From Williamsoniiplasma lucivorax ATCC 49196 (lineage in GTDB: Bacteria > Bacillota_I > Bacilli_A > Mycoplasmatales > Mycoplasmataceae): a stretch of DNA of 55,750 nucleotides. The stretch covers positions 1 through 55,750 of the forward strand of contig NZ_JADH01000009.1 of NCBI RefSeq assembly GCF_000518285.1, given 5' to 3'. This document shows, in pieces, positions 1 through 55,750 of this stretch. The position numbers and the translations under genes were made by a program. The notes beneath the pieces are model-generated. The model was given only the letters and a program-made list of their open reading frames with translations, searched no databases and was not told the DNA's origin. The first letter of the stretch is position 1, and each line of letters starts with the position of its first letter.

Positions 1-135
1 TTTTTTTACTTGACGGTTTCAACGTAGAATACTATCTCTGCTAATATTGTATTTTTTAGCAATAGTAGAAGCATTAGAACTTGATAATTCAGATAATATT
101 TTAATTTTTTCTTCTTTTGTTCATTGTTTTGCCAT
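1..135 (-). CDS. IS3-type transposase OrfA, N-terminal part (runs off window)
   Basis: Only the first 45 codons are present; the rest lies before base 1. Residues about 5-40 form a helix-turn-helix (TIAKKYNISRDSILRW), the layout of the small OrfA of IS3-family elements. In that family OrfA binds the element ends and is joined to the DDE recombinase OrfB by frameshifting. Trp5 and Trp39 are UGA codons. The ATG is preceded by an AAAGGA ribosome site. Between it and trmB (136-223) there is an inverted repeat, ACACAAAAA at 167-175 and TTTTTGTGT at 183-191, which could be the trmB terminator or part of the element end; the exact IS boundary is not visible. The family call rests on the HTH alone, so another transposase or regulator is possible. 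Confidence 0.6.
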
Positions 136-223
136 ATAAAAAACATCCTTTCTAAAGTATTTTATTACACAAAAATGTTGTTTTTTTGTGTCTACTTTAT
201 TTTAGATGTTCATTAAAGCAAAG

Positions 224-889
224 TTATTTTTTTAAATTTTGAATGCTTAACATGTTGATGTTTTTATTCATTTGGTGAAACTTAGTTTCATATTCGGTGG
301 GAATGTTGTTCACTAACAATTGCTCATCATCATATAAATCATCAGTTTGCACAATTAATTTTCAGTTGGGGCGTTGGGTGATTTGTTCTAAACTAAAAGC
401 AAATAAGCCATCATTATCAGTTTTGAATTGTAAAATGCCATTTGGTTTTAAAATTTGGGCATAGATATCTAAAAATCCCGTGTAAGTTAATCTTTTTTTA
501 AAGTGTTTAGCTTTTGGTCATGGGTCAGAGAAATTTAAAAAAAGATGATCAACACTATTTTGTTCAAACATTAATAATAAGTTCTCAGCAAACTTGTTTA
601 AAAACTTAAGATTTGTCATCTTTTCTTCACCAAGTGTTTGGATTGCTCTTTTTAAAGCTACTCCCACAACTGTGGTTTCTTTTTCCATTGCAATGTAATT
701 AATGTGCGGATTTTGGATTGCATTAGCAATAATAAATTGTCCTTTACCAGCACCAATTTCTAAATAAATTGGGTTGTTGTTACCAAAAAAGTTTTGCGCA
801 TTAATTTTTTTATTTTCATTTCAGTCAATTAAATATTGGGCATGCTTTTTTAAAAAATCATGCGTTCATTGTTTATTTCTTAATCGCAT
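224..889 (-). CDS. trmB: tRNA (guanine-N7)-methyltransferase
   Basis: 221 residues. Class I SAM-dependent methyltransferase that forms m7G46 in the variable loop of tRNAs. Visible family marks: the SAM loop [11 protein letters not shown] near residues 47-57, the IAMEKE strand that follows, and the TrmB signature [16 protein letters not shown] near 120-135, which carries the catalytic Asp and the substrate-binding residues. The length is normal for the bacterial enzyme. Several Trp codons are UGA, so the frame is only continuous under code 4. The start is the ATG 8 nt after the mgtE stop, which suggests co-transcription with mgtE. The IS fragment lies immediately downstream. Confidence 0.93.
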
Positions 890-897
890 AACAAACC

Positions 898-2310
898 TTA
901 AGCAAAGACTAATCCTAAACCAAAAAAGACTGAAATCGTAATAATATCTAAAACCAAAGTAATGACTGGTCCGCTTGCACTTGCTGGGTCCAATTTAAAA
1001 GCTTTAGCAATAATAGGAGACATTGTCCCAATCACACCAGCCACAATAATGGAAATGGCGATTGTGATTGATGAAGTACCAAACACTTCTCAAAATTGCA
1101 GATTAATTGTGCCAATTTGGACAATATAAACAATTAAGATACGCACCAGATTAATCACAATTAAAACAGAAGCAATGATGATTGTAATCATTAATTCTTT
1201 CACAAGAATTTTTTTAATCTCTTTTTTCTTGATCTCCCCCATTGTCAAGGCTCGGACCATAATTGAAGCAGATTGGGTTCCATATAACCCAACAACCCCG
1301 GCGATCACAATTGCCATTGGGGCTAATAAAACAATGCCAACATATGCTTTAGATGTTAAAACCATCTCATTAATATCAGCTAGATATAAATTATAAAAAA
1401 CTGTGGTTAAAACTTGCGTAATTGTTCCAAAAATTAATAAAAGAACTAATCACAATGTTCTTGATTTAAACATTTTAAAAATGCTTAAATCAAAATAATT
1501 GAGTTCATCATGTTTAATTCCGGTCATTTTATTAATGTCTTCAGCAATTTCTTCATCAATCACATCAACAACATCATCAAAAGTAATCATCCCAACCATT
1601 TTATTCAAATCATCAACAACTGGAATACAAGCAGCATCATAACGTTTAAAAGTATTTGCTACTTCTTCTTGGTCAGCTTTGGAATTAACATATAAAAGTC
1701 TTGTATCCATCACATCTGCAATTTTAGCTTTTGGTTGATTAAAAATTAAATCTTTTAATTGAACAGTCCCTTTTAAATGTTCATATTCATCCAAGACAAA
1801 TAAAATATCGACAGTTTCAAAATTTTCATGAACTTCGCGCACTTTTTTAATTGCTTTTTCAATCGAATCATCTTCTTTAACACTAATGAAGTTAACACTC
1901 ATAATCCCGCCAGCTGAATCTTCATCATATTTTAAAATACTGTTAATTTCAGCTCTAGTTTCTGGGGAAACTGCTCTTAGAACTTTTTTAACAATTGTGG
2001 CTGGTAATTCATCAATTAATGAGACTAAATCATCACTATATAAATCCTTAACAATCCCTTCAACCTCTTTTGGGGTAAATGAAGTCATAATTAATTTTTG
2101 GATTTCTGGATCTAAATAAGAAAAAATTTCGCTTTCTTCTTCTTTGTTTAACATTCTAAAAACACGAATAATTAATTTATCTTCTAACTCTCCTAGAGCT
2201 TCGGCAAAATCGGCTTGTTGAGCAGATTTTGCTAAAGTTCTCACAGTATTTAAATTGTTTTGTTGAGCTGCTTGTAATAACTGCTCTTTCAGGTCGGATA
2301 TTTCGATCAT
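898..2310 (-). CDS. mgtE: Magnesium transporter MgtE
   Basis: 470 residues, homodimeric Mg2+ channel of the cell membrane. Order: N-terminal superhelical domain (about 1-130) with the acidic segment typical of the Mg2+ sensor; two CBS domains (about 135-255, including MGMITFDDVVDVIDEE); a connecting helix; then five membrane helices from about 285. The pore signature is clear: PMAIVIAGVVGLYG followed by Q-S, and the last-helix motif KLDPASASGPVITLVLDI, whose Asp is the selectivity residue in characterised MgtE proteins. Two UGA Trp codons interrupt a standard-code reading in the membrane part. Upstream lies a clean ribosome site (AAAAGGAGACAT then ATG). trmB follows after 8 nt. Confidence 0.96.
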
Positions 2311-2455
2311 ATGTCTCCTTTTAATATATTATATATTAACAAAAAAGAATGCTTTTTGTTTTTTAGTTCAGTTATACCTCACCTTTTGAACAAGAAAATA
2401 GCAAGCTATTTTTAAATAAGGTGACAATTAGGCAAGCAATAGGGTTTATCTTAAA

Positions 2456-2488
2456 TAAAAACTCACCAACAAGTGGTGAGGTTATTTT
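2456..2488 (-). terminator. Terminator downstream of tmRNA
   Basis: Hairpin CTCACC (2462-2467) / GGTGAG (2475-2480) with a 7-nt loop. On the minus strand it is followed by TTTTTATTT. It sits just after the CCA end of the tmRNA, so it probably ends that transcript and separates it from mgtE. Confidence 0.75.
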
Positions 2489-2494
2489 CGATAA

Positions 2495-2905
2495 TGGTGG
2501 AGATGGCGAGAATCGAACTCGCGTCCAAAATAGTTCATTAAAAGATTTCTACAGTTTAGTCAATTTTATAACTTATGAACCTTAACTAAAACTAACAAAA
2601 AGTTAAAATCCATTCGTGATTTGAATTTCGAGAACAAACAACCACGATATTGTCCTCTATTAAACTTGGGTTATCTGACTAGGTTATGAAGCTTAAAACA
2701 TAACTAGCGATTGATCTGTATTAACTTAAGTTAATTAAGCAGCAAAAGCTACTGCCCCAGCTGATGCACTTGGCATCATAAAGTTTGCTGGCATATCAAA
2801 ATTTTCTGATTTTTTTTCTGCGTTTATTTCGCCTAGAAGTATTATGGTCTACCAAACCACTGCTATCTTAAAACAAAGTTATCCTGTCGAAACCAGGACA
2901 TCCCC
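2495..2905 (-). ncRNA. ssrA: tmRNA (ribosome rescue RNA)
   Basis: 411 nt. The 5' end reads GGGGATGTCCTGGTTTCGAC. The 3' end gives the T-arm GTTCGATTC and the acceptor ending CCACCA, so the tRNA-like domain closes correctly, with CCA encoded. The tag reading frame begins with the resume Ala codon at about 2820, starts AEKKSENFDMP and ends AGAVAFAA before a UAA (28 residues). That is long and ends in small hydrophobics, as in other Mollicutes, where Lon replaces ClpXP for tag recognition. It works with SmpB (encoded at 11.3 kb) and RNase R (next gene after smpB), both in this window. Confidence 0.95.
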
Positions 2906-2913
2906 GCACTATT

Positions 2914-2919
2914 ATTATA
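2914..2919 (-). promoter_or_regulatory. ssrA: -10 box of the tmRNA promoter
   Basis: Perfect TATAAT on the minus strand, 8 nt before the GGGG start of tmRNA. No convincing -35 box. The expected -35 area overlaps the arm of the terminator of the upstream lipoprotein gene. Confidence 0.7.
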
Positions 2920-2930
2920 GTGCAAAAAAC

Positions 2931-2972
2931 AAAAACAAATTTATTCTTTTGAAAAGTGATAAATTTGTTTTT
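2931..2972 (-). terminator. Perfect 14-bp inverted repeat ending the lipoprotein transcript
   Basis: AAAAACAAATTTAT (2931-2944) pairs exactly with ATAAATTTGTTTTT (2959-2972) around a 14-nt loop, six bases after the lipoprotein stop codon. It has T-rich arms in both directions. It insulates the tmRNA promoter that lies just beyond it. Confidence 0.7.
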
Positions 2973-2978
2973 GCTTAA

Positions 2979-4850
2979 TTATGAATCAGATCCGGAACTT
3001 GTAGATCCACTAGTAGGGGTTTGAGTGGTTGAAGTAGTCTTTGGACGTAAGAATGAGCCATCAATATCAAAGATGAATGCAAAGATTGGAAGTTCGTTTT
3101 CCTCATCAGACATAGTTTTTTGAATGGTATGACCACCTTCTTTATCTGTTAATGTATATTCAACTGAAAGTAGCACGATTCTTATTTGTGTGGCAGTTCG
3201 AATATTTGCTTCACTCATTTGTACTCATGTTTCACCATCTGTTGTAACTTGCATTTCTGCATTAAATTTATTTAACGTTATTTTAACGTGATCAGCAAAA
3301 GTATTGCTTGTATCAACTGCTAAAACTGAACCGATTAAATTAGTCCCTAATAAAGAACCGATTGGTAAGGGGATTTTCAATCCAGAAATTTCTATCTCTT
3401 TTTTAGTATCTTGATTAATTGCAGCTAAACCAAAAAGAATTTTAAAGATTTCAGCAGGTTTAAGAAGGCTTTGTAAAGCTGTATATTTTTTACTTCCAAC
3501 TGTTTTTCCTAGATAATCAAGATCAAATTCCAATTTACGTTTAGTAGTTCCTTTGGTTTCTAAGGCAAAACTAAATTGTAGTGGTTGCCCTTGAGTAATC
3601 GACACACCAGCACGGCTTTTTCAACCTTCTAATAGATTGAATAAAATCACTTCTAAATTAGATGCAAAAACAACTGCTTGACTATTGTGTGTGATTCCTG
3701 TAAATGCTTCTGCATATCCATCTCGGTTATAAGAAGCTGGTGCAGCTTTTAAATATTTCAATAAATTTAAAGTAAGTTCTTTGTTATTTTGGGTACTGAT
3801 AAAATTTTTAAAATTAATCAAGGTTGGCATTAAGTTTTTAATTAATTTTTCAACATTAGTTCGGATATCAATTTTAACTGTCATTTCTCCTAACGCTTGA
3901 CCAGCATTTTGTCGAACTTCTTTAGTAAATGTAATTTCTTTATTTCAATCTGTCCCCGCCATTGTTGTTAATGTTGAAAATAAGCCAGTAATTGCAGCAT
4001 AATTGGCATCTTGTTGATCAAAAGCAACTGGTAATTGTGATGGAATTGCCAGATTTAATATTGGACCTAATCCCGCTAACATTTCACCAATAGTTGTACC
4101 AGAAACCCCAGATATCGGAATTAGGTTGGGTATTTTCAAATTAGAAGCTCTTTTTGTAATTCCTTCTTCTAGTTGGTCGATAAAAGTTTTACTTTGTTTT
4201 AAATATTCAGAAGCATAAGGGATGTTTCACCCACCTACTTTAAGATCAACACGATCATATTTCACAGCAACTTGTATTTGCCCAAATGTAATTTCATTAT
4301 CTTCTAATGCAGCAAAAGTATTTGTTGATGTTGTAATTTCTAATTTATCAATATTTAATTGTGGCATCTTAACTCTTAATCTTGCTTCAATAGCTTTTTT
4401 AACTTCATCACCAATTGGTTTTACTGATTGTTCATTTAATGCCACATTAGTCTCAATTAAAATTGGGTCAGCATCATTAATTTTATCTAATTGTCTGGTT
4501 AGCCCTTGTCTATTTGCTATTTCTGGGTCAGCAGGAACTGGGTTAACAGGAACAGCTGGGGTGTTAGCAAAAAAGCTATTTTTTGCCGCTATCAAGTTAT
4601 CTAAAGCTCTAGTAGCCTCATCAATATTTGTGATTTGTTTACATCTTGCAATTAATGCTTTTAATGTCCCGGAATCTTTTTTAGCCCCTGTTCCTTTTTC
4701 ATAATCTGCAAGCAGTTTCTCAATGTTTTGAATCTCTTTTTTTAATTCTGCAATTTTGTCATTTTTTGCACTCCCATTACAAGCTATGACAGTTGCCACA
4801 CTACTTGTGACCACGCCGAAGCTTCCTAATAGCATTAATAATTTTTTCAT
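2979..4850 (-). CDS. Large surface lipoprotein, paralogue A
   Basis: 623 residues. The leader MKKLLMLLGSFGVVTSSVATVIAC carries a lipobox ending at Cys24, so it is exported by Sec, acylated by Lgt (two copies at 18-22 kb) and held on the outer face of the membrane. After the lipobox comes a short charged helix (AELKKEIQNIEKLLADYEK), then mixed alpha/beta sequence with no catalytic motif I recognise. It aligns along its whole length with the lipoprotein at 5237-7018, including the C-terminal segment (YTLTDKEGGH against YTLKDNEGQH). The pair resembles the MOLPALP-type lipoproteins described in Mollicutes, but I name that family from memory only. The start is the ATG after AGGAGAGAAT, which beats the upstream in-frame ATG at 4910. 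Several UGA Trp codons are present. Function unknown. Confidence 0.88.
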
Positions 4851-4884
4851 ATTCTCTCCTACATATGTACGGTTAAATAAAACC

Positions 4885-5025
4885 ATCGCTATATTAATTA
4901 GCAATAGCAAGTTTAAAAAGCAAGAGATTTGACCAAAATTATAAAAAAAACCTCGACTTGAAATTTTATTTTTTTATTTTTTGAGACTTATTCTTTTTTT
5001 AAAAATATTTCATATATAATGGCTT
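4885..5025 (-). promoter_or_regulatory. Upstream region with elements shared by both paralogous lipoproteins
   Basis: On the minus strand both lipoprotein genes have TTGCTATTG about 50-65 nt before the start, and CATTATATAT followed by a homopolymer-rich stretch about 160-180 nt before it. The gene A copies lie near 4902-4910 and 5012-5021, and the gene B copies near 7065-7073 and 7174-7183. This suggests a duplicated promoter or 5' leader. No standard -35/-10 pair is clear, and runs of 7-8 A or T lie in between. Confidence 0.4.
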
Positions 5026-5111
5026 AAAATTTTTAATACTGACAAAATTAATTTATTTTGTTTAATACAAAAATAGCAATTTTGTTTTGTATTTTTGGTA
5101 GCATTTTTGCT

Positions 5112-5145
5112 TCAAAAAAGTGGAAGCTATTCTTCCACTTATGTT
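5112..5145 (-). terminator. Terminator of lipoprotein B
   Basis: AAGTGGAAG (5118-5126) / CTTCCACTT (5132-5140) with a 5-nt loop. On the minus strand it is followed by TTTTTT. It lies about 100 nt after the stop of the lipoprotein at 5237, so that mRNA has a ~100-nt 3' tail. Confidence 0.75.
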
Positions 5146-5236
5146 TTATTTTTACAATAATTTTTGGCAACATTGGACTTCATTTATTATCTTTTTCATC
5201 TTTTAAAGAATGATTATTAATGCTGTTGATTTTGCT

Positions 5237-7018
5237 TTATTTTTTTGGGTTTAAAAATTCACCACTAATATTAAGTTTGAATTCAAAAACATTTCGATCG
5301 CTTGGATGCAGAATTTTTTTAATTGGATGTTGACCCTCATTATCTTTTAATGTGTATGCAACTGATTTAACAATAATTCTCATTTCTTCAGCTGTTTGTA
5401 AGTTTTCTGGGGTCAATTTTGTTCAGTTTTTATCATGTAAAACTTGAATTTCAGCCTCAAATTTATCTAATGTCATTTGGACATGATCATCAAAATTTGC
5501 ACTTGTGTCCATTGCTAAAAGCATTTTAATTAAGCTAGAACCTAATAATTTACCAATTGGTAGTTCAAAATCTCTAATTGCGCCACCTAGTAAAGTAGCT
5601 TTTACGACACTATTTTCTTGAATTGCAGCTAAACCAAAAATAATTTTAATTAATTCTGATGGTTCAATTAACACGTTAAATGGTATATAGTTTTTGCCTG
5701 CAATTGTTTTTTCAAAGAAAGCAAAATTAGCTTCTTGCATACCAACTATGTTTAAGTAAAATTCTAATGGTTGACCTTGAGTGATTTGTTTACCATCCTT
5801 GTCTTTTCAACCTTCTAATAAAAAGAATAAAATCGCTTCGAAATTAGATTTAAACTCAACTTTTTTGTCCTTATTATCTTTAATGTTCTCAAACAATTCA
5901 CCATAGCCATCATCATTGTAAGATGTTGGTTTAGAGACAATATATTTTAATAAATTTGAGATTAAGTCCTTATTTGGTTGATTATTAATAAAGTTTTTAA
6001 AATTAATAATTACTGGCATTATGTTGCTAACTATTTTTTCAAGACTTGTTTTTAACATACCTTTAATTATCAATTCCTGTTGGGCACCCATTATAGACAA
6101 TTGGAAACTTGTGTTTAGTTCTAGTTTGATTTCTTTAGTTCAAATTTCGTTTGCGAAACTTTTTACCATATCAAATAAACCATGCATTGTTTTATAATCA
6201 GAATCTTGTTCACTAAAATTGGTTGGAATTTTTGTTGGAATTATTTTATCAACAAGCAAACCAACAAATTTTAAAAATTCGTTAAGAGATTGCCCTCCAA
6301 CCATTGGAAGTGAATCTGGAATTTTAATGTTACCAGCCTCTTTAAAAATCCCTTGTTCTAATGACTGAATTATATCTTTACCTTGTTTTAAGTATTCAGA
6401 AGCATAAGGAAGGCTTCAACCATCAGCTTTAATAACTTCATCATTATATTTAACATCAGCTTTTAGATTTCCAAGGGTGATAACATCATTTCCAAGTTTT
6501 GCAAATTGATTTTCCTTAATTGTAATGGTTAATTTTTCAAGGTTTAAATTAGCTATTTTTGCTTTCAAAAATGTTTTTAAGGCTTGAACAACGGCATTAT
6601 GATTTTGATCTTCCACTTCATTTAAAGCTATCTTAGTTGGAATTAAAAGTGGGTTATTGGCATTAATTGCATTTAATTTTTTACTAATCGCCCCTTTAAT
6701 AATTTCTGGGTTTTCTGGAACATTAATTGTTTTTAATAATTTTTCTTTAGCAACTTTTAATTCTGCAAGTGCTTTAATTGCTTCTTCATTGTTTTTAATA
6801 TTTTGAAATTTTTCGATTAATTGTTTGATTTCTTTCAAACCTTTAGCATTTGGTTCTCTACTTTTTTCTTGTTCTTTAATCATTTCCCCAATACTTGCTA
6901 ATTCTTTTTTTAGTTCATCAACTTTGTCATTTTTTGTACCTTTATCACAAGCTACCACAGTTGCAGCACTACTCGCCACTACTCCTAAACTTCCTAATAT
7001 CATTAATAATTTTTTCAT
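5237..7018 (-). CDS. Large surface lipoprotein, paralogue B
   Basis: 593 residues. The leader MKKLLMILGSLGVVASSAATVVAC has a lipobox Cys24. A charged helical segment follows (VDELKKELASIGEMIKEQEK), then the same mixed alpha/beta body as paralogue A, with matching blocks such as SYNDDGYGELF against SYNRDGYAEAF and the C-terminal SGEFLNPKK against DGSFLRPK. No enzyme motif is visible, so it is described only as a surface lipoprotein. The ribosome site is AGGAGGGACTT then ATG. The reading frame crosses several UGA Trp codons. Tandem same-strand arrangement with separate terminators indicates gene duplication with each copy transcribed on its own. Confidence 0.88.
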
Positions 7019-7234
7019 AAGTCCCTCCTACTTATAATGGCTAGTACCATTGCTTATTACATATCAATAGCAATTATAAAAATCAATAATTTACGCAAAA
7101 AAATCAAAAAAAGTTAAGATTTACCCAATTTTTTTTAATTTTTAAGGATTTTTTTAATTTTTTTGAAAAAAAGTAATATATAATGACCTAAACTTTGAGT
7201 CAAAAATGAATTGTCTTTTTATCAATTTGTCCAC

Positions 7235-7265
7235 GAAAAAACGCCAGCGCTAAGCTGGCGTTATT
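7235..7265 (-). terminator. Strong terminator of the PTS gene
   Basis: GC-rich stem AACGCCAGC (7240-7248) / GCTGGCGTT (7254-7262). On the minus strand it is followed by a run of T. It is the most GC-rich hairpin in the window, about 40 nt after the PTS stop codon. Confidence 0.9.
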
Positions 7266-7302
7266 CATTAATAAAATCTAGACTTAACTCTTAATTTTAT
7301 GT

Positions 7303-9597
7303 TTAGTTAGAATTAATTTTTGTAGCAGTATTTTTAATGAATTCAATAACTTCTTTTTTAGTCATATCACGTAAGTTTACTGTTTTTAATTTAACTCCAG
7401 CTTGTTTAGCTTGTTCACGTAAAGCTGAGGCGTGTTTTTGTAATTCGCTTCTTGGTTCAGTAATTTCAGCTGATCCATCAACTTTAGCACGTTCTTTAAC
7501 ATCTAATTTAGCATGTGCTGCAACATCAACTGGTTTTTTATCAGCTAATGTTTTTTCATATTTTTTAAGTAGATCTTGAGCAGCTTGATCTATTTCGGTT
7601 TTTGCTTCAGCTTTTTTAGCAACTGGTTTTTTGACAACTGGTTTTTTGACAACTGCTTTTTTAGCAGGTGCTTTTTTAGCAACTGGTTTTTTTGCTTCAG
7701 TTTTAGCTTCAGCTTTTTCAGTTACAACTGGTTTTTTAGCTTCAACTTTTGGTTCAGCCGCTTCAGTGATAACTGGTACAACTTCAACTTTTGGTTCAAC
7801 TTTTTGAACAACCACTTGTTCTTCAACTGCTTTTTGCACAGCAACTTTGATTGGTTCTTCAATTGGTGTGTGGTTTTCTTCAGCTTTTTCTTTAGCAATT
7901 AATTTGTCAGCTTTAGCGGCTTTTTTATCTTTAGCAGCTTTTTTACTTTTAACGTCATCTTTAGTAAATAATTTAGCTCCTTCACGACCTGGCACTTCAA
8001 CTTTTCCGTATCGGACAGCGAAGAAGAAGGCAAAGAAGTAAAGTGGTGCCATAATAACTGCGACCATTAAGATTCCGAATGCTGATTGTCATTTCATTGC
8101 TCCTGAGAAGTATGGAACAATTCCAAAGACGATGTAGTCAATGATTCCCCCAGAAACAGTCATTGAAACGTGAGTTTGTAATGCTCCTGCTAGAAGGAAT
8201 GAAATTGACGCTAACGGCATATGTACTCCATAGAATAATCATGGCGCTAAGAATAGGAATGAGTATTCTAATGGTTCTGTAATTCCTGTTAAGAAACAAG
8301 TAAAGGCAGCTGAGAAGTAAATCCCCATAACATTTTTTTGGTTTTCTTCTGGCACAGTTAATCACATTGCGATTCCAGCCATTGGTAGTCCTAATAACAT
8401 AAATCCAAATTTACCAGATTGGAAACGCCCTAGGTTTAGTCCGATGTTTTCTAATAATGTATAGTTAATTAAGTTTAACCCACCATTAACTTTATACATC
8501 ATTGTTTGATCCCCGTGAGCACTTAACAAGTCATTACCTACAAGTCCTTGTGTTTTTCAGAAATCAATAATTGTTTGCATAGCTTCACTAGGTTTCATAG
8601 CAGCAGTTATGTTTGCATGTTTCGGCATTGTTAAGTATTGAGACACTCATTGTGCATAATTTAATTGTTCTCCACTTAAGAATTCTGGTAATCATGATTT
8701 ATTTAAAATTGCTAATGCATTAGCATCTCATAATTTCCCAGCAGCAGTTAATTGTTCTTCAATGTTCCCACCAGCATTAGTTCATCATAATGGTGCATAG
8801 AACACGTGGTGTAGTCCAAATGGGACTAATGAACGTTCAGCAATTTCAAACACGAATGAATCAACACCATTTGGCAATGTTCCTGTTCATGTTCCAAATG
8901 CTGCTAAACCACTACCAATAATTGGTCATGTTAACATGAAAATAAATGATAATGGGATAACCATAAAGAAGGTTACGATTGGTACAAGTTTTTTCCCTTC
9001 AAAGAAATTAATTCCTGCAGGTAATTTTTTTTCTTTGAATTTATTGTATGAGAAAGCAGAAAGTGCACCAACAAAAATTCCGGCAAATACTCCTGTATTT
9101 AATGAAGTAACCCCTAAGTTTTGGGTAACTAATTTTTCTGGAACTTTCAGTCATTCTGATGATCCATTATAAAATAACAGTGTGTAATATGCTTGAATAT
9201 CACCATCTTTTGGGTGGTGTGTTAGCAATGCACCTTGCATTGCATTCATAACTAAGAATCCAACAACAGCTGTTAATCCAGCAATTCCTGATTCTTTTGA
9301 GTAGGCTAAGGCAACTGACATTGCAAATAGAATTGGTAAGTTTCCAAATGCTACGTCCCCCATTGCTTTAATTGTTGAACCAATATATCACCCAGCTGAT
9401 AATTCTGGTGTCTTTGAAGCAATTAATGCTCCAATTCCTAAGAATACCCCTGCGATTGGTAATAATGCGATTGGTAACAAGAAGGCTCTACTCATTGTAG
9501 ATAAAATAGCCATGATTCCTGAACCACGATTTTTCTTTTCGCGGACAGGCTTCGGTTTAGCTACTTTTTCTTTTGTTTTAACGTTTAGTTTTAACAT
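7303..9597 (-). CDS. PTS glucose/GlcNAc-type EIIC permease with long cytoplasmic tail
   Basis: 764 residues. After a basic N-terminus come the membrane helices of the glucose-family EIIC domain (about 30-530). Family marks are [33 protein letters not shown] and the substrate loop [16 protein letters not shown]. It imports a sugar while it is phosphorylated through EIIB. No EIIB domain (no phosphorylatable Cys motif) and no EIIA follow, so these must be separate proteins elsewhere. Instead there is a tail of about 230 residues: Lys/Ala/Pro/Val-rich repeats (KKPVAKK, KKPVVKK) at about 540-690, then a conserved block at about 697-764 ([29 protein letters not shown]). That block is also the C-terminus of the protein at 23179-24132. 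Start: ATG after AAAGGAGAC. The sugar is inferred from the family only. Confidence 0.9.
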
Positions 9598-9634
9598 TAA
9601 AAAAGTCTCCTTTGTAATTTTTCTATAAAAGAAG

Positions 9635-9883
9635 TTATTTGGCTAGCATAGAAATTCCGGCAACAACAAGCATAATTCCAAAAACAATCAAAACCAACGG
9701 GAAGTTCTTTTTAGTGAATTCCCAAACTGATTTTGATTCTTGATTGTTTATGCGAAAGTTACTCATTCTTTCAGTTTGCTTTTTAATTCAAAAAAACAAA
9801 CCGATAAAAATAAGTGTTATTAAAATACCGATGACTAATAAAGACAGACCAATGATCTGATTTTGGTTCATAATAGCTAACAT
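9635..9883 (-). CDS. Small two-helix membrane protein
   Basis: 82 residues, with two hydrophobic segments (about 9-32, LSLLVIGILITLIFIGLFF; and about 63-80, LVLIVFGIMLVVAGISML) joined by a polar stretch with an internal ATG. One UGA Trp. The start ATG follows GAGGTGAGGG at a slightly long spacing; an ATG four codons on is the alternative. It lies 37 nt before the PTS permease on the same strand and may share its transcript. I do not recognise a family. Confidence 0.65.
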
Positions 9884-9961
9884 CAAAATAATTTCCCTCA
9901 CCTCTTATTAAAACATTTATCACCCGAAATAAAAATACTTTTTAGAACAAAGTTTAGGTAT

Positions 9962-10450
9962 TTAGGCGTTTTTTTGGAAAAATTTATCGTTAACCTTAAT
10001 AATATGTTTCCAATGTGTTAAATGTTTATCAATTGACTTATGATCTTCGATTTTTTCTAATACAAAAAATCGTAGATCATCAACTGTTTGATTTGTATAT
10101 TTTAAATATTGAAGAAGATTATGATCTTGTTCAATATTTTGATTAAACTTGATTAATTCTTCTTTGAAGTTGTGAGTAGCAATTAATTTCATCGGAATGA
10201 AATCATCATCAAATGTTCATTTTTTACCAGCAACCATTAATAAAATAATTGGTTGGTCAACATTTTTTAAATGATCAATTTGGTTTAATTTGATCGCATC
10301 TCTTTGTCTTAAGTTGGTATATCATTTTTGTTCACGATGAGTTTTTGATAGCTTGGCACGCATTCATAATGATGAAAAAGCAAATCAAAGACTTGAGATA
10401 AATGCAAAAATAAATAAGATTACCACAATTAGCCAAACTCATCATTCCAT
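9962..10450 (-). CDS. Membrane-anchored hypothetical protein
   Basis: 162 residues. One N-terminal membrane helix (about 3-26, VWLIVVILFIFAFISSLWFAF) is followed by a basic stop-transfer region and a soluble, mostly helical cytoplasmic part (ILLMVAGKKWTFDDDFIP, then DHNLLQYLKYTNQTVDDLRFFVLEKIEDHKS). Six UGA Trp codons lie in the first 90 codons, so only the last 76 residues appear under the standard code. The start ATG follows AGAGGTAATGTT. It is the first gene of the group reading into the small membrane protein and the PTS permease. No domain recognised. Confidence 0.7.
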
Positions 10451-10618
10451 AACATTACCTCTACTTAATCTAATTATATAAAGTTTTAGGTAAATAATAA
10501 AAATAAAAAGCTTTCATTTTTAAATTCATGCATTTAAAATTTCTTAATCAATTAGAATTAAAAACTACTTTTAGCTAATTTGCAATTTAGATTTGAAAAC
10601 TAATCTTATTTTAAAGCA

Positions 10619-10650
10619 TAAAAAAAGATTCATTTTACAATGAATCTTAT
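10619..10650 (-). terminator. Terminator of the small repeat lipoprotein
   Basis: Perfect 10-bp stem AAGATTCATT (10625-10634) / AATGAATCTT (10639-10648) with loop TTAC. On the minus strand it continues into TTTTTTT. It lies 25 nt after the lipoprotein stop. Confidence 0.85.
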
Positions 10651-10672
10651 AATTAAAATCTTGTAGATTTTA

Positions 10673-10972
10673 TTATTTTTTGTCTTCTTCAGTTCCAGGT
10701 GTTTCAGGATCTGTGGTTCCACCTTCTGTTTCTGGGTCAGTTCCGTTTTCTTCTCCTTCAGTTCCGTTTCCTTCTCCTTCAGTTCCGTTTCCTTCTCCTT
10801 CAGTTCCGTTTCCTTCTCCGTCAGTTCCGTTTCCTTCTCCGTCAGTTCCGTTTCCTTCTCCGTCTGGTTTACCAGTATCTTGTGTTGTTTCTGTTGGACC
10901 ACAAGCTACAACAGTTGCAGCAGTTCCAGCTACCAGCCCAAATGAACCTAATAATGTTAATAATTTTTTCAT
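10673..10972 (-). CDS. Small acidic repeat lipoprotein
   Basis: 99 residues. The leader MKKLLTLLGSFGLVAGTAATVVAC has a lipobox Cys24. The whole mature part is low complexity: six consecutive 7-residue repeats of the form (D/E)GE(G/E)NGT, then DPETEGGTTDPETPGTEEDKK. The mature protein is strongly acidic and surely unstructured. It resembles size-variable surface antigens of Mollicutes in design, but no homologue can be named. Ribosome site GGAAGATAATAAA then ATG. A well-formed promoter lies 60-90 nt upstream and a terminator directly downstream, so it is a single-gene unit. Confidence 0.85.
   Translation of the reverse strand: MKKLLTLLGSFGLVAGTAATVVACGPTETTQDTGKPDGEGNGTDGEGNGTDGEGNGTEGEGNGTEGEGNGTEGEENGTDPETEGGTTDPETPGTEEDKK
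10740..10865. repeat. Six tandem 21-bp repeats inside the lipoprotein gene
   Basis: Units begin at 10740, 10761, 10782, 10803, 10824 and 10845. The plus-strand unit is GTTCCGTTTCCTTCTCC followed by TTCA or GTCA, with single-base variants. Because 21 is a multiple of three, gain or loss of units keeps the frame, and most other frames stay open too, which explains the overlapping false ORFs on both strands. Confidence 0.95.
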
Positions 10973-11030
10973 TTTATTATCTTCCTTTTCTTTCCTATTC
11001 TCTTATTCTTTTAATTAGAATAACCATTTG

Positions 11031-11059
11031 ATTGTCTTATTTTTTTATTTTTTTGTCAA
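11031..11059 (-). promoter_or_regulatory. Promoter of the repeat lipoprotein
   Basis: On the minus strand: consensus -35 TTGACA (11054-11059), a 17-nt A-rich spacer with two 7-A runs, and -10 GACAAT (11031-11036). The start codon is 58 nt downstream. The homopolymer-filled spacer is a possible site of length variation. Confidence 0.6.
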
Positions 11060-11220
11060 GTCAAAATTTTTCAAAAATGGAAAAATTTTCTAAAAAAAGG
11101 GCAAAAAAGGGCATTTTTTAAAGAAAAAATACAAAAAAAATGAAAAATTTTATTTTTAAGCAATAAAATTTTTTCATTTTTGATCGGTCTTTTTTTTGTT
11201 CTTTTTTGCAAAATTTTGCT

Positions 11221-11252
11221 TATAAAAACCTTATTCAATAATGAATAAGGTG
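11221..11252 (-). terminator. Terminator of the secG-rnr-smpB group
   Basis: Stem CCTTATTCA (11229-11237) / TGAATAAGG (11242-11250), loop ATAA. On the minus strand TTTTTATA follows. It is directly downstream of the smpB stop. Confidence 0.85.
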
Positions 11253-11255
11253 CAA

Positions 11256-11702
11256 TTAATATTTATTAGTTTTGATCTTGCGTTCTAAATCACGTTTTTT
11301 AATTGTTTCACGTTTATCATAAAGTTTCTTCCCTTTACCTAACCCAATTTCCAGTTTAACTAAACCATCTTTAAAATAGAGTTTTAAAGGAATAAGAGCA
11401 AGTTTTTTAAGTTTAACTTCTTCTTCTAATCTTTTAATTTGTTTTCTATGAAGTAAAAGTTTACGGGTGCGATCTTCTTCAATCCCAGCCACATAATTAG
11501 CATACTCATATTTTTTAATATGCATATTTAAAATAAAGCACTCATCTTTTCTAATTAAGATAAAACTACCTTCTAAGGAAACATCACGAGCACGAATTGA
11601 TTTAATTTCAGGACCACTTAAAACTAATCCTGCTTCAATTTTTTCCAGGATTTCATAGTTAAAATAAGCTTTTTTATTTTGTGCAATAATCATTTCACCC
11701 AT
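11256..11702 (-). CDS. smpB: SsrA-binding protein SmpB
   Basis: 148 residues, normal length. SmpB binds the tRNA-like domain of tmRNA and guides it into stalled ribosomes. Family motifs: [14 protein letters not shown] at the N-terminus, [20 protein letters not shown], the core [13 protein letters not shown], and the basic C-terminal tail ([20 protein letters not shown]) that fills the mRNA channel. It has no UGA codons. The start at 11702 follows AAAGGGGGATTTT; an internal ATG three codons on is possible. It lies 16 nt after rnr on the same strand. Its partners in trans-translation, tmRNA and RNase R, are also in this window. Confidence 0.97.
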
Positions 11703-11718
11703 AAAATCCCCCTTTTTA

Positions 11719-13836
11719 TTATTTTACTAGTTCAAAATCAATCGTGCGTTTTTTCAAATCAGCACCAACTAGTTTAACTTTAACTTTTTGCCCCATACGA
11801 TAGAATGTATTATCAGGTTTAGTTAAAGTATAATGTTTTTCATCATAGACTAACCCATCTCCAAGTGTTGAGATATGGACTAAACCTTCAACCATGTTTT
11901 CTAATTGAACAAAGAACCCAAATTTTAAAGCAATGGAAATCGTTCCATCAAAGACTTGACCAACTTTGTTGGTCAAATATTCAACCATACAAACTTTGAT
12001 AACTTCACGTTCACAATCAACTGATGTTTGTTCTGTGTCGTTAATAATTGGGCAAGCTTTGCTAATGAATTCTTCATTGCGTTCTAAACCAAATTCACGA
12101 GTATCATTTTGGATAATATATTGTTTTAAATAACGATGGACCATTAAATCTGAATAACGACGAATCGGCGAAGTAAAGTGAGTATAGCATTTTGATGCTA
12201 ATCCAAAGTGACCAATATTTTCTAAACCATATTTAGCTTTTTCCATATGTCTTAACAATGATAAATGTAACAATTCATTCTGAATTGGGTCACTAATTTG
12301 ATTATCAATTTGACGTAAAGTTTTATTTAAATTTTTTGGATCAATCATTTGGGCATTCGTTAATTTAGGATCAATTCCAAATGATTTAATTGTCGCATAT
12401 CATTCCACCAATTCTTCTTCTTGAGGTTTTTGGTGATTACGGTAAACAAATGGTAATTCTTTTTCAAAAACTAATTCAGCCACTGCTTCATTCGCACTGA
12501 CCATAAAGTTTTCAATTAGTTTTTCAGATTCACCAGTTTCACGAGCTTTAATTTCCACAACATTAGAGTTTTTGTCCATCACAATTTTAGCTTCACGAAC
12601 GTCTAAGTTAATCATTCCATTACTTTCTTTAATTTGACCAATTAATAAATGAAGTTCTTTAGCCACATCTAACATCTTAGCCACTTCATCTTGTTTAGTT
12701 CAAATTTTGTTAGCAAAATATTCATTAACTTCATGATAAGTTAATCTTGCTTTTGAAATCATAATTGTTTCATAAACTTTTTTGGTCAGCATTTTCCCAG
12801 CGTTATCAAATTCCATTTCACAAGCTAGGGCAAACTTTTCAGTATTTGGATTTAAAGAACATAAATCATCACTTAAAATTTTTGGTAACATCGGAATCAC
12901 TTTATTTGCTAAATATGTGGAATTCCCTCTTGACAATGCTTCATTATCCAGAGGAGTTCTTGGTTTTACATAATGCGAAACATCAGCAATCGCCACAATT
13001 AATTTATAACCTTGAGGCGTTTTTTCCACATAAATTGAATCATCTAAATCTTTAGAATCAGCTCCATCAATTGTGACAAGCAAAGTATCAATTAAAGAAG
13101 TTTGAGCTCTTCTTTGCATTTCAGCTTTTTCTTGAATGACAGGAATATTAACTTCTTCAGCATTCTTGATTGTTTTAAAATGAAATTCAGTTTTAATATT
13201 AAATTCTTCGGCAATCGAAAAAATACGGTCTGCTGCTTTTGTAGAATCACCAATAATTTTTTTTAAACGGACAAATAATTTGCGATCTTTAGCTTCTAAA
13301 ATTTTTGCTTTAATTAACATGTTTGGTTTTAAATCGAAATCTTTTTTATTGACCATCACTGTTCTTAAGTTAGCTAATGTTAAATCTGTGGGAATAAAGT
13401 CTAAAAAACGTCCATCACGAGATTGAACAATTTCCCCAATCACAAATTCTTTATCACGTGTAGCAATTTCAACAATTTGGGCAAAGGTTTTATTATCATT
13501 ACCATTTTGTAAAACTTTATAAACAACAACATCCCCACTAATCGCTCCATTAGTCATGGTTGGGGGGACAAAATCGTTTTCAGCATCAGGATTAGTCAAA
13601 TCTGAAACAAACCCAAAACCTTTAGGATTCATTCTTAATGTGCCAGCTTTATAAAATGAATCTTCTAAAAGATAAACATTTTGGGTTTGGGTTTGAATAA
13701 CTTTAAATTCATGATTTAAATCAATTAAAGCGGTATTTAATTGAGCTAAATCATGAACATTTAATTTGTGGGCTAAATTGTCAAGCGATAGTTGACAATG
13801 ATTTGTTTTTAAAACTTTTAGAATTTCTTTTTGCAT
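11719..13836 (-). CDS. rnr: Ribonuclease R
   Basis: 705 residues. 3'-5' exoribonuclease that degrades structured RNA and, with SmpB-tmRNA, non-stop mRNA. Order: N-terminal winged-helix-like part (1-60), cold-shock domains (about 70-220, with GFGFVSD), the RNB catalytic domain with [15 protein letters not shown] (about 255-270) holding the metal-binding Asp cluster, and [14 protein letters not shown]. The C-terminal S1 domain (about 620-703) contains [24 protein letters not shown] Trp codons occur near the RNB/S1 region. It lacks the long Lys-rich tail seen in gamma-proteobacterial RNase R. In Mollicutes it is usually the only processive 3' exoribonuclease. It is placed between secG and smpB, as in Firmicutes. 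Confidence 0.96.
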
Positions 13837-13871
13837 TGGTAAACCTTATTTTTCTACTATAAAATAAAACA

Positions 13872-14177
13872 CTATTTTAAAACAGTGTTTGTTAATATGG
13901 AAATGATAATTGTTAAGACAAAGAAAATAATTCCTAGTGACATCATCCAAAGTGACATTGTGCGTTCGAAACCACGTTCTTTAGTGTTAGAAAACAATTC
14001 TTCATTACCACCATTAAGGGCACTTAACCCAGTTTGAGATTTTTTATTTTGTAACATCCCAACAATAATCATAATAATCGAGATAATCATCATTAAAATT
14101 TCAAAAACAAAAACAATAGTGTTTTCAGTACCCTTGCTTGTTTTACCTGATTCTGCTAAAAGATTTAAAAAGTCCAT
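13872..14177 (-). CDS. secG: Preprotein translocase subunit SecG
   Basis: 101 residues from the ATG at 14177. A GTG two codons upstream (14183) is also placed behind AGGAAAGAGA, so the start is open between the two. Two membrane helices are seen: about 22-44 (TIVFVFEILMMIISIIMIIVGM) and about 76-97 (MSLWMMSLGIIFFVLTIIISIL). Between them is the polar loop with NKKSQTGLSALNGGNEELF, which matches the SecG pattern of Q-x(n)-GLSA-x-GG. It assists SecYEG translocation driven by SecA (37.3-40.2 kb). The secG-rnr-smpB order is the Firmicutes arrangement. Its 3' end overlaps a hairpin (AAACACT...AGTGTTT, 13867-13890). Confidence 0.9.
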   Translation of the reverse strand: MDFLNLLAESGKTSKGTENTIVFVFEILMMIISIIMIIVGMLQNKKSQTGLSALNGGNEELFSNTKERGFERTMSLWMMSLGIIFFVLTIIISILTNTVLK

Positions 14178-14400
14178 AAACACTCTCTTTCCTATTCATA
14201 TTAATAATACTACACCCTCACAAAAAATAATTGGAATAAAAATTATCTTATCAAATCTTTGTCATATTTTTGTTGGTCGGGAAATTTATAAATAGTGTGT
14301 TTAATGGTAAAATTAACATTGCTAGTATAAATTTTTAAAATTCATTTAGCTTGTTAGTTTGTTGTTTACCAACAAAAAATTATTAGAAAGAAAAATCATC

Positions 14401-15273
14401 ATGATGCAACATAACTCATTTTTAAAAAATGGAAAAACGATTATTAACACCCATTTAAAAGCCAATCATAAAATTATTGCTTATGAAATTTTGGCTTGGT
14501 TTGTGCTTGTGGTAGTTAACTTATTTTTAACACTTTTAAATGATCACATTACTATTATGCCTGTGACTGGAGAAGGTTATAAACAATCACTATCTTATAT
14601 TTTAGGTTCAATTGTTCTGTCTCCAATTGCAATTGTTGGGTTTTCCATTATTTGTACTTCGATTATTGATTATGTCATTAGAAGAGAAATTCGTGAAGGT
14701 TATATCACCTTATGAATGACTTCAAGTATTTCGAGAACTCAAATCATGATGTCGAAGATTATTTTTATTTGATTAGTTAATTTAATGGTGCTAGCTCCAA
14801 CTATTGTCCCAATTGTGATTTTTTCAGCAATTGCCACTGATGCCCACCTTTATATTGGTGATGTCTTTTTACAATTATTTTTATTTACAATTTACATGTT
14901 AATGTTTACTGGGGTTTTTGTTTTATTAAGTACGTTATTAACTGAAAAAGAACGTTTAGATAAGTTTGTCATTGGTGGAGTAATTTTATATGTCGTCGCC
15001 ACAACGATGATTAATAACTTATCTGAAAGCAAAACTTTTGGGCACTTGCAATGGATGAAATATATTAAATACATTTCTATTCAATCACTCTTAGTCAACG
15101 TTTTTGCTTTTGAATTAGTTGTCAGTGACACAGAAAAAAATGTGGTTAAGCTCATCATGCTCAAACCACAAACGTGATGAATTATTACATCAGTTTTCAT
15201 TAATCTTGGTTTGGGAACTGTGATTACATGATTAACTGTTTGGAATTTTAAACATAAAGAATTTATGATTTAA
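14401..15273 (+). CDS. ABC transporter permease, first of a pair
   Basis: 290 residues with six predicted membrane helices (clear ones near 20-45, 65-95, 125-150, 160-180, 195-215, 265-285), the ABC-2 type layout. It begins SFLKNGKTIINTHLKAN, which parallels GFLPSKIKINTHLKNN at the start of the permease at 16101, and both have GEISLWM/GYITLWM after helix two: the two are diverged copies. UGA Trp codons are frequent. The start is the ATGATG after AGAAAGAAAAATCATC; an in-frame ATG at 14359 has no ribosome site. Probably forms a heterodimer with the second permease, driven by the ATPase between them. Substrate unknown; an exporter is likely from the family. Confidence 0.8.
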
Positions 15274-15280
15274 AATTCCA
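15241..15280 (+). repeat. 12-bp perfect inverted repeat over the permease stop codon
   Basis: TGGAATTTTAAA (15241-15252) and TTTAAAATTCCA (15269-15280) enclose 16 nt, and the TAA stop is inside the second arm. There is no T-run, so it may be a processing or stability element between permease and ATPase rather than a terminator. Confidence 0.55.
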
Positions 15281-15396
15281 AATAAAGTGTAATTTGGTGA
15301 ATCTACAGCTAAAAGTAGTTAAAATCAATTTAAGAAAAATTTAAGCGAAATAATTTTTCTTATTTATTAAAAAGAAGGAGGACTTTAAATTAAATT

Positions 15397-16101
15397 ATGA
15401 TTCAAATAACAAATTTAACGAAAAAGTACGGAGAAAAAGTCGGAAACTTTGATATTAATCTTTCACTAAAAGAAGGTGAAACTTTAGGAATTGTTGGACC
15501 TAATGGAGCTGGTAAAACCACACTAATTAGACAACTACTAGGTTTTATTCATTCAACAAGTGGAAACATTACAATCAATGGCTTTGATCCATGAAAAAAA
15601 CGGGAAGAAATCATGAAATTCACTGGTTATGTTGCTGGAGAAATTAGTTTATATGATACATTCACCGGTTTACAATATTTAAAATTAGTTGCTAAATTAA
15701 AACCAGAAACTGAATGAGATTTTGTGGAAAAATTAATTAAACATTTTGAAATTGATGTGACCAAGAAAATTAAAAAAATGTCAAAAGGGATGAAACAAAA
15801 AATCGCCGTCATTGCTGCTGTGATGAATAAACCAAGATTTTTAGTTTTAGATGAACCAACATCTGGGTTAGACCCAGTGATGCAAGACCGTTTTAATGAA
15901 TTAATTTTTAAATTAAAAAAAGAACATAAAACAACGATCATTATTTGTTCACACATCTTTGAAGAAGTAATCAAGCTTTCAAGCCATATTGGTTTTATTA
16001 AAGAAGGAAAATTGATTGAACAGTACGAAGTAGAAGATAAAGATATTGAAAAATTAAATCAAAAATTCCAAAGTATCTTCGGGAAGGCAGATGCTTTATA
16101 A
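15397..16101 (+). CDS. ABC transporter ATP-binding protein
   Basis: 234 residues. Walker A GPNGAGKTT (about 35-43), the LSGGQ-like signature reading MSKGMKQK (about 127-134), Walker B FLVLDEPTSGLDP (about 147-159), then the switch His in CSHIFEE. This matches the DrrA/CcmA-type exporters that pair with ABC-2 permeases. Two UGA Trp codons. The AAGGAGGA ribosome site lies 14-16 nt before this ATG, farther than usual, and no nearer alternative start is evident. The stop TAA overlaps the next ATG by one base, so translation of the second permease is coupled. Confidence 0.9.
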
Positions 16102-17006
16102 TGAAATTACAAGGTTTTTTACCAAGCAAAATCAAAATTAATACTCATTTAAAAAATAACTGGGTACCTATTTTAGTATTTGGAATTGTTTGATTAGTCA
16201 TCACTATTTTTATTATGACTATTACTAAACTAACTTTATCTCATCTGCCCATCACAATTGCCCCAGCCGGACAAGTTGATAATGAATATAAAGTATTAAG
16301 TGATCCAATTTCAGATATGCTAGGAACATTTATTTTTGGAATTGTTGGCATTCTTTTCTTTTCAATTGTGACAACAACTATGATTTACCATGTCATTAAT
16401 AAAGAAATGAAAACCGGAGAAATTAGTTTATGAATGACCGCTCCATTAGCAAGAAGACAAATTATTCTTTCAAAAATTGTTTTTGTTTGAATCGTTGACT
16501 TAATTATTTTAACACCATCACTAGTTTTTATTCTTATTTGATCATCACAAGCTATTGATGCCAAACAACATTTTGGTTTTGTAATTTTACAAGCAGTGAT
16601 GTTTATTTCTTTCTTGTTCTTATTACCAATTATTTTTACAGTAATCTGTGTGGCATTAGTTAATTATGGTCGTTTAAGTAAATTTATCAATGCTGGAATT
16701 ATTGTTTATATGTTAGCAACTTTTGTTATGATTATGTTAAGTTCAACTAAAGGTCAAATTACTAACCCGCTAAGTTGAATGGGAAATGTTAAATATATCG
16801 CCATTCAGTCATTAAATGTTAATATTTTGAACTTTTACCCCCTTACTCTTCAAAACCATTATCTAATCGAAGGTTTTAGAGTGGCAAAAATAAATTTATC
16901 ACAACTTCCGTGATTCATTAGTGCTTTCTTCATTAATCTTATTTTATGTGCTGGATTGGTTTATTTAACAATTTGAAACTTTAACAAAAAAGATTTAGCT
17001 TTATAA
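16101..17006 (+). CDS. ABC transporter permease, second of a pair
   Basis: 301 residues, six membrane helices, homologous to the permease at 14401 (shared NTHLK start, INKEMKTGEISLWMTAPLARRQI after helix two, and IWNFNKKD/VWNFKHKE at the C-terminus). It has a larger extracellular stretch near 30-50 and 245-270. Nine or more UGA Trp codons. Its start overlaps the ATPase stop (TAATG). A bidirectional terminator follows within 5 nt. The permease-ATPase-permease order implies one heteromeric exporter; substrate not inferable. Confidence 0.82.
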
Positions 17007-17010
17007 TTAA

Positions 17011-17040
17011 AAAACTTGTTTGCAATCAAACAAGTTTTTT
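17011..17040. terminator. Bidirectional terminator between ABC operon and xre
   Basis: AAAACTTGTTTG (17011-17022) / CAAACAAGTTTT (17027-17038), loop CAAT, with T-runs on both sides. It serves the plus-strand ABC genes and the minus-strand hprK-to-xre operon that ends at 17040. Confidence 0.9.
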
Positions 17041-17261
17041 TATTCCTCTAAAAGGTCGATTACTTTCACTTCTAATCCTTGTGCTAATTTCACCAAGGAT
17101 TGCATTGAAAGATTACGTCTCGCACATTCAATTGCTGAAATATAGTTTTTATTTAAACCAGATCGAAATGATAATTCCTCTTGACTAATTTGTTGTTGAT
17201 GACGAATTTTTTTCACATTGTCAGCAATGATTTCTAAAATATTTGGATGTTCATTTTGCAT
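17040..17261 (-). CDS. Small XRE-family HTH regulator
   Basis: 73 residues from the ATG at 17261, chosen because CAGAGG lies 9 nt before it; a TTG at 17288 would lengthen it by nine codons. The whole protein is one Cro/CI-type helix-turn-helix: NVKKIRHQQQISQEELSFRSGLNKNYISAIECARRNLSMQSLVKLAQGL (positions about 14-62), with no sensor domain. It lies 4 nt after whiA and ends the operon. Its target is unknown. It could act on this operon or on lipoprotein genes, but nothing in the sequence shows it. Confidence 0.88.
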   Translation of the reverse strand: MQNEHPNILEIIADNVKKIRHQQQISQEELSFRSGLNKNYISAIECARRNLSMQSLVKLAQGLEVKVIDLLEE

Positions 17262-17265
17262 GTCT

Positions 17266-18201
17266 TTAAACCTCTGAAATTTTTTCAATTGTTCTAAAAA
17301 TATTACTTACCCCAGATTTCGTGATTTTATAGCCTTTATTGTGCATTTCTTGTTCTAACTCAACATAAGACATTTCTGGGTTCTCAAGCCTTAAATTAGC
17401 TAGTGTTTTAGCTTTATCAGACAATTCGCTGAATAAACCTTTGTGCTTTAATCAATTAATTTGTTTAATTTGTTTTTCGGCAGTGATTAAAGTTTTCGTT
17501 TGGTTAGAAATATCAATGTTTTGAATACGATTAATGTTATTTAAAAGGTCACGAGAAATTCTTTCATTTTCAAATGCCATCACAGAAACTGGGGCATCAA
17601 TTAATTTAATGAAATCAGAAACCATCGAAGATTTTTTAACATAACATAAGAATTTGTTATCACTGCGTTGCAAAATCTTGAAATCAAAAGCATATTTTTT
17701 ATTTAATAAGTTTTGAAAATAAGTAGCACTGGCTTTTTCTTTAAATTGCACTTCTAAGTGATAATTAATGGTTTCTGGGGAATTGACCGAGCCAATCGCA
17801 ATAAATAATCCAGCCACATAAGCTCGTAAAAGGTCATCAGTTTTTAAAACTTGAGGATCAATAATTTCAATGATTTTTTGATTCTGTTCATCATAAACTT
17901 GGATTTCTTTTAAAAAAGCTTCGACATTACCAACTAAAGTGATTTGAAAAGTTTTTTGTTTTTTTAAAGCTTGTGATTGCACAATCGACACTTCAATTTC
18001 ACCATGAAACAATTCTTTACACATTGAAAGAATAGTGCGGGCAATGCGATTAGAAATCGTATTTAACCTTAATTTAACTCCTGTGTTAGTGTAAATTAAT
18101 TCAGCATTATATTTAATAAAACCACAAAGTAGTGTTTGTTTTTGAAGGGGTGTAAAAGAGTGAGAAATAATCTCTTCTTTTACTTCTAAAGCAAATGACA
18201 T
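17266..18201 (-). CDS. whiA: WhiA-type DNA-binding protein
   Basis: 311 residues, the usual WhiA length. Order: N-terminal LAGLIDADG-like domain (SFALEVKEEIISH, RAYVAGLFIAIGSVNSPE near 125-142, HLEVQF) without endonuclease catalytic residues, then the C-terminal helix-turn-helix (about 255-305, LANLRLENPEMSYVELEQEM). In Actinobacteria WhiA is a sporulation activator; in Firmicutes it affects chromosome segregation and in Mollicutes it has been linked to ribosomal protein gene control. Ribosome site AAAGGTGAGAAATC before the ATG. Part of the hprK-lgt-trxB-lgt-whiA-xre operon, close to the Firmicutes order. Confidence 0.95.
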
Positions 18202-18219
18202 GATTTCTCACCTTTTTTT

Positions 18220-19581
18220 CTATTTATTTTTAGCTTCTAATTTTTCAAGTTTAGCTTTCGCTTTTTCTTGTTTCAATTTATTTTTATCACTAATAGTTGT
18301 TTCGGTTTTTAATACAATATTAGTTGGTGCATTGATCAAGAAATATTCTTTTTCATAAATGTAACCAGTTCTTCTAAAGAGTTGAGGGACCCCAATTTGG
18401 GTAATAATCATTCCCAACAACCCAATCAAGGCACTTAACCCAATCAGGGTCAATGACAATGGCATATTGTACATCACAAATAATCCATCTTGAGATCTCG
18501 ACATCTCTAAAACAAAACGCACAACATTTCAACCAAAGATGAAGGCAAATGCTTCCATCCCCACTTTCGGAATTCAATATTTATCTGGATTATTAGCTTT
18601 GATTAAAGCAGTGTTTGTTTTTCATCTTTTTTGCAATTTGGAAGCTGATGATTCCTGAATTGCTTGGCTTGTTAAAATAAATCCTTCTTTTGCTTTTTCA
18701 TTAACATTTTTATAGTAGGCATTATCCCAAACTTGTGAAAATGTTTTTTTGGTGTCTGATTTTAATCATGGAGCAATAAAGTGTAAACAAGTAAATCCTC
18801 AATTAATCACATATTGTCCTGGATGTTTTTTGGCTGGTTTTGGTCCTAATCATTTTCCAATATTAGGGATAATAAAAGTGATGATTATTCAAACAAGCAA
18901 TAAAGCTAGTGATTCAATTAAGAAAATTGGTTGCATTTGTCAAACTTCACCTGTTGACTTATCCATGGCTAAAGTGTTTTTAAAAAGTCAACCAAATGGT
19001 CCATCATATAAGTATTGATAGTGATCAATACTAATTTGACTAATATCAACTGTCTCACCCCCCGAAGATCCAGTTAGCATCCCAACTTGGAATCATTTTG
19101 GTCCAGTTAGTTCATGGTTGAAAAAGTTACCTCAACGTCCAATAATTTGACCTAATAAAACGTTTGGTAAAATGGCATCAGTATAAGTTAAAAGCGAAAC
19201 CTTCGTTTTTCGCCCGATAAAGAATAGGACGGGTAAACCAACAATGATTCCTCCATAAACTCCTCCATGAATTGACATTCCTCCATCTCAAAAAGCAAAT
19301 AATTTTAAAAATCCAACAAAATCTTCAATTCCTTTATGATCGTAATTTAGTTTTCCAAAAAAACTAGCACCAAATAAAGAGGCAGGAATAATAAAAACAG
19401 TTCCAATTGCAATCGCTGAAAGACTTAAACCTTTTTTTCGGAATTTATAGATTGAATAAAGAATGGCAAAGACCATTCCTAAAGTCATTGTGAATGCATA
19501 AACATGGAACCCACCATAATCGGCTTTAATATCTGGTGTGGAGACTAATTTTCAATCCTCACCTAATCATTCTTCAAACAT
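18220..19581 (-). CDS. lgt: Prolipoprotein diacylglyceryl transferase, canonical copy
   Basis: 453 residues, far longer than the ~270-290 typical of bacteria. It transfers diacylglyceryl from phosphatidylglycerol to the lipobox Cys. All main motifs are present: N-terminal FHVYAFTMTLG (conserved Tyr), WDGGMSIHGGVYGG with the conserved His, GQIIGRWGNFFNHE with Arg, Asn and Glu, and NVVRFVLEMSR near the C-terminal helices. The extra length is a hydrophilic insert (about 235-320) and a basic C-terminal tail (LKQEKAKAKLEKLEAKNK). Ribosome site AAGGAGCAATGCG. It lies 15 nt after trxB. Substrates in this window include the lipoproteins at 3-7, 10.7 and 25 kb. Confidence 0.95.
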
Positions 19582-19596
19582 CGCATTGCTCCTTTT

Positions 19597-22030
<2,434 letters not shown>

Positions 22031-22041
22031 ATTACCTCTCT

Positions 22042-22983
22042 CTATTTGTCGTCAATAAAATCTTCCATTCTTTGCCCAACTAATTCGACGACATCTTTGG
22101 CTTTACCAGTTTCTTTAATTTTCAATTGTGCGACTGCTGTTTCAATTAAATTAGCAATATTTCTTCCAGCTTTAACTGGGATTTTTAAATATGGAATGTT
22201 TTGATCTAAAATGCTCACATTTTTATATTCATTCCCTAAACGGTCTGTATCATCAATTCCGTGTTGACCAAAAGGAATTAATTCTATTTGCATATTAATT
22301 TCAGTTTCAGTCATAATTGCTTGATACCCATTAGTTCAAGAAACATCAACAATCCCAATTCCTCTCATTTCAATTAAATTTTGTAAAATCGGATGTGATT
22401 TCCCATAAATTTTATTATTTTTATTAATTAAAACAATGCGGTCATCACCAACAAACATATGGTTTCTTTTAATAATATCCATCGTAGTTTCTGATTTACC
22501 AATCCCACTAGCTCCAGTAATTAAAATTCCTTTACCAAAGATATTCACTAGAGATGCATGCATCTCTAGTTGAGGAGCAAAATAATCATCATATTCATCA
22601 AGAATTTTTTTAGTTAAAGTTGATGTTGAAATATCCATATTTGCAAACAATAATGGAAAATTTAATTTTTGAGCAACAGCAACTAATTGTGGGTCATGAA
22701 ATTTTTTAGTTACGATAATCCCAGGAATCCCACACTTAATTAATGTTTCATATTTTTCAGTTTTCACAGCATCATCAAATTGCTGCATATAATGAAATTC
22801 TTTTGAAGATAGTAGGACAAGACGTCTTAAATTATCTGTCATTGTTTCAAAAAAACCAGCCAATTCTAAACCAGCACGGTTCAAACCATATGATTTGATT
22901 TGAGTGTGAGAAATTTTATCTTGACCAGATAAAATTTCTAAATTAAATTTGCTTGCAATATCACATAAAAAAAGTTTTTTCAT
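22042..22983 (-). CDS. hprK: HPr kinase/phosphorylase
   Basis: 313 residues. Bifunctional enzyme that phosphorylates and dephosphorylates Ser46 of HPr, setting PTS flux. Walker A GASGIGKSE at about 158-166, VGDDRIVL after it, and the HprK signature NLIEMRGIGIVDVS at about 202-215. The C-terminal dimer/hexamer region includes IELIPFGQHGIDDTDRLG. Two UGA Trp codons near 218-223. It is the first gene of the operon, with its own -10 box 24 nt upstream and the terminator of the preceding gene just behind that. It acts on the same sugar system as the EIIC at 7.3-9.6 kb. Confidence 0.96.
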
Positions 22984-23006
22984 TTTCGCTCTCTTTTCTT
23001 ATATAG

Positions 23007-23012
23007 ATTATA
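23007..23012 (-). promoter_or_regulatory. -10 box of the hprK operon
   Basis: TATAAT on the minus strand, 23 nt before the hprK ATG. The region 17 nt further up has no good -35 match. It lies downstream of a terminator, so the hprK-to-xre operon can start here. Confidence 0.55.
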
Positions 23013-23090
23013 CTTGGTTTGCGTTCAAAATTGGTTTTTGATATTTTATTTTACACGATTCATAAAACAATGAAAAAGTGATTTTATGGA

Positions 23091-23114
23091 TAAAAAAATC
23101 ACAAACTTTTGTGA
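23091..23114 (-). terminator. Terminator before hprK
   Basis: TCACAA(ACTT)TTGTGA at 23099-23114, followed on the minus strand by TTTTTTTA (23091-23098). It ends the transcript of the membrane protein gene at 23179. Confidence 0.8.
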
Positions 23115-23178
23115 AGTTGTGAATCTTATAATAAGTTTTGCTTGTTCTCAGCATCAATCTTAAACTGCTGATATCTTT

Positions 23179-24132
23179 TTATTTATTAAGAACATTAGCG
23201 ATGTTACGCATGTATTTAATGAGTTCTTTTTTAGTCATCCCACGTAAATCGGCATTTTGCATACTTTTATGATTTGGTCCCACTAATGAACGCATTTGAT
23301 TGGCATGTTTTTGAAGTTCGCTTCTTGGTTCAAGAATGCTGGCCGATCCATCAATTTTAGCTCTTTCTTGAACAGACATTTGACTTTTTTTCAGCATTCT
23401 TTCTTCAAACATTTTAAGAATTTTTTCTCTTTCTGCATCTTGAACAGCATTTCTTAATGCTTCTTCATGTTTTACTTGTTCTAGTCTTTCTTTTGCTTCT
23501 TGTTGTTTTAATTCAGTTGCATATTTAGCTTCTAGTTTAGCTAAATAATCATATTCATGTTGATAATTATTATTGATTGCTTTGGTTTCTGGTTCAGGAA
23601 TAACTATCATTTCGGGTACTTTTTTAATTTCTGAATTATTAATTGCTTTGGTTTTTTCTGTTTGGTTAAAATTTGGTTGGGCATTAAAAATAACTTGAAT
23701 TGGATTGGGATTATTATTTTCACCTTTCATTTCATGGATAACATGTTGATCACGATTATTTTTTGTGAAAAATGAAACAATTAATGCTATCAAAGCCACA
23801 CCCATTGCTGTGGTTGCCACGATTAAAATAGCATAATTAGCTGCAATGTTATAAACAAAGTTTGTCGGATTAATATTGCTACCATCAAATCACCATTGAT
23901 CAATAACTACCCAACTAGACCCTAGTCATTTATAAGGAAATGCCGAGCTTAATGATCAACTATTTTCCTTGAGCGGAGAAAACATATTACTAATTGTTCA
24001 ACTACTGATGTGTGATGTGTCAATGTTTAACCACTTAATAAAAATACCTAGCAAAAGTGCTGCTAAACTGACTACTAAAAATATTCAAAATATTGTTCTT
24101 GCTATTTTCTTGTTTTGTTTTGTTTTATTCAT
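23179..24132 (-). CDS. Membrane protein with coiled coil and a C-terminal domain shared with the PTS permease
   Basis: 317 residues. Two membrane helices, about 12-33 (ARTIFWIFLVVSLAALLLGIFI) and about 98-122 (YAILIVATTAMGVALIALIVSFF), enclose a Trp- and Ser-rich extracellular loop. A cytoplasmic linker follows, then a highly charged helix likely to be a coiled coil (about 194-249, KLEAKYATELKQQEAKERLE). The last 66 residues carry [35 protein letters not shown], plainly the same domain as residues 697-764 of the EIIC protein. The start at 24132 gives the basic N-terminus MNKTKQNKK behind AAGGAATGAAGAA. It is adjacent to hprK but separated by a terminator. No known family recognised; a role in organising or regulating the PTS is inference. 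Confidence 0.82.
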
Positions 24133-24977
24133 TTCTTCATTCCTTCTTCCTCTAAGAATGTTTAGTGCAAACTAGTTACAATCTAAATGTTTTGTTTATT
24201 CTCACAATATTTTTTTCTCAACCACTTTATCTAAAATTTTACTGTTTACTGGTTTATAAATATGCTTGATTTTGTTTTAAATTTTATTTAAAACATCTTG
24301 TTCATCATTACTCAATTACATGTAATTGATATCAATCATTTGGCTCTACTAATTAATCAAAACCAATCTCACAAACCAATAGTTGTAACACAACTTATAA
24401 TCATTATTAAATTGATAATACTACTAATAATTTCCTCACCAATCCTCCTACTCTTTGATTATATATTTGGTTGGTGTGGGTCTTAATTAACATTGAAATA
24501 GGAGAAAAAAAATAATTGTTGTTATGAAATCAAAATCAATTATGATGATTAGACAATATAATTAGAAACTGGAATATTTAAAATAAATGCTAAACTATAA
24601 AATTGGTTGCACCATTTCTTCATGAAACACTTGAATTGAAGAATTCAATTCAGGTATTTTCTTAAATGGCTGTTTAATTCAATTAAGTTTTGGGTTAATT
24701 CATTCTCATCTACTAGTAAAAAGTTGGTTTTTTAGGGTAGTATTTGCCAATTAAACCGTTGCCATTTTCAAAACAATTTTAAATTCTTTTTCACTCACTT
24801 AATATTAATTCTATATGCGTCATTTTTACATCTTATAAGATTATTTTACCTTTTTAGGTGGCATGACCAATTTTATAATTCAGTTCTTGCAACCCCAATA
24901 TCTAAATCCCTATTTCTTTGTTAATAAAAAGCAATAACTTTGGATTTTATAATTAATATTGAGGGAGGTTATAAATA
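24133..24977. other. 845-bp gene-poor region before the surface protein genes
   Basis: No convincing gene. On the minus strand about 24550-24730 is open for roughly 60 codons (containing NLIELNSHLRKYLN, with a UGA Trp) but lacks a start and family signal, so it may be a gene remnant. An inverted repeat, TTGAATTGAAGAATTCAATTCA, lies at about 24632-24653. A TATAAT at 24948-24953 and GAGGGAGG at 24961-24968 belong to the lipoprotein that follows. Confidence 0.5.
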
Positions 24978-27566
24978 ATGAAAAAGTTATTAAGCCTATT
25001 ATCAAGTGTGCTTCTCATTAGTGGAAGTGTCGCAACCGTTGTTGCATGCGGGATTCGTATTGATCCCCAAGATGAAAAAAAAGACATCTCCAGAATCCAA
25101 ATTACTGATGTAAAAGTGGGTGATCAGGAACAACATGTCTTGTCTAAAATCGGAACCAAAATTAAAACACTTTATTCTCAAGCAGAAATTAATGGCGATT
25201 ATGTCATTGAGGGTTTAGAACTTTTGGTGACAAATAAAACCATTGAACAAGAAGGAGCAATTAGTGTTGTTGCTATCGGGGACCATTTGGTTGGTGGATT
25301 TATTTTAGAAATCAGAGAAAATGATTCAACAACAACCCCGTTGCCACCAAACCCAACTAATCCAGGTCCAAACCATCACAAAGAAGATATCTCTAAAATT
25401 TTAATCACTAATGTCTTCAATAATACAAATATAGATCAGGTTAAAAAAATAGTTAGTGAAGCGATCAATAAGAAAGCACAAGGTGCTATTTTTGGTCTTG
25501 ATTACACAATATCTGGTAATCCACAAAAAAATAGAATTATCACTGTTAAAGCAACAAGTCTAAGTAAATGAATTAAAGGTGCATTTACTATTAATGTTAA
25601 AAAATCTGATAAAGAAGATATTTCAAAGGTACAAATTAATGATATTAAAGTTAAAGATTCTAAACAAATTGTTTTAAATAGAATTCAAACTGAAATAAGT
25701 CGTTTTTATTCAGAGGCACAAATTAACACTGATTATACAATTGATGGTTTAGATAACTTAGTTCAAGGTGGTGTAGTGGTTGATCAAGGAAGTGTTAATG
25801 TTGCAGCTAAAGGTGAACATCTAACTGGTGGATTTGTGTTATGAATTCGTGAATCAAATTCAACAACTGAACCAATTGGTCCAAATCCACCAAGTCCAAC
25901 TAAATTACAAGATATTTCAGACATTCAAATTATTGGTGTTTTAAACACTACAACCATTAGTGAGGTTGAAGAAAAAGTGGCTGAGAAAATCATAAAAAAA
26001 TCTCCAAATGCTAAGTTGAACATTGATTATAAAATTGATGGCAATCCACAAGAAAACACCATAATTATGGTTCAAGCAACCACAACAAGTAAATTAATTA
26101 AAAATTCATTTACTATTCAAGTTGAAAAAGTTGAAATTGGAACTGATATTAAAGATATCGAACAAGAATTAAAAAAAATATTAAATCCGCAAATTATAGA
26201 CCCAAGTCAAATAATGAATCATTCTTGAGATAAAACAGAATTGCAAAAAAAAGTACAAGAAAAATATGAAGGTGTGACAGTAGAAATGTTACCAAAAACA
26301 CAATTAAATAATTTCGAATCTCACCTTGATAATTGAAAATTCGTGGGTAATCGAGAAACAAATAATCAGCTTCCATACTATGGAAGTATTAATATTGAGC
26401 ATCAATGATCGGCAGATAAAACAGAAAATGTTAGTGTTATTTATGATTGACTTCGCGAACAGATTGGAAAAAAAGATAGTGATTTTTGAAGTGCTAATGA
26501 TTTACAAGACAAAATTAATAATCAATATGGTAAAGATCAAATAACAATTAGCCATACAGGAGACAATACTGATTTGCACGTTAGAGAATTTAAAGTAATT
26601 GGTAATGCGCAAAATAATGAAAATGCAAAATATAGTGGTGAGATTAGAGCATTTCAAGTTTTGGATAGAAATAACCAATCAAAAACAATTTATTTTGATG
26701 AAAAGGTAAAGAGCATAAAAGCAAAACAAGGTAGTGCCCCAGAAGGAACTAAAGAAGTTATTCATATTGGGTGAGATGATCTTAAAAAGGGATATCAAAT
26801 GCCACAAACTATTTTAAGAGTTCCTAATTATATAAGCACTCAAATAATTGATTTAAGTAATATGTTTAGACTAACAAAGGAATTTAATGACAACATTAAT
26901 TCATGAAATACTGGAAATGTTGAAAATATGGAAAAAATGTTTAATATAGCATATGAATTTAATCAAAATTTAAACAATTGAAATACAAAAAATGTCAAAA
27001 AAATGGTTGGGATGTTTGCTGATGCAAGAAAATTTAATGGTCCTATCGGAAATTGAAATACTGAAAATGTCGAAAATATGGCTGAAATGTTTCAAAATGC
27101 AGAAGTTTTTAATCAAGATATTTCAACTAAATTATTACCAAATGGTATTAAAGTTTGAGACACTTCAAAAGTAACAGATATGCATCAAATGTTTGAAAAT
27201 GCAAATTCCTATCGCAATGATTTATCAGAATGAAATGTGAGTGGGGTCACAAATGCTATAACTTTTACTAATGTTGAAGAGTGAAAATGGCAATTAAGAC
27301 CTAGATTTACAATTAAATCGGTATTTGGTGATGGGGCAACTGTTTTACCTAATTTTTCGAAGAAGCCAAACAAAGAAGATCTGATTAAAGTATTATTATA
27401 TCTTTATAGAGAAAATGGTTTAATAAGAGAGAGTTTTGAAATAGCCAATATCAGTTATGGCCAACCCAGTGGGACCCCTGATGTAAAAGGTGGAATTGCA
27501 TATATTGTCGGGGTTGATATGTATATTGGAGAACACGAGGTTATTTTTAATTACCGTATCAAATAA
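24978..27566 (+). CDS. Large mosaic lipoprotein with DUF285-like repeats
   Basis: 862 residues. Lipobox leader MKKLLSLLSSVLLISGSVATVVAC (Cys24). Two kinds of ~75-residue module then alternate, A-B-A-B: A begins DIS(R/K)(I/V)QI and ends GG(F)xLxIRE with a Pro-rich linker (LPPNPTNPGP, IGPNPPSP); B begins DIS and ends (G/N)(A/S)FTI(N/Q)V. A middle region follows (about 390-620), then repeats of ~25 residues of the form MFxxAxxFNxxIxxWNTxxVxxM (about 620-770), the DUF285 pattern common in Mollicute surface proteins, and a short C-terminal domain. Many UGA Trp codons, especially in the WN positions. Good ribosome site, single-gene unit with its own terminator. Likely adhesin or antigen; that is inference. 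Confidence 0.88.
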
Positions 27567-27634
27567 TGTTCTTAATATTTCAATTAGTGAATAAAAATGT
27601 CGTAAAATTTTGTTTTAAATACTAAATTTATAAA

Positions 27635-27660
27635 TGGAAACATGCTGTTTCCGTTTTTTT
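27635..27660 (+). terminator. Terminator of the mosaic lipoprotein
   Basis: GGAAACA (27636-27642) / TGTTTCC (27646-27652), loop TGC, followed by GTTTTTTT. It lies 70 nt after the stop codon. Confidence 0.9.
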
Positions 27661-27725
27661 AAAATAAATTCGATGAACACGATAATTTACGATAATCACA
27701 ATCGTTAATAAAGTTATTGTTTCTA

Positions 27726-27755
27726 TTGATTTTAAACTTTAAAAAGCTATATAAT
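27726..27755 (+). promoter_or_regulatory. Promoter of the second mosaic surface protein
   Basis: -35 TTGATT (27726-27731), 18-nt spacer, -10 TATAAT (27750-27755). This would leave a leader of about 200 nt before the start at 27966. No riboswitch-like structure was recognised in that leader. Confidence 0.55.
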
Positions 27756-27965
27756 ATTTATGAGATCAATTCTCAAGAGTAAGGCGAATTATAAAAAAGC
27801 ATTACAATACTTAACTAGTAGCAAAAACAAAAACTATTAAAATATATAACGTAATTATGAAATTTTAAATTTCTGTTTTTTACATTTATTATAGATGTGT
27901 AACACATGTAAATTATTTTTTGGGACAATCTCATTTTAAAACAAAACATATGAAAGGAAAAAATT

Positions 27966-30452
27966 ATGAAAAAATTACTTGTTTTATTAAACGGCATTTT
28001 TGTTGCTTCTGTGGGTATTATACCCGTGGTTGGGTTTTCACAAAAAACACCCAACATTACCAATTCTCTAATTAAAGAAGAAAAAATAAATATTAATACA
28101 CTTTTGGACATTACAGATCTAGGTGACGTAGCTAATGCAGAAATCAATAATTTAGAAAAAATTATTAAAATCAAAAACCCAAATTTAAAAAATGCTTTTT
28201 TTAAAATGAACATAACAAGTTCTTCAACTGTTCTTATAAAAGGAATTGATGAATATAGTGGCGAAGTTACTGTAACCTTTAACAATTTAAATCTTCCTAA
28301 TCCAAATCCAAATGAATTAGATATATCTAAATTAATTGGGATAAAAAATTTAGGTATTATTCCCAATAAGAAAAACTCAACAATTAAAAAGAACATTTTA
28401 GTTAAAAACCCTGCTGCTGAAGAAGCTGAATTCTCAATGGAGATTAATGTCAATAAAAAAGAGGTTAAATTAGAAGGTGAAAATAAGTATTTTGGTGAAG
28501 TCACAATTAAATTCGATTTACCAAAATCAAAAGTCAATATTAATGAGATTTTGAAAATTGCAGATTTAGGTTCTGTTCCAAATATTGAAAAAAAGACAAT
28601 TGAAAATTTATTAAATGCTAAAAATCCAGAATTAACAAAAGCTACTTACAATGTTGAAGTTTTGTCACCGAATGCTGCTTTCATTATAGGGTACGGCAAT
28701 TACACAGGACGTGCAGAAATAAAATTTAACAACTTAAATCTAGACAAACCAGAAGATAATGAACGTGATATTTCTAAATTAATCTTAATAAGAGATTTGG
28801 GAGATATACCTAATGCGAAAGACTCAACAATTAAAAAGAACATTTTAGCTAAAAACCCAGGAGCTGAAAAGGCTGAATTCTCAATGGAAAGTTTAAATCG
28901 TGCCAGAAAAATGACATTAGAAGGTGAGGGCGAATACTATGGAAAAGTAGATATTAGCTTTAACCCATTATCAGTTTCTCCGAGCCCACAAAAAAATATT
29001 AAAGATGTCATTAAAAATCAATATTTAGGAGAAATTGGAGAAGTTAATATTTTAACTATTAGAAATGCAATTTTACAAAATAACCCAGAAGCTGCTAGTG
29101 CAACTTTCGACATTGTTTTAATTGATAATACAAGTGCAAAAATAATTGGAAACGGCCTTTATGTTGGAGAAGTGATTGTTAACTTTAAATCTTCACAAGC
29201 AGAAAATAATATTGAAAAATTAATTACAAAAACATATATAGGATATTTAAATTTTGCAAAAGACGATGATATTAAAGAAGGAATACTCGATAAAAACCCA
29301 GCAGCTGGGAATACAAATTTTGAGATTTATAACATTCAAAGTGATGCATATTCTGGAACTGCTAAAGTTCGAGGTATTAAGCCAAATTATGGTAATGTGA
29401 TCATTAAATTTGATTTAAAAAAAGATATTAATGAATTAGCACAAACCCTTAAATGAAAAACTGATTTAGGCTTGATTTCAAATCCTACTAGTGAAAGTAT
29501 TAAACATAAATTTCAAGTTATTAATAATATATTAGAAAATAATAATATTTCATTTGAAATTACAAACATAACCAAAACAAGCGCTATTTTAAAAGGTGTT
29601 GGAATTTACAAAGGTCAAATTGAATTAACTTTTATTAATGAAACTATTGAAAATGAAATTCAAAATTTAAAACGTGAATTGCAAAAGTTAGTTTATGAAA
29701 AGGAAAATGAATGATGGTATGGATACTCTTTAGAGGCGGCTATTAGAGACAAGGGTATAGCTCCCATGGGTTCTATAAAAGTAACCGAAGGAAGATATAA
29801 TGAAAAATGAAAAACAAAAGAATTTATTTTTGTTTCAACAGATAATAATATATCTTTAGGTGAATTACGAGTTTTCCAAGTTTTGAATAAGGAAAATCAA
29901 ACAAATACAATCTTTATTGATCCATTAACTGGCGAAATTAATGGCACTAATAGCATAATTCCTGAGAAGACTAAAATAATTGCTCACATTGGTTCATATA
30001 ATACAGTAGCACATAAATTACCCAATACAGTTATTGAAGTTCCAAATTATATTATTAAAAAAATAACATCATTAAATTCACTTTTTAAAGATGCTCACGA
30101 TTTTAATGGTGACATAACATTATGAGACACAAGCAATATTATTTATATGGATTTTATGTTTAACGGATCTTGAAAATTTAATCAAAACATTGGTAAATGG
30201 CAAGTTTCTAAAGTAATTAGTATGTCAAACATGTTTAATGATGCTTCTTCATTTAATCAAAACATTTCTCAATGAGAAACTTCAAAAGTAAGAAATATGA
30301 ATTCAATGTTTAGATATGCTTCTTCATTTAATCAAAATTTAAGTAATTGAAATGTAAAACAAGTAAGCAATGCAAAAGAATTTGCCCTTGGAACTAATTT
30401 ACAAGGTAATTGACTACCAAAATTTAATTTTGGTGTAACTAAACAAAATTAA
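27966..30452 (+). CDS. Mosaic surface protein with seven beta-type repeats and DUF285-like repeats
   Basis: 828 residues. The N-terminus (MKKLLVLLNGIFVASVGIIPVVGFSQ) is a signal sequence without any Cys, so unlike its neighbour it is not a lipoprotein: it is secreted, or held by the uncleaved leader. Seven repeats of ~65-70 residues follow (about 40-570). Each has the pattern (D/N)I-x-LI-x4-LG-x-(I/V)PN, then TI-x-K-x-IL-x-KNP-x-A-x-A, then G-x3-Y-x-G-x-(V/A)-x-(I/V)-x-F. Repeats 2 and 4 are nearly identical, also in DNA. After a helix (IQNLKRELQKLVYEK) comes a linker and four or five DUF285-type repeats (SSFNQNISQWETSKVRNMNSMF) matching the C-terminal half of the lipoprotein at 24978. Ribosome site GAAAGGAAAAAATT. 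Role unknown; antigen or adhesin is inferred. Confidence 0.87.
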
Positions 30453-30486
30453 CTAATATAACAAGGGATAACTTAAATTTATTACT

Positions 30487-30529
30487 AAAAAGTGATTTTA
30501 ATTATGATTTAATAATTTCATCACTTTTT
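30487..30529. terminator. Bidirectional terminator between surface protein and folT
   Basis: AAAAAGTGAT (30487-30496) / ATCACTTTTT (30520-30529) around a 23-nt loop. It lies 34 nt after the plus-strand surface gene and overlaps the folT stop at 30502-30504 on the other strand. Confidence 0.65.
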
Positions 30530-31308
30530 TGATGGGCCACGTCTTCAAAGTTTTGTGTTTTCTTTTTATGCCCAATTCTCAGTTTTTTCACTTTACGAAG
30601 AATTGATGTTAAATCACCGTGTTTGGCACATCAAACTGTTTGTTCACGATTGCTCACACGAGCAACCAAAAAGTAGGTAACTCTAAATGAAACAATAACC
30701 ATTGAAGCATATATTGGACATTGAACGATAAAGAGCAACGGTTTTGGAATACCAACACTTCCTGTGATTGAAATTCCACCTAGATATAATCAATAATAAT
30801 GGAAGAAGCTTCCAACCGAAGTGATTTGCGGGCTTTTTGATAATATTAAAATCGGATTAAAGACCATTAAGTGCAATATTGAACATATCGCCATGTAAAC
30901 AATTGTTTTAATAATTCATCAACTTGTTTTACGGTCTAAAAAAACCATGGCCCCCATTACACCATACATTACTTTGATAAACATATATCCAGCATTGAAT
31001 TCTCCAGCTGAATTAATAATAAACCCAGTTAAATCAGCAGCCATAGCGTTAATAATGCCGGCAAGTGGTCCAAAAAGCATTCCTGATAAAAAAATAACAA
31101 AATTACCAATCATAAATGATGAGCCCATAATTCTAATGTTGTAACCAATAACATTAGTCAAAACAATACTTAATGCAACAAGCATGCCCATTGCTGAAAT
31201 ATTAAAAATTGTTAATCTCTTATAAGAAAATTTTTCAATAAATACTGCTCCAATAAAGAAGATGACAATTGCTGAAATAGCAATTGTGTTTGTTAATATA
31301 AAATACAT
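30502..31308 (-). CDS. folT: ECF transporter S component, probably folate-specific
   Basis: 268 residues, six membrane helices. The S-component signature is clear: MGMLVALSIVLTNVIG (about 40-55), RIMGSSFMIGNFVIFLSGMLFGPLAGII with D-x2-G after it, then GEFNAGYMFIKVMYGVMGAMVF. This layout is that of FolT/PanT-type substrate-binding subunits, which join a shared EcfAA'T module. Folate is favoured because the gene directly follows folC and its ribosome site AGGGGG lies inside the folC end. An added cytoplasmic tail of about 60 residues (LRKVKKLRIGHKKKTQNFEDV) is unusual for S components. The energising EcfA/T genes are not in this window. Confidence 0.8.
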
Positions 31309-31310
31309 TT

Positions 31311-32420
31311 TTACCCCCTATTATAAAATCATTCATAAACTAGTGGAATAAAATACAAACTCCCACAAATTAAAATGTCTTTATCATTGTTTTCGATCAA
31401 AAACTGTTTTCAATCCTTCACTTTATTAGCTATATTTATTTGACCTATATCTCAAGATTTTAGATGATCAAAATTAGTAATAAAAACTTTTGTGAAATTT
31501 TGCTTTAATAAAGCCAAAATTTCTTGATGATTTTTATGTGAACTGGAACCAAACAAAACAATTGGTTGTCAATTTTGTTTTTGCGTTGTTTGAATTAATT
31601 GAGCAATTCCATCCAAATTATGGGCTCCATCAATAACTCATTTGGGTGATGATTTTAATTCTGTATATCTTCCTAAAAAGGGGATTATCGTTAAATCATA
31701 ATTCTTAATTTCTAAAATCTTTAATGTTTCAAACACCAATCCTTTATTGCCTTGTTGATAATAAATTGGATCAACAAATTTCTTAGCTCAGATAACTTTT
31801 ATATCTTTAACTTGTAAAATTTTATCAATCGTTTTTTTGTATTTCAAGTTATCAATAGAAATAATTAAAATTGTTTTCGGTTTGACAATACCTAATTTCT
31901 GTTTCAAAATGTGTTCCACATCTGCACCTAAAACATCAGTGTGGTCAAGCGAAACCGAAGTTAGTAATGTCATAAGTTGGTCGGACATTAGATTAGTTGA
32001 ATCCTTAACTCCACCAATTCCAGCTTCAACAACTGCAATATCTACTTTTTGATCATTAAAATAGAGGATCATGATTAAAGTTCAGATTTCAAAAAAAGTT
32101 AACTTATATTCTTGAATATCTTCTTCAATCATTGCTAAATATTTTCTTAAATCTTGATCACTAATCATTTCATTATTAATTTGAATTCTTTCATTGTGAT
32201 AAATAAAAGCTGGCGAAATAAATAAACCAACTTTGGAATATTTTTGTTTTAAATTTTGTGAAAGTAAAAATGAGGTAGAACCTTTACCATTGGTTCCAAC
32301 CACATTAATTGTGGGAATATTTTTTTCGGGATGATTTCATTTTTTTAATACTTTAGACAAATTGTATTCTTGAGCAAATCGTTCTCTTATTGGAATTAGT
32401 TCTTGATCAACTTTAATCAT
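31311..32420 (-). CDS. folC: Folylpolyglutamate synthase / Mur ligase-like FolC
   Basis: 369 residues, somewhat shorter than the usual ~420. It adds glutamates to folates so they stay in the cell. P-loop [16 protein letters not shown] at about 39-54; [16 protein letters not shown]; the Mg-binding [30 protein letters not shown] region (about 110-140); SLDHTDVLG (about 160-168); C-terminal ligase domain with [11 protein letters not shown]. The start ATG overlaps the last codons of uvrA (32413-32420), and the stop is 2 nt before folT, so uvrB-uvrA-folC-folT is one coupled transcript. Uptake (FolT) and retention (FolC) are thus paired. Confidence 0.93.
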
Positions 32421-35256
32421 TTAAATACCTCTTTAAATATTCTCCAGTATAAGAATTTTTCACACTAGCAACTTGTTGTGGTGTTCCAGTCGCGACGATT
32501 TGCCCACCAAGTGTGCCTCCTCCAGGTCCTAAATCAATAATATAATCAGCCACTTTAATAAAATCTAAATTATGCTCAATAGCAATCACGGTGTTCCCTA
32601 AGTTAACTAATTTATTTAAAACTTCAATTAAACGTTTGACATCATCAATATGTAAACCAGTGGTTGGTTCATCTAATAAAAAAACAGTTTTGCCAGTTGC
32701 TTTTTTCAATAAGTAAGTTGATAATTTAACTCTTTGAGCTTCTCCTCCACTTAAAGTTGTGGCTGATTGACCAAGACGAATATAGCCTAAACCAACCTCA
32801 AAAATAGCTTGTAGTTTTTGCTTGATTTGTGGAATATTAAAGAAGAATAACAACGCTTCTTCAATATTCATATTTAAAACATCATTGATGTTTTTCCCTT
32901 TATATTTAACTTGTAAAGTTTCACTATTGTAACGTCGGCCTTCACAAATTTCACAAACTACTTCAACACTTGGCATAAATTGCATTGAGATCGTAATCAC
33001 ACCATCGCCTTGACAATGTTCGCATCTTCCCCCAGGAACATTAAAAGAAAATCTTCCTTTTTTATAACCACGAATTTTTGCTTCATTAGTTTCAGCAAAC
33101 AAATCACGAATATCATCAAAAACACCAGTATAAGTGGCTGGATTACTACGCGGGGTTTTCCCAATTGGTTCTTGGGAAATATAAATCGCTTTATCGATAT
33201 TTTCTAAACCTTTAATTTGTTCATATTTCCCAGTTGTAACGACTGTTTTAGAAATATATTTATGAATGCCTTTGTAAATAATATCTTCTAGTAGAGTTGA
33301 TTTTCCACTACCACTAACCCCAGTTATACAAATAAATTTATTCAAAGGAACAGTCACATTAATATTTTTTAAATTGTTTTCACTAGCTTTAATAATTTCT
33401 AATTTTTTGCCATTCCCTCCACGAGCATGTTTGGGCACTGGAATTGTTAATTTGTGCGCTAAATATTGACCAGTAATAGAATGGTCAGCATTTAAAATAT
33501 CTTGATAAGTTCCATTAAAAACAATTTCTCCACCATGTTCTCCAGAACCAGGACCAATATCAACAATTCAGTCAGCTTGTTTCATTGTATCTTCATCATG
33601 TTCGACAACAATCAAAGTATTGCCTAAATCTCTTAAGTGTTTTAAAGTGCTTAATAAACGATCATTATCTTTTTGATGCAAACCAATACTTGGTTCATCT
33701 AAAACATATAAAATCCCAGTTAGCTGTGAACCAATTTGTTTGGCTAACCTAATTCGTTGCCCTTCACCACCACTCAAAGTGGTGGCACTTCTTGATAAGT
33801 TTAAATAACTTAAACCAACTTCATTTAAAAAACTAATTCGTGAAATAATTTCTTTTAAAACCAATTCCGAGATTTTGATTTGGTTTTCAGTTAATTTAAC
33901 TTTTAAAATAAAATCTAATTCTTGATCAATTGTCATTTCAGTAAATTCATAAATCGATTTTTCTTCAATTTTAATTGATAAAGCAGTCGGGTTTAATCTC
34001 GCTCCTTTACATCCTGTACAAGTAATTGAAGCCATATATTTGGTGTAATATTTTCGTGCATCTTCACTGGTGGTTTCAAAATAACGACGATTAATTAAAG
34101 AAGCAATCCCTTCAACATAATCAAATTTATCATAACGATTCCCACTAGCTGAAACCAGCTTAATTTCCAACTCTTCATCACTACCATTTAAAATCACACG
34201 CAGTTGTTTTGGTGTTAATTTTTCAATTGGTAGTTCTTGATCAATATAGTAATAATCACATAAAGTTCTAAATCTTTGTCATTCTAAATTATCAGTGCCG
34301 ACTGTGTTTTTTAAATATAAAATTCCACCTTGTTTAATACTTAAACTTTTATCAGGAATAATTAAATCTGAATCAGCTGATAAATTAACTCCTAACCCAT
34401 TACAAGTTTCACAAGCTCCAAGAGGAGCATTAAAAGAAAATAGTCTAGGTTCCATTTCTGGAATGGTAAAACCACAAGTACTACATGAATATGATGTGGA
34501 AAAAAACTTATCTTCTTTGTGTTTTGTCTTGGGGTAATGTATTTTAATTAATCCATCAGAATATTTAATTGCTAGTTCCATCGCAGCATACATTCTTGAA
34601 TGAATTTCTTCATCATCACGATAAACAATTCGATCAATCACAATATCAAGATTATGTCTTGTGTTTTTATCTAAATGGATTTCTTCAGTTAATAATTTAA
34701 TTTCTCCATCAACTTGAACACGAAGAAAACCTTCTTGTTCAAGTTTTTCTAATTCTGTTTTAAAAGTTCCTTTTTTATCACGAGCAATGGGAGCTAAAAT
34801 ATAAATTTGTTCATTTTCTTGAGTACTTTTTTGGACATTCAAAGTAATCTCTTTAATTGAACTAGCATTAATCACACCATGGCCATTAATACAATAAGGT
34901 ACCCCAATTCTGGCATACAACAAACGTAAATAATCATAAACTTCAGTCACGGTTCCGACAGTTGAACGTGGGTTATGTGATGTGGTTTTTTGGTCAATGG
35001 AAATGGAAGGTGATAAACCCTCAATCGAATCTACATCAGGTTTTTCATTCCCGCCCAAAAATTGTCGAGCATAGGCTGAAAGTGATTCGATATATCTTCT
35101 TTTACCTTCAGCATAAATTGTGTTAAATGCTAAAGAAGATTTACCAGAACCTGATAAACCAGTAAAAACGATGAACTTTTCTTTAGGAATTTCTAAATCA
35201 ATATTTTTTAAATTGTTTTCTCGGGCACCTTTAATAATAATTTTATTTTTACTCAT
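32413..35256 (-). CDS. uvrA: Excinuclease ABC subunit A
   Basis: 947 residues, full length. ATPase that finds DNA lesions and loads UvrB. First Walker [13 protein letters not shown] at about 31-42; first zinc module CSTCGF and [19 protein letters not shown] in the insertion; first signature [12 protein letters not shown] and Walker [13 protein letters not shown]; second Walker [21 protein letters not shown] and [10 protein letters not shown] zinc Cys pairs; second [11 protein letters not shown] and [10 protein letters not shown]. Several UGA Trp codons split it under the standard code. It starts 5 nt after uvrB and overlaps folC, indicating an excision-repair operon with folate genes attached. 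Confidence 0.97.
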
Positions 35257-35261
35257 TTTTG

Positions 35262-37256
35262 TTATCCATTCTTTTGTTGTTCTAATTCAATAATTGCATC
35301 CCTTAATGTTGCTGCTGTTTCAAAATCTAGTTCTTTTGCGGCTTGTAACATTTCAGTTCTAATTTGATCAATTGTTTGTTGAATCAATTCTTTTTTAGTT
35401 TTCACAGTTTTAACTGTATTAATTTTTTTCATAATTTTCAATGCTTTATCAGTTAAAACTGTGTCAGCTAAACTCTTGGTGATTGTTTTTGGTGTAATAT
35501 TGTTTTCTATATTATACGCTTCTTGAATTGTTCTTCTACGATTAGTCTCATCAATTGCTTGTTTCATGGCATCAGAAATTGTATCAGCATAAAAAATAAC
35601 TAAACCATTAACATTACGAGCAGCTCGACCAGTTGTTTGAATCAGTGATCTGGCATTTCTTAAGAACCCTTGTTTATCAGCATCAAGAATGCAGACTAAA
35701 CTGACTTCTGGTAAATCTAAACCTTCTCTTAAAAGGTTAACTCCAATGATGCAATCATAAACCCCTTTTCTTAAATCATTTAAGATTTCACTACGTTCCA
35801 AGGTTTTTAATTCTGAATGCAAGTAAGCAACTTTGACACCACGTTCTTGCATATAATTAGTTAAATCTTCACTCATTCTAATTGTTAAAGTGGTGACGAA
35901 CACACGTTCGTTATTCGCTTTTCTTTTGGCAATTTCGGCAATAATATCTTCAATTTGACCAACACTTTTTCTCACTTCAATAATTGGGTCTAACAAACCA
36001 GTTGGACGAATAATTTGTTGCACAAATTGATTATTGGTTTTCTCTAGTTCAAAATCACCAGGGGTTGCTGATGTATAAATAATTTGGTTTTGCAGTGAGA
36101 AAAATTCATCTTGATTTAATGGTCGGTTATCTAAAGCGCTCGGCAGCCTAAAACCATAATCAACAAGAGTTGTTTTTCTTGAACGATCAGTGTTGTACAT
36201 CCCCTTGATTTGAGAAACCATAATATGTGATTCATCAATAATAGTTAAAAAATCTTTTTGGAAATAATCCAGCAAAGTATAAGGTCTTTGCCCTGGTTCA
36301 CGAAAATCTAATTGTGCTGAATAGTTTTCAATCCCTGAGGTAAAACCAAATTCTGCTAATGATTCAAGATCATATTTTGTTCGTTGTTCCAAACGTTCAG
36401 CTTCTAATAATAAACCTTTTTCAACAAAGTAGTGTAATCTCTCATCTAGTTCTTTTTTGATATTTTGAATTGCCTTTTTCAACTTATCTTTCGGAGTCAC
36501 ATAAGCTTGGGCAGGATAAACTGTGATGGTTCTCGTTTTATTAATCACAGCACCAGTTAGTGTGTCTAAAATATCAATCATTTCGATTTCATTATCAAAC
36601 ATCGAAAGTCGAAACATCATGTTCGCAGTTCAACCAGGGACAATTTTAATAATGTCACCTTTAGCACTAAAAGTCCCGGGAGCATTTTCGATTTCATTTC
36701 TTGTGTAACCAGTTTGCACTAAAAAAGATAATAAATCACGTTTAGAAATTTGTTGATTTAGATTTAATTCAAAAAATGCATCAGCATAATCAACTGGATT
36801 TTGGCTAGCATAAATCGCGGCAACTGAGGCTACAACAATTGTGTCGTTGCGAGTGACTAGTGCATTCATTGCACTTAGTCTCATCATATCTAATTCAATG
36901 TTTTGACGAGCATCTTTATCAATATAAAGGTCTTTCGAAGGAATATAAGCTTCGGGTTGAAAAAAGTCAAAGTTCGAAACAAAATACTCAACACGATTGT
37001 TGGGAAATAATTCTTTAAATTCATAATAAAGCTGCATCGCCAATGTTTTATTGTGTGCCAGAACTAATGTTTGACGATTAACTTGATTAATCACATTAGC
37101 AATCGTAAAAGTTTTTCCAGTTCCAGTTGCACCAAGTAAAACTTGGTGCTTTTTGTTTACTTGCAAACCAGCAACTAATTGCTCAATTGCTTTTGGTTGG
37201 TCACCAGCTGGTTGATGTTTGGAAATTAATTCGAATTTTTGATTTTGTTTAAACAT
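35262..37256 (-). CDS. uvrB: Excinuclease ABC subunit B
   Basis: 664 residues, usual length. Helicase-like core that verifies damage and holds it for UvrC. Walker A GATGTGKTFT at about 40-49; the beta-hairpin region with YFVSNFDFFQPEAYIPSKDLYIDKD; DESH box (IIDESHIM) in helicase motif II; C-terminal helicase motifs YLHSELKTLER, GVNLLREGLDLPEVSL and QTTGRAARN; and a UVR domain at the C-terminus (ELDFETAATLRDAIIELEQ). One UGA Trp at position 210. It lies 64 nt after secA, with an inverted repeat between them, and directly before uvrA. Confidence 0.97.
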
Positions 37257-37284
37257 TACACTTTCTCCTTTCTAAAATTCAAAA

Positions 37285-37309
37285 TTGACTAGAAATATTT
37301 CCTAGTCAA
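37285..37309 (-). repeat. Inverted repeat between secA and uvrB
   Basis: TTGACTAG (37285-37292) / CTAGTCAA (37302-37309) with a 9-nt AT-rich loop that can extend the stem. There is no T-run, so it is a weak terminator candidate or an mRNA processing site. It leaves open whether uvrB is transcribed from secA. Confidence 0.5.
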
Positions 37310-37320
37310 GATATAGAAGG

Positions 37321-40203
37321 TTAACCTAACCTAGTTTTACTAATCACATCTTCTTTTTCAGATTGTTTTTTCTTAGTTCTAACTTTTTTAGCAGTTGGTG
37401 GTCGGTCATCATCACCATCAGCTCGCATGATTGCCATTTGTTTAGCAACATTAGTTAAAATTTCTTTAACAAAATTTAAACTCATAATCACTTCTTCAGT
37501 TTTTGGTTCATCCGGATTGGCCATCATTTTTTCAAAATTTTCTTCAACTTCTTGGACAGTCATTTTATTAAAGTCTTTGATGTTGATTGCTTTCGCCATT
37601 TCTTCAATTTGGGTTTGCGTAATTTCGACTTCTTGACGTTTTTGATTAGTATCAAGTTTTTGTCCAGTTCGGCGTTCAATTTCAATTAACAATCCTAATA
37701 AAATATCATGGTGTAAAGCTAGTTGTTTTTGCACTTCATGATTACCTTCATTCGCTTCCATCAATTCGGTAAATTTCTTATTTAAATCTTCACGATTTAA
37801 ATGGTCTTTTGTTAAACCATTAGTTTCGAGAATTTGGTCAATATCACGATCAGTGATATGGATTTCTTCTTGTGGTTCTGGTTCAGCATCTTCACGAATC
37901 ACGATTCGTGATAATTTATCAACAACTTCATAAGCAATTGCAATTTTGGTTTTATTAAACAAGGTTGTGGCTTGTTCAATGTATTCAGCTAAGGGGTTAT
38001 TTTGGGCATATTGTTGTAAATAAATTCCTGATCGTAATTTTGAAGCAATGTTAATATGTCTAGTTCAATATTCATCAAAAGCATTCAGAATAGTTTGTCT
38101 TTCCATTGGAAGAACAACATCTTCTGGAACATCAGCAACTCTATTTTTATAAAATTTCATCATTTCTTCAGCAATTTCTTTTGCTAAAGCAAGATTTTCT
38201 TTGTTTTCAAAATCACTAATTTTGAAAACACCATGAGCGACGAAATTGCCATCAAGAGCTTTAAGTAAAGCTTGGGTATCAATGGTTTTTTCACCACGTA
38301 CAGTTTTTGAATTTTTAATGATTAATTCATAAGCAGTCGTAATTTGGAATTTCTTAATGACTGGTTTTTGGTCTTGAGCAAAAAGAATTTCATCACGTTG
38401 TGCATACATTGCTTCACGTTGTTGGGCCAAAATATTATCGTAATCTAAAACATCTTTACGTTGATCGAAGTTCATTCCTTCTAATTTCTTTTGAGCATTA
38501 GTGACAGATCTGGTAAACATTCTGGAATCAATGTGGTCATCACCTAAACTTTTTAGTCTTTCTCTTAATTTAGGAGTGGTGAAACGGACCATCATATCAT
38601 CTTCCATTGAAATATAGAATCTTGATTTTCCAGGATCACCTTGACGTCCAGATCTTCCACGTAATTGGTTATCAATGCGTCGGGCTTCATTTCGTTCCAC
38701 CCCAAAGACATATAATCCACCTAAACCTTTAACTTCTTCACTTAGTTTAATGTCGGTTCCACGACCAGCCATGTTAGTTGATAAGGTGATTGCTCCCCTT
38801 TGACCAGCTTTAGCGACAATTTCAGCTTCTCTTGAATGGTTTTTGGCATTAATCATTTCAAATTTTAAACCAGCTTTTTCTAAATAGTGGGAAATTTGTT
38901 CAGATGACTCAACTGAAGTTGTTCCAATCAGAATCGGGTTACCAATTTCGTGAATCATTTTAACATCAGCTACTAATTTTTTTAAAGCTGCATGTTTGGT
39001 TCCAAAGGTGAAATCATTTTCATCTTTTCGAATCACTGCACGGTTTGTTGGTGTACAAATCACACGAGTATTATAAATTTTAATAAATTCTTCTTCTTCA
39101 GTTTTAGCAGTTCCGGTCATCCCTGAAAGTTTTGCATATAAACGATAAAAGTTTTGGTAAGTAATTGTGGCAAGTGTTGTTGTTTCTTCTTCAATTTCCA
39201 CGTGTTCTTTAGCTTGTAAAGCTTGTTGAAGGCCATCAGAATATGAACGTCCTTCCATGATTCTTCCTGTAAATTGGTCAATTAAAACAATTTCATTATC
39301 ACGAACTGTATATTCAACACCTTCTTTAAAAGTAAATTGTGCTTTCAAAGCATTCATAATTAAGTGAAATAATTCAGTATTATTAATATCAAAAAGATTA
39401 TCTAAAGAGAAGTATTCTTTGGCTTTTTGCATTCCTTGTTCAGTTAAAAAAACTTGTTTTGATTCTAAATCAATATCTAAGTCTTCTTTTAATTTAACTG
39501 TGGTAGAAAATTTATCAGCAATTTCATACATGTTTTTACGGTCACTATATCCACCAGAAATAATTAACGGGGTTCTTGCTTCGTCAATTAAAATTGAGTC
39601 AGCCTCATCAATAATGGCAAAGTTCAAACCTCTTTGAACTTTGGCACTTGGATCTTGGGCCATGTTATCTCTTAGATAATCAAACCCTAATTCAGAGTTG
39701 GTTGTATATGTAACATCTTGGGCATAAGCTTCTTTTTTCATTGATTTAGGTAAATTAGCACCATTCAATCCGACAGTAATTCCTAAAAGGTTATAAACTC
39801 TTCCGTTGATTTCACTATCACGTTGAGATAAGTATTCGTTAACAGTCACAATGTGCACACCTTTACCAGTTAAAGCATTTAAGTAAGCTGGAAATAAACC
39901 AGTTAAAGTTTTACCTTCCCCAGTTCTCATTTCTGCAATATCTCCACTATTTAAAATAATTGCCCCAATCAATTGCACTCGGTAAGTATTCAATCCTAAA
40001 ATACGCTTCGCTGCCTCACGAACCACTGCATAAGCTTCCACTAATAAATCATCGATGTCTTCACCATCGCTAATTCTTTGTTTAAATTCTTCAGTTTTAA
40101 TTTTAAAATCTTCATCGTTTAAAGCTGCCATTTTTGGCTCTAAGGCCAAAATTTGATCAGCAACTTTACCAAAGCGTTTAATTCATCTTTTATCACTTGC
40201 CAT
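37321..40203 (-). CDS. secA: Preprotein translocase ATPase SecA
   Basis: 960 residues, longer than the ~840 of Bacillus SecA because of a C-terminal extension of roughly 100 residues. Motor that pushes unfolded proteins through SecYEG. Walker A MRTGEGKTLT at about 95-104; DEADSILIDEARTPLIISG; preprotein cross-linking domain; NMAGRGTDIKLS and GRSGRQGDPG in the second nucleotide fold; helical scaffold region with YDNILAQQREAMY. The tail (about 730-960) is Glu/Lys-rich, lacks the Cys-rich SecB/zinc motif and ends KKVRTKKKQSEKEDVISKTRLG. Start ATG at 40203, 68 bp from the divergent YigZ-like gene, so promoters overlap. It exports all the lipoproteins here. Confidence 0.97.
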
Positions 40204-40271
40204 TATTAATATCTCCAATCATTATTTAATTATAAAATAATTAAGTAAAATATTCATTAAAAGGAGAGACT

Positions 40272-40868
40272 ATGTTGGTGATTAAGAACGATTTTTATAC
40301 AAATACTTCTGAAATTAAAAAATCTAAATTTATTACAATCATTGGCAAAGTTACTTCTCGAAATGAATTAGACCAATTTTTAAAAACATATTCCCAACAA
40401 GATGCCACCCATAATTGTTATGCTTATAAAATTGGGATTACTTTTCCTATCATCGGGATGAGTGACGATCATGAACCAAGTGGGGTGGCTGGTAAGCAAA
40501 TTTTAAATGTTATTGAAAAAAATAATTTAACCAATCTTTGTATTTTAGTCGTCCGTTATTTTGGGGGCATTAAACTGGGTGCTGGTCCACTAGCTCGTGC
40601 TTATAGTCAAGCAGCAAGCAAACCAATCAAAGACATCGAATTAATTGAAATGGTCAAAGGTTTTGCATATCGTGTTGATGTCGGGATTACTGATTTAAAA
40701 AATTTAGAAAATTTTTTAAGAAGAGCAAAAATTGAAGTTTTGACTCGTGAATTTGCTGAACATGTCACTTTAAATTTTCATTATCAAAATGACCGACTTT
40801 TTGATAATGAAAATTTCAGTTTAATTAATTTAGAAATTATGAGTATTTTCTTACAATCAGCCAACTAA
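40272..40868 (+). CDS. YigZ/IMPACT-family protein
   Basis: 198 residues. Family marks: ATHNCYAYKIG (about 45-55), SDDHEPSGVAGKQILNVIE (about 64-82, where the family usually has SDDGEPSGTAGKP), and ILVVRYFGGIKLGAGPLARAYSQA (about 94-117). The C-terminal half is the ferredoxin-like domain (DVGITDLKNLENFLRRAKIEV). In eukaryotes IMPACT regulates Gcn2; the bacterial role is uncertain, with ribosome or translation links proposed. Start ATG after AAAAGGAGAGACT. Divergent from secA. Confidence 0.93.
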   Translation: MLVIKNDFYTNTSEIKKSKFITIIGKVTSRNELDQFLKTYSQQDATHNCYAYKIGITFPIIGMSDDHEPSGVAGKQILNVIEKNNLTNLCILVVRYFGGIKLGAGPLARAYSQAASKPIKDIELIEMVKGFAYRVDVGITDLKNLENFLRRAKIEVLTREFAEHVTLNFHYQNDRLFDNENFSLINLEIMSIFLQSAN

Positions 40869-41246
40869 AAAGGTAAAATAAATTCAGATAAGGATTTTAA
40901 ACCTTATCTATTGATTAGGGGTTTTCTTGTGTATGCCTTTAATTTAAATCAATGAGATTATAGTCTTGTTGAAATATTTAAAGGTAGATACTTTATGTTG
41001 GGTATTGAACTTTTAAATAATTTATTATAAGTTGATAAAGTTCACCAATTTAAAGAAGAAAATGACATCTAATGTAGGGGGTCAAAACTATAAATTAGTC
41101 TTTAAAACATTAAAGTAATGTTAATTTAGTTATGAGAAAAATGAAAAAAATTTTTCATAATTAAAAATAACAAAGAAGTTTAATTTAGTTAGGAAAGTAC
41201 TTTCATTTTCAATTAAAGTGATACAATATCATAGTAAGGAAGCAAA
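40869..41246 (+). other. Intergenic region with hairpin, small ORF-like stretch and a palindrome
   Basis: GATAAGG (40887-40893) / CCTTATC (40902-40908) could end the YigZ-like transcript. From about 40875 to 41030 the plus strand is open with a UGA Trp (LNQWDYSLVEIFKGRYFMLG) and a possible GTG start at 40929, but no ribosome site or family match: remnant or small ORF. At 41193-41204 a perfect palindrome, GAAAGTACTTTC, lies about 18 nt before TACAAT (41222-41227), the likely -10 of the exonuclease gene. Confidence 0.45.
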
Positions 41247-42227
41247 ATGATAATAGACAATGAACAACGTACGATTTTACTAATCGACGGGTATCATTTA
41301 TTACATAAAGGATTTTATGGATCATTAAAACGTAAAACTCTTGCCGTTAACAGAGATGGTGTTCCAATTAACGCCATCTACACATTTGTAGCCAAAATAA
41401 ATAGCTTAATAGAGATGGGAATTTACCACACTATCATAGTGACCTTTGACGTTGGAAATGGATGCTGAAGACGCGACTTATATCCTGAATACAAAGCCAA
41501 AAGAAAAGATACTCCAGAGGAATTAATTCCGCAAATGCAAATAATAAGAGAGTTTCTAACAGCAGCAAGAATTCCGTGATATGAAAAAGAAGAATATGAG
41601 GGTGATGATGTGATGGGCACAATTGTGAACATTGCATGCAAACTCGGTTATAATGTACACATTCTTTCAAACGATAAAGATACTTTTCAATTAGTAAGCG
41701 ACAATACAAAAATTATTACAAGAACAAGTAAAAAAGAAAAACCAGAATTTATTGAAACTAGAGATGTTATTGAAAAAATTGGTTGTGAACCAGCACAAGT
41801 TCCAGATTTAAAAAGTTTGATGGGAGATTCATCAGACAACATTAAAGGAATTAAGTGCTTACACTACAACACAGCAACAAGCATCTTGAAAAAATATGGC
41901 ACTATTGAAAATGTGTATAAACACATTGATGAGTTGCCTGCTAATGTAGCACAAAAATTTGTTGAAAATAAAGAACAAATTCTTTTAAACAAAAGAATTG
42001 CCACAATCCAAAGAAACTTAAATTTAGGTCGAATTGATCTAAGACCTCTAAAGGTTAACTGATATGGTTATTTAACTTTCTTGAAAAAACACAAGATGTG
42101 AGCTTTCACAGGTAGTGCTTTAAAAAAGATTGAAGAAATTAAGAAAAAGGAATTTAAACCTCAAGTAAAAAAAGGCAATGCCGATGCTATTTGAGTCAAA
42201 AAATGCCAAAATAAAAATGCTGAATAG
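41247..42227 (+). CDS. Stand-alone 5'-3' exonuclease (flap nuclease type)
   Basis: 326 residues, equal to the N-terminal nuclease domain of DNA polymerase I, with no polymerase domain, as is usual in Mollicutes. It removes RNA primers and flaps. Metal-site motifs are in order: LLIDGYHLLHKGFY (about 11-24), TFDVG then LYPEYKAKRKDTPEE, EYEGDDVMGTIV (about 113-124, usually EADD), LSNDKDTFQLVS (about 139-150), LMGDSSDNIKG (about 192-202). The following helix-hairpin-helix segment is altered: GIKCLHYNTA where the family has GxPGxGxKTA. Five or more UGA Trp codons. Ribosome site AAGGAAGCAAA. Confidence 0.93.
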
Positions 42228-42235
42228 CATTTAAT

Positions 42236-42277
42236 AAAGCTAAAAAAGGAGCATTGATTTGCTCCTTTTTTAGCTTT
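42236..42277. terminator. Long bidirectional terminator
   Basis: A perfect 18-bp stem: AAAGCTAAAAAAGGAGCA (42236-42253) and its complement at 42260-42277, loop TTGATT. A-run and T-run flanks serve both the plus-strand exonuclease and the minus-strand ABC permease that ends at 42290. Confidence 0.92.
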
Positions 42278-42289
42278 ATTTTTAGTTTT

Positions 42290-44065
42290 TTATTTTTTCA
42301 TAGTTTTTCTAAAAGTTAAGTAAGAAACCATTATTAAAATAATAAAAATTAATGCATAAACACCAATTGCAAGAAAGGGATTAAAAATTTTACCTTTAAT
42401 TTCTAATTCAATTGCAAAACCGTCATCGATTGAGTTGAAGATATCACCTTCATCTTTTTTAGGTTTTGCTGTGTTCTTTTTAAGAATAATTTCATCATTT
42501 ATTCATGGTTGATTCATAGAAGTCATTGCGATTTTATTACCTAAAATATCACCACCATAATAATTACTAGTTAAGATGGTGTCAAACATTGTCCAAGGAT
42601 TCGCATATAATTGTACTCTGACTTTTTCGTAATATTCATCTAAAGTATATGGGTATGAATTATCTTTATTTTTATTAGGTAACGGTAAATTAATAGGTGA
42701 ATTAATTGCTTTAATAAATGCTGTTTGATACATTCGAGCACCAATAGAAATATTTACATATTCTAATCATTCATTCTTGTTGTTGGCTTGATTATCAACT
42801 TCAAATACTCAATTAGTTCAGTTTTGAATATCATCAATTGGTAATCGTGCATCAAAATTAATAAAAGATTCTTTGACTATTTGGTTAATAATTTCATTAA
42901 ATTCTTTTATTTCATCCATGTTATATCCTTCTTGATTTTCTATTTTATTAGGAATTTCTTTTATAAGATTATTAAATCCAAATTTAGAATCAAAATTAAA
43001 GACAAAAGTTTCATTTGGGCCATGACCAATTTTGTTATAATAAAAACTTTTAGTCCAAGTGTTTTGTCCATAATGGTTAGCAAAATTATAGGGCTCCTTA
43101 CCTAAATCATGTAGTTTTTTAACATTGTTTAAATATTTTAAAATAGGATTTCTATTGATTTCTTCTTCATTTTCATATTCATACTTAACACCCTGTTTTA
43201 TAATTCCTTGGGAAAATTCTGTTAACAAACCAGATAAGGCAATAGCATAAATTTCCTTTTGTTCTAGTGTTGTCGGAGTGTCTACTGGAACATACTGACG
43301 AACCTTAACAATCGCTTCTGATAAACCAACATAAGATTTCAACATAGTATTTGTGAAACTTTTATGTTCAAGTTTTTCATATTTTTTAGCTAAGTTTCGA
43401 ACCTTATTTGAAATAAGGAAAGTTTCATGGTCTCTATATGCTTGTGTTGTATAATTTGTTAAACCTGTTTTGTCAGTTATTCTAACCAATTCCGGAACCA
43501 TTGGCGTGATGACACCCAATAATAATACTAAAGTGGATAAAATTCCTAAAATTACAGTTGAACCAAATGATGAGACAAATGATAAAATTGCTGTTAAAAA
43601 TAAATCATATAGAAAAACAACAATGAAACCGAGAGATAAGTTGAATAATAATATTTTGAATGGATCAGAAGGTGAAGCTATGGCAAAAATTACTATCATT
43701 AAGGAAAAAAATAAGTATCATGACACCGTTCAAACTTTAGAAAGTAAAATTCTTTGAAAAAACATTTGCGTTTTAGAAATACCACTTCTAATTTCTAAAC
43801 TCATTGTCCCATCTTTTGTGGAATTTGAAAAATATTTAGCAAACACAAATGTATTAATTACAGTTATTTGCAAAATACCAATTACAAATAGAATTATTCT
43901 TAGCGCTGAAGGGCTGGCATTCAATGTACTAGAATTACTTTGCAATGAAAATGTAAAAATAACTAATATGACTAAAAAAGTCAAACCGATTACACCAGAA
44001 CTAATTAATAGAAATTTTGATTTTAGCGTCGATTTAAAGAAATATTTAAAAATTGGTAACTTCAT
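42290..44065 (-). CDS. ABC transporter permease with large extracellular domain
   Basis: 591 residues. N-terminal membrane part with helices at about 18-42, 60-80 and 118-225 (five or more in all), including FAKYFSNSTKDGTMSLEIRSGISKTQ, the ABC-2 permease loop seen also in the pair at 14-17 kb. A hydrophilic extracellular region of about 340 residues (about 225-560) is followed by one last helix (NPFLAIGVYALIFIILIMVSYLTF) and a basic end. Fold and substrate of the big domain are not recognisable. Start chosen at the ATG after GAGGAAGAGAAATAAA, which sits directly behind the ATPase stop. Several UGA Trp codons. Its ATPase is the preceding gene. Confidence 0.8.
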
Positions 44066-44066
44066 T

Positions 44067-44894
44067 TTATTTCTCTTCCTCATTTTTCTTAAAAATGTTA
44101 ACTAGTGCTGAAGCATATGAATCGGCTTGTTCTTTTTTGCTTTCGCCATTCTTTTTTTGAACTTTGTTCAAAACAATGTAATTGTTATATAATTTTTCTA
44201 ATTTACCATCTTTTTCAAGTGAATAATTATTATCATAAACAACTTTTCCTTCTTTAATTAGAACAACTTTATTAATCAAGTTCTCCATCTCATCAATGAT
44301 GTGACTTGTGATGATAATACAAATGTTTAATTCTTTAGCTAAAATTCTCAATATATTATGAAATTCAATTCTTGATTCAACATCTAAATTAGCTGTTGGT
44401 TCATCCAAAGCAATAATTTCTGGTTTTGTAATTAACACACTTAAAAGTAGAGCTCTTTTTTGCTGTCCGGTCGAAAGATTGGCGAACTTGCTTTTTCTTA
44501 ATTCTCCTAACTTTAAAAAATCAATAAGTTGTTCTAATTTGTCTTTATATACTTTGTATTTTATCCCTTTTAATTCAGCTGAAAATTTAGCAAATTCAAT
44601 AATATTAAAATGTTTAGGAAAGTTGTTTTGGTCAGGGAAAAAAGCCATTTTTTTCAAATGCTTATTTGATAAAGGTTCACCCTTAATGAAAATACTCCCA
44701 TTTTGGATGGCATATTCTCTAAAAAGTGTTTTTAAAAGAGTAGTTTTACCAACTCCATTATTCCCGATTAATCCAACAATATTGTTAGGATTAACTATTG
44801 AAAGGGAAATATCTTTAATTCCTCTAGTGTTTTTAAATTGTTTTGCAACATTTTTAAATTCAATTATTGGATCATTATTTTTAGAATAATTCAA
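44067..44894 (-). CDS. ABC transporter ATP-binding protein
   Basis: 275 residues. Walker A GLIGNNGVGKTTLL (about 41-54), Q-loop FFPDQNN, signature LSTGQQKRALLL (about 142-153), Walker B IIALDEPTANLD, switch His in ITSHIIDE. C-terminal extension of ~45 residues, Lys/Glu-rich. The start is a TTG at 44894 placed 5 nt after AGG; it lies inside a 19-codon ORF (44881-44940) whose stop overlaps the first codons. Pairs with the permease at 42290. No UGA codons. Export is inferred from the ABC-2 partner. Confidence 0.88.
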   Translation of the reverse strand: MNYSKNNDPIIEFKNVAKQFKNTRGIKDISLSIVNPNNIVGLIGNNGVGKTTLLKTLFREYAIQNGSIFIKGEPLSNKHLKKMAFFPDQNNFPKHFNIIEFAKFSAELKGIKYKVYKDKLEQLIDFLKLGELRKSKFANLSTGQQKRALLLSVLITKPEIIALDEPTANLDVESRIEFHNILRILAKELNICIIITSHIIDEMENLINKVVLIKEGKVVYDNNYSLEKDGKLEKLYNNYIVLNKVQKKNGESKKEQADSYASALVNIFKKNEEEK

Positions 44895-44940
44895 TTGAAC
44901 CTACTTTCAGTTGAATCCCTGCATATAATAATTTGTACAT
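44881..44940 (-). CDS. Possible 19-residue leader peptide overlapping the ABC ATPase start
   Basis: ATG at 44940 behind AAAGGAACAAAAAA reads MYKLLYAGIQLKVGSIELF and stops at 44881, thirteen bases past the TTG start of the ATPase. A good ribosome site before a short ORF that spans a weak TTG start suggests translational coupling. There is no similarity evidence, so it could be chance. Confidence 0.35.
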   Translation of the reverse strand: MYKLLYAGIQLKVGSIELF

Positions 44941-45226
44941 TTTTTTGTTCCTTTCTCGAGAGTGTCTCGTGCACTCATTGTGTAATTTTATCTTTTTTAC
45001 AAAAAAATACATAATTTAAAAATATGACTTTTTTTGATAAAAAAAACAATTTTTGCCCTTAAATTTGGGATTTTGACCAAAAAAATACAAATTTTTCATC
45101 AAAAAAAGGATATTGTGTTTCTTATTTGCCAAAATTCTTAAGAATTTTGAAATTAATAAATTTTTTAAATTTTTTAAATTTTTTAAATAAGTTCTTAATC
45201 AATATGCCTCGGTGATAAAGATCTTG
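44941..45226. other. AT-rich intergenic region upstream of the ABC genes
   Basis: Mainly long A and T runs with an imperfect repeat of AAATTTTTT near 45160-45186. GAGTG...CACTC is an inverted repeat at 44960-44976, orientated opposite to the CIRCE heat-shock operator. No gene was seen on either strand. Confidence 0.4.
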
Positions 45227-45268
45227 TTTTTTAGATATTTAATACTTATGAATTAAATATCTAAAAAA
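45227..45268. terminator. Perfect 17-bp hairpin between ABC and ATP synthase units
   Basis: TTTTTTAGATATTTAAT (45227-45243) pairs with its complement at 45252-45268, loop 8 nt. T-runs on both ends. It lies beyond the atp operon terminator and makes a second barrier. Confidence 0.75.
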
Positions 45269-45270
45269 TA

Positions 45271-45296
45271 AAAAGGAGGCTGCAGCCTTCTTTTAA
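45271..45296 (-). terminator. Terminator of the ATP synthase operon
   Basis: AAAGGAGGCTG and CAGCCTTCTTT pair over 11-12 bp with one G-T pair. On the minus strand TTTTTATTTTTT follows. It is 57 nt downstream of atpC. Confidence 0.85.
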
Positions 45297-45352
45297 AAAT
45301 CTCTTAAAATTTCTTAAATTAATTTTATTTTATACATTTCAATAACGAAAGG

Positions 45353-45652
45353 CTAATCAAGATGATCTGGTGTATCGATTCTATTCTTTTGAGCATCAAC
45401 TAAGTATAAGCTTTCAGTAATGATTTTGCATTGAATACCATCAGTTTTGACAATGCCACGATGGACATGAACATAAGTTGGCACACCTTTCACACGATAG
45501 CTTAAAGTTCCAATTTTTAAAGCTGAAACAATTGGGATAATGTTTTGCATAATTCCCATATCACCATCAATGGTTTGAACATTAACAATATCAACTTCTT
45601 TATCATTAATAAAGATACCATTTGGGGTCACTATTTTTAATTTGATTCCCAT
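45353..45652 (-). CDS. atpC: ATP synthase epsilon subunit, short form
   Basis: 99 residues, against ~130-140 in most bacteria. It links the gamma stalk to the c-ring. The N-terminal beta-barrel domain is complete (KLKIVTPNGIFINDKEVDIVNVQT, GDMGIMQNIIPIVSALKIG, HRGIVKTDG). The C-terminal two-helix domain, which in other bacteria extends to inhibit ATP hydrolysis, is absent: the protein ends RIDTPDHLD. There is no frameshift; the next 80 nt contain no continuation of the domain in any frame that I can see. Starts 2 nt after atpD, last gene of the operon. Confidence 0.94.
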   Translation of the reverse strand: MGIKLKIVTPNGIFINDKEVDIVNVQTIDGDMGIMQNIIPIVSALKIGTLSYRVKGVPTYVHVHRGIVKTDGIQCKIITESLYLVDAQKNRIDTPDHLD

Positions 45653-45654
45653 AA

Positions 45655-47298
<1,644 letters not shown>

Positions 47299-48150
47299 CT
47301 ATTTATCATTTTGAGCATTTGCTCCAGACACAATTTCATTAATCTCTTGAGTAATTGCACCTTGTCTTGCGCGGTTATATTTAATACTTAAATTTTGTAC
47401 TAAATCACTACCATTGTTTGTTGCATTTTCCATCGCCATTCTTCTTGAGGCTTGCTCTGAAACTTGTGATTCTACAATTGTTCCATATAAAACTGTATTT
47501 AAATATAAGTTCACAGTTGTTTCTAAAATTAATTGTGCTGATGGTTCAAATTGAACTTCTGCTTGGATTTTCTTGGTTACCTCTTCATCTTTAATGATCG
47601 GGAACAATGTTAATGTTGTTGGTTCAAAAGTAACATTATTGATGAATTTGGTATATGCTAAATTAATTTGATCAAATTCTTTATTAGTGAAAAGTTCCAT
47701 AATTTGTTGGCCAAGTTTTTGGGCATCAGTACTTGTAAAATTCACATCGACATTAGTTAATGTGTGACGAATAGGAACTTTACGATTTTTATAAAATGAA
47801 ATTGCCTTACTTCCAATTGCAAAAATTTCATCATTGGGTTTTAATCTTGAAAAAACCATTTTATTAATGTTTGAGTTATACCCACCAGCTAAACCCAAAT
47901 TGGAATTAATAACAATTCATAATGTTTTTTTAATTTCTTGTCCTGGTTTCAATAAATAAATTGAATCTTTAGTTTGTTTAATGATTTCATTAAACACACT
48001 ATAAACTTCAGCAACATATTCTTGTGTTTGGACAACTTTTTTACCAACTCTACGTAATTTAGCAGTTGCCACCAATTGCATAGCATTGGTGATTTTACCA
48101 ATATCTTTAACAGCTTGGATTTCAGCTTTTAAACCACTTAAATTTGCCAT
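47299..48150 (-). CDS. atpG: ATP synthase gamma subunit
   Basis: 283 residues. Central rotor shaft of F1. N-terminal helix LKAEIQAVKDIGKITNAMQLVATAKLRR (about 6-33), the middle Rossmann-like part with GLAGGYNSNINK (about 84-95), and C-terminal helix ASRRMAMENATNNGSDLVQNLSIKYNRARQGAITQEINEIVSGA (about 229-272): all canonical. One UGA Trp. Start overlaps the atpA stop by one base (TAATG). Confidence 0.97.
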
Positions 48151-49727
48151 TATTTACCTAGTTTATCAAACTCTTCTTGAGTTCCATAGTTGGTTGGTTG
48201 GTATTCATGAATTGCTTTAGTTAGTTTAAGAACTACTTGACCAATTTCTTGAGTAATTTGTTTTGTTAATTCATCATCAAAAGCTTGGTTGGTTTCTAAT
48301 TTTTGTCTTAATTTTGTTGCTTGAGCATCTTTTTTGAAATGTGATAACAATTCGATTTTAAAATCTTGCATATGATTCACACCTAATCATTTGATTAATT
48401 TTGTTTTAATTGCTAATAATAAAATCGCTTCATCAACTTGAGCAAGTGGTGAGAATTGTTTTTGTTTTAATATTTCAATAATGCGACTCCCATGATCAAG
48501 AGTTGCTTTGGTTGTTTCATCTAAATCTGATCCAAATTTAGCAAACGATTCTAATTCATAGTATTGTGCTAATTCTAATTTTAAAGTTCCAGCAACTTGT
48601 TTAATTGATTTGATTTGTGCTGATGAACCAACACGACTAACAGATAATCCAATATTCACCGCCGGACGAACTCCAGCATTAAATAAGTTAGTTGATAAGA
48701 AAATTTGCCCATCAGTAATTGAAATCACATTGGTTGGAATATAAGCAGAAATATCTCCTGCTTGTGTTTCAATAATTGGTAGTGCGGTAATTGAACCACC
48801 TCCATAATTATCATTTAAACGAGCAGCTCTTTCTAAAAGACGTGAGTGGAGATAGAAAACATCCCCTGGGTACGCTTCACGTCCTGGTGGACGACGTAAT
48901 AGTAATGACATTTCACGATAAGCAACCGCATGTTTTGATAGGTCGTCATAAACGATTAAAACATCTTCACCATTTTCCATTCACTCTTCAGCAATTGTTA
49001 CACCTGTATAAGGGGCGATGTATTGTAAAGGTGCACTTGCACTAGCTCCGGCATTAACAATTGTTGTATACGCCATGGCACCATGTGCTTTTAGTTTTTC
49101 AACAACTTGAGCAATTGTTGAATCTTTTTGACCGATTGAAACATAAATACATTTCACACCAGTTCCTTTTTGATTGACGATTGTATCAATAGCAATAGCT
49201 GTTTTTCCAGTTTGACGATCACCGATAATTAATTCACGTTGACCACGTCCAATTGGGATTGTGGCATCGATTGCTAACAATCCTGTTTCAAGTGGTTGGT
49301 CAACTGATTTACGAGCCATAACTCCAGTGGCAATTTTTTCTACTGGACGACTTTTAGTTGTTTTAATTGGACCATTATCATCAATTGGTTGCCCAAGTGC
49401 ATTCACAACACGTCCAATCATCGCATCACCAACTGGTGTTTCAACAACTTTTTCAGTACGGCGAACAATATCGCCTTCTTTAAGTAGTGAATCATCTCCG
49501 ACAATCACACAACCAATAGCACCTTCTTCAAGGTTTAAAACCATTCCATAAACATCATTTGGGAAGATCAATAATTCACCCATCATTGCTTTGTCTAAAC
49601 CATAAATTAAAGCAACACCATCACCAACTGTGACAACTGTTCCTTGTTCAGATTCCACAACTTTTTTTCCGTAATTCTTAATTTGCATTTCAATAATTTC
49701 AGAAATTTCTTTAATTTTTAAAGGCAT
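48150..49727 (-). CDS. atpA: ATP synthase alpha subunit
   Basis: 525 residues. Non-catalytic nucleotide-binding subunit. Walker [12 protein letters not shown] at about 168-178; [32 protein letters not shown] (the VYDDLSKHA signature) at about 255; [10 protein letters not shown]; and the arginine-finger region [17 protein letters not shown]. The C-terminal helical domain is complete and ends EEFDKLGK. Two UGA Trp codons. The gene order atpH-atpA-atpG is standard. Confidence 0.97.
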
Positions 49728-49745
49728 TATAATTGTCCTCTCATT

Positions 49746-50297
49746 CTACTTTTTACCCAACACTTGGTTTTTAATTTGATCAATTTGACCCTTAATTGAA
49801 CCATCATAAATGTGGTTGGCAATTGAAATCATTACCCCACCAATTAATTTTGGATCAATCTTATTAACTAAATGAATTTCTTTATCAAATTTTTTAGTTA
49901 ACTTGGCTTGCATTTCATTAATTTGTTTTTCATCTAATGGTGTGGTTGATCAAGCAACACCAAAAATAATATTTTGTAGGTTAAGTAATTTTTTACGCAT
50001 GTTTTTTAAAATTCAACGTGCATAACTAAATGTTCCTTCATCACATAATATTTTAAATGCATTGATGAAATATTCATTCACACCGTTTTGGGTGAATGTT
50101 TCATCAATAATTTCTTTTTTCTTTTTTTCAAATTCAGGGTTCTGAATTGTTAATATTTTTACAAAATCTTCTTTATCTTTTAAAGCTTCAATAATCACGT
50201 TAGATTCCTGTAAGAAGCGATCAACCTGTTTAGTTTGGATCGCAATTCTTTTTAAAGCTTCTCCTCAACTATCAATTACACTTTCGTTTAAAATCAT
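49746..50297 (-). CDS. atpH: ATP synthase delta subunit
   Basis: 183 residues. OSCP-like peripheral stalk protein joining F1 to b. The N-terminal six-helix domain has the family start (VIDSWGEALKRIA where most have YAxAL). The C-terminal part carries ATPLDEKQ-like WSTTPLDEKQINEMQAKLTKKFDKEIHLVNKIDPKLIGGVMISI, ending DGSIKGQIDQIKNQVLGKK. Three UGA Trp codons explain why only a fragment appears under the standard code. It lies 3 nt after atpF. Confidence 0.95.
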
Positions 50298-50300
50298 AAG

Positions 50301-50837
50301 TTATTTTAAGTTCTTGATAAAATCATCAACAATTTTTTTGTTTTTTTCTTCATCAATGTTTTCTTCTAAAATTTTAGAAGCGGCTGACATTGCTGTTTCA
50401 ATAATTGTTTGTTTGATTTCATCTTGCGCTTTTTCTCTTTCTCGAATAATTGAAGATTTGGCATGATTTTGTAAGTTTGTCGCTTCAATATTGGCAGATT
50501 CTAAAATATCAGCTTTTTGTGAATTGGCATCCAAACGAGCATTTTTAATAATAGTTAAAGATTCATTTTTTGCATCTTTTAAAAATTGCTCAGCTTCTTT
50601 GCGATCTTTATTTGCTTGAATTTGTTTTTCAACAACCTCATTTAATAATTCATTAATTTTTGCTCGACGAGCATCAACTGCTTTTCTAAATGGTTTGTAA
50701 ACTAATTTTGATAAAACTAGCACAATCACGATTGTTGCAAGAACGTGCGCAATAAAGTTTGGAATATTAGGGAATAATAAACCAATAACATCTGGGACAC
50801 CCGCTGTTGTAGCGAGTATCGGATTGATTAGCACCAT
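50301..50837 (-). CDS. atpF: ATP synthase b subunit
   Basis: 178 residues. One N-terminal membrane helix (about 26-47, PNFIAHVLATIVIVLVLSKLVY) followed by a long charged helix to the end (KAVDARRAKINELLNEVV, IIREREKAQDEIKQTI), which dimerises as the peripheral stalk. The hydrophobic stretch before the helix (VLINPILATTAGVPD) may serve as a leader in this lineage. Ribosome site GGAGGAAGAAT before the ATG. No UGA codons. Confidence 0.95.
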   Translation of the reverse strand: MVLINPILATTAGVPDVIGLLFPNIPNFIAHVLATIVIVLVLSKLVYKPFRKAVDARRAKINELLNEVVEKQIQANKDRKEAEQFLKDAKNESLTIIKNARLDANSQKADILESANIEATNLQNHAKSSIIREREKAQDEIKQTIIETAMSAASKILEENIDEEKNKKIVDDFIKNLK

Positions 50838-50862
50838 ATTCTTCCTCCTTTAAATTAGTTTT

Positions 50863-51183
50863 CTATCCACCAACAACGAAAATCAATAGAATGGCAATAA
50901 CTAGAGCATAAATAGCTCCTGATTCTGCGATTCCAGCGGCAATAATCATTGTTGAAGTAATTTTTGAAGCCATTTCTGGGTTACGACCAATTGCCAAACA
51001 AGCTCCTTGTCCAACAACTCCTTGTCCAATTCCGGCTCCTAAAATTCCAATAGCAGCAACTCCAGCTCCAAGGAATCTTAATCCCTCTCCAACACTCATT
51101 TCTGCATATAAGTTTGGCATAATAACCAAGAATGAGCTAAATACATTAGCATAAACGTTTGTAATAAAATCTGTTAATAACAT
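50863..51183 (-). CDS. atpE: ATP synthase c subunit
   Basis: 106 residues. The rotor ring protein: first helix [37 protein letters not shown] (Gly-rich motif and the conserved R-N-P loop), second helix [20 protein letters not shown] with the proton-carrying Glu in AESGAIY. About 30 residues precede the first helix ([21 protein letters not shown]), a hydrophobic leader longer than in most bacteria (usual length 70-80). Glu, not Na-type QES residues, at the site points to proton coupling, as inference. Confidence 0.96.
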
Positions 51184-51195
51184 TTTGTTCTCCTT

Positions 51196-52053
51196 TTAAA
51201 TTGACACAACTTGTGTCTTTTCTTGTTTTGTTTTAAATAATTTTTTATCTGTTTCGATGACATTTCTCTCAATATCAGATGATTCTCCATGTTCACCCAT
51301 TGCCTCCGATCAATATGACAGCGTCAACATCGTAAAGACAATTGACTGAATTACCGAATCGAACATATCAAAGTATAAGTGGAAGAAAGGTGTGAACAGT
51401 GTGGTGAGAATATTGAATCCCGATCAAAAGTAATCTTGTTGTGCTTTTCAATATCCTGGATTGTGGGGATCTCAAATGACATCGATATCTCCTCCACCCC
51501 AACTAGCTTGCATGCCTATTCCTAAGGCATAGACAAGACCCATAATAATTGCTCCACCTAATAAGTTCCCAAATAAACGGAAAGAGATGGAAATTAATGG
51601 GGTAAATTGAGTGATCAATTCAATTGGGTTAATATATCTTTTCAAATAAGCAAGTTTTTGATATTTGAATCCGAAATAATAAATAAAAATAAATGTCACA
51701 AACCCCATTGATAAAGTCACTGTGTAAGAAGTCATGGCTGATTCAATTCCGATTAAGGATGTCATTGATGACACTACAATATAACTAATTAAATATAAAG
51801 CATATGGTGTGAGTTTACGATATTTTTTACCCATGATTGAAACAACCATATTTTCAATTGAGCCAACATACATTTCAATTAAAACTAAAAAACCACTTAG
51901 GTGCTCACCAACTTTGTGATTACGAATTTTGACATTATAGATAATTGATATAATGCAAATAATCAAAGTTGTTAAAAAAATTGAAAGCAATTGGACTTGA
52001 ACATCTCACATGCCACCAAATAGATTTGGACCAGCCAAAAAATTCAATTGCAT
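51196..52053 (-). CDS. atpB: ATP synthase a subunit
   Basis: 285 residues. Membrane stator with the proton half-channels. Helices match the family; the essential Arg is in FTPLISISFRLFGNLLGGAIIMG (about 180-200). LVLIEMYVGSIENMVVSIMGKKYRK is the usual cytoplasmic helix hairpin before it. The C-terminus has a final helix and then a hydrophilic tail (SEAMGEHGESSDIERNVIETDKK) longer than in Bacillus. UGA Trp codons near both ends. Start: ATG after CAGGAAGGAGATAGT. Confidence 0.95.
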
Positions 52054-52069
52054 ACTATCTCCTTCCTGT

Positions 52070-52468
52070 TTACAAAATTTCATTTTTAAATAAAGGAATC
52101 AAAATGATTGGTGTTAAACCAAGTAAAATTCCTATTCAGTTAAAAATGGGTGTTGGGATTAAAAATCCAATTATTAATGGAGCAGCATATATACCAATTC
52201 TTAAAACATAAAAGAAATAGTATAGAAAATAATTCTCTGTGCTAATTAATTTTTTAGTTGCGAAAATCACAACATAAATTCCTATAAAAGCAAAAATTAA
52301 TCCCAAAGTAAAACCTGTTATTCAATTTCAGCCAATAGTTTTAACTCCAACCAAGATAGTCAAAACTAATGCTACTATTGCCACTAATGTAAAAAGTGAA
52401 ATATATGGAATTATTTTTCACTTTTTGTTAGTTCACAAATTTCCAACTTTATGAATGAAATTATTCAT
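52070..52468 (-). CDS. atpI: AtpI-like membrane protein
   Basis: 132 residues, four membrane helices (about 20-40, 45-68, 78-98, 105-127), position directly ahead of atpB. AtpI proteins assist c-ring assembly or act as Mg/Ca carriers in some bacteria; the sequence is poorly conserved and the assignment rests on topology and position. Four UGA Trp codons. Start: the ATG after GGAGTGAGTGTAT. Confidence 0.75.
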
Positions 52469-52561
52469 ATACACTCACTCCATTAATCTAATGATACTCC
52501 TATGTTTTTAAAAACAAAAAAATAAATAGCATATTACTTCTATTTTCCATAGTTTTTTATT

Positions 52562-53185
52562 CTACTTAGTACCAAAGATTCGATCCCCAGCATCACCAAG
52601 ACCTGGAACGATATATCCTTTCTCATCTAATTTTTCATCTAATGCTGCTGCATAGATTTCAATTTCGGGATGAGCTTTTTGTAAAGCCTTAACCCCTTCA
52701 GGAGCCGCCACTAAACAAATGAACTTAATTTGTTTAGCACCCCATTTCTTGACAATGTCAATGGCAGTGATGGCACTCCCTCCAGTAGCTAACATTGGAT
52801 CAACAATTAAAGTATAAGCTTCAGTTATGTCTTTTGTGGTTTTAGCGAAATATTGGTGTGTTTTTAAAGTTTCTTCATCACGATATAAACCAATATGAGC
52901 AATACGAGCAGTTGGGATTAATTGTTGAATCCCGCTAACCATTCCTAACCCAGCTCTTAAGATTGGCACAATCACAACTGGCATGTCAATCGTGAAACCA
53001 TAAGTTTTACCCATCGGTGTATTTATGCTTATTTTGCTTACCGGAATATCACGAGCAATTTCATAAACCATTAGCCCAGCAATTTCATTAAGGTTTTCTC
53101 TAAAATCTTTTGTTGAGGTATCTGATTTTCTCATTCTTGTTAGTTTGTCCAAAATTAATGGATGTTTGAATTCTGTAAAAGCCAT
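52562..53185 (-). CDS. upp: Uracil phosphoribosyltransferase
   Basis: 207 residues. Makes UMP from uracil and PRPP. The PRPP motif is [16 protein letters not shown] (about 130-145); [10 protein letters not shown] at about 80-89; C-terminal uracil-binding [17 protein letters not shown]. The start is the ATG at 53185 behind AAGGAGAAAAAA; the longer ORF upstream has no ribosome site. It precedes the atp operon by 93 nt with no clear terminator in between, the arrangement known from Bacillus, so read-through into atp is likely. Confidence 0.96.
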
Positions 53186-53207
53186 TTTTTTCTCCTTATT
53201 CTGTTTA

Positions 53208-53236
53208 ATCATAAAACAATAAAAACCCAACTACAA
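53208..53236 (-). promoter_or_regulatory. Probable promoter of upp (and atp operon)
   Basis: On the minus strand: -35 TTGTAG (53231-53236), 17-nt spacer, -10 TATGAT (53208-53213), 22 nt before the upp ATG. Confidence 0.5.
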
Positions 53237-53550
53237 ACAAATTATTCTTTAAATTTAATTTTATTTTTTAAAATCTTGATTAAGATTTTGGGTCTAAAAT
53301 TAATAATCAATTTTGTGTTTTTTTAATCATTGCTTTCTTCAAAAAAATAAAAAACTTTAGATGAGGTGAATAAAATTCATGGTATAAAAATAATCAATAC
53401 CTATAAGCTATATGAATATTACTGCATTGTTTTGATGTTTTAGATCTTAATGGTTAAGAAACAAAAATGAGCCTTTATTTCGTTAAAAGTTGTAAAATAA
53501 GTTTTTTTAACTAAAATCTTTTTATCATTGAAATTAATCACCGATTGCAA

Positions 53551-53659
53551 AATCAAAAATCAAATTAAAACCAAATTAAAACCATAAAAAACCTTATAAA
53601 ATAAGGGTTAAATGGTGATTGTTCCAAAATTTAATCAATCAAATATCAAATCAAAAACT
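53551..53659 (+). repeat. Dispersed intergenic repeat, copy 1
   Basis: The core from 53581 reads ACCATAAAAAACC, then AAATAAGGGTTAAATGGTGATT. It is flanked on both sides by AATCAAA-type repeats. It has a local stem AACCTTAT/ATAAGGGTT. Confidence 0.7.
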
Positions 53660-54237
53660 ATCTCTTTATGTCATAATAGCCATTGAAAAACGGACTAAAA
53701 AAACATATTTTGTCCAATATCAAAAAAACTTGATATCCTTTTTTTATTGAAATTTTGTTTTTGCATTTCTGTTATTGGTGATCAAAAATGATAGTCCTGG
53801 TTTGCATTAAATAATGCTTCTTCATCTTCTTCTCGATTGATTAGTTTAGTTAATGACATCTATTAGCACTAACTAAGGGTGAAACAGATAGATCCACATT
53901 TATTTCTTTTCATACCCAGCTTAATCGTCATTTAACCCCCATAAATACGTATTTAAAATACAATGATTCGACATTAATTTAAATTATTGTTAACTAATTA
54001 CTTATTCTTTGTCTTTTAAAATTTAAGTAACTGCATTTTAATATTTAATAAAGATAGACCATCACTAATGAGTTATTTAAACCCCTAACTCTAGTTTTGG
54101 ATATTAATTTAACTAAACTTTATACTTATTGAAATGATGAAAGAACAACCTAAATAAGCAAATAAAAACATAGGAATTTAGCTTTAGTATTTTTGTTTTT
54201 TCACCCCTTTACTTGCTTCATTTAAGAGTTAGTCTCC

Positions 54238-54350
54238 AAACCAAAAGATAATCAAAAACCAATCAAAAACCAAAAAAATCACCATAAAATAAGGGTTAAG
54301 TGGTGGTTGGTACCAAAAGAAACCAATCAAAAACCAATCAAAAATTAATC
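54238..54350 (+). repeat. Dispersed intergenic repeat, copy 2
   Basis: AAAAGATAATCAAAAACC, then CACCATAAAATAAGGGTTAA, GTGGTGGTTGGTACCAAAA and two AACCAATCAAAA units. CACCA and TGGTG form a stem around the conserved loop. Confidence 0.75.
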
Positions 54351-54706
54351 TTATAAGTTTTAAATTTAATTCTGAATACTCATAATAAGGATGTTTTTTT
54401 AATAATGTGCGCTCTGAAATGCTTAAATATAAGTTATATTCTTAGTTTTTTATTTACTATATTTCACCTGTTTTTATTTAACAAAACATTAGTTTATTGC
54501 CTATTTATGAAACATTTTTGCATATCTAGTACTCTATTTATTGATTTCTATTTCCTAGTTTTCAAACCGCTTAATTTTAAAGTGGTGATCTTTAACCCTT
54601 AAAAATGTGCTTTATTTTTGACAAATTTTATTTAATTTATTTCAGTTTTTAGTAATTAATTTAATTTTAGACTTTTGTATGTTGGTGAAAAAATTAAACA
54701 TATAAC

Positions 54707-54812
54707 CAACAAGATAATCAAAAATCAAGTTTCAACCATAAAAACCACCATAAAATAGGGGTTAAATGATGGTTTGTAATCAAATATACCAATCAAAAAA
54801 TAAACCAAAAAT
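54707..54812 (+). repeat. Dispersed intergenic repeat, copy 3
   Basis: CAAGATAATCAAAAATC, then CCACCATAAAATAGGGGTTAA and ATGATGGTTTGTA, then ACCAATCAAAAAATAAACC. It shares more than 80% of the core positions with copy 2 by eye. Confidence 0.75.
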
Positions 54813-54938
54813 CATTAAAAAGTAAATTTTTAAAAAGAAATCAATGGCTTTTAAACCATTGATTTCTTAAATTAATAAAGATAAATAATCGTAATTTACT
54901 GATGAATAAGTTTTTGGTAGTTCACCAATTTACATTCT

Positions 54939-55430
54939 TTATTCAGTTGTGAAAGTTACAATTACTTCACCTTTGTGAGTTCCTGAATCGGTTTTTACTT
55001 TTATTGTTGCAGAATCACCACTTGGATAAGTTTGAATTTCTAAATCACTAGCAAGTAAATCTTTATCAGGGTTTTGATCGATAAATTCCTGAATAATGGT
55101 TGCTTTTTGATTATCATTTAATTGTCCCAAATCTAAGTCTAGTCCTGAAATTGTGCTAATAGTTTTACGAACTTGATAATTAACTTGCACACTACCTTTA
55201 TGAGTGTTTAATGTAGTTTTCACACCAATTGTCGCACTAGTGGTGTCTGGTTCGTTTATGATTTCGATATCACCAATATCAACACCCTTACCTCTGTTTT
55301 GTTGAATAAATGCATTAATAATGGTTGCTTTTTGATTATCATTTAATGGACCTAGATCAATAGTTAAATCCTCAGCTTGATTAATATGTTTTTTTAGCAC
55401 CTCAATAGTAAACACGGAAAAAATAATTCT
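54939..55430 (-). pseudogene. Truncated repeat-type surface protein cut by an IS element
   Basis: About 160 residues of open frame, no signal peptide or lipobox. Two tandem ~70-residue repeats: (I/L)DLG(P/Q)LNDNQKATII, then about 20 residues, then SATI(G/K)VKT and THKG(S/E)V(Q/I)V. The apparent start at 55436 (MCRIIFSVF) lies in sequence belonging to the IS end, so the true N-terminus has been lost or moved away. It is unlikely to be exported now. The repeat has the same skeleton as that in the protein at 27966 (LG-x(n)-TI-x(n)-N-P-x(n)-G-x-V-x-V). The exact junction cannot be placed by eye; somewhere in 55405-55436. Confidence 0.65.
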
Positions 55431-55462
55431 ACACAATCAAAAAAGAAAGTGTGGAATTTTTT

Positions 55463-55750
55463 ATGCCAAAACAACTAACTAAACAACAATGAATTAATGT
55501 TATAGAAATATATAAAAAACAGGGAATAAGTGATGCTGTAAAATCATACTTAAAGATAAGAAAACACAACCCAAATTTAAAAGAACTTAGACGTTGAATT
55601 AGAAAAAAAGCAAAATTATTAGATAATTTAGGTATGGAAGCATTTAAAAGTAAAAAAGGTTCAGGAAGACTAAATAAAAGAGATGACTCTGATATTCCCC
55701 AAATTATTAATGATTTAACAGAAGAACAAAAAAATGAAATTCTTGAACAT
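55463..55750 (+). CDS. IS3-type transposase OrfA, N-terminal part (runs off window)
   Basis: 96 codons to the window end. An N-terminal helix-turn-helix-like region (MPKQLTKQQWINVIEIYKK, ELRRWIRKKAKLL) and then a basic linker with KGSGRLNKRDD and LTEEQKNEILE, typical of the longer OrfA proteins in Mollicute IS3 elements. UGA encodes Trp11 and a Trp in RRW. It differs clearly from the OrfA at base 1, so two distinct elements border the window. Upstream, ATTCTACACA and TGTGGAAT form an inverted repeat (about 55428-55456) just before the ATG, which can shield the start in read-through RNA. Confidence 0.6.

Follow-up and report, generated by a model that had tools for sequence, protein, structure and literature searches.

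Two clusters of a non-coding repeat unit of about 105 bp occur in the genome of Williamsoniiplasma lucivorax ATCC 49196, each comprising three units in a single orientation. One cluster is located upstream of upp in the window, i.e. the whole stretch of 55,750 nucleotides that was analysed, and the other on contig C5. Units contain direct repeats with an 11-bp period around a conserved core, and they are tentatively read here as an iteron-like, non-coding array of putative protein-binding DNA sites, although inert duplicated DNA has to be considered as a close rival. Below, G000 denotes the W. lucivorax genome analysed, G003 the nearest relative compared and C1-C9 the contigs; W1, W2 and W3 are units 1, 2 and 3 of the window, and the C5 units are their paralogues on contig C5.

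Two clusters of repeat units

The window cluster resides in an intergenic module of 1,708 bp (positions 53231-54938), which contains no ORF of at least 80 amino acids. It is bordered by upp, encoding uracil phosphoribosyltransferase (52562-53185, minus strand; PF14681, 2e-72) and located downstream of the module, and by a minus-strand ORF without Pfam family (54939-55436). The survey of G000 covered 353,519 bp, namely the window, contig C5 in full and parts of C1-C4; among these, this is the longest ORF-free gap, followed by the gap at the second locus on C5 (1,473 bp) and one of 866 bp. A repeat search returned a single family with three direct copies (53550-53661, 54238-54349 and 54704-54815), each 112 nt long and spaced by 688 and 466 nt, with copies 1 and 3 sharing 71% and 77% identity with copy 2. 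W1 was delimited by the repeat search, the genome search and a sequence model (about 53551-53660); W2 (54238-54349) and W3 (54704-54815) are likewise on the plus strand. Pairwise blastn within 53201-54950 connected the three units with E-values of 9e-22, 8e-16 and 6e-11. A 95-column ungapped matrix built from the units, and thus including the three window copies themselves, scored 107-132 bits at these copies, compared with a maximum of -15.4 bits among 568,716 background placements on both strands of 15 stretches of G000. The repeat is real and chance is excluded; the three copies of about 105 bp that a sequence-only reading had placed at 53551, 54238 and 54707 are borne out.

When the whole draft genome (1,103,092 bases in 31 contigs) was searched with unit 1, strong matches were confined to the window and contig C5, the latter with E-values of 2e-20 and 3e-17. 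The search yielded 35 matches at E <= 1, and the other 30 were 42 bp or shorter with E-values of at least 0.0046. Using both whole modules as queries revealed no third locus in G000, and the leftover matches were short (E at least 6e-5). The sequence-only reading had considered that without further copies anywhere and without conservation the repeat would be a local duplication of AT-rich DNA; the cluster on C5 speaks against this.

On C5, the cluster is flanked by a glpF-type gene (glycerol facilitator, PF00230) and by serS (PF02403, PF00587). Its two strong units (L011:5282-5386 and L011:5930-6036) match the window cluster in order and orientation, and a degenerate unit, C5_1, precedes them in register at L011:4653. 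C5_1 was missed by the sequence model, yet its 8.1 bits on the ungapped matrix exceed every one of the background placements. Six units are therefore present in total. The closest pairs are W2 and C5 unit 2 (87% over 99 ungapped columns) and W3 and C5 unit 3 (78%), whereas W1 is nearest to C5 unit 2 (77%). Since units 2 and 3 each pair best with their namesakes, the triplet probably predates the copying of the locus. An extended block around W2 (54191-54406, plus strand) is also kept at the second locus, with 83% identity over 218 aligned columns. When leader and inter-unit segments were compared between and within the loci, a single pair exceeded z 3: a block of 78 bp in the spacer between units 1 and 2 of the window (53914-53991, plus strand), which recurs between units 2 and 3 on C5 (z 14). 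Because this block occupies different spacers at the two loci, simple copying fails to explain its distribution.

Architecture of the repeat unit

The five strong units align without gaps over 99 columns, of which 53 are invariant, and are 67-87% identical. Their core of approx. 34 bp is centred around ATAAAATAAGGGTTAAATGGTG and forms an imperfect inverted repeat, CACCAT...ATGGTG. On the plus strand of the window, the cores occupy 53589-53622 in W1 (34 bp, alignment columns 37-70; 44.2 bits), 54277-54310 in W2 (CACCAT...GTGGTG; 52.0 bits) and 54743-54776 in W3 (47.7 bits). The CACCA/TGGTG stem previously noticed in copies 2 and 3 is present, with one mismatch in copy 3, and is broken in copy 1. 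Opposite-strand look-alikes of the core had also been proposed, and these proved weak: one minus-strand match at 53921-53954 reaches 5.9 bits, a score attained at about 0.33 per 10,000 background positions, and overlaps the recurring 78-bp block, and the top eight minus-strand core matches of the module include neither of the look-alikes near 54080 and 54600.

The core sits between flanks of same-strand AATCAAAAACC-type A-tract repeats. In W2, the left flank (54239-54276, plus strand) carries such direct repeats with an 11-bp period (54250, 54261), and the right flank (54316-54347, plus strand) carries CCAATCAAAA direct repeats with the same period (54323, 54334). Self-matching over all six units peaks at lags of 11 (z 6.2) and 12 (z 4.8), and secondary matrix matches occur exactly 11 bp on either side of the unit-2 matches. 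A dinucleotide wedge model places the predicted curvature of the six units in the 94th-99th percentile of the window when shifts of 20 bp to either side are allowed, and in the 91st-99th at a fixed start; their curvature is moderately above that of the window, and stronger peaks exist elsewhere in it. The most curved stretches of the window, 11054-11153 and 45015-45114 (ratios of 1.95 and 1.82 in the same model), are well above the units. The DnaA box TTAT[ACT]CACA is absent inside either module.

Distribution in other genomes

A sequence model run against W. lucivorax itself and 39 other genomes detected no unit elsewhere: some match at E <= 1 was obtained in 38 of the 40 genomes, but no genome other than G000 exceeded 20.0 bits, whereas the five strong units scored 66-83 bits. 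DNA searches returned matches of 23-42 bp in seven of 59 other relatives (E 2.6e-4 to 9.1e-4) and, among other genomes of the family, matches of 25-45 bp in seven of 59 (E 2.8e-5 to 7.9e-5). As none of them extends over more than a third of the query or amounts to a full unit, they are regarded as chance matches of AT-rich DNA. A genome contig collection, from which the record of G000 itself is possibly excluded, gave no match. Scanning this collection for upp retrieved 63 loci, which belong to distant Firmicutes and other bacteria and include no recognisable member of this family. Three partial pattern matches were obtained in viral contigs, the best of which (L099, 16.2 bits) covers only part of a unit, and plasmid and phage records yielded nothing beyond short matches, with best E-values of 0.05 and 0.2. 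The portions of the searched literature that were available, including those of PMC11567158, PMC4949242 and PMC3794156, contain no description of the repeat.

In G003, no copy is found at either homologous place, and the flanking genes upp and serS are 91% and 83% identical to their counterparts in G000. Other genes occupy the DNA upstream of upp in G003, and its short serS-glpF spacer, which measures about 155 bp from ORF to ORF, is free of units. Among the genomes searched, the repeat thus appears to be restricted to one species, and its absence from G003 makes an essential chromosomal role unlikely.

Possible protein-binding array or inert DNA

The 11-bp register, the gapless spacing, the directional core and the clustering of the units are best accommodated by a protein-bound DNA array. 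A non-coding element or protein-binding iterons had been suggested from the sequence alone; with the 11-bp period, the gapless spacing and the second locus, this is the best reading of the repeat, and its non-coding part stands, while the binding is predicted. Such an array would operate as follows: the AATCAAAAACC-type repeats, recurring every 11 bp, would place A-tracts on a single face of the helix, and a DNA-binding protein could bind cooperatively along each unit. The three units of a cluster may then draw together 1-1.5 kb of origin-proximal DNA in a single nucleoprotein complex, and this complex might serve local folding, segregation or the control of a distant promoter.

Somewhat less probable, but still a serious contender, is the possibility that the units are inert paralogous DNA. 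In this scenario, a once functional or mobile intergenic segment, e.g. from a plasmid or an integrated element, was triplicated, copied elsewhere and is now decaying without function. The occurrence in one species only, with a long match in none of the 59 other family genomes and none in the contig collection, is in line with such an origin, as are the bare serS-glpF spacer of G003 and the clear decay of C5_1; it is the restriction to one species together with the decayed sixth unit that keeps inert DNA close to the preferred reading. In addition, foreign DNA has entered G000, as indicated by a conjugation-type island on contig C5 that encodes ParA, SSB and a TraG-like ATPase. On the other hand, the units preserve their length and register, while the spacers are mostly unalignable. 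Furthermore, a full unit is absent from the phage and plasmid records and the viral contigs searched, and the 728 ORFs tested revealed no protein remnant in the spacers. The preservation of the units would point to selection, but it is a paralogous conservation within a single genome, and gene conversion or the separate insertion of units could mimic it. If the units are inert, they provide a clear case of coding mimicry over a few codons that is better explained by DNA anatomy.

RNA and coding readings

It is unlikely that the units represent RNA regulatory elements or a family of untranslated RNAs read from the plus strand, in which a hairpin formed by the core would be flanked by unstructured repeats serving as sites for an RNA-binding protein. 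On the plus strand, five of the six units are more stably folded than the average shuffle (z -1.5 to -3.1), and a promoter-like pair follows unit 2 in the window (54359-54386) as well as on C5 (L011:5400-5427). However, the degenerate unit does not share this folding (z -0.06), and promoter-like and terminator-like sites are no more common than in shuffled sequences. On the minus strand, C5 unit 2 alone folds better than shuffles (z -2.3). Sliding the core partner reduces pairing to 27-67%, and thus the inverted repeat itself is real, but its pairing of 86.7% is matched by shuffled partners (87.0%), so that the core, as judged from five sequences with low power, shows no compensatory maintenance. 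RNAalifold predicts the same core helix with an unfavourable covariation term (+0.84). Neither locus has an Rfam match, and one sub-threshold match (E 0.13) falls outside the units. Neither a covarying helix nor a known family was therefore detected; as five sequences provide low power, the RNA reading is retained.

The suggestion that the units are fragments of a duplicated protein-coding gene is barely credible: although three differences within the seven-codon core KIRVKWW look synonymous, the proposed frame contains stops in three of the five strong units, codon-pair differences among them are 31 synonymous versus 135 nonsynonymous, the differences are spread over the codon phases (70/101/75; permutation p 0.38), and no homologous protein exists among the 728 ORFs. 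These comprised the ORF translations of G000 and G003, and tblastn against the modules gave two self-overlaps and otherwise weak chance matches (E 0.009-0.048). The synonymy of AAA/AAG and TGG/TGA, on which the suggestion was based, is literally correct, but holds over only about seven codons. Present coding is ruled out by the stops, the excess of nonsynonymous differences and the missing phase bias.

Comparison with known repeat systems

Like BOX, RUP and ERIC elements, which are modular, non-coding families of bacterial intergenic repeats with an inverted-repeat core, the units combine modularity and intergenic location with such a core. In contrast to these families, they are present in only six copies, arranged in two same-orientation triplets, and are not dispersed over the genome. 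Plasmid replication-origin iterons, which are usually 17-22 bp long, share with the units phased direct repeats in AT-rich DNA, but the units adjoin no replication gene and form three separated units instead of one tandem array. ParB-parS systems also rely on a few origin-proximal sites with a partly palindromic core; parS is a 16-bp palindrome, whereas the units are 105 bp long, and ParB (ParB_N, PF02195) matched in none of the four genus genomes, while the control matched in 10 of 14 genomes. For ParM (PF06406), neither the four genus genomes nor any control genome gave a match.

A close parallel in anatomy is parC, the centromere of the plasmid R1 ParMRC system, where 11-bp direct repeats (PMC3794156, PMC4949242) are clustered on the same strand, with each repeat forming one protein site and the repeats arranged in two sets per parC; ten ParR dimers occupy ten 11-bp iterons (PMC3794156). 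The units share same-strand direct repeats at 10-11 bp, as seen from the lag of 11 and the secondary matches at +-11 bp, and the arrangement in two sets. Unlike R1 parC, they contain only about two clear repeats per flank and a long conserved core, and are present as six units in two chromosomal clusters with no partner operon alongside. The module neighbours are upp, serS, the MIP-family (glpF-type) channel and the ORF without Pfam family, and do not include an operon of motor and adaptor. As an adjacent operon is missing, the units are not classed as parC-type.

The only ParA-like gene of G000 (AAA_31, C5:11557-12417), a type found above cut-off in one of the four genus genomes, was considered as a motor for the units and rejected, as no unit-like repeat lies beside its operon. 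The conjugation-type island on C5 (L174:6134-15516) encodes a 948-amino acid ATPase with a TraG P-loop domain, the ParA-like ATPase and SSB. A 114-amino acid protein encoded downstream of parA has no Pfam match and by eye resembles a ribbon-helix-helix centromere-binding protein. Palindromic TATGTA/TACATA motifs lie just upstream of the ParA gene (L174:12441-12464), with TATGTA occurring again inside the next gene, and possibly constitute an operator or partition site of the island.

Intergenic repeats of G003 were dismissed as relatives of the units. They resemble them as paralogous intergenic DNA of the same genus, but match the TPP riboswitch family (Rfam RF00059), and their flanking spacers align with the units no better than shuffled sequences. 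Two of these riboswitches precede paralogous membrane-protein genes (L195:8720-8808 and 10299-10387), and a third TPP-like stretch at L195 ~10819-10929 is absent from the Rfam list at the gathering score.

Position relative to the replication origin

The window between 30.5 and 53.2 kb is syntenic with 118.6-140.5 kb of G003, in which dnaA starts at C1:199,974; in G000, dnaA is located on C9. The end of C5, about 20 kb past the cluster, carries the homologue of the gene adjoining dnaN in G003. Judged by this synteny, both clusters are origin-proximal and flank dnaA at distances of about 60 kb and about 16 kb; if the synteny holds, their polarity with respect to the origin would be identical, which for two clusters has an even chance at random. 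A more specific version of the preferred protein-binding array, which we consider improbable, is a species-specific, origin-flanking array with a centromere-like or nucleoid-folding role in a mollicute without ParB, in which 105-bp triplets of the same polarity on opposite replichores would phase a putative protein on their 11-bp repeats. The organisation and segregation of the origin region in ParB-less bacteria with small genomes are poorly understood, and if a protein binds the units, they would provide a handle on these processes.

Additional observations

The minus-strand ORF bordering the window module (54939-55436) contains an internal 98-nt repeat with 74% identity. At its 3' end, an inverted repeat read by eye (54835-54868) is probably its terminator; it is absent from the list of a terminator scan. 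The contig end (55451-55750) holds the start of a plus-strand ORF, which by eye looks like the first ORF of an IS3-type transposase and has no Pfam match above cut-off; an insertion at this site may have interrupted the minus-strand gene and be the reason why the contig ends here. Elsewhere in G000, an intergenic inverted repeat, AACACATTCCAAGAATT...AATTCTTGGAATGTGTT, is found at L180 ~6134-6256 and L185 ~10912-11036 (74% over 125 bp), and is partly kept in G003 (L103 ~2820-2865).
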